Source of the DNA: a virus
Length of the DNA: 27,808 nt
Strand: one strand, 5' to 3'
IMG/VR virus record: IMGVR_UViG_3300032213_000043
Coordinates: 1 to 27,808 of that record
The position numbers were made by a program, and so were the translations under genes. Below, piece by piece: positions 1-27,808 of this stretch (position 1 is the first letter of the stretch; every line of letters starts with the position of its first letter). The notes beneath the pieces are model-generated. The model saw only the letters and a program-made list of their open reading frames with translations, was not told the DNA's origin and made no database searches.

Positions 1-24
1 GATGAGGCGTTCAGTGTAGCATAA
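1..24 (+). CDS. possible 3' end of an upstream plus-strand gene (partial)
   Basis: Reading from base 1 in frame gives DEAFSVA followed by a TAA stop at 22-24. The plus-strand genes to the right are packed tightly, so the tail of a preceding gene is expected here. Seven residues are far too few to identify anything, and an open frame this short at a window edge can occur by chance. Confidence 0.25.
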   Translation, partial: DEAFSVA

Positions 25-52
25 AAAATAAAAGTGTGCTAAACTTTTTTAC

Positions 53-328
53 ATGCTTGAAAAACAAATCGAACGCTACCTTGTTGATCGTGTCAAAGCG
101 ATTGGCGGTGTGGCCTACAAATTTACCAGCCCCGCGCACCGTGGTGTGGCTGACCGCATCGTCTGCTTTCCCAACGGCCAGACATGGTTCGTTGAGGTCA
201 AGACCGAAAGCGGTAGGCTGTCGCCCTTGCAGAAGGTTTTCATGTCGGACATGGCACGCATGAAACAGAACTACGTATGCCTGTGGAACAAGGATCAGAT
301 CAATGGGTGGCTTAATGAAGTTGCGTGA
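53..328 (+). CDS. VRR-NUC domain nuclease
   Basis: This 91-residue protein is essentially one VRR-NUC domain, a PD-(D/E)XK-type fold found in many phages as a stand-alone, probably structure-specific DNA nuclease. In order: a helix beginning LEKQIERYL, then GGVAYKF (18-24), the signature GVADR (31-35, Asp34), the strand with EVK (48-50, Glu48 and Lys50), and Gln60 after the GRLSPLQ turn. Together these are the expected metal-binding and catalytic residues. No clear Shine-Dalgarno precedes the ATG at 53; the upstream bases are T- and A-rich. Its end overlaps the helicase start by 26 bases, so the two are probably translated together and may act together in replication or repair. The substrate is inferred from the family, not visible here. 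Confidence 0.9.
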   Translation: MLEKQIERYLVDRVKAIGGVAYKFTSPAHRGVADRIVCFPNGQTWFVEVKTESGRLSPLQKVFMSDMARMKQNYVCLWNKDQINGWLNEVA

Positions 329-1595
329 CTACCAAGAACAGGCAGTTGACTTCCTGTACGAACACGACCGCGCCATGATCTTGGCGCCCGTGGGCGCAGG
401 CAAGACGGCCATCACGCTGACAGCTATGCAGGCGATGCTGGCCGACCGCGTGGTCGAGCGCTTCTTAGTGCTGGCGCCCAAGCGCGTCTGCACGGATGTG
501 TGGCCGGTCGAGCAGCCCAAGTGGGCGCCGAGTCTGACGCTGGCCGTGGCGGTGGGCACGCCTGCACAGCGCAAAGCGGCGCTGTACAGCGGCGCGCAGA
601 TCATCGTGACCAACTACGACAACATCCAGTGGCTGGCGACACAGAACCTAGCGCACATCGACGGCATCGTCTACGACGAGTTGACCAAGCTAAAGAACCC
701 GTCCGGCGCGCGGTTCAAGGCGCTGAACAAGGTCATTGACAAAATCAACATACGCTGGGGCTTGACCGGCTCGTTCACCAGCAACGGCCTTGAGGACGTG
801 TTCGGTCAGTGCAAGATCGTTGACCAGTCGCTTCTTGGCCGCAGCAAAGGCGCGTTCCAGCAGCAGTACTTCATCCTGATCAACAAAGACTACGGCGATT
901 GGGCGCCGCGCCCTGGCTCACTGGCGCAAGTCATGGAGCGCATCAAGCCGGCCACCTACCTACTGGAGCCAGGCGACTACAAGGACACGCTGCCGCCACT
1001 GCACACGGTCGAGTTGCGCTGCGACATGGACATGACCGACTACAACACCATGAAGAAGGACTTCGTGCTAAACGATGTGGTGGCCGTCAACGCGGCTGTC
1101 GTGACGCAGAAGCTGCAACAGATGGCAAGCGGGTTCTTGTACACCGACAACGGCCCTATCTGGCTGTCTAACCACAAGTTTGACCGGCTGGAGGACTTGC
1201 TGGCTGAGAACCAGCGAGCCAACACGATTGTCGTGTACCAGTACAAAGAAGAACTGGCCGAACTCCAGCGCCGGCTACCACGCGCACAGACGCTGGATGA
1301 TGCCGGCGTCATTGAGCGCTGGAACGCCGGCCAAGTCGAGTTGCTGCTGGTGCATCCGAAGTCAGCGGGGCACGGCTTGAACCTACAGCACGGCGGGCAC
1401 CACATTGTGTTCTTGTCGCTGCCGTGGTCGCTGGAACTGTACGAGCAGACCATTGGCCGGCTGCACCGTAGCGGCCAGAAGAATGCGGTCTGGTGCTACG
1501 TCATGCTGACGCACAAGACGGTTGACGAAAAGATTTGGGGGGCGCTACACGACAAGCGCACATTGTCGGACATTGCATTGGAGGCTTTGAAATGA
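303..1595 (+). CDS. SNF2-like superfamily 2 DNA helicase/ATPase
   Basis: A 430-residue superfamily 2 ATPase of the compact phage SNF2-like type. Visible motifs: Q-motif region LRDYQEQAV (7-15), Walker A with GAGKT (31-35), Walker B YDELTKLKN (124-132, Asp125-Glu126), motif III LTGS (154-157), motif V GLNLQ (358-362) and motif VI QTIGRLHRSGQ (382-392), close to the SNF2 consensus. Such proteins use ATP to move on or remodel DNA and are common in phage replication modules. The ATG at 303 is preferred over an in-frame ATG at 315 because AAGGA at 290-294 sits eight bases before it. The start overlaps the VRR-NUC gene and the stop overlaps the next start as ATGA, so it lies in a translationally coupled operon. 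There is no accessory DNA-binding domain, which suggests partners supply specificity. Confidence 0.9.
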   Translation: MGGLMKLRDYQEQAVDFLYEHDRAMILAPVGAGKTAITLTAMQAMLADRVVERFLVLAPKRVCTDVWPVEQPKWAPSLTLAVAVGTPAQRKAALYSGAQIIVTNYDNIQWLATQNLAHIDGIVYDELTKLKNPSGARFKALNKVIDKINIRWGLTGSFTSNGLEDVFGQCKIVDQSLLGRSKGAFQQQYFILINKDYGDWAPRPGSLAQVMERIKPATYLLEPGDYKDTLPPLHTVELRCDMDMTDYNTMKKDFVLNDVVAVNAAVVTQKLQQMASGFLYTDNGPIWLSNHKFDRLEDLLAENQRANTIVVYQYKEELAELQRRLPRAQTLDDAGVIERWNAGQVELLLVHPKSAGHGLNLQHGGHHIVFLSLPWSLELYEQTIGRLHRSGQKNAVWCYVMLTHKTVDEKIWGALHDKRTLSDIALEALK

Positions 1596-1753
1596 GACGG
1601 ATTGATTTATGGAAGGCGCAGCTAAAGGCGGCGCTGGCTGAGATGAAGATACGGCAGAGGGAGGCAAACGCGGCAACGCGCACTGTCGCTAGGCTGGACA
1701 AAATAATTATTAAGCTAGAAAGGAAGATTTATGACTACATGGCGAAGTCTTAA
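1592..1753 (+). CDS. small basic coiled-coil protein, unknown function
   Basis: A 53-residue protein beginning MRRIDLWKAQ. The start at 1592 overlaps the helicase stop as ATGA, and GGAGG at 1580-1584 lies at good spacing, so I prefer it to a longer frame opening at 1535 inside the helicase gene. The sequence is rich in Lys, Arg, Ala and Leu, with a heptad-like pattern along most of its length (LKAALAEMKIRQREAN, then LDKIIIKLERKI), suggesting one long helix or a coiled coil. I do not recognise a family. It could be an accessory to the helicase or simply a small early protein; the sequence does not decide. Confidence 0.65.
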   Translation: MRRIDLWKAQLKAALAEMKIRQREANAATRTVARLDKIIIKLERKIYDYMAKS

Positions 1754-1919
1754 CGCAGAACTGCGGACACTGACCGAGGCGCAAGTGTTGGAGATGCTGA
1801 TGGAGGAGCGCAAGAACCAGCGCCGCGTGTCGGTCTTGGAGCGCCTGCACCAACGCTACAACACGCTGCGGGTCAGCCGCGAACGCATTGAATTACTACA
1901 GGAGGCAAAGCATGTTTAA
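1731..1919 (+). CDS. small helical protein, unknown function
   Basis: A 62-residue, strongly charged protein (MTTWRSLNAELRTLTEAQ...) predicted to be nearly all helix. The LTEAQVLEMLMEERK segment (14-28) resembles the short helical modules of phage proteins that pair with DNA-binding partners, but no named domain is recognisable. AAAGGAAG at 1719-1726 is a good ribosome site for the ATG at 1731. It overlaps the preceding gene by 23 bases and the following one by 8, in keeping with the compact early operon. No function is proposed. Confidence 0.65.
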   Translation: MTTWRSLNAELRTLTEAQVLEMLMEERKNQRRVSVLERLHQRYNTLRVSRERIELLQEAKHV

Positions 1920-2124
1920 GTACATCTGGACAGAGTTGCGGTTGATGATGAAGACCGTCACGCCAGCGCAGGCCGTGGCGCACGAACTGATGCACGCCGA
2001 GCACGAACTGCTGCAAGCCGAGAGCGCAGTCGAATACGCGACTTCGCTGGTGACTTACAACAAGAACCGCGTCAAGCGCCTGAAGGCGTATCTTTCTCCA
2101 CCAGAACCAAAGGAGCCAGCATGA
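1912..2124 (+). CDS. small helical protein, unknown function
   Basis: A 70-residue protein starting MFKYIWTELRLMMK. The ATG at 1912 is chosen over an upstream ATG at 1888 because AGGAGG at 1900-1904 stands directly before it and it overlaps the previous stop by only 8 bases. The middle (VAHELMHAEHELLQAESAVEYATSL, about 22-46) looks like a helical hairpin and is followed by a basic stretch (NKNRVKRLKAYL) and a proline-rich end. The layout resembles many small phage proteins often found beside replication genes, but I cannot assign a family. Its stop overlaps the next start as ATGA. Confidence 0.65.
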   Translation: MFKYIWTELRLMMKTVTPAQAVAHELMHAEHELLQAESAVEYATSLVTYNKNRVKRLKAYLSPPEPKEPA

Positions 2125-2378
2125 CAACAGTATGCGATACGGGCAGAACGCTCTGCCCTCATAAGCCACAGTGCGATCACCTCTGCCACTTCACGGATGC
2201 TACGCTTGAGACTCGCAAGATCGCGCCGTACCCTATCGTGCCTGCCGACATTGAACCCGTGTCAGACACCTGGCAAGTGATCGGCAGTGTTGTCGTTGGC
2301 TTTGTGCTGGTGGCGCTGATGGTGGTCTGCTTGCTGCTGTTCTTTACGGGCCTTTGGATATGGAGTCTGCTGATATGA
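2121..2378 (+). CDS. Cys-rich one-pass membrane protein, unknown function
   Basis: An 85-residue protein with two clear parts. Residues 1-24 hold four cysteines (5, 12, 18 and 22, spaced C-x6-C-x5-C-x3-C) and three histidines (14, 20, 23), which could bind a metal or form disulfides. Residues about 53-81 are one long hydrophobic segment ending in WIWSLLI, a probable transmembrane helix with almost nothing after it, as in a tail-anchored protein. AAAGGAG at 2109-2115 supports the ATG at 2121. Small early phage membrane proteins sometimes act in superinfection exclusion or host takeover, but nothing here shows that. Function unknown. Confidence 0.7.
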   Translation: MTTVCDTGRTLCPHKPQCDHLCHFTDATLETRKIAPYPIVPADIEPVSDTWQVIGSVVVGFVLVALMVVCLLLFFTGLWIWSLLI

Positions 2379-2800
2379 CCAAAGACGAAGCACTAAAACT
2401 GGCGAAGATAGCGTTAGAAGACACTGAGCACCCCAACTTTAAACGGCGCAGGCTTGATGCACGGATTGCAATTCATGACGCCTTGGCACAGCCAGTGCAG
2501 AAGCCTGAGTATTGGAATGTGATAGACCCCTCAGGGAATATTGTTGCGTCCGAGACGGATGCAATACGCGGATGGGCACGTATTGCAGGAAGTTACAAAC
2601 TAACAGTTGAGGGTTTACTTGGGTTTCATGAGCAAGGATGGCGTGTTTTGCCAAAGGTCACCCCACCTCTGCCAGCACAGCGCCGGTGGGTAGGGCTAAC
2701 GGATGAGGAAATTAATGCCTGTGACCCATCAGAAGAATTCTGGGGCTTGCATAAGATTGCCCGAGCCATTGAAGCAAAACTTAGGGAGAAGAACGCATGA
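2375..2800 (+). CDS. phage protein with a C-terminal LTDEEI...ARAIEAKLREKN module
   Basis: A 141-residue protein (MTKDEALKLAKIALED...). The ATG at 2375 overlaps the preceding stop as ATGA and has GGAG at 2362-2365; a longer start at 2354 is less likely. The N-terminal helix is followed by a short region with YWNVIDPSGNIVASE, which has the look of a compact beta unit, and then by WVGLTDEEINACDPSEEFW and ARAIEAKLREKN at the C-terminus. The last module is, from memory, a widespread tail on phage early proteins otherwise unrelated to each other, so the gene probably arose by module swapping. Its molecular role is unknown. Confidence 0.75.
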   Translation: MTKDEALKLAKIALEDTEHPNFKRRRLDARIAIHDALAQPVQKPEYWNVIDPSGNIVASETDAIRGWARIAGSYKLTVEGLLGFHEQGWRVLPKVTPPLPAQRRWVGLTDEEINACDPSEEFWGLHKIARAIEAKLREKNA

Positions 2801-3429
2801 GTTACATCATTGCATCGCTGCCGCCCATTAAATGTTTTGTCAAGCGTGAGTTCTTGTACAACTTCACCCAAGGCCACGGCGAACTAGAACCGGCTATCTG
2901 GGTCAGCTTGAAAGCCTTGCGCGGCCAAGTGTTCCGCATTGAGTCGCTGTTGCCCAACTACGGCGCTCTGTACGACAAGCTGCCGATACACGCTTATGTG
3001 TGGCACCCAGAGGCTGGAGACTTGCCCATCGACACGCTGCAACTGTGGGACTGCATGGGCTACCGGTTCACCATCGTGGAAAAGATTGGCCTACGTAATC
3101 TGGGCGTCAAGTTCTTGGGCAAGGACAAGCAATGGCACTTCGGGCGCTACATGTTCACTGTAGACTTCTGCGCTGATGAGATGGCGCTGGACACTGGCTT
3201 TACCGAACAGGCCGAAGAACACAAGTCGTTCAACTGGATCATGTTGGACAACGGCCAGTTTGCTTGCCAGCCCAACAACCGCTGCTTGTGGTACGACCAG
3301 AGCCTGATTTCCGCCGAGACAAAGTTCCCAGACTTCCAAGCGTCTAGGTTTTTCTACACCGTTGACGGTACGCGCAAGTGGAGCGCTGGCGATGACTGGT
3401 TTTACAACATTGAGGAGAAGAACATTTGA
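2797..3429 (+). CDS. conserved-looking phage protein of unknown function
   Basis: A 210-residue soluble protein rich in aromatic residues, with at least seven tryptophans and many Phe and Tyr, which suggests a globular mixed or beta-rich fold. There is no signal peptide, membrane segment or nucleotide-binding motif. Notable stretches are AYVWHPEAGDLPIDTLQLWD (66-85), GKDKQWHFGRYMFTVDFC and the C-terminal DGTRKWSAGDDWFYNIEEK. I do not recognise a family. AGGGAG just upstream is a good ribosome site and the start overlaps the preceding stop as ATGA. It is the largest unassigned gene of the early operon, so it is a reasonable target for structure prediction. Confidence 0.8.
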   Translation: MSYIIASLPPIKCFVKREFLYNFTQGHGELEPAIWVSLKALRGQVFRIESLLPNYGALYDKLPIHAYVWHPEAGDLPIDTLQLWDCMGYRFTIVEKIGLRNLGVKFLGKDKQWHFGRYMFTVDFCADEMALDTGFTEQAEEHKSFNWIMLDNGQFACQPNNRCLWYDQSLISAETKFPDFQASRFFYTVDGTRKWSAGDDWFYNIEEKNI

Positions 3430-3614
3430 AGTGCCCAACTTGCAACACTTGGACAACTGTCAGCGAGACTAGAAACAAGGAAGGCTATACACTACGCCGC
3501 CGAGAGTGCGGCAACGGCCATAAATTCATAACGGAAGAACATGTCAAACTTCAAAACTTGGACACAAGAAAACCTAGCACAGTTCGCGCAAGCGGCAAGC
3601 GACAAGATGGTTGA
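3426..3614 (+). CDS. NrdR-like zinc-ribbon protein (TTG start)
   Basis: A 62-residue protein whose first 38 residues closely match the zinc-ribbon end of NrdR, the bacterial repressor of ribonucleotide reductase genes: MKCPTCNTWTTVSETR, then a basic RRREC and GHKFITEE. Likely zinc ligands are Cys3, Cys6, Cys28 and His32; NrdR itself uses four cysteines, so His32 or another residue would have to substitute. The ATP-cone domain of NrdR is absent, and the tail (KPSTVRASGKRQDG) is short and basic. The start must be TTG at 3426, because the CPTC motif begins two codons later and GAGGAG lies at 3412-3417. It overlaps the previous stop by 4 bases. It probably binds nucleic acid; its target is unknown. 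Confidence 0.7.
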   Translation: MKCPTCNTWTTVSETRNKEGYTLRRRECGNGHKFITEEHVKLQNLDTRKPSTVRASGKRQDG

Positions 3615-3714
3615 GCAAGACGACCGGATTCAACAGCTTCAGCGCGACCTCAAGGACGCGATTGAGGCGTACCGAGCGCTTATGCGAAAGGGCGAGTGCC
3701 CGCCCTGTCAATGA
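3541..3714 (+). CDS. 57-residue helical phage protein, unknown function
   Basis: An ATG at 3541 opens a 57-codon frame (MSNFKTWTQENLAQFAQ...) ending in TGA at 3712-3714. The sequence is amphipathic and helical throughout: an ENLAQFAQAASDKMVEQ segment, DDRIQQLQRDLKDAIEAYRAL in the middle, and a short ECPPCQ tail with a CxxC. I recall similar short proteins (WTxENLxxFAxxA followed by a QxxIxxLxxDLKDA helix) in phages of Burkholderiales, which raises confidence. A weak ribosome site, GGAAG at 3533-3537, precedes it. It overlaps the zinc-ribbon gene by 74 bases in another frame and the convergent endolysin gene by 35 bases. Function unknown. Confidence 0.6.
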   Translation: MSNFKTWTQENLAQFAQAASDKMVEQDDRIQQLQRDLKDAIEAYRALMRKGECPPCQ

Positions 3715-4090
3715 TCAGCGCCTGACGGCGAGGGTAGGGGCTGATGCTAATGTGCGTCCAGGCGTCGAACTCACGGATGATCTGGTCAAACTGCAAGTCA
3801 GACGCAATGATGGCGCGCACAACTTGATCTGGCGTCATGCCTGGCACCCTGAAGTCAGCCGCGTAGCCCAGACGGTGCTGGCTGGTGTCCTTGCTGCCTA
3901 CGCTGTCATTCACGGCCTTACTGCGAAATGCTGAGTTGATCATAATCGGCTTGCCGTCCAGCGTGGTCTTGACTTGCTCCAAGAACTCAGCCAGCTTTTG
4001 CAAGTTGGCGAGTTCTGTTTCGTTGGGCGTGTTGTCGAACTGGCGGTGGCTTGTAGCGGTCAGTTCCGCAAGGGTAAAGTGTGGTGTCAT
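3680..4090 (-). CDS. endolysin, M15-family peptidase
   Basis: A 136-residue single-domain enzyme of the peptidase M15 group (M15A/M15_3 type), which cuts peptide cross-bridges in peptidoglycan. After an N-terminal HFTLAELTAT stretch come NSAFRSKAVND (52-62), the zinc-binding signature SQHRLGYAADF (70-80, ligands His72 and Asp79), and the second part REFDAWTHISI (106-116) with the likely catalytic Glu107 and third zinc ligand His113. There is no signal sequence, so it should depend on the holin encoded just before it; the start overlaps the holin stop as ATGA. As the last gene of the late operon it ends inside a convergent overlap with the early operon. The enzyme class is confident; the exact bond cleaved is inferred from the family. 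Confidence 0.9.
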   Translation of the reverse strand: MTPHFTLAELTATSHRQFDNTPNETELANLQKLAEFLEQVKTTLDGKPIMINSAFRSKAVNDSVGSKDTSQHRLGYAADFRVPGMTPDQVVRAIIASDLQFDQIIREFDAWTHISISPYPRRQALIIDRAGTRPFA

Positions 4091-4584
4091 TTTACTGGCC
4101 CTGCTTTAGAAAGAAGGTCTGTCTTGGCTTGTGAGCCAGCGCTTGACCCAAAATAATATGCGACGATCCCAGTCCAAGCGGTGGACAGGCTTCCCAGCAT
4201 CATCAGGATGGTTGGGTTGTTGCCGTCTACCTTTCCAATCATCATCATAATTAGAATGCTAAAAAATCCAACAGTAATGATTGCAGCCAGCGCAGGCGGC
4301 ACGATTGATCGGGTGGTGGCCTGCATCTCCCGTGCAGACTTCCTATCCTCGACCTCCAGCTTTTCAAAGTTGAGGCCAAGTTCTTGCGCCTGTTTCTGCA
4401 ACTCAATCTCAGCAATCTTGACCTGAGCAATCTGCTCGGCTGACAGCTTGTTGCTGGAGATCAGGTCGCCTACCTTGTCGGGGTCAACGCCAATAGCTTT
4501 GCTGATAGCCGACACGGCCATGCCGGCCAGTGGGCCACCCATCGCCGTGGCGATTGTGGGCGCGATTTGTTTTAACCAATCCAT
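4087..4584 (-). CDS. phage holin, 3TM (GTA-type) family
   Basis: A 165-residue membrane protein resembling the holin family first described for gene-transfer-agent release (Pfam Holin_3TMs). Residues 1-32 (WLKQIAPTIATAMGGPLAGM...) are a Gly/Ala-rich amphipathic or membrane segment, 40-92 form a charged helical domain, and 94-117 and 125-147 are strong transmembrane helices, the second holding TAWTGIVAYYFGSSAGS. Holins permeabilise the inner membrane at a set time and let the endolysin out. The endolysin gene follows with an ATGA overlap, and the preceding stop overlaps this start as TAATG. The family assignment rests on the N-terminal pattern and the final membrane helix. Confidence 0.85.
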   Translation of the reverse strand: MDWLKQIAPTIATAMGGPLAGMAVSAISKAIGVDPDKVGDLISSNKLSAEQIAQVKIAEIELQKQAQELGLNFEKLEVEDRKSAREMQATTRSIVPPALAAIITVGFFSILIMMMIGKVDGNNPTILMMLGSLSTAWTGIVAYYFGSSAGSQAKTDLLSKAGPVK

Positions 4585-5192
4585 TACTGTTTACTCCTTG
4601 AAAGCATGGTTGCTGCGATTTGAAGCATGGCGCGGGTGCTGTCCATGTCTTCAGGCTGGGTGGCCCAGCCGACCGTGATCTGGCCGACAAACCTCCCCGG
4701 TTCAGGTGGGACACTGATACGGCACGTATAGGTAACCCCTCTGGCGATGTACCACAAGCCCATTTCCGACTGCGCCGATTTGTATTCGCTGCATGGAATC
4801 TCGTTCGCCATCAGCTTGACAACATCGCTGTTGTTGGCCGCGTTCTGAGTGAACAGCCCCACGTCCAAGCCGTCATTGGTCTTGTCTCTGCCGTTCTTGC
4901 CGTAGGCGCGGTACAGCACCCTTGTGCCGAACATGCTGTTGACCTTGAAGACCGCCACCACCAAGGCGCCGGACTGCTTAAACAAGTGGGCGGCAGCGTC
5001 TTCTACGCGGTCTTCAGCGATGCTTGGTATCTTCTTGGACTCCTTGTAGGCGCCGATCAGAAGTTCTTGGTTTGTGTATACAAAGTAGCCGGCGAAGGTC
5101 AGCACGGCCATCAGCACCATTGCAAACAGACGAAACGGGCTGCTGACATACGCCAGCACCTTGTCAACCAGGCTAAGTTGTTCGGCGCTCAT
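4584..5192 (-). CDS. membrane-anchored protein of the lysis region, unknown function
   Basis: A 202-residue protein with a short cytoplasmic start, one transmembrane helix at about 21-39 (RLFAMVLMAVLTFAGYFVY) and a soluble remainder that, with a positive N-terminal side, should face the periplasm. The soluble part has VEDAAAHLFKQSGALVVAVFKVN and a pair of cysteines (in IPCSEYK and TYTCRIS) that could form a disulfide outside. Its position directly before the holin suggests a lysis or lysis-control role, for example as an antiholin or a spanin-like protein, but it lacks the long coiled coil of classical inner-membrane spanins. I recall similar conserved unknowns in phages; no function is assigned. 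Start overlaps the preceding stop as ATGA. Confidence 0.75.
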   Translation of the reverse strand: MSAEQLSLVDKVLAYVSSPFRLFAMVLMAVLTFAGYFVYTNQELLIGAYKESKKIPSIAEDRVEDAAAHLFKQSGALVVAVFKVNSMFGTRVLYRAYGKNGRDKTNDGLDVGLFTQNAANNSDVVKLMANEIPCSEYKSAQSEMGLWYIARGVTYTCRISVPPEPGRFVGQITVGWATQPEDMDSTRAMLQIAATMLSRSKQ

Positions 5193-5659
5193 CTTTGCTG
5201 CTCAAGAATGCCAATGGTGAAATACAAGATCACCCCGACCAAGCTGAAGAAGATAACCGCCAGCAAGGCCAACTCAACAACCTCGTCCATCTCTTGCTTG
5301 CGCTTGGCCGCAGCCTCACGCTCACGTCTGGCATCATGGGCCGACTCCACGTCCATCGCTGCCGCCCTGGACTTGATCTTGTTCCAGACGTCAATCTTGC
5401 CGGACTGCATGAACAGCAGTTGCAACTCGTCCTCAAAGCGCTTGGCCTGGTCCAAGGCCATCTCGATCTGGATGGCGGTGCCCATTGATGACTTGGATTT
5501 CTTGGCCTGAACAGCGGCTTTGGTGGCCGTGGACTTGGCGTCGAAGTACTTGCCCAGCACAGGCCCGAGGCTGGACACATCGTCAACGGTCTTGCTAACC
5601 TTCTTGATTAAGGCCACAGCCGCCTGTATGCCTGCAAGGGCGCTTATGGGGTCGATCAT
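5189..5659 (-). CDS. tail-anchored helical phage protein, unknown function
   Basis: A 156-residue protein starting MIDPISALAGIQAAVALIKK. The ATG at 5657-5659 is chosen over one at 5681-5683 because GGGAG on the minus strand precedes it closely and the upstream small gene ends exactly there (ATGA). The N-terminal half is helical, 45-60 is a basic stretch, 60-125 is a charged helical region ending in RREREAAAKRKQEMDE, and 129-151 is a single transmembrane helix close to the C-terminus. I recall this MIDPIS...AA architecture as a frequent unknown in lysis or tail regions of podo- and myoviruses. A role in lysis is possible by location only. Confidence 0.75.
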   Translation of the reverse strand: MIDPISALAGIQAAVALIKKVSKTVDDVSSLGPVLGKYFDAKSTATKAAVQAKKSKSSMGTAIQIEMALDQAKRFEDELQLLFMQSGKIDVWNKIKSRAAAMDVESAHDARREREAAAKRKQEMDEVVELALLAVIFFSLVGVILYFTIGILEQQR

Positions 5660-5775
5660 TTTTTCTCCCGCCACTTTAAACACCAGACCAGCAGCCGGTC
5701 AGGTGTCCATGTCCATTTGATGCACTCAAAGATGGGCGACTTGGCTGCTGGCGGTGGTGGCGGCAGCGCTTCCAT
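5656..5775 (-). CDS. 39-residue proline-rich small protein
   Basis: A short frame starting MEALPPPPPAAKSPIFEC and ending VWCLKWREKK fits exactly between its neighbours: it starts 7 bases after the end of the gene at 5783-5980 and its TGA overlaps the next ATG as ATGA. It has five consecutive prolines, then a Trp-rich stretch (IKWTWTPDRLLVWCLKW) that may lie at a membrane surface. The ribosome site is weak, so expression would depend on coupling. A longer frame up to 5841 exists but would overlap the preceding gene. Rz1-type outer-membrane spanins are also proline-rich, but I see no convincing lipobox. Confidence 0.5.
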   Translation of the reverse strand: MEALPPPPPAAKSPIFECIKWTWTPDRLLVWCLKWREKK

Positions 5776-5782
5776 GACTACA

Positions 5783-5980
5783 TCACAGCATCTTCTGGAT
5801 GAGCTGAGCAGCAAAGCCTGGGCCAAGCAGCGTGACAGCAATCAGCGCATATAGGATGTATTCAATGCGAGACATGCGCTTGCTACCTGACTCAAACGAT
5901 TTCTGGATCGCCTCGTAGCGCAGCGCACAGACTTCCTCATGCGTTGCAAGCCGAGCATCTGTTGCGTCAATCTGGTTCAT
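5783..5980 (-). CDS. small membrane protein, XhlA-like architecture
   Basis: A 65-residue protein with a soluble helical N-terminus (ATHEEVCALRYEAIQKSF, 12-29), a basic patch SGSKRMSRIEY and one transmembrane helix at about 41-59 (ILYALIAVTLLGPGFAAQL). A helix with a following C-terminal membrane anchor is the layout of XhlA/hemolysin-like proteins that accompany phage holins, but the similarity is of architecture and not of a motif I can name. It belongs to the run of small membrane proteins ahead of the holin. The start overlaps the preceding stop as ATGA. Confidence 0.7.
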   Translation of the reverse strand: MNQIDATDARLATHEEVCALRYEAIQKSFESGSKRMSRIEYILYALIAVTLLGPGFAAQLIQKML

Positions 5981-6216
5981 GGCATTGCTTGAGCCTGATA
6001 CGCCGCGACTACTTCAGCAGTCCAAGCTGCATTGCAGATTGCCACGACATTGGCCGGTACGCCCGTCAGGTCTTGTGCTGGTGTCAGGCTGGTGCGGTGA
6101 AAGGTCTGGCTGATTTGATTGCCATCTTCCATGATGCGTGTAGCTTCACGATAGAGAACGATGCCGTTCTCAGTCACGGTGATTTGATCGACTACAGTTG
6201 TTTTGGTGAGTGCCAT
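5977..6216 (-). CDS. small conserved phage protein beside the fibre genes
   Basis: A 79-residue soluble protein: MALTKTTVVDQITVTENGIV, then LYREATRIMEDGNQISQTFHR, a linker and a helical end AAWTAEVVAAYQAQ. I recall this pattern (VVDQI.V.ENG....R..T.I.EDG..IS...HR...P) as very common in phage genomes near fibre genes, with no known function. The ribosome site TTAAGGAAAC stands just before the ATG and includes the stop of the preceding fibre gene. It may be a small virion or fibre-assembly protein, but that is only a guess from position. Confidence 0.8.
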   Translation of the reverse strand: MALTKTTVVDQITVTENGIVLYREATRIMEDGNQISQTFHRTSLTPAQDLTGVPANVVAICNAAWTAEVVAAYQAQAMP

Positions 6217-6225
6217 TTGGTTTCC

Positions 6226-6843
6226 TTAAACTTGGTAAGTTATGCTGATGCGAAAATTAGTATTGTTGTTTATAGCCGCTTGTGTTGGATTAGTAGCGTT
6301 TGTAGTGCCTGCTGCTGTGATTGCCAAAATTTCCATATTTGTGCTGCTAAACGATAACAGTCCATGCATATATACATACGCTGTTGCAAGATTTTCCCAA
6401 AGTATACTGGTTGAAGTTGCCCTGTAATTTGAATTTGAATTTGATGTAAATGGGAATCCTCCAATACCGACTGTGCCTGTTGAACTGCCTTTTGCTGTAA
6501 GATTTATTGTTACAGTAGCAAAAACTTGATTTCCTGTTTTTGTATAGAAACCAGTAAAAGTGCCAGTTTGACCAACAGAAGCAGCACCAAAAGTAACAGC
6601 GGGTGTCCAAGTCCCTTCTTCGTAATCGTCCAGCGTATTCGCGTCAGCGCTTGGGACTTGCGTTGCAGGGAAGGTGATGCCGTTCAAGCTCGGGGTTGTG
6701 CCAGACACAACAAGCGCACCCGCTGCGTCAGGCAGAGTGATCGCCCTGTTTGTGTTGGTAGCCGGTGGCGTGATGGTGATGATGCCCGTCCCACTCAGGG
6801 ACAGCATCTCAAGCTGGCTTGCTGCAATTGTTCCGTTAGCCAT
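6226..6843 (-). CDS. short tail-fibre-like protein
   Basis: A 205-residue, Ser/Thr/Gly/Asn-rich protein with a fibre look. Residues about 18-45 hold the module GTG...TNTNR..TLPD..G, which also opens the fibre gene at 7253-7729. It is followed by LDDYEEGTWTPAVTF and GFYTKTGNQVFATV, a pattern I recall in many phage fibre proteins, and a beta-rich C-terminus ending NFRISITYQV. It probably attaches to the virion through the N-terminal module and presents the C-terminal domain to a host surface. The 3' part of the gene is visibly AT-rich (70 G/C in 6241-6420, about 39%), which fits recent acquisition of the receptor-binding end. It abuts the gene before it, with the start overlapping that stop. 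Confidence 0.75.
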   Translation of the reverse strand: MANGTIAASQLEMLSLSGTGIITITPPATNTNRAITLPDAAGALVVSGTTPSLNGITFPATQVPSADANTLDDYEEGTWTPAVTFGAASVGQTGTFTGFYTKTGNQVFATVTINLTAKGSSTGTVGIGGFPFTSNSNSNYRATSTSILWENLATAYVYMHGLLSFSSTNMEILAITAAGTTNATNPTQAAINNNTNFRISITYQV

Positions 6844-7070
6844 TACATCGCCTCCATGATGGTTTTAAGCGCAGCCACGTCAGCAGCAGCGTCAACAGCC
6901 GTTTGGATGTCAGCGTACTTGACTCGGATAGCCGCACGGGCAGCTTCAGCGGCTACTGCCTCAGACGGGATGGTGGCCTTGATGTCCAGCGGTGCAAACT
7001 CAGCAGCACGGGCTGTTCTACGCGCATCATGCGTGATGCCCTTGGCCTTGGTCAAGTTGACAGTAATCAT
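6843..7070 (-). CDS. small Ala-rich protein, possible fibre-associated role
   Basis: A 75-residue protein starting MITVNLTKAKGITHDARRTA. I prefer the ATG at 7068-7070 to one at 7083-7085: on the minus strand GGGAG lies about 8 bases before it, and it overlaps the preceding stop as ATGA. The first part (TVNLTKAKGITHDARRTARA) is followed by an Ala-rich helical region and a short C-terminal helix (ALKTIMEAM). Proteins with this start and length commonly sit between fibre genes in phages; they may assist fibre assembly or be part of the tail, but no function is known to me. Confidence 0.7.
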   Translation of the reverse strand: MITVNLTKAKGITHDARRTARAAEFAPLDIKATIPSEAVAAEAARAAIRVKYADIQTAVDAAADVAALKTIMEAM

Positions 7071-7243
7071 GCTGTGTACTCCCATGCGTTGCGAAATGTC
7101 CTGTCTGACGGGATGTCTGCCTCATCCACGATGGCGTACTCAGCACCCTCTGGAATGTCCTTCATGCAGGCTTCAATGGTGTCTGCGGGGATGATGACGG
7201 CCACGCCGCCTTCTGGTGTTTTGTAGATGATTCTTTGATTCAT
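7067..7243 (-). CDS. 58-residue fibre-region protein
   Basis: The minus strand reads ATG at 7241-7243 (MNQRIIYKTPEGGVAVIIP...) through to TGA at 7067-7069, giving 58 residues. The sequence IIYKTPEGGVAVIIPAD, a short helix, then EYAIVDEADIPSDRTFRNAWEY matches a type I recall next to fibre genes of many phages (small proteins ending ...DIP.DR.FRNAW). Start and stop fit the neighbours: it begins 9 bases after the previous fibre gene ends and its stop overlaps the next start as ATGA. The ribosome site is weak. Function unknown, possibly fibre assembly. Confidence 0.75.
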   Translation of the reverse strand: MNQRIIYKTPEGGVAVIIPADTIEACMKDIPEGAEYAIVDEADIPSDRTFRNAWEYTA

Positions 7244-7252
7244 GGTGTTCTT

Positions 7253-7729
7253 TCAGCGGAATATTGAAACCGAAACATTTTCTGAATCTACATTACTAAA
7301 AGCACTATCAATCGTTTCAACTTTAAACGCAGATGTTGTCATAGTTGTAGCTACTGCATTTCTTCCCGGAATTGAGTTTCCGTTTCCCCCAGTGCCACGA
7401 ATAGCGTTTGTTGAATACGCATAATTTGCATCAGGCAGCGCAGTTGTAAAGTTTACCGTGTAGCTACCCGTGCCGTTGTCCGTAACACTCGACACATTTC
7501 CACTTGCATTAATCGCCACAGTGCCAGTGCCATTGAAGTTCACCCATGCGCGGCAAGCGTAAACAGGCGCAGAGCCACTGGCGTTAAACTGAGTCAGGGT
7601 GGATTCAGCAGTGGCTACAGTGCCGGTACTGTCAGGCAGCGTCAGCGTCCTGTTTGTGTTTGTGATGGGTGCTAACAGGGTGACCGTACCAGTTCCCGTC
7701 GCACCCCCTTGTACAGCTAAAAGTGACAT
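7253..7729 (-). CDS. short tail-fibre-like protein
   Basis: A 158-residue beta-rich protein. N-terminal residues 12-39 carry the GTG..T...P.TNTNR..TLPD..G module shared with the gene at 6226-6843 (15 of 28 positions identical). The second half begins YACRAWVNFNGTGTVAINAS and continues with GSYTVNFTTALPDANYAYS and a final SVSIFR; I recall this domain at the tips of many phage fibres. GAAGGAG precedes the start closely, inside a 19-codon frame that separates it from the HNH gene. Likely a virion fibre or fibre tip; the host receptor is unknown. Confidence 0.75.
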   Translation of the reverse strand: MSLLAVQGGATGTGTVTLLAPITNTNRTLTLPDSTGTVATAESTLTQFNASGSAPVYACRAWVNFNGTGTVAINASGNVSSVTDNGTGSYTVNFTTALPDANYAYSTNAIRGTGGNGNSIPGRNAVATTMTTSAFKVETIDSAFSNVDSENVSVSIFR

Positions 7730-7788
7730 TATGCTGCTCCTTCAAGTGCGGTGATGCGGGTTGTCAGGGCTGTGTTATTGAGTCGCAT
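7729..7788 (-). other. 19-codon frame with a fibre-like coiled-coil end
   Basis: Minus-strand ATG at 7786-7788 to TAA at 7729-7731 encodes MRLNNTALTTRITALEGAA. The ALTTRITALEG heptads resemble the C-terminal trimeric coiled-coil ends of fibre proteins. It overlaps the 3' end of the HNH gene by 14 bases and supplies the GAAGGAG ribosome site of the next fibre gene. It could be a leader frame for coupling, or the last codons of a fibre gene cut off when the HNH gene arrived. The evidence does not distinguish the two. Confidence 0.35.
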
Positions 7789-8314
7789 ATTTATTTGCCT
7801 TTCGCTTGTTTTCATCGGCCTTAATGACGCGCAAATTGCTTGGGACATGAAGACCAGATACCTTCTTGCCGTACAGTGGAATGATGTGGTCTACATCCCA
7901 TCGGTCTAAGTTTTCTCTGTTGTACATGGCAGCTACCTGATACTTGCATTGTATTTGCAACCAATCTGATTCTGTTAACCAGCTTGGCGTTCTGTTGGCT
8001 TTGCCAGCCCTGTACCGAACACATTTGTTTTGCAAGTAAGCAGCATTTTCTTTGTTGTATTTTTCACGCCACGCTTTAACTTTTTCTGGATTTACCTTTT
8101 CCCATGCTTTGCTAGCAGCGCGGCATTTTTCTGGATTTGCTTGACGATAAGCAGCAGATGTTGCACGGGCATGCTCAAGGTTTGCATCACGCCATCTCTT
8201 GTTGCTGGCGCTGTGGCAAGGTTTGCAATAGTAATGATGCCCACCCTTGCGCTTTGCACTTTTGCAGAACGCCGTTAACGGCTTTATTTCTTTGCAGCAA
8301 GCACAGGTCTTCAT
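7775..8314 (-). CDS. HNH endonuclease, probable free-standing homing enzyme
   Basis: A 179-residue protein with an N-terminal zinc-ribbon-like part (CACC at 4-7 and YCKPCH at 29-34, so Cys4, Cys7, Cys30, Cys33), a basic middle with repeated NPEK units (about 59-90: ANPEK, then VNPEKVKAWREKYNKEN), and a C-terminal HNH domain: DVDHIIPLYG (140-149, His143), GLHVPSNL (154-161, His156 and Asn160) and ADENKRK (166-172, Asn169). Such enzymes nick or cut double-stranded DNA and commonly spread between phages by homing. Its ATG overlaps the stop of the S74 fibre gene as ATGA and its end overlaps a 19-codon frame ahead of the next fibre gene, so it sits between fibre genes without breaking them visibly. 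Part of it is AT-rich (20 G/C in 8041-8100). The domain call is firm; mobility is inferred. Confidence 0.9.
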   Translation of the reverse strand: MKTCACCKEIKPLTAFCKSAKRKGGHHYYCKPCHSASNKRWRDANLEHARATSAAYRQANPEKCRAASKAWEKVNPEKVKAWREKYNKENAAYLQNKCVRYRAGKANRTPSWLTESDWLQIQCKYQVAAMYNRENLDRWDVDHIIPLYGKKVSGLHVPSNLRVIKADENKRKANKYATQ

Positions 8315-9219
8315 GGAAGTCTGGCCTTTAAGTCAGCAATCTCAACAGCTTGAGCTTTGACAATGGTATGCAATTCTTGCAAAGCCGCCGTAAGAGTTGC
8401 GCTCAAGAAGCTGGTGTCGATGCCTTGGTACTGTGGGTTGCCGTCAGCGTCTACAGCGTCTTTTTCACCAACTACGCACTCAGGAACAACGGCTTGCAGT
8501 TCGTGCGCTATGAAGCCTTGAGTCGCCTCGCCAGTAGCTTTCCATTTGTACGATACTGGTTTAAGTGCGGCTACTGTTGCCAAAGCACCTGTCATCGGCG
8601 CAATGTCTTCTTTCAATCGGTAGTCTGAAGATGTAACGTATTGTGTTGAGCCAGAATTTACTGTTATGTTGCCGACACCTGTGCCGCTTACATTTTGAAA
8701 TTCTGCGGCATAGTTACCATTTCCAGAAACTCGCGTAACCATATATCCGTCTTGCCTAATTACAATGGCAGAATCGTTTGGAACGCCACCGCTGTAGGAT
8801 GTAGCCCCAATTAGCAAGTTACCGCTGGAGTCGATACGGGCGCGTTCTGTGTCGCTGGTGGTAAAAATCATTGAGGCGGCTTCAAGAACTCGCAAGCGAA
8901 GTGAGGTATCGTCAGCAGCAACACCAATTAAACAGCCATCAGTAGACGCTGTTCCTGTTGTTGAGTTTGTAAATTGAATGTAGTTATTTACGCCAGCACC
9001 ACGATATGTTGTTACAGCATTGTTAATCGTAGTAGCACCAATCCCCATATTCCCTGCGCTGTCAAACCTTGCAACCTCCGCACCACCTTCAGCAAAAGCA
9101 ATGGTGTCAGCAGCGGGGAAGAAGATGCCTGTGTTGGTGTCAGTGCCTCTGAGCGCGGGGGCGGCGGCTGTGCCGTCCACATCAGAAAGGCCGTCAGAGC
9201 CGCTTAGAATTAAACTCAT
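8311..9219 (-). CDS. fibre or spike protein with C-terminal S74 intramolecular chaperone
   Basis: A 302-residue protein. The start at 9217-9219 is chosen because CTAAGGAAAC precedes it on the minus strand. The N-terminal part (LSGSDGLSDVDGTAAAPALRG, then TGIFFPAADTIAFAEGG and repeated RFDSAGNMGIGATT/RIDSSGNLLIGATS) is the usual phage appendage stretch, two copies of the R.DS.GN..IGAT repeat at about 51-63 and 128-141. The C-terminal domain is peptidase S74, which trimerises the fibre and then cuts itself off: SSDYRLKEDI (197-206, catalytic Ser198 and Lys203), GFIAHELQAVVPECV (235-249), YQGIDTSFLSATLTAALQEL (264-283) and a coiled-coil end. Cleavage is expected just before Ser198. Role: host-contact fibre; self-processing is inferred from intact residues. 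Confidence 0.88.
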   Translation of the reverse strand: MSLILSGSDGLSDVDGTAAAPALRGTDTNTGIFFPAADTIAFAEGGAEVARFDSAGNMGIGATTINNAVTTYRGAGVNNYIQFTNSTTGTASTDGCLIGVAADDTSLRLRVLEAASMIFTTSDTERARIDSSGNLLIGATSYSGGVPNDSAIVIRQDGYMVTRVSGNGNYAAEFQNVSGTGVGNITVNSGSTQYVTSSDYRLKEDIAPMTGALATVAALKPVSYKWKATGEATQGFIAHELQAVVPECVVGEKDAVDADGNPQYQGIDTSFLSATLTAALQELHTIVKAQAVEIADLKARLP

Positions 9220-9229
9220 AATTGTTTCC

Positions 9230-9889
9230 TTAGAGAACAACCCAGCGTGCGCCGGTTGGGACTGTTACTACAACGCTGCTGTTTATGCTTATCGGGCCGG
9301 TTGACATGGCGTTTTTGTTTGTCGTGATTGTATAGCTTGTGGTGACGGTCTGGCCGTTTTCCACAAACACCTCGTCTGGCCCGCCGCCAGTGGCCCCGCC
9401 GCCAAGCGCGCCCCAGGCGCTGGCGCCGTAGCCTTCAAACTTTGCCAGCGAGGTGTTGTAACGCACCATGCCGGTGACCGGCGTAGGGCGCTGGCCTGTC
9501 GTGCCCACGTTCAACTTAGAGGCCGAGGTGGCCGTCAGCGAGATGGTGGTAAAGAAGCCGCTGTTGGGCGTGGTCGAACCGATAACTGGCGGCACGGCAA
9601 ACGAGGCGGTTGTCAGCGTCACGCCGATGTTGTCGGTCGTAAAGATCGGCACGTCCAGGGCGTCGAACACGGCGTACTTGTAGTTGACTGTAGTGTCCAG
9701 CCAGATGTTCGCCATGCCCCGCGAGTCCAAGATAATCGGGTTGGTGTTGGTCGTAACGCCCGCAGCGTCCACGTAAGTGACGACAGGCGTTGTAGTGCCC
9801 GCAGCGTAGGTGTACACCTTCCCGCCCACCAGCGGCTGGCCGTTGGCGTCGAAGAACTGTTGCTTGGGGTTGGGGGAAAGCAAGGCCAT
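9230..9889 (-). CDS. tail fibre/appendage protein
   Basis: A 219-residue protein. The N-terminal 90 residues (SPNPKQQFFDANGQPLVGGK, VYTYAAGTTTPVVTYVDAAG and NPIILDSRGMANIWLD) form a domain common at the base of phage fibres, presumably the virion attachment part. A middle SKLNVGTTGQRPTPVTGMVRYNTSL segment matches a frequent fibre unit. The last 39 residues, ending VVVTVPTGARWVVL, are shared with the long fibre gene at 15257-17017 (23 of 39 identical without gaps). The gene follows the large ejection-type protein directly, and its stop is part of the TAAGGAAAC ribosome site of the S74 gene. Likely a structural fibre component. Confidence 0.8.
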   Translation of the reverse strand: MALLSPNPKQQFFDANGQPLVGGKVYTYAAGTTTPVVTYVDAAGVTTNTNPIILDSRGMANIWLDTTVNYKYAVFDALDVPIFTTDNIGVTLTTASFAVPPVIGSTTPNSGFFTTISLTATSASKLNVGTTGQRPTPVTGMVRYNTSLAKFEGYGASAWGALGGGATGGGPDEVFVENGQTVTTSYTITTNKNAMSTGPISINSSVVVTVPTGARWVVL

Positions 9890-9891
9890 GT

Positions 9892-12348
9892 TTATTTTCC
9901 GATCAAAGCGTTCTTAATCTCTACATCTGAAGGCCGCATGGCGTTTTTGTTGCGTTGCGCTGCCTGCGTTTTTGGGCCTTGGCTACCCGATGATACAGGC
10001 CGCGCTGCGCCAAGCTGCTCTTGAAGCGCTTCGGCGGCGTCCAGCATCTGTTCGCGCTTAATAGCCGCATCACGAATAATTTGGGCATTGGTCGCGCGCT
10101 TAGACATCTCATCAAACGCGGCGGCTTTTTCTCGCGCTTTAACGATGGCGCTTTCAACCCAAGCGCGATCCATCATCTTGGCTGCAACAGCTTTGTCGTT
10201 CAACGCCTTCATGCCAGGCACAATGTCAGCCAAATCAACTTTGGTTTTTTCCCAAGCAATTTTCTGCTCGGCGCTCATCAGCGCTGGCGACCGGCCAGAC
10301 GCAAGTATGTCGGCAGCACCAGACAGATTTTTACCCGTGCTTTCAATGACTTGGATGTTAGGTGTAGCGCCGCGCAGTGTCTGATCGGCAGGCACTAGCT
10401 TGCCTGATTCGTCAAACACCAGTGGCGTGCCACCAGTTGCGGGTTTGCGGGTTGCAGCAGCAGCCTCGGCGGCAGCGGCTTGCGCTTGCAAGTCCCGCGC
10501 CTCGTACATTGCTCTAAGCCGCGCATCTTCAGCCCGCAGCGCAGCAGTCTGACCGCCACCGACAGGCTCACGGCCCATGCCAAGTTGAGGCGTGCCAGTC
10601 TCAGGCCCGACAAACGCAGTGCGCGGCGGGTACTGATTAGGCTGCATGACAAAGTTAGGCGGCGTGAACGCGGCTTGCGAATAGTCGTAAGGCGCCAGCG
10701 CATTGATCGGCGCGTTTGGCTCGACCGGACGCAAGCCTGAAGGGATTGGCCGGTAATCTTGCGGCATAGCGTTGGCGCGTTGATATTGCGGCGTTGCCAT
10801 ACGGCGGGCCATCAAGGCAGATGTAATGTTGCCTACGCCCGCGCCTACGCCCGCACCAATAATTGCGCCGGTATACCCAAGTGGCGAGCCTACGACCGCG
10901 CCAATAGTGCCTGGCAAGCCAGATCGGGTAAGTTTTTCTCTGAATGAAGGCTCGCGCACTACGCCGCCCTGCATGTTTTCAGGAAAATTAGCCGCAACAT
11001 TGGCAATTTTAGCCAGCTTGCCAGACAAAGGCTTGCCTTCCGCAGCCAGTGCAGCCAGCGCTTGTGGGTCAATTACGCCAGTAGCCAAGTTGGTAGCGCG
11101 CTCGTAGTCGTATGTGCGGGCCAAGGCTGTGCGGGCGTTGCGGAAGTCGGTCACCAATCTTGGATCAGTGATGCTGTTTTCTATGGCATTTTCTAGCGCG
11201 CGCGCAACACCCATGTTGATGTCGGCGCGGGCGATGGCTTCCGGCGATGGCGGGTTAATGCCCGCAGACTGCTGGTTGTAAATGGCTTGCGCGTCTCGGC
11301 GCAACTGCCGAATGCTTTGCACAGCCGTTGCACCATCAGTGCCAGCTTGCAGTTGACCTTTAACCGTGTCCAAAAAGTTATTGACTGACGCTGCTTGCCC
11401 CGTATCGCCAATCATCGGCGCAACGCGCAAGTTGTCAATGTCAGCCAACACGGTTTCATCGCCGGCCACTTTAGGAACGGCGCGCACCTTGTCATACGCG
11501 CCGCTAATTTGAGGCGCGTTTCGTGCAGTCTCAAAAGCCTTCGCATCAAGTTTAATTGTTTCCGGCAAGCCCATGTCTTCGCGGGCAATTTTTGATACTT
11601 GCGGCAAGTTAAGTTTTGATAGGTTACCCTGCAAACCGGCTGCGCCTACTGCACCCGTTTTAAGCCGCGTTACGGCGCTTGGGTTAGACAACGAAGGGTC
11701 AAGCGCAAGCCCTAAATCAAGCGCGTCTTTAGCGGCGTCAATGCGAGGTGCGGCCAATTCACTTTCTTTAATACGTGTTTGCTGTATTTTTTGCGCGCGG
11801 GCGGCAATAGGCGCGCGGGCGGTGTCCGCAGTAGCACGCAAAGCTGGCGATACGCTGCGCTGGAGGTCACCCAGCAAGTTTAGCGGCACGCCTTCCAAAC
11901 CTGTACTTGCCAACGCGTTGCCAATGGCTTGCGTTTGCGCTTCTGACTCAGGGCTGATGTAGCCAGCAGGCCCTTGAAAAAATTGTTGAACTTTACGACC
12001 TACGTCTTCACCCGCTTTGATACCTTTTTGTGTGCCGTAGTCACCACTAAAAATTGTACCCCCAATTTTTGCCGCGCCAACAATAGGCGCAGTGACAAGG
12101 CCGGTACCTAAAGTAACCGCTGTCTCAACAGGCGACAACAATTTGCGAAGAAATCCAGACTCAGGCCGCGCTGGCGCGGCTGTTGAAGCCGGCACTGGCC
12201 CGCCATAGCCAGGGATTCGATCTACCGCCGTGCCCGTAGCGCGGGGGCTTGGCGCGGCAACGGCGGCAAGGTACGCGTCAGGATCAAACGCTGGCGGTGC
12301 GGCGCTAGGCTTTTTAGCTAGGTAAGCATCGGGGTCAAAGCCGGCCAT
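9892..12348 (-). CDS. large internal virion/ejection-type protein
   Basis: An 818-residue protein at the position of P22-type ejection proteins. It opens with two copies of FDPDAYLA (4-11 and 21-28), a motif I recall repeated at the start of large internal proteins of similar phages. Two Gly-rich hydrophobic stretches (about 76-100 and 478-513, the latter GAVVGSPLGYTGAIIGAGVG and on) could insert into the host envelope. In between lie long charged helices (for example RNARTALARTYDYERATNLA), and the C-terminal 150 residues are Ala/Gln/Lys-rich coil. No lysozyme or transglycosylase motif is evident. It probably leaves the virion to form part of the DNA conduit. Function is inferred from place, size and architecture, not from a named domain. 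Confidence 0.7.
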   Translation of the reverse strand: MAGFDPDAYLAKKPSAAPPAFDPDAYLAAVAAPSPRATGTAVDRIPGYGGPVPASTAAPARPESGFLRKLLSPVETAVTLGTGLVTAPIVGAAKIGGTIFSGDYGTQKGIKAGEDVGRKVQQFFQGPAGYISPESEAQTQAIGNALASTGLEGVPLNLLGDLQRSVSPALRATADTARAPIAARAQKIQQTRIKESELAAPRIDAAKDALDLGLALDPSLSNPSAVTRLKTGAVGAAGLQGNLSKLNLPQVSKIAREDMGLPETIKLDAKAFETARNAPQISGAYDKVRAVPKVAGDETVLADIDNLRVAPMIGDTGQAASVNNFLDTVKGQLQAGTDGATAVQSIRQLRRDAQAIYNQQSAGINPPSPEAIARADINMGVARALENAIENSITDPRLVTDFRNARTALARTYDYERATNLATGVIDPQALAALAAEGKPLSGKLAKIANVAANFPENMQGGVVREPSFREKLTRSGLPGTIGAVVGSPLGYTGAIIGAGVGAGVGNITSALMARRMATPQYQRANAMPQDYRPIPSGLRPVEPNAPINALAPYDYSQAAFTPPNFVMQPNQYPPRTAFVGPETGTPQLGMGREPVGGGQTAALRAEDARLRAMYEARDLQAQAAAAEAAAATRKPATGGTPLVFDESGKLVPADQTLRGATPNIQVIESTGKNLSGAADILASGRSPALMSAEQKIAWEKTKVDLADIVPGMKALNDKAVAAKMMDRAWVESAIVKAREKAAAFDEMSKRATNAQIIRDAAIKREQMLDAAEALQEQLGAARPVSSGSQGPKTQAAQRNKNAMRPSDVEIKNALIGK

Positions 12349-12349
12349 A

Positions 12350-13891
12350 TTACTTCCCCAATCGTTGCTTAATTGCCGCTGCGCGTGGGTCAGCAGGGTT
12401 TGAGTTTGCCCATTGTAGTGCTTGCTGGTCTACTGACGACAATGCTGACGTTGCAGGCGTTTTGTCACCCTTGTATGCGTATGTTGTGTCATACGCCTCA
12501 CGCACGCGCGCTTGTGAAACGCGAATCTCATCAATAAAGTCATTGATCCCCTGCTTAACGTCATCTATGTTTTGTGTGCGATCAAGCCCGCCAACAACTG
12601 ACTTTTCAAGACGGCGCCCCTCTTCGTTTGACACGTTGCCCAATGCACCGCCAGTTTTAGACGCCTCACGCATATCTTGCAATGCTTGAAAACCGCCTTT
12701 GGCAAAGATTTTGTCGTACAGCGCTTGCGCTCGGCTACCTTCACGCGATACGCTTGGTGTACGGCCATATATTGCGCCGGTAATTTGATTAAGACCCGGA
12801 TCATCGCGCAACTTTTCAAGTTCTTTAATAAACTGTTCTGACCTAGTCTCAAAACTTTTAACTGATGAAGTTGCTTGGGGAAATACAGCCTCACGTTTTT
12901 GAATATCTTTTGGAGACAAACCTGGCGCTGCTGGGCCGCCTGGAATAGGCTCCAACTCGTTATTTGCTGTGTAGCGATATCCGGCTGGTGCTTTGCCCGT
13001 TGATGCTGCGTCAGCCCGCGGTGCAAACTCCGTTTCTTTTCGGATAGCAGCGTTGTAAATTGGAATATTTGGGTGGCCTTTTGGCAATGCATCGCGCTCT
13101 TGAATTAACCTTGTAACATTAAGCGGCGTAGGCGGCGCGGCCTTTGATGGCACCACAGTTTCTTTTGTGATCGGGTTAACAAGACCTACGCCAGGGACAT
13201 TGTGGTAAACCGGCGCTTTCATCATTTCAGCTAATTCTAGTTTGGCCGTTTCTGCCATACCCTTAAACAGCGGGTTTTTTTGCGCCATAAAAATCAAGCC
13301 TTCCAACTGCTGCCGTGTCTTGCCAGACGACGACAATTGTTGTGTGCGTGCAGGCGCGGCCGGAGACGTCATGCCAATGGCTTGGTTGTAGCCAGGGTAT
13401 GGTTCGCTTGCAGGCGCGGCCAACGCATTTACAGGCGCGGCTGTAGGCGCGGGGGTAGGCGCCAAAGCATTGACAGGCTCCGTGCCCGTGCCTAACGCGT
13501 TTTGGGCGACTGGTGCGGCGCCTTGGCCCATAGCTGAAGGCACGGGCGCAGTAGCGCCAAACAACTCAGGGTAAAGTCGTTTACCAACAGTTTCAAACTC
13601 AGCTTGTTCTTTAAGTTTTTTTGTTAACTCAACGCCCTGTGCAAAAAATTTTGGCGTCTTAAGCATTGTTTTGGCTAGCAAATCCAAATCCGCGTTTCCA
13701 CCATTTGCAACAATTTGACTTTGAAACTGTTGCATTTCTATGCGGTCTTGCTTCAATTGCTCAAGCTGCATTTGAGCCGCTTCGTTCTGACGTTGTGAAG
13801 ATTGAATCTGCGACACTTGCGCCATCTGAGCCAACGGATCAGGCACTTGGAGAGGCCGTACCCCTAATGAGATATTTGGATCGAGAGCCAT
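12350..13891 (-). CDS. internal virion/ejection-type protein
   Basis: A 513-residue protein with no membrane segment. It starts MALDPNISLGVRPLQVPDPL, followed by a Gln-rich coiled-coil region (about 20-60), an Ala/Pro-rich linker with repeated VNALA and PAP units (about 115-190), and a C-terminal helical domain with LNQITGAIYGRTPSVSREGS, ALYDKIFAKGGFQALQDM and a DVKQGINDFIDEIR helix. The last residues (QWANSNPADPRAAAIKQRLG) are a short tail I recall from comparable phage proteins. It sits between two other ejection candidates and is translated right after 13901-14908 with TTAAGGA before its start. Likely a virion protein delivered with the DNA; the evidence is context. Confidence 0.7.
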   Translation of the reverse strand: MALDPNISLGVRPLQVPDPLAQMAQVSQIQSSQRQNEAAQMQLEQLKQDRIEMQQFQSQIVANGGNADLDLLAKTMLKTPKFFAQGVELTKKLKEQAEFETVGKRLYPELFGATAPVPSAMGQGAAPVAQNALGTGTEPVNALAPTPAPTAAPVNALAAPASEPYPGYNQAIGMTSPAAPARTQQLSSSGKTRQQLEGLIFMAQKNPLFKGMAETAKLELAEMMKAPVYHNVPGVGLVNPITKETVVPSKAAPPTPLNVTRLIQERDALPKGHPNIPIYNAAIRKETEFAPRADAASTGKAPAGYRYTANNELEPIPGGPAAPGLSPKDIQKREAVFPQATSSVKSFETRSEQFIKELEKLRDDPGLNQITGAIYGRTPSVSREGSRAQALYDKIFAKGGFQALQDMREASKTGGALGNVSNEEGRRLEKSVVGGLDRTQNIDDVKQGINDFIDEIRVSQARVREAYDTTYAYKGDKTPATSALSSVDQQALQWANSNPADPRAAAIKQRLGK

Positions 13892-13900
13892 AGCTGTTCC

Positions 13901-14908
13901 TTAAGCGCCGTATGCAGACTTGCGAATAGCCTCTGCCATTTCTTGGCTAGACGAATATCTTAAGTAAGAATTTAACGCGTCTGTCAAAGCATTGGTGCTG
14001 CCGACTTGGCCCGCCGCGCTAGCCGCGCCTGCGCCAGTTATGTTACCGCTTGCTCCCGCGCCGTAGCTACCCGCAGCCGCGCCGGTATTGCTCGCCGCTG
14101 CTTGACCACTACTAAGCAAACTGCCCAAAGGCGCTAATTGATTTGCGCGATTTGTTTGATAGCGGTTGTACGCGTTTGTGTATTCTTGCGAACCCATCTC
14201 TTGTCCAAAGCGCGTAGCTGCTTTAAGAGCGCTGCCGGAGATCAAACCGCCGCGCGCGGCTGCTTGCCGTTCAAGTGCTTTCTGCCCTTCTGACAAACGG
14301 AATCCATAGCCAGGGTCAGCAGTGAAATCGGACATGCCAAAGTCTTTTGCGTATTTGCCAAAACCTTCTGCGCTGGTATTTTTACTTAGGCCCAACAAAT
14401 CAAGAAGTCGATTTTGGGCGCCTATGCCCGCCCCACGGAAAGGTTCTTGAAGACCTTTCTGTTCTTGATATATTCTGTACATCAACTCATTGGCATCTCT
14501 AGCCGACTGAGCCTGTGTGTTAGCCGCGCTTGTCGCGGCGTTTGCACCCGTCAAACCAGACACAGCAAGAGCCGCAGGGGTTGCATAGGAACTTAACAAT
14601 GAACCCGCGCCGGCAGCGCCTGCGCCCGCACCGGCAGCACCCGCTGCACCAGCGCCATAGCCGCCTGCCTCACCAAGAAGTTGTGGCCCACCGGCGCCAC
14701 CAAGGCCAAGAGCGCTTGCACCGGCAGCGCCGATGGCTAAAGGTATCGCCACGTTATAGGCGCCGATGGCGCCTTTGCCAGAGGGGTCCATGCCAAGAAC
14801 GTCGTCTGCAACTTTACTTCCCAAAACATCGCGGGCAGCGCTGTATATGCCACCGCCGCCTGGGTCTAGCCCTAAGACGTTATCAAAAAGTTTGCTAAAA
14901 AATCCCAT
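13901..14908 (-). CDS. Gly/Ala-rich virion protein, DNA-transfer p32-like
   Basis: A 335-residue protein. Near the N-terminus VLGLDPGGGG (11-20) and VLGMDPSGKG (37-46) form a duplicated motif. Residues about 52-125 are strikingly Gly/Ala-rich (with GAAGAAGAGAGAAGAG at 87-102), suited to inserting into membranes. The second half, YGFRLSEGQKALERQAAARG (201-220), then SALKAATRFGQEM and YNRYQTNRANQLAPLGSLL, matches a family I know as 'DNA transfer protein p32', seen in podoviruses of Gram-negative hosts. It probably helps to carry DNA across the cell envelope. It starts on the base next to the preceding stop (TAA-ATG). The p32 assignment is moderate. Confidence 0.75.
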   Translation of the reverse strand: MGFFSKLFDNVLGLDPGGGGIYSAARDVLGSKVADDVLGMDPSGKGAIGAYNVAIPLAIGAAGASALGLGGAGGPQLLGEAGGYGAGAAGAAGAGAGAAGAGSLLSSYATPAALAVSGLTGANAATSAANTQAQSARDANELMYRIYQEQKGLQEPFRGAGIGAQNRLLDLLGLSKNTSAEGFGKYAKDFGMSDFTADPGYGFRLSEGQKALERQAAARGGLISGSALKAATRFGQEMGSQEYTNAYNRYQTNRANQLAPLGSLLSSGQAAASNTGAAAGSYGAGASGNITGAGAASAAGQVGSTNALTDALNSYLRYSSSQEMAEAIRKSAYGA

Positions 14909-15244
14909 TTAGGACACCTCACGACCGCTGACGCGGATATTGATTGCGCTGGCTGTGCCTGCAATTGTACTGATAAACCCACCAGCCGGAATGATCTGGC
15001 CTACCAGTTCTGGAAAAGTGTACACCTCGGATGCAAGCAGCGATTTTTCTTTGGTGATCAAATTTGCGTTGCCCGCTGACCCAGCCAAAGTCACAATATT
15101 TACGCTGATCGTTGCAGTGCTGGCGCTAAAGTTGGTAGCGGTGAATTTGTCAATGATCGTTGTGACGCCGTTGGCCGTGTACTGCGTTGTTTGGGTAGCT
15201 TCAACGATCTTGGCCGGCACCAAATTTTTTGCTGTTACGGTCAT
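14909..15244 (-). CDS. small beta-rich virion protein
   Basis: A 111-residue protein of alternating short strands: NLVPAKIVEATQTTQYTANG, FTATNFSASTATISVNIV, then INIRVSGREV at the end. The pattern suggests an immunoglobulin-like or jelly-roll sandwich. I recall similar proteins in phages between the fibre and ejection genes, with no assigned role. AAAAGGA precedes the ATG on the minus strand, and the next gene starts directly after its stop. A tail or capsid decoration role is possible but not shown. Confidence 0.7.
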   Translation of the reverse strand: MTVTAKNLVPAKIVEATQTTQYTANGVTTIIDKFTATNFSASTATISVNIVTLAGSAGNANLITKEKSLLASEVYTFPELVGQIIPAGGFISTIAGTASAINIRVSGREVS

Positions 15245-15256
15245 ACGCCAATCCTT

Positions 15257-17017
15257 TTACAAGACAACCCAACGCGAACCGGAGGATACAGTCACTACAA
15301 CACCGCTGGAAATCGTCATCGGCCCCGCCGACACACCAGCATTTCCGCTGGCAATAGTATAGCTGGTAGACACTGTAGTGCTGTTAATTGTGATGCCGTT
15401 GCTGGATACGTGCGCGGGAGAGGTAAGTTCGCCCGTAGACGGCTTGTAGAGCAGCTTGGCGTTGCCGGTGTACAGCGTGGTCGCCGTGCCCGAGGTGGCC
15501 GTCAAAAAGGTCGGGTACAGGTTTGTAGCCGTTGTGGTGTCGTTAGCAATCGTCAAAGACGCGCCCACGGAAGCCCATTTGACGCCCGTAGCAGCAGCCG
15601 AGTCGGCCACCAGGGCAAACGTGTCCGCGCCTACGGCCAAACGCACATTGTCTGTGCCGTTGGAGACAATTAAGTCGCCCTTGGTAGTGGTCGGAGACAG
15701 CGCGTCAAAGGCGTTAACCGCCGTTGTCTGGCCCGTACCGCCGTTGGCAATGGCTACGGTGCCTGTTACGTTTGACGCGGTGCCAGTGGTGTTCTGGTTG
15801 AGCGTAGGGATGTCTGTTGCAACAACCGCACGAAATGTAGGCGCGCCGGCAACGCCGTTGGGCGCGGCCAGCACAAAATTGGCCGTCTTACTGGCGTAAG
15901 GGTTGAGCGTGTCGCCATAGGCAGCGGCAAGACTGATGGCTGGTGTTGCGCCGCCGCTGGATACCACAGGCGAAGTGCCAGTGACAGAGGTAACTGGCGC
16001 AGTGCCGCTAGACGCCGCAGTGACCAAGCCTTTGCCGTTAACCGTGATGCTAGCGTTTGTAAACGAGCCGACATTGGTGTTGACAGTCGCCAAAGTACCC
16101 GCCGCCGTGACGTTTGTTGAACCGTCAAATGACGGGCTGGTGTAGGCCAGGTCGCCCGTTATGGCGATGGTTCGCCCTGTGGTCAGGGTGGCCGCGCTGC
16201 CAGTGGTGTTTTGGTTTAGCGTAGGAAAGTCAGCCGCAACGGCAATTGACAGCGCGCCGGTCGTGGTGGTGGACTTTAGAATGCCCGTGGTTAACGCTGA
16301 TGTGCCTGCGGAATAATCAGTGCCCGCCGTGGCGGCAGACAAAGCCGTACCGTTGCCTTTAAGCACGCCGGTAATGCTGGTCGATAGGGTCAGCGCAGGC
16401 GTTGCCCCGCCGCTTGACGAGCCAGCAAAGCCGTTGGCCGATACAACCGACACGGCGGTAACTGTGCCGCTGCCAGTGCCCGCGCCGATGGCCGTGCGGA
16501 AGGTTGCCGCGTCCAGCGTGGAAACAGTGTTGTCGGCATTGATGCGGACAAAAGTAATTGCGCTGGGGTTGGGCAGGGTAAAGAAGTTGCCGCCGACAGT
16601 GGTAGCCCCAAGCGATGTACGGCCAGTGGCCGCAACCAGGTTGGTGGCCCCGCCGTCCCATTGCTGGCGCTCGGCATACGCGGTGTCCCATTGCGTTTGC
16701 TTGGCCGTTGTAGGGATGGAGTACCCGCTGCTGTAGGACACGGCCAGCGTGCCCGCTGAAGTGATTGGTGAGCCTGCAACTGATAGGCCCGTGGGCACTG
16801 TCATGGCAACCGAAGTCACCGTACCAAACGCGCTTTCGCCGCCGCCGCTTGGTGGGCCTATTTGCAAGTCATCCAACGATGTGATGTTGTTGCCAGAACC
16901 CGTCAGGTCAAACAGGTTTAGAAAAAAGCGATACCACTGACGCGACATCAACCCCGTGCGTGGATCGATAAGCTCGACACGCGACGAAGGTATGTTCGTT
17001 ATGTTATTTTCAGGCAT
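15257..17017 (-). CDS. long tail fibre protein with repeats
   Basis: A 586-residue, Ser/Thr/Gly/Ala-rich fibre. The N-terminus (SRVELIDPRTGLMSRQWYRF, 12-31, then FLNLF) is a compact attachment-like motif. The shaft holds repeated units: GTVTSVAMTVPTGL and GTVTAVSVVSANGF, SSGGATPALTLS and SSGGATPAISLA, and two copies of PTLNQNTTG (also seen in DNA as near-identical 28-base stretches at 15783-15810 and 16200-16227). SFTNASITVNGKGLVTAASS is a widespread fibre segment. The last 39 residues match the C-terminus of the fibre at 9230-9889. It follows the gp10 homologue with an 8-base overlap, where P22 encodes its tail needle. It is probably the main host-binding or needle-replacing fibre; which of these is uncertain. 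Confidence 0.8.
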   Translation of the reverse strand: MPENNITNIPSSRVELIDPRTGLMSRQWYRFFLNLFDLTGSGNNITSLDDLQIGPPSGGGESAFGTVTSVAMTVPTGLSVAGSPITSAGTLAVSYSSGYSIPTTAKQTQWDTAYAERQQWDGGATNLVAATGRTSLGATTVGGNFFTLPNPSAITFVRINADNTVSTLDAATFRTAIGAGTGSGTVTAVSVVSANGFAGSSSGGATPALTLSTSITGVLKGNGTALSAATAGTDYSAGTSALTTGILKSTTTTGALSIAVAADFPTLNQNTTGSAATLTTGRTIAITGDLAYTSPSFDGSTNVTAAGTLATVNTNVGSFTNASITVNGKGLVTAASSGTAPVTSVTGTSPVVSSGGATPAISLAAAYGDTLNPYASKTANFVLAAPNGVAGAPTFRAVVATDIPTLNQNTTGTASNVTGTVAIANGGTGQTTAVNAFDALSPTTTKGDLIVSNGTDNVRLAVGADTFALVADSAAATGVKWASVGASLTIANDTTTATNLYPTFLTATSGTATTLYTGNAKLLYKPSTGELTSPAHVSSNGITINSTTVSTSYTIASGNAGVSAGPMTISSGVVVTVSSGSRWVVL

Positions 17018-18452
17018 CGGTCGGCGTTACAAAGACTTCCGCGCCCAAGATGGTTATCTTCACGGGGTCAGTGCCCGACACCTCATAAACGCGGTCGCGC
17101 AGCTTGAGCGTCATGCCCAGCCGGCGCCAAATGCAGCGTTTGAAATATTGGCCGATCTTGCCGATTGACTGCCAGTACTCGTTTGACCAGGTGTGCCCAC
17201 CATCGTCAGACCAGCGCAGCATGACTTGAGGGTCTTCGCCTTGGCCTACGTTGATGCCTACGCCGGCCTCGCAATCAAGCTGAAGGTTGTGCTGCGACGA
17301 GCGTTTGAGGGTGTTCTGGCCGGTAGGGATGGCCCTCCATGACCGCAACCACTTTTGAATGTCGCTGTTGTCGGCGTACACATCCAAATCAAAGGTGTAT
17401 ATGTTGCCGTTTTCGTAGTCGCCCACGATGATGTTGCCGCCAAAATTACACTGGCAGTTTGACCGATGGCGGGTAAATTCGCCGTTGTCCCAGCCAGCGC
17501 GTTCATGCCATGCTTGGGTGGCAACATCGTAGACCCAAGTGGCGTTGCCGCTAGGAAACGTCAGCACGTAGAAAGCGTGGCCTTCTTGCTGGTACGTGTA
17601 GGCCACCGCGTCCGAGATGTTGCCGTATTGGGCGATAGCGTATTCGATTGCATGAGTAGAGATGCGTTGGCCGGTGTAGCCGTTGGCCCGATAGACAATG
17701 CCTTGCCCACGGGCGTCTGTGCCCAGCCAAAACAAGCCGTTGTCTAGCTTGGCGATGGAAAACGCCGCTACGCAGCCGATCTCATTGAACGCGCCTTGAA
17801 TGCGGGCCAAAGGAAAGTCAGCCAAGCCGGCGTCATACCAAACTTCAACCGAGTCTGTACCAAACAGCCAAACTTCGCGGTGGTCAACAATTATGCCAAC
17901 CAGGCCGTCAGGTGAGCCTTCGGAACTGGCAAAGTCCAGCGGGTCAACTTGGGTGCCCTCAAACAATTGCGTCACCCAGAATTTTTGGCTGTCCGGCTCG
18001 TTGAACACAAAGTAGCCGTCCAAGTAGCCGACCGTCACCGCGCCTGGAAAGTCAATGTCCGTGATCTCAGCAAAGGTGTTCAGCGTTTCGTTGTAGATGT
18101 AGCTGCGCGGATTGCAGGCAATAAACAATTGCGTGCCGTTGTCAGCAATAGATACCGGCCCCGTGCCCGAGATGGTGCCCAGCAGCGTGGGCGTGGCAGT
18201 CAAGCCGCTAAGTTTGTAAAATTCTTGGCCTGACGCGACATAGAAGTCAGACCCGTTGGTCTGGTGTGCCCACAAGCCGCGAACAGGGCCGGTGCCGACC
18301 GTCTGAAGATATTTCAGGCCAGGGCAGCGCGACAAAAAACCTGCCTCTTTGCCACCCTCTGGAATGACTTCGGGGAACAGATTTACCATGCGGTTGTCGG
18401 CAGCGTTGATGCTGCGCGCAACATACGATGAGCCAAGGATTGGCGTTTTCAT
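17010..18452 (-). CDS. head completion / DNA stabilisation protein, P22 gp10-like
   Basis: A 480-residue protein, near the 472 of P22 gp10, the tail hub that plugs the portal after packaging. The N-terminus LGSSYVARSINAADNRMVNL (6-25), FPEVIPEGGKEAGFLSRCPGL and the following repeated blades (for example GTQLFIACNPRSYIYN, VGYLDGYFVFNEPDSQKFWV, HREVWLFGTDSVEVWYD) are characteristic of this family, which I know as a phage stabilisation protein built as a propeller-like fold. The conserved GAFNEIGCVAAFSIAKLDNG and FWLGTDARG also fit. Its ATG overlaps the gp4-like stop as TGATG, the same order as in P22. Firm assignment. Confidence 0.9.
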   Translation of the reverse strand: MKTPILGSSYVARSINAADNRMVNLFPEVIPEGGKEAGFLSRCPGLKYLQTVGTGPVRGLWAHQTNGSDFYVASGQEFYKLSGLTATPTLLGTISGTGPVSIADNGTQLFIACNPRSYIYNETLNTFAEITDIDFPGAVTVGYLDGYFVFNEPDSQKFWVTQLFEGTQVDPLDFASSEGSPDGLVGIIVDHREVWLFGTDSVEVWYDAGLADFPLARIQGAFNEIGCVAAFSIAKLDNGLFWLGTDARGQGIVYRANGYTGQRISTHAIEYAIAQYGNISDAVAYTYQQEGHAFYVLTFPSGNATWVYDVATQAWHERAGWDNGEFTRHRSNCQCNFGGNIIVGDYENGNIYTFDLDVYADNSDIQKWLRSWRAIPTGQNTLKRSSQHNLQLDCEAGVGINVGQGEDPQVMLRWSDDGGHTWSNEYWQSIGKIGQYFKRCIWRRLGMTLKLRDRVYEVSGTDPVKITILGAEVFVTPTDA

Positions 18453-19168
18453 CAGTAATTTCCGGCGTAGATGTTAAACCGCTGACGAGTCGCCACAATG
18501 GCGTATGGCATTGACATCACATCATCAGGATTGTTGATGCGTTTAATATTGCGCTTGCTTGTCATGGCAATGCGTTGCACTTGGCGGCTTGGCTCAACGC
18601 CGTACTCTGGCGCTATCTCCATCGCCAAGTTGTAGGTGAACGCACGCAAGTAACCTGGCGGGAAAAACAAGTCAGTCACCAACGCGGCAGGCTCGTCCAA
18701 CTTTTGAACCGACACAAAGTGCCATTCCAGATCGCGTGTGGGGCGGGGGTAGATCGACATCGTGACATCGGGGAAACCCATGTTCACAAAGATCACTTGC
18801 GGATAGGTGCTGGTTACGGTCTTGACCGCGATGCCGTTGTACTGCTGCTGGTTGATGAACTTGATGCCGAACGACACGTTCGTGCCAGGGTCGCGGAAGT
18901 AAGTCGCCTCGTCCAGCAGCACAGGGCGTAGCCCCACAAAATTACCCGAAGGGCCGAGCGTGCGGATGTACTCGCCGGCAGGCCACGTAAAAACTTGATC
19001 TTGTGTGCAAAAGACAGACAGCCGCTCAGTATCCCAAGAGTCGATCATCTGGTTCATCGCCATCAGACCGTCTTGCGACATAGCCGCCGATGGCGTCTCA
19101 TTTTCGGCCAATACGCCTAGCAGGCGAAGTGCGCGATTGATTTGATCGCCAGCGGTGTAAACGGCCAT
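18452..19168 (-). CDS. head completion protein, P22 gp4-like
   Basis: A 238-residue protein corresponding to the first adaptor that binds under the portal after packaging. The N-terminal helices (TAGDQINRALRLLGVLAE, then GLMAMNQMIDSWDTERLSVF) and the C-terminal FFPPGYLRAFTYNLAMEIAP are typical of gp4-type proteins. P22 gp4 has 166 residues, so this one carries an extra middle region of strands (about 90-150, with VIFVNMGFPDVTMSIYPRP). P22 gp4 also has peptidoglycan-cutting activity; I see nothing that lets me claim it here. AAGGAG precedes the start, and the gp10 homologue follows directly. Confidence 0.85.
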   Translation of the reverse strand: MAVYTAGDQINRALRLLGVLAENETPSAAMSQDGLMAMNQMIDSWDTERLSVFCTQDQVFTWPAGEYIRTLGPSGNFVGLRPVLLDEATYFRDPGTNVSFGIKFINQQQYNGIAVKTVTSTYPQVIFVNMGFPDVTMSIYPRPTRDLEWHFVSVQKLDEPAALVTDLFFPPGYLRAFTYNLAMEIAPEYGVEPSRQVQRIAMTSKRNIKRINNPDDVMSMPYAIVATRQRFNIYAGNY

Positions 19169-19169
19169 T

Positions 19170-19361
19170 TCAGACTCCTTCGGCTACAGCCTTACGTGTG
19201 TATTTGCGCTTAACTTCTAGCGCGTTCACCGCTACTTCAGGTTCTGATGTAGGTGCTTCTGGATTGTAGCGTGTCCAGCCGTGTGTTTCATCATAAACGG
19301 CCTCAAGTTCTATAGTGGCAACTTTACGACCGTGGACAGGGTGCTGAAGATAAATGTTCAT
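19170..19361 (-). CDS. small phage protein of the head region, unknown function
   Basis: A 63-residue protein: MNIYLQHPVHGRKVATIELE, an acidic helix, a GWTRYNP turn and a basic end VKRKYTRKAVAEG. I recall this IYL.HPVHG.KVA start and basic tail in many phages between coat and connector genes, without a known role. There is no ribosome site at all before the ATG at 19359-19361: the hairpin at 19366-19390 ends four bases upstream. Translation may therefore be low or rely on re-initiation. The basic tail may contact DNA or RNA. Confidence 0.7.
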   Translation of the reverse strand: MNIYLQHPVHGRKVATIELEAVYDETHGWTRYNPEAPTSEPEVAVNALEVKRKYTRKAVAEGV

Positions 19362-19365
19362 AGGA

Positions 19366-19390
19366 AAAAGGGGGTGATTAGCCCCCTTTT
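19366..19390 (-). terminator. perfect 9-bp hairpin after the gene at 19393-19857
   Basis: AAAAGGGGG at 19366-19374 and CCCCCTTTT at 19382-19390 form a perfect 9-bp stem with a 7-base loop. Read on the minus strand the right arm ends in five T (19369-19365), as in an intrinsic terminator; because the stem is A/T-flanked it could also act on the other strand. It fills the gap between two late genes. Read-through must be partial, since essential connector genes lie downstream with no obvious new promoter. Confidence 0.7.
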
Positions 19391-19392
19391 AT

Positions 19393-19857
19393 TTAGGATG
19401 CTACCAATGGAACAGAATACCACTGGGTGGTGGAAGATGCCACCAACAACGAACTGGTAAGGTTTGTAATGCTATACGCACCGTTGGCCGCAACTGCATT
19501 GATTGCCCCGCCAGTGGCGGGATAAATATTCAGCGCGCCGGCAGCGGTGTTTTTAACGATAATTACCATACCAGCTACCGCTGTAGGCAAAATCACGCCT
19601 TTGGTGCCATCTGCCGCCGAAACGACATTGATACCCTCAGCTAGTGCAGCAGCATTGCCTTGAGTACTGCCAGCCGCCGCAACAGCAGCAACAGGAAGGC
19701 GAATGGCGCCGGTTGAAGTGCCGGTTGAATTGCCGGTCATGGTCGTAGCAGTTATGGTCGTAGCGGTTACCGCTTGCAACGCTGACGCGCCGGTGACGGT
19801 TACGCTATCAAATTCAGGGTCGCTATACGCAACGCCTACAGCTTTTGTATTTGGCAT
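19393..19857 (-). CDS. putative capsid-surface or head protein with NTKA-GVAY tag
   Basis: A 154-residue, Ala/Thr/Gly-rich protein. The first 16 residues (MPNTKAVGVAYSDPEF) match the start of the gene at 25407-25811 at 13 positions. The body begins with TVTGASALQAVTATTITATT, resembling beta-helical fibre spacers, continues through GAIRLPVAAVAAAGSTQGNA and ends in a beta domain (GVILPTAVAGMVIIVKNTAA, then STTQWYSVPLVA). It may be a head fibre or decoration protein, given its place soon after the coat gene. CAAGGAAAC precedes the start, and hairpins stand on both sides (19366-19390 and 19875-19898). Confidence 0.7.
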   Translation of the reverse strand: MPNTKAVGVAYSDPEFDSVTVTGASALQAVTATTITATTMTGNSTGTSTGAIRLPVAAVAAAGSTQGNAAALAEGINVVSAADGTKGVILPTAVAGMVIIVKNTAAGALNIYPATGGAINAVAANGAYSITNLTSSLLVASSTTQWYSVPLVAS

Positions 19858-19874
19858 GATTTTGTTTCCTTGTA

Positions 19875-19898
19875 AAACAGGGGCCGAAGCCCCCGTTT
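19875..19898 (-). terminator. UUCG-tetraloop hairpin after the gene at 19903-20310
   Basis: On the minus strand the bases read AAACGGGGGC, TTCG, GCCCCTGTTT: a 10-bp stem (one G-U pair) closed by the very stable C(UUCG)G loop and followed by T. This looks like an intrinsic terminator or a 3'-end-protecting hairpin. The stop of the gene at 19903 lies four bases upstream of it. The strand of function is clear because only the minus-strand RNA has the UUCG loop; the plus strand gives CGAA. Confidence 0.7.
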
Positions 19899-19902
19899 AA
19901 GT

Positions 19903-20310
19903 TTAGCCAAGACGATACACAACGTAAGTGCCGTCACCGGTCTTACGGAAGCGGAACAGTTGGCTGGTTGTCACAGCGATAGCGACCAAAGCGTTGCCGC
20001 CGTCACTCACGCCAGTATTAACAGCCAGTGTCACCGCGCCAGAGCTAGTGCCGATGTTGACGATTGACAGATCAAAAGTGCTGCCAACGGTGGCATTAGG
20101 AACAGCAGCGTCAATTGCAGTGCCCAAAGGCAGCGTGTAAGTTGCAGCAGATGTAGATGGGTTAGCCACTAACATTTGATTGCAAATTTGTGCTGCTGTC
20201 AGGGTTGCTGTAGCCGTAGCTGTTTGAGGCGCAGCCATTGCGCCCATGATAGTTTCTTGACGGTTGCCTGCACCAACTTGGTAACCGCCTGCGCCATTAG
20301 GGAGAGCCAT
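19903..20310 (-). CDS. putative head decoration protein
   Basis: A 135-residue protein starting MALPNGAGGYQVGAGNRQET. The rest (TLTAAQICNQMLVANPSTSA, ATYTLPLGTAIDAAV, FDLSIVNIGTSSGAVTLAVN, then FRFRKTGDGTYVVYRL) is a beta-sandwich-like domain I recall as a common unknown gene directly after the coat gene in many phages; decoration or head-stabilising function is likely from place and abundance in such positions. TTAAGGAAA precedes the start. UUCG hairpins lie before (20337-20358) and after (19875-19898) the gene. Confidence 0.75.
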   Translation of the reverse strand: MALPNGAGGYQVGAGNRQETIMGAMAAPQTATATATLTAAQICNQMLVANPSTSAATYTLPLGTAIDAAVPNATVGSTFDLSIVNIGTSSGAVTLAVNTGVSDGGNALVAIAVTTSQLFRFRKTGDGTYVVYRLG

Positions 20311-20336
20311 GATAATTTCCTTAAAAAAGATTTAGA

Positions 20337-20358
20337 AAACGGGGCCGAAGCCCCATTC
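20337..20358 (-). terminator. UUCG-tetraloop hairpin after the coat gene
   Basis: The minus strand reads GGGGC, TTCG, GCCCC (20354-20341), extended by G-U and A-U pairs to about 8-9 bp, and is followed by GTTTTC. It begins four bases after the coat gene's stop. The core is the same 14 bases as in the hairpin at 19875-19898, though the outer pairs differ. The gene behind it has its own ribosome site. Either a leaky terminator or a stabilised 3' end of the coat messenger RNA. Confidence 0.65.
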
Positions 20359-20361
20359 GGT

Positions 20362-21573
20362 TTAGCCCCAGATGCGGCAAGCCATTTGTGGACGGATGGT
20401 ACTGAAACCATACAGAACGTCAATACGGCAAGGCATACGGTCGTTGTTGATGTCGTACTGACGAACAACGCGCAGGCTGATACCGTTATGAACGGCACGT
20501 GCAGCCATGTCAACGCCTTGTGGCAGCAACAGGTCAGCAGTGGCAAACGTGATGGCATCCTTGTGGTAAACCAAGTTCTGAGCGTACTGAGTAGAGGCCG
20601 CGCCCACGAAGGTCACAGTTGCGCCAGTTGCAGGCAGCACATCCACAGTAGCCAGAGCGTGGTTGGCCGAGTACATCGGTGCAACAGTCACAGTCCAAGT
20701 GCCGGACGAAGCGGTGGCGTCAGCCAGAGCAACAAACTGGAACAGCGAACCAGTAGACTCACGGGTTTGTGGGTTGACAGCATTGCAAGCACTGACTGTG
20801 AACACGTCACCAGCTTTGATGGTGGTAGACACAGAGCCTTGTTCCAACAGAATGGAAGAAGCACCTTCGGCAGTAACGCCTGGGGTCTTAACCAGTGTGG
20901 AAGCGCTTGCGCTACGTGAGCCAGTGGTGTGCTGCTTGATCGACTGAGACATGTTGACTTCATCAAAGCCCAACACGCCGGTGCCCATCATGCCGTTTTT
21001 GAACTGCTTGGAGACGGTATCGGTCGGATTGAACAGACCTTTCATACCTTCAACCAGACCGGCGTTGGCCGCTGGGTTCACGGTAGCGTAGCGTGGGTTC
21101 ATCACAGCAGCGTTCTCGTTCAGCTTCTGTTGGGCTTGGAGCAGCACCAGCGAAGTCGAAGGAGTGGTGCCGGGCGTGCCAACGGTGTTACCGATGGTTT
21201 TGTACGCATTGGCAACGTCAGCATCAATGCTGGAGGCCAACTGGCTGATACGCGGCTTGAGAACACGCTCTGCGAAGTCGTCCAATTGCATAGTCAGTTC
21301 AGCAGATGTGAAGTTGACACCGATGTGCTTTTGGGTAGAAACAGCCAGAGTGGTGAACTGCTCGTTGTCGTCCTGAACTTGCAGGGCGGCGCCGTCAGTA
21401 ACCAGAGCGCGGTCAGGCAGACGGATACGCAGGGTGGAGCCAATCTTAGCGCCTTCAACAGCAAAGCTGTCGTCGTACTGGCGATTGACGTTGCGGGTGA
21501 GCACAAGGTTGTTCTCAAGGATTTCGAGAGCTTTCCGTGTGATCATGTCGATGGTAAGAATCGAGTTTGACAT
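20362..21573 (-). CDS. major capsid protein, P22 gp5-like
   Basis: A 403-residue coat protein (P22 gp5: 430) of the HK97 fold with the P22-type inserted domain. Recognisable parts are the N-terminal arm MSNSILTIDMITRKALEILE, NRQYDDSF and IGSTLRIRLPDRA, the long central helix region ERVLKPRISQLASSIDADVA (105-124), the inserted beta domain at about 230-325 (with GASSILLEQG and VFTVSACNAVNPQTRESTG), and the end YDINNDRMPCRIDVLYG, which is typical. It assembles on the scaffold encoded directly upstream and forms the icosahedral shell. TTTAGGAAA precedes the start. A UUCG hairpin stands right behind it. Confidence 0.92.
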   Translation of the reverse strand: MSNSILTIDMITRKALEILENNLVLTRNVNRQYDDSFAVEGAKIGSTLRIRLPDRALVTDGAALQVQDDNEQFTTLAVSTQKHIGVNFTSAELTMQLDDFAERVLKPRISQLASSIDADVANAYKTIGNTVGTPGTTPSTSLVLLQAQQKLNENAAVMNPRYATVNPAANAGLVEGMKGLFNPTDTVSKQFKNGMMGTGVLGFDEVNMSQSIKQHTTGSRSASASTLVKTPGVTAEGASSILLEQGSVSTTIKAGDVFTVSACNAVNPQTRESTGSLFQFVALADATASSGTWTVTVAPMYSANHALATVDVLPATGATVTFVGAASTQYAQNLVYHKDAITFATADLLLPQGVDMAARAVHNGISLRVVRQYDINNDRMPCRIDVLYGFSTIRPQMACRIWG

Positions 21574-21594
21574 TTGTAAATTTCCTAAAAAAAG

Positions 21595-22365
21595 TTAGCG
21601 GATACGTTGTGCTTCCCACTTCTTCATCTGCCTTACACGTTCAGCTTCAATCCACTGCGAGGCCGTCATGCTCTTGATAGAGCGTGGGTCTGTAGTGTCA
21701 AGTGCTGGCGAACCAGTGGCTCGGGCGGTAACAGGTGAAATCGGTGCTGGCGCTGACGTTGTTCGTTTGACCGGAGGTTCTGCGGCCAATTTGGCCTCAA
21801 TCTTTCCAATCTCTTTCGCTTGGCCGAGCGGCGTCATGCGTGAGATGCGTTCCGCGTCTTTGGGATTAGAGCCGAGATAGTAAGCTAACTCAGGCCCAAT
21901 GTCCGAAGACTGGATCGTTTCAGCCATCACGTTCGTGATTGGCAGTTTTGGGTTGTAGGCGACTTGTTCAAAGTCATCGTACTTGTCCCGCGCTGCTTCT
22001 TCGCGCTCCTGATAACTTTCGAGAATAGCAGAGTGCTGCTTGGCAGCTTCACGCTGTGCAATCAGTTCTTCAGCCTTTTGTAGCGCCAACGCTTCCGTGT
22101 ACGCTTCGGTAGACTCAAACTGATCAGCGGATGCTGTTGGGGCGGCTCTCAGCGTCTGTTGTTCAGACTGGCGCTGTGCTTGATCTCGTTCCCACTTACG
22201 TTGCTCTCTTGCGAGGCGTTTGCCAATTGCTGCATCAAGTTCCTCTTGCGAGAATGTCTTGGCTACTGCTTCTGGCGTTTCCGGCGTTTGAACATCAGTC
22301 GCAGGTGCAGCCGTTGCTTCCTGTTCTGGCACGGGTAGTGACTCCGCTGGTACTTCTTCTAACAT
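21595..22365 (-). CDS. capsid scaffolding protein
   Basis: A 256-residue, highly charged, helical protein between portal-side genes and the coat gene, where P22 has its 303-residue scaffold gene 8. The N-terminal part is acidic and Pro/Glu-rich, then FSQEELDAAIGKRLAREQRK (38-57) starts a long helical region rich in Glu, Gln and Ala, and the end (DPRSIKSMTASQWIEAERVR, followed by QMKKWEAQRIR) is a basic helix-turn-helix like the coat-binding end of P22-type scaffolds. It directs coat assembly and leaves before DNA fills the head. Its ribosome site AAGGA lies inside a small inverted repeat (22370-22383). Confidence 0.85.
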   Translation of the reverse strand: MLEEVPAESLPVPEQEATAAPATDVQTPETPEAVAKTFSQEELDAAIGKRLAREQRKWERDQAQRQSEQQTLRAAPTASADQFESTEAYTEALALQKAEELIAQREAAKQHSAILESYQEREEAARDKYDDFEQVAYNPKLPITNVMAETIQSSDIGPELAYYLGSNPKDAERISRMTPLGQAKEIGKIEAKLAAEPPVKRTTSAPAPISPVTARATGSPALDTTDPRSIKSMTASQWIEAERVRQMKKWEAQRIR

Positions 22366-22369
22366 TTAT

Positions 22370-22383
22370 GAATCCTTGGATTC
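22370..22383 (-). promoter_or_regulatory. inverted repeat holding the scaffold gene's ribosome site
   Basis: GAATCC-TT-GGATTC is a perfect 6-bp inverted repeat with a 2-base centre. On the minus strand it reads GAATCCAAGGATTC, so AAGGA, the ribosome site of the scaffold gene, is half inside the stem. A 2-base loop is tight, so the real hairpin would be shorter. It might modulate scaffold translation, or might bind a protein; chance cannot be excluded. Confidence 0.35.
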
Positions 22384-22414
22384 CTCGGTCAACCTGGCCG
22401 ATACGGTTTGGGTG

Positions 22415-22446
22415 AATATATCAGATTAATCGTACACGACTGTAAA
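22415..22446 (-). promoter_or_regulatory. weak promoter-like pair before the scaffold and coat genes
   Basis: On the minus strand TTTACA (22446-22441) and TATATT (22420-22415) each match the sigma70 boxes at five of six positions but stand 20 bases apart, which is too wide for a good promoter. The position, in the longest gap of the late region and just before scaffold and coat, is where extra transcription would be useful. Low confidence. Confidence 0.2.
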
Positions 22447-22695
22447 TGCGGCAGAAGTGCCAGCAAGAACAATGTACAAACCTTTGTTGAAAAACAAGCC
22501 GGACGGAATGTTCAGATAGCTTGTGCCGGCTGTCACGCTGAACGTGTCGGAAATCTTGGGGTCGCCGGTGTTTTTAGCGCCAGAGTCATAGATCGTCAAA
22601 GTACCGCTTGAAGATGCTGACACAAAGATACCGAACAGCTTGCCCGCACCAACTTTAACTTGGGTTGTTGCGGCAGTTTGTGTGTAATTAGCCAT
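22426..22695 (-). CDS. small beta-rich protein, possible head decoration
   Basis: An 89-residue protein: MANYTQTAATTQVKVGAGKL, then FGIFVSASSSGTLTIYDSGA and strands up to AFTVVYD. Alternating strands and turns suggest a small beta-sandwich. I recall this type (TTQVKVGAGKLFGIFVS.....TI.D) between portal and coat genes in several phages, unnamed. ATAAGGAAAC precedes the start. It may decorate the capsid, but no residue shows binding to anything. It is followed by the longest gap of the late region (22366-22425). Confidence 0.75.
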   Translation of the reverse strand: MANYTQTAATTQVKVGAGKLFGIFVSASSSGTLTIYDSGAKNTGDPKISDTFSVTAGTSYLNIPSGLFFNKGLYIVLAGTSAAFTVVYD

Positions 22696-22704
22696 GATGT
22701 TTCC

Positions 22705-23067
22705 TTATGCCAAGAATTTCAGTTTGTACAGGGTTGTAAGATACAACTCAACGATATTATCGATCAATTGTTGGAGTGACGAGTCCGATTTATCGCACAC
22801 ATCGTAGCGGCCTTTTTCAATCTCAGAAAGTTGGTCTTGCAAGAACTCAATGATGTTCGTGGTCTTCTTGGCCGCAGGGATGGCAATCGGGCCAATCAAA
22901 CCATTGCGGCCTTGGTAAGCTTCGGCAAAGGCATCGGCCACACCAACCACGTCTTTATAAAAATGACGAAGTGCCTTGTGCTTGGAGTAGCTGCGGGTGT
23001 TCAAATGAACCGAGTGCGCCACATTACGGCCCAAGAACAGCAAGCCCATTAACTGCGCGGCGGTCAT
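22705..23067 (-). CDS. Dps/ferritin-like phage protein (DUF5856-like)
   Basis: A 120-residue all-helical protein. The segments LFLGRNVAHSVHLNTRSYSK (10-29), HKALRHFYKDVVGVADAFAE (30-49) and AYQGRNGLIGPI match what I remember of the DUF5856 family, thought to resemble Dps-type four-helix proteins (helix one carries His and Asn, helix two Asp and Glu of the metal site). A later helix is EFLQDQLSEIEKG. Here it is co-translated with the portal gene (ATGA overlap). Possible roles are DNA condensation or protection in the head, but metal binding or assembly is not shown. Confidence 0.65.
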   Translation of the reverse strand: MTAAQLMGLLFLGRNVAHSVHLNTRSYSKHKALRHFYKDVVGVADAFAEAYQGRNGLIGPIAIPAAKKTTNIIEFLQDQLSEIEKGRYDVCDKSDSSLQQLIDNIVELYLTTLYKLKFLA

Positions 23068-25265
23068 TGTGGCATCTCCATTGGTTGCATTGGCTGCGGC
23101 ATCTCAGGCATACCGTCCATTCCCACATCCATCTGTTGCTCTGGCATCTCAGGAATGTTGTTCAACTGACCGTTGGACTCCATTGCGGCAGCGACTACGC
23201 CCATAGCGATGTCCTGAATCTGCTGCTCGTTCATACCAGCCTGCGTGGCGGTGATGCGCTGCGTCTCGGCTTGGTAAGCCTTGATCTCAGCTTCGTAGTC
23301 CTTGCGGCGCTGCTCTTGCATCTCAATCGACTTGCCCACGTTCTGGATCATCTGGTGCATCTGCTCCATCTCTTGGCCCATCGCTTGCAACTGTTGCTGC
23401 GCGGCTTGCAACTCTGGGTTGTCCTCACCATCGCTCATCAGCTTTGGATCAATGGTCTTGGCAAAGCGTTTTGCCATCTCTTGAGCACCAGGCCAGTCCA
23501 TGTTTTTGACAAACAGATCGCCGGCCACAGTCCACAGTTGCGGGTTGCCTTGCAACAGTTGAGCCATCGCTTCCAACGCCTCTTGACGCTTGGTCGCGTA
23601 GCCTGGGCCGGTGGTAGCCACCACATCGTACTTGCCAACGCCAGGGTTGTAAATTTTCTCCATCACAATGCCGCGCTCGTCAACGATCTTGTTGACTGGC
23701 TGGTCTTGGTCAGGGTTGATCTTGACCATCTTTGTCTCGCCATCTTCACCGATGATGCGAGCAATGCGCTGAGTGTCGTAAATCTTCGGGATCAAGTCCA
23801 CAAGCTGGCGGGCCACGTGCCGAACACCACGGGCCAAGTTGTCGCCGTAGTGGTAGGTGCCCACATCGCCCTCGCGCTGACGCGCAAGAATTGCTTTGCC
23901 GCTTCTCTCATTAGAACTCATGCCCAAAGAAGCGTTGTATTGGCCGGTTGTGGACTTAATGTCCTCAGAAGCGCCCGCTTTGGCTTGCAGCAGGCCGCTG
24001 GAGGCCATCGGTGGCTGTGCCCTAGCTGGCAGTGGCAAGACAGCGCCTTGGCCGTCTGTGACGTCTGGGTTGACCTCCAGATACGGCCAGTTGGTCGTAT
24101 TTGCGGTCTTCCACTTGTCTTCGTAGCCCTCAAACTGCCCGCCGTAGCCGATAAACGGTGCTTTGGGGGCCAAGGCCAGCATCTCAGCTTCTTGCGAAAC
24201 CCAATAGTTGTACATGCGCTGGGCATCTTTGGCGTTACGCACCAAGCCCGACACGTACAAGCGGCCATCAACTTCAAATTCGTTGCCCACAATGCGGATC
24301 ACGGGGATGTATTTGCCCGCCCACTCCCGTTTCTCAAGAATTTCGTAGCCGTTGATCTTGCAGTACTTGACCTTTTTGCGGTCGGCCTCGCGGCTGCGCT
24401 TGGGCTTGCCGTAGATGGCTTTTAGCTGCTTGTCCTCGGGTGTGCCCTCAAAGGCGGTGATGTTGCCAAGGTACAGGTTCAGCGTAGCGCGGTCGTAGTC
24501 GATGTAGTAGTAGTCCGCAATACGAATCGTGTCTTCGTTGAGCCAGTTGCTGATTGACTGGTCGCCCACACCCAAAGATTGCAAAGTTGTAATGGGCGCT
24601 GCGTCTGGGTACTGACGCTCGTACTCTGCGCGGGTCAAGTCTTCGGTGATGAAGCAATACTTTGCGTCCGCGCCGGTCGGGTCTTGGATCATCGGGTCCA
24701 TGTAGACCGAGAACGAGTTGCGAATGCGGCCAATCTTGATGTCTTGGTCAAAGGTGTTGTCGTCGCAGTACTCTGTGAGCAAGCGCAAGTAGCCTTCGCC
24801 GTAGGACACCTGGTTTTCGCAGGCCGTGTCGTAGGCCACATCGGCATCCGAAATGTACTCAATGTGCCGGATCATGCCGTTAAAAATGTCGGCGACTTCC
24901 ACGTCAGCGTTGTCGTCCACGGGGATGACTTTGGCGCCTGGGCGGTTCTGCCGCTGGTCGTTTGTCACCTGACGCACATGCTGCGGCAGCTTGTTGATTG
25001 TCAGGCAAGGCCGTGCGTTGATCGTCTGGCCCTGCACCGCGCCGCGAGTCGCCAGCACATCGGCAGGCCACTGCCAGTGGTTGTCGGGCGAGCCGGCGTA
25101 GAACTTCAGGTCATCGACTTCATCTTCACGCGACTCAGACAGCGCCGAGACAGCCATGTCCAAACGCGAGCGTGCTGTTGCCAACACATCCGCATCGCTT
25201 TTGTCTTTGGCCGAACCACCAACAGCAACGGCTGCGGCGGCGACTATGCCTGTTGGGTCTGCCAT
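23064..25265 (-). CDS. portal protein, P22 gp1-like
   Basis: A 733-residue protein, close to the 725 residues of P22 gp1. Typical parts are the ARSRLDMAVSALSESREDEV helix followed by DDLKFYAGSPDNHW, the LTINKLPQHVRQVTNDQRQN helix, VSYGEGYLRLLTEYCDD, and the crown region SSNERSGKAILARQREGDVG. The C-terminal 130 residues form a long Gln-rich coiled coil (the barrel part in P22) ending in a Met/Pro/Gln-rich tail (MPEMPQPMQPMEMP). Twelve copies should form the ring through which DNA enters and leaves. The ATG at 25263-25265 follows the stop of the preceding small basic gene by one base; an ATG at 25308-25310 is less likely as it would lie within that gene. Confidence 0.92.
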   Translation of the reverse strand: MADPTGIVAAAAVAVGGSAKDKSDADVLATARSRLDMAVSALSESREDEVDDLKFYAGSPDNHWQWPADVLATRGAVQGQTINARPCLTINKLPQHVRQVTNDQRQNRPGAKVIPVDDNADVEVADIFNGMIRHIEYISDADVAYDTACENQVSYGEGYLRLLTEYCDDNTFDQDIKIGRIRNSFSVYMDPMIQDPTGADAKYCFITEDLTRAEYERQYPDAAPITTLQSLGVGDQSISNWLNEDTIRIADYYYIDYDRATLNLYLGNITAFEGTPEDKQLKAIYGKPKRSREADRKKVKYCKINGYEILEKREWAGKYIPVIRIVGNEFEVDGRLYVSGLVRNAKDAQRMYNYWVSQEAEMLALAPKAPFIGYGGQFEGYEDKWKTANTTNWPYLEVNPDVTDGQGAVLPLPARAQPPMASSGLLQAKAGASEDIKSTTGQYNASLGMSSNERSGKAILARQREGDVGTYHYGDNLARGVRHVARQLVDLIPKIYDTQRIARIIGEDGETKMVKINPDQDQPVNKIVDERGIVMEKIYNPGVGKYDVVATTGPGYATKRQEALEAMAQLLQGNPQLWTVAGDLFVKNMDWPGAQEMAKRFAKTIDPKLMSDGEDNPELQAAQQQLQAMGQEMEQMHQMIQNVGKSIEMQEQRRKDYEAEIKAYQAETQRITATQAGMNEQQIQDIAMGVVAAAMESNGQLNNIPEMPEQQMDVGMDGMPEMPQPMQPMEMPQ

Positions 25266-25266
25266 G

Positions 25267-25404
25267 TTATTTCTTTTTCTTTGCTGCTTCACGCTTGACC
25301 GAATAAGCAATCGCTACGGCCTGCTTCACAGGCTTGCCAGCAGCCACTTCGGCCTTGACGTTTTTGCGAAAGGCTTCGGGTGTTTTTGACTTGACAAGCG
25401 GCAT
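25267..25404 (-). CDS. small basic phage protein, DUF6496-like
   Basis: A 45-residue protein beginning MPLVKSKTPEAFRKNVKAEV. The ATG at 25402-25404 is chosen over one at 25492-25494: GGAG precedes it and it starts 2 bases after the stop of the previous gene. The sequence VKSK.P.AF.KNVKAE...GKP.KQAVAIAYSVKR is one I recall as DUF6496, a very common small protein in phage head regions. It ends in a Lys-rich stretch (KREAAKKKK). It likely binds nucleic acid or acidic proteins by charge; function unknown. Confidence 0.8.
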   Translation of the reverse strand: MPLVKSKTPEAFRKNVKAEVAAGKPVKQAVAIAYSVKREAAKKKK

Positions 25405-25406
25405 AA

Positions 25407-25811
25407 TTAAGACGCTCCGTGAATGATCGCAAAGTTGATTACGACAGCTTCGGATAAATTGCCACCGCTGATGTTTCGCAACGTAATTGTGCAAGTGCCC
25501 GCGCTCATGCTGCTGATCCAGCAGTTATACGCGCCCGATGTAGCACCAGAACTTACGTTCAAAATAATCACATCTTTTACGCTGATCAAACTGTTAGTCA
25601 GCGTGAAAGTTACATTGGTCAACGTATTGAGCGTTGCGCTGTCCGTTGTGATCCGGCCCATGCTTGTGTTAAGCGTGACGCCAGTTGACTTGCTTGAACC
25701 TTGAGTTACCGCGCCTTGTCCGGCAAGAGCGTAGCCAATTTCTTCACTGGCATAGCAAGTGGTGAACTCTGGGTCTAAGTACGCAACGCCCGTTGCTTTG
25801 GTGTTAGACAT
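25407..25811 (-). CDS. putative structural protein with NTKA-GVAY tag
   Basis: A 134-residue protein. The first 16 residues (MSNTKATGVAYLDPEF) closely match those of the gene at 19393-19857. The rest (SKSTGVTLNTSMGRITTDSA, VTFTLTNSLISVKDVIILNV, then GTCTITLRNISGGNLSEAVV) is a beta-rich domain that I recall in numerous phage head and fibre proteins. A virion-surface role is plausible because of the shared N-terminus, but the place upstream of the portal is unusual for a fibre. Its ATG overlaps the preceding stop (TAATG). Confidence 0.7.
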   Translation of the reverse strand: MSNTKATGVAYLDPEFTTCYASEEIGYALAGQGAVTQGSSKSTGVTLNTSMGRITTDSATLNTLTNVTFTLTNSLISVKDVIILNVSSGATSGAYNCWISSMSAGTCTITLRNISGGNLSEAVVINFAIIHGAS

Positions 25812-25963
25812 TATTTTTTCTTCGCAGTTTTGGCAGACTCTTTGAACGCTTTGGCAGTCGGAGCGCCAGCAGCGCCAGGCTTTCGCATCTTTTCGCCGCT
25901 GCCTTCTTTGATACGTTCGCGTTTTGCCGCGATATTACTGTACAAGCCAGGTTTTGTTGCCAT
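25811..25963 (-). CDS. 50-residue basic phage protein
   Basis: Minus-strand ATG at 25961-25963 through TAA at 25811-25813 gives MATKPGLYSNIAAKRERIKE, then GSGEKMRKPGAAGAPTAKAF and a Lys-rich end. The pattern PGLY.NI..KR.RI..GSGEKMRKPG..GAPTA..F..SAKTAKK is well known to me from phage head gene clusters, with no function. It is strongly basic. GGAAG precedes the start, the previous stop lies two bases upstream, and its stop overlaps the next start. Together with its neighbours it makes three small basic proteins in a row around this point. Confidence 0.8.
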   Translation of the reverse strand: MATKPGLYSNIAAKRERIKEGSGEKMRKPGAAGAPTAKAFKESAKTAKKK

Positions 25964-25965
25964 GA

Positions 25966-26226
25966 TTAGCACTTCCATCGTTTAAGGGCTGCTTTAGCGC
26001 GTTCGCCGTCTTTGGCGTTGGCCGCTACGGCGCCCATTCTTGCACAAAATGAATCCTTGCGGCCTTGGTCTGCCTTGGTCTTGGGGTTTGGGGCTGGCGC
26101 CTTGAGGTTTGAGCCAGTCGCAGCGTTGTATTTCTCGCGACCTTTGGCAGTCAGGCCAGCGCCCTTAGATACGGGCAGTTTTTCACCGCGTCCGACAGAC
26201 AAAGAAACAGTTTTTTTCGTTGCCAT
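25966..26226 (-). CDS. small basic phage protein, SVGRGEK/FCARM type
   Basis: An 86-residue protein: MATKKTVSLSVGRGEKLPVS, KGAGLTAKGREKYNAATGSN, LKAPAPNPKTKADQGRKDSF and CARMGAV...AALKRWKC. The conserved look of GLTAKGREKYNAATGSNLKA and SFCARM recalls a small family frequent beside terminase genes (perhaps DUF6321, which I cannot confirm). Two cysteines (in FCARM and at the last residue) might bind metal with others. It follows the terminase stop directly (TAG-ATG). Confidence 0.8.
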   Translation of the reverse strand: MATKKTVSLSVGRGEKLPVSKGAGLTAKGREKYNAATGSNLKAPAPNPKTKADQGRKDSFCARMGAVAANAKDGERAKAALKRWKC

Positions 26227-27756
26227 CTAGCTTCCCATCCAAGATGTGTTGGCCGAAGTGTCTGAATACGTCCGGCGGGTGGTTGTGCGCGCATTGTACT
26301 CGCCCCGATGGGCCACGGGAAAGGCAAAAGTCACTGCAATAGCGTCCGCAGCGTCTGGCGAAGCTAAACCGCGTGATTTCATGTCTTTTTTCGACTCCAA
26401 AAAGATTGTTCCACGTGAATCAGGCTTCATCATAGGCGAAATCAAGTCCGTCTTCAAGAACCTGTCGTTCGGAATACTGGCCGTTTTCAGCCACTCCCGC
26501 ATGTCGCCCCACATTTGCGCCCTCATGTTGCCGTACATTATCGGGTTTTTGGACTTGTTGCCAAAATTTACGCCCTTGATCTTGTAGCGCTGCTCTTTGA
26601 GCCTGTCCACAATGCCCGCCCCCAGCCCGCCCTCGTCAATGACGACCAGCGTGGGCTTGTATTCCTCAATGGCGTCGATCACATACCCCACCACGGTCAT
26701 GGTGTCGTCGCCTCGGTGCCTGATGATCTTCACAATGTCGCGCCCTTGCCGCACGGCGATGACTGTCGCGTCCGCGCCAAACCGCGCCGGATCGACCCCG
26801 ATCACAATCGGCGCGCTCATGTCCTGGTACTTGACCCGCTTCATGGCCTCGTCCACCGTATTGGCGCCGATGAACTGATCGTCGCCCGCGCTTGGAAACT
26901 GGCCGTACACCTCGACGTGCGCTTGGGCTGAGTCCGGCCCGTACTCGTCGATGATCTGCTGGTAGACCGCCTTGTCTGTCCCTTCGACCGTGCGGGCGTC
27001 CACCACCTTGGTGTTCCAAAAGTCGCGCTTGGAGTGGAACGTCTCGTAGAAGTACCCCGTGTTGCGGCGGGGGTTGGAGAACGCAAACCAGAACCGGTTT
27101 GGCGTGTTCTCCGTAAAGAAGCCCGCCGTCACCGCCCAGATGGCGTCATCAATACCGCTGGCCTCGTCGAAGATGACCAGCACGCCGTCCATGTTGTGTA
27201 CGCCGGCAAACGCGTCTGGATTCTCAGCCGACCACAGCCGGCCCTCAACGCCCCAATACCTGGTGCCCTTACGCAGATCGCGCTCGACCAACTCGGTCAG
27301 CCACTTGGCCGGTTGCAGACTGGTGGCGCTAACCTCGAACCAGTGGCTGTTCAGCCCCATCGCCAGCCACTTGGTAATCTCGGCCCAGGTCACCTTACGC
27401 AACTGCGACTCGCTGTTGGCCGACACGATGGTTGTCGAGCCGATGCGCGTGGACAGCATCCAGATCACCAGCCATGAAACCAGCGCCGACTTGCCGATAC
27501 CACGGCCTGACGCGACCGCTTCGCGCAGGGTATCAAAGTCAATCTTGCCGTTGTTCTGCTTAATGTGCGCGGCAATGTCTTGCATTACATCGCGCTGCCA
27601 CTTGCGCGGGCCAGTGAAATGCTCCAGCGGCGTGCCCTTGACGCCCCACGGGAACAGCAGCATTACGAACGCCAGCGGGTTGTCTTTGATCTGGGGCGAC
27701 CACAGCCGCGCCATCAACTCTTGTTCGTCTTCAGCGCTGTACTTGGTGGACTGCAT
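26227..27756 (-). CDS. terL: terminase large subunit
   Basis: A 509-residue packaging motor (P22 gp2: 499). The ATPase half has Walker A SGRGIGKS (83-90), a Walker B VLVIFDEA (192-199, Asp197 and Glu198) and the coupling motif FSNP (226-229). The nuclease half has the RNase H-like acidic residues: GVDPARFGAD (320-329, Asp322), VVIDEGG (371-377, Asp374) and SPDAADAIA (466-474, Asp468/Asp471). It cuts concatemeric DNA and pumps it through the portal. Its ATG lies within the end of the preceding frame (27731-27808), with no ribosome site, so it is probably coupled to that gene. Confident. Confidence 0.95.
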   Translation of the reverse strand: MQSTKYSAEDEQELMARLWSPQIKDNPLAFVMLLFPWGVKGTPLEHFTGPRKWQRDVMQDIAAHIKQNNGKIDFDTLREAVASGRGIGKSALVSWLVIWMLSTRIGSTTIVSANSESQLRKVTWAEITKWLAMGLNSHWFEVSATSLQPAKWLTELVERDLRKGTRYWGVEGRLWSAENPDAFAGVHNMDGVLVIFDEASGIDDAIWAVTAGFFTENTPNRFWFAFSNPRRNTGYFYETFHSKRDFWNTKVVDARTVEGTDKAVYQQIIDEYGPDSAQAHVEVYGQFPSAGDDQFIGANTVDEAMKRVKYQDMSAPIVIGVDPARFGADATVIAVRQGRDIVKIIRHRGDDTMTVVGYVIDAIEEYKPTLVVIDEGGLGAGIVDRLKEQRYKIKGVNFGNKSKNPIMYGNMRAQMWGDMREWLKTASIPNDRFLKTDLISPMMKPDSRGTIFLESKKDMKSRGLASPDAADAIAVTFAFPVAHRGEYNARTTTRRTYSDTSANTSWMGS

Positions 27757-27808
27757 CTAGTTTTGGCGTGAGGTATTCACTTGGGTTGTTCTCGATAACG
27801 TCCATGAC
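27731..27808 (-). CDS. 3' end of an upstream gene, probably small terminase subunit (partial)
   Basis: The minus strand is open from the window edge for 25 codons (ending NPSEYLTPKLDAVHQVQR) and stops with TGA at 27731-27733. It overlaps the terminase start by 26 bases. The small terminase subunit normally precedes the large one, which is the reason for the call; the short stretch shows no diagnostic motif. It is truncated by the window edge. Confidence 0.5.
   Translation of the reverse strand, partial: VMDVIENNPSEYLTPKLDAVHQVQR

Follow-up and report, generated by a model that had tools for sequence, protein, structure and literature searches.

An HNH endonuclease gene probably inserted, with a substitute gene end, in the 3' end of a phage S74 fibre gene

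The window, by which is meant the whole 27.8 kb virus record analysed, encodes podovirus-type portal, head, DNA-ejection and terminase genes along with a cluster of fibre genes on the minus strand. In this cluster a fibre gene of the S74 (intramolecular-chaperone) type is followed by a gene for an HNH endonuclease, a frame of 19 codons and a fibre gene of 158 codons, their stops and starts overlapping (Table 1). The start of the HNH gene lies on the S74 stop as ATGA. The end of the HNH gene has 14 nt in common with the short frame, which in turn overlaps the following fibre gene's start as TAATG and carries a GGAG just upstream of that start. The initial annotation of this DNA had described both overlaps of the HNH gene and had placed the ribosome site of the next fibre gene within the short frame, and the positions agree with it on each of these points. 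Relatives of the 158-codon fibre gene have been identified directly behind an S74 gene (L085) or behind an S74 gene and a GIY-YIG gene (L006/L342).

Table 1. Positions of the genes and sequence features in the fibre cluster of the window
Feature	Position	Strand	Evidence or remark
S74 (intramolecular-chaperone type) fibre gene, host of the insertion	8311..9240	-	Pfam Peptidase_S74, E 7.3e-14; PHROG tail fibre families; listed start TTG, internal ATG shortly 3'
S74 stop, TGA	8313-8311	-	
S74 stretch identical to HNH-free L002, 327 nt	8525..8851	-	zero mismatches, offsets -448 to -122
Probable co-converted or recoded stretch, 121 nt	8404..8524	-	19 mismatches vs L002, 18 at third codon positions (counted from listed offsets)
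Substitute S74 tail, 30 codons, SATLTAALQELHTIVKAQAVEIADLKARLP	8314..8403	-	tail type also in L168/L082 and L169; 39/90 nt differ from L002
HNH endonuclease gene, 179 aa	7775..8314	-	phrog_1035, E 1.6e-22; relatives at equivalent place in L082, L169
HNH start, ATG	8314-8312	-	
HNH stop, TAA	7777-7775	-	
19-codon frame, MRLNNTALTTRITALEGAA	7729..7788	-	displaced tail plus junction with HNH end
Displaced original S74 tail	7732..7774	-	43 nt identical to S74 tail of HNH-free L344
Next fibre gene, 158 aa	7253..7729	-	phrog_11355 tail fibre, E 5e-18

The HNH protein has pairs of Cys residues in its N-terminal region and the motif DHIIPL..GLHVPSNL..I...EN..K in its C-terminal region, and the PHROG family that it matches is described as 'endonuclease VII'. 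The match to the Pfam HNH family, at 14 bits, is below the cut-off of 21.4. Residues V141 D142 H143, N160 and N169 are invariant in six relatives of the window nuclease and, together with the phrog_1035 match, point to a nuclease domain with intact catalytic residues. The relatives in L082 and L169, which occupy the same position behind an S74 gene, share 82% and 63% identity with it. Comparison of the predicted structure (pTM 0.43) with the PDB by Foldseek gave no match at E <= 0.001, a sequence search of the PDB gave only a weak match to Cas9, and no relative was found in a scan of genome contigs with query A4. Genes of the window type are also present in isolates, by annotation. The motif RWRDANPEK, situated mid-way in the window's HNH protein, makes up a small protein of near-identical repeats encoded elsewhere (L083:3941-4200).

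Scans of IMG/VR for S74 genes of the window's type yielded 207 distinct sites, of which 26 were classed as having a nuclease gene directly behind and 181 as free of one; one set of these genes was drawn by the pattern TAALQ and is biased towards altered tails, and another by a pattern upstream of the tail. The codons behind the HNH gene, ALTTRITALEGAA, are identical at 43 of 43 nt to the S74 tail of the nuclease-free L344, and four further contigs match them at 38 to 41 of the 43 nt. All five matching stretches are the in-frame ends of S74 genes, and the short frame is therefore the end of an S74 gene, separated from that gene by the HNH gene. Its score of 85.7 bits compares with a median of 20.3 and a 95% point of 26.6 for 158 control junctions, and the remnant amounts to only 13-14 codons of the tail. 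The 19-codon frame had earlier been taken for a leftover end of a fibre gene, and the match to L344 upholds this. The proposal that a homing-type nuclease had entered the fibre cluster is likewise supported. Its further part, that the nuclease had replaced the body of a fibre gene, is not sustained, the body being the S74 gene directly upstream, the frame of which is complete.

The tail now carried by the S74 gene is of a different kind. Alignment with the HNH-free L002 shows complete identity over 327 nt, followed by 19 mismatches in 121 nt and then by 39 in the 90 nt of the tail, leaving 51 tail positions shared with L002. On the 5' side of the identical block the two S74 genes are unrelated, as is usual for modular fibre genes. 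As judged from this alignment, a recombination boundary lies near position 8524, inside the S74 gene, and its place would fit co-conversion of the flanks along with the HNH gene. The tail type QELH...AQA.EIA.LKA has been found at all three S74 sites with a window-type HNH gene and at none of the 181 nuclease-free sites; L296, a contig that stops before the next gene, has the QELH tail type too. Between the window and L168 the tail (63/87 nt identical) and the region upstream of it (171/240, ungapped) are about equally diverged. The end of the S74 gene is widely conserved, GIDTSFLVATLTAAIQE being present in most of the 207 sites, while the far tail varies. Of 18 sites analysed, only 6 show a drop in identity from the upstream region to the tail that is larger than in 95% of the 178 control pairs, since S74 tails vary widely anyway, and recoding as a general statistical claim is weak.

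Two more window-type HNH genes have been identified with the same layout at S74 ends. In L168/L082, which carries the HNH gene 82% identical to that of the window, the HNH gene is followed by ITALTARVAALESN and then by the next gene, and the tail and next gene together share 88% identity over 136 nt with the nuclease-free L037. The site in L169 retains only the last three native tail codons, ESK; the displaced match of 13 nt scores 26.3 bits, which is within the range of the controls and too short to count alone.

Nucleases of a second family, which combine NUMOD4 and HNH_3 domains and are unrelated to the window's, occupy 15 distinct S74 sites. Here the frame of the nuclease runs into the displaced tail, and the nuclease itself therefore ends in S74 residues (for example LKARLDAANL, KASHP or ITALESA). 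At 13 of the 15 sites the 3' end of the nuclease gene scores at least 36 bits against S74 tails, L201 and L207 reaching only 22.3 bits; among the 158 control junctions this score was attained at three, all of them fibre genes with S74-like ends. When loci were instead sampled by the NUMOD4 nuclease, 17 of 41 proved to be close relatives (at least 68% identity), and each of the 17, inspected by eye, lies on the S74 stop as ATGA and has an S74-like tail at its end. The gene in front is not an S74 gene at the remaining 24 loci. In one of these (L392:2463-3045) the NUMOD4-HNH gene lies behind an unrelated gene and both end in ENSLK; the duplication comprises nine codons, with 25 of 33 nt equal to the gene in front. 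Four contigs (L186, L187, L190 and L194) encode S74 genes with the TAALQEAH.LIK tail that is typical of NUMOD4 carriers and with no nuclease behind, the overlap AAATGAC now starting the next gene. They possibly represent loss of the nuclease with the substitute tail kept.

At the other nuclease insertions behind S74 genes a displaced tail was found in none of eight, all scoring 22.3 bits or less. These include the GIY-YIG genes at the junction of S74 and next gene (L342/L006, L176 and L247/L021), a further HNH group (L199, L235, L236 and L320) and L064, and they are regarded as plain insertions at the junction. In L176 (4099-4690) and L342, the contig of L006, the GIY-YIG gene is situated exactly at the S74 stop and the start of the next gene, and the nuclease opens with residues resembling those of the fibre protein that follows, MSQV in the case of L176. 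In 120 loci, nuclease genes lie behind 9 of 121 S74 ends as against 13 elsewhere, among about 1347 genes (odds ratio 7.4, p 5e-5), an enrichment that is biased upwards because the seeds of the search came from nucleases flanking S74 genes. The contigs are metagenome assemblies, in which chimeras could arise more readily at the conserved S74 end, a concern that does not apply to the isolates of Kayvirus described below.

Ten isolates with distant NUMOD4 nucleases, among 60 listed matches, were analysed for a duplicated tail, and none was seen in nine of them. The tenth (L409), a Staphylococcus Kayvirus (OR640348), was chosen as both proteins end in KLEEK, a likeness with a shuffle p of 0.295; its duplication was later supported by the DNA of empty alleles. 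In the region 1457-2105 of L409 an HNH-type nuclease gene separates an exonuclease gene from the gene that follows, and the KLEEK end is accompanied by TAATG in the exonuclease and the nuclease alike. The nuclease-free phage OP323059 is nearly identical on both flanks. The copy behind the nuclease, AAACTGGAGGAAAAATAATGAAAT, is equal to the native end in all four nuclease-free phages examined (L418-L421), and the exonuclease's own end has two synonymous changes in its last codons. The duplicated end holds GGAGG and TAATG, so that the nuclease and the next gene both keep a ribosome site.

Taken together, these observations are in our judgement likely to reflect a free-standing HNH homing endonuclease gene that inserted in the 3' end of the S74 fibre gene and carried with it a recoded end of that gene. 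The nuclease would have entered bringing the substitute tail, and the S74 frame thereby stays complete. As read from the overlapping frames, the insert supplies the host gene with a substitute coiled-coil tail and with a stop that overlaps the start of the nuclease, and the native tail behind the nuclease still provides the ribosome site and the stop-start overlap of the next gene. Occupied alleles are paired with empty ones in the window (L344/L085), in L168 (L037) and in OR640348 (OP323059).

Other histories could leave a tail behind a nuclease. The one put forward in the initial annotation is that a second S74 fibre gene stood at this place and that the HNH gene replaced its body, leaving the last codons. 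Tandem S74 genes do occur among relatives (L289, with two S74 sites, and L029), which makes a neighbouring second tail conceivable in principle, but in the HNH-free relatives a single S74 gene immediately precedes the same kind of next gene (L037 compared with L168, and L085 with regard to the next gene of the window), and the tail in front of the HNH gene, of the LKARLP type as against the displaced ITALTTRITALEGAA, is confined to sites with a window-type HNH gene. The Kayvirus exonuclease, moreover, has empty alleles with a single copy, and we regard a lost second gene as quite improbable. An intron or intein has even less in its favour: the displaced tail would be a natural 3' exon, to which splicing of a self-splicing element containing the nuclease would join the S74 gene, but the S74 gene ends in a stop of its own that overlaps the first codon of the nuclease. 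As the frame of the nuclease reaches the displaced tail, hardly any non-coding DNA is left for an intron core. An Rfam search of seven sources gave no match, and no known intron family is therefore indicated. A group I intron-encoded homing endonuclease was rejected on the same two grounds, the lack of an Rfam match and of almost any non-coding sequence, and splicing of any such kind is considered extremely improbable.

Swapping of modules deserves separate discussion owing to the contig L422. This contig encodes a stand-alone S74-tail frame, MNKIITALTTRITALEAA, at 1120-1188 between a fibre gene with no S74 match and a GIY-YIG gene; the frame ends in ITALTTRITALEAA, and the region carries the next fibre gene of the window plus the gene after it. 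A leftover tail, then, does not require an HNH gene. We read L422 as a probable case of the same tail being left as the S74 body was exchanged by some other means, and as a sign that the tail may be retained for the ribosome site of the next gene, whatever removes the body. A short frame standing alone in HNH-free relatives had been named at the outset as an observation that would count against the initial proposal; it has been seen, in part, in this one contig. A pattern scan of all collected loci for short S74-tail frames outside S74 genes and with a gene behind recovered only L168 and L422, L094 being set aside as a different sequence, and the scan is incomplete because the window's own frame was missed by the pattern. 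L422 and the general mosaic pattern of S74 genes would fit a scheme in which tails are kept for the ribosome site, bodies are exchanged by ordinary recombination and the nuclease is a passenger. Against it, two unrelated nuclease families occupy the same junction with a displaced tail, which is seen in none of the eight other insertions and in almost none of the 158 controls, and in Kayvirus the occupied allele departs from the empty one only by the nuclease and a few codons. Exchange of modules with a passenger nuclease is accordingly held to be unlikely.

Insertion by a free-standing homing endonuclease would proceed by cutting or nicking, in a co-infecting phage, of HNH-free S74 genes within their tail region. 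The nuclease gene plus flanking S74 DNA would then be copied from the carrier during repair, and the altered tail sequence may make the carrier resistant to its own nuclease. The wide conservation of the S74 end, as against the variable far tail, makes this region a plausible target. S74 domains are chaperones that are cleaved off after folding of the fibre, and a changed coiled-coil tail may therefore cost little. The initial annotation further supposed that the enzyme would spread a host-range locus to co-infecting phages; what appears to be moving, as far as these data show, is the end of the gene and not the receptor-binding part.

The nearest counterpart is found among the mORFs (mobile ORFs) of fungal mitochondria, which replace the C-termini of genes, namely atp6, atp9, cox2 and nad3 of Glomus and, as cited therein, atp6 of Allomyces (PMC3630166). 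For atp6, as one example, the native C-terminus shares 91% nucleotide identity with insert-free relatives and the carried one 64% (PMC3630166). According to the parts of that report drawn on here, an endonuclease gene is placed at the 3' end of the host gene, with a C-terminus of its own brought in phase and the native one left behind, as in the window (PMC3630166). The displaced tail of the window is likewise closer to insert-free relatives (43/43 nt with L344) than is the present tail (51/90 with L002). The two differ in residing in phages and not in mitochondria, and in encoding an HNH nuclease in place of the LAGLIDADG or GIY-YIG nucleases described in those parts. The native atp6 tail is reported there as not expressed, whereas the phage tail gives the next gene its ribosome site, and in the NUMOD4 form, unlike the mORFs as described there, the displaced tail is the nuclease's own C-terminus (PMC3630166). 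The HNH insertion works in the manner of a mORF and is not classed as one, as HNH-type nucleases in phage contigs are concerned. The likeness to the mitochondrial device suggests that gene-end replacement probably arose more than once.

Among phage systems, the seg and mob genes of T4 are also free-standing and intron-less, situated between structural genes, associated with nuclease-free alleles and accompanied by exchange of flanks; in the excerpted account they are placed in intergenic regions, and a substitute gene end is not mentioned in it (PMC2988022). The genes mobE in nrdA of Aeh1 and mobA in gene 60 of T4 lie, like the present one, within a host reading frame, but in the same excerpt the host gene becomes two polypeptides, whereas the S74 frame is made whole by the insert (PMC2988022). 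The gene-splitting type of mobE in nrdA has been rejected for the window, where S74 is complete to its new stop and the remnant is 13-14 codons. Phage nuclease genes have also been described next to structural genes where genetic exchange takes place, and the systems in the sections concerned are brackets on the scale of islands, introns and inteins, with gene-end replacement not described in those sections (PMC10448857). No report of gene-end replacement in phages was found in searches of a library of open-access papers. We file the layout as a variant form of free-standing homing endonuclease insertion, distinct from the intergenic and the gene-splitting phage types above.

Free-standing homing endonucleases must land harmlessly for the host phage and are usually described between genes. 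The present layout is a way to enter the end of a gene, and an operon of overlapping genes, at no cost to the genes on either side. The changed tail offers a testable explanation for the immunity of the carrier, and the layout links the mobility of the nuclease to the swapping of ends between fibre genes. The Kayvirus pair consists of cultured phages, one of them bearing a nearly identical empty allele, and is open to experiment; Staphylococcus carnosus TM300 is recorded as a host for phages related to these. We give about an even chance to a more general scheme, in which unrelated nuclease families target the last codons of genes, a synonymous copy restores the protein and hides the carrier, the native end serves as a ribosome site or as the C-terminus of the nuclease, and fibre C-termini are exchanged. 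If this is true, the ends of genes, above all the conserved S74 end, would be standing drive sites in packed phage operons.
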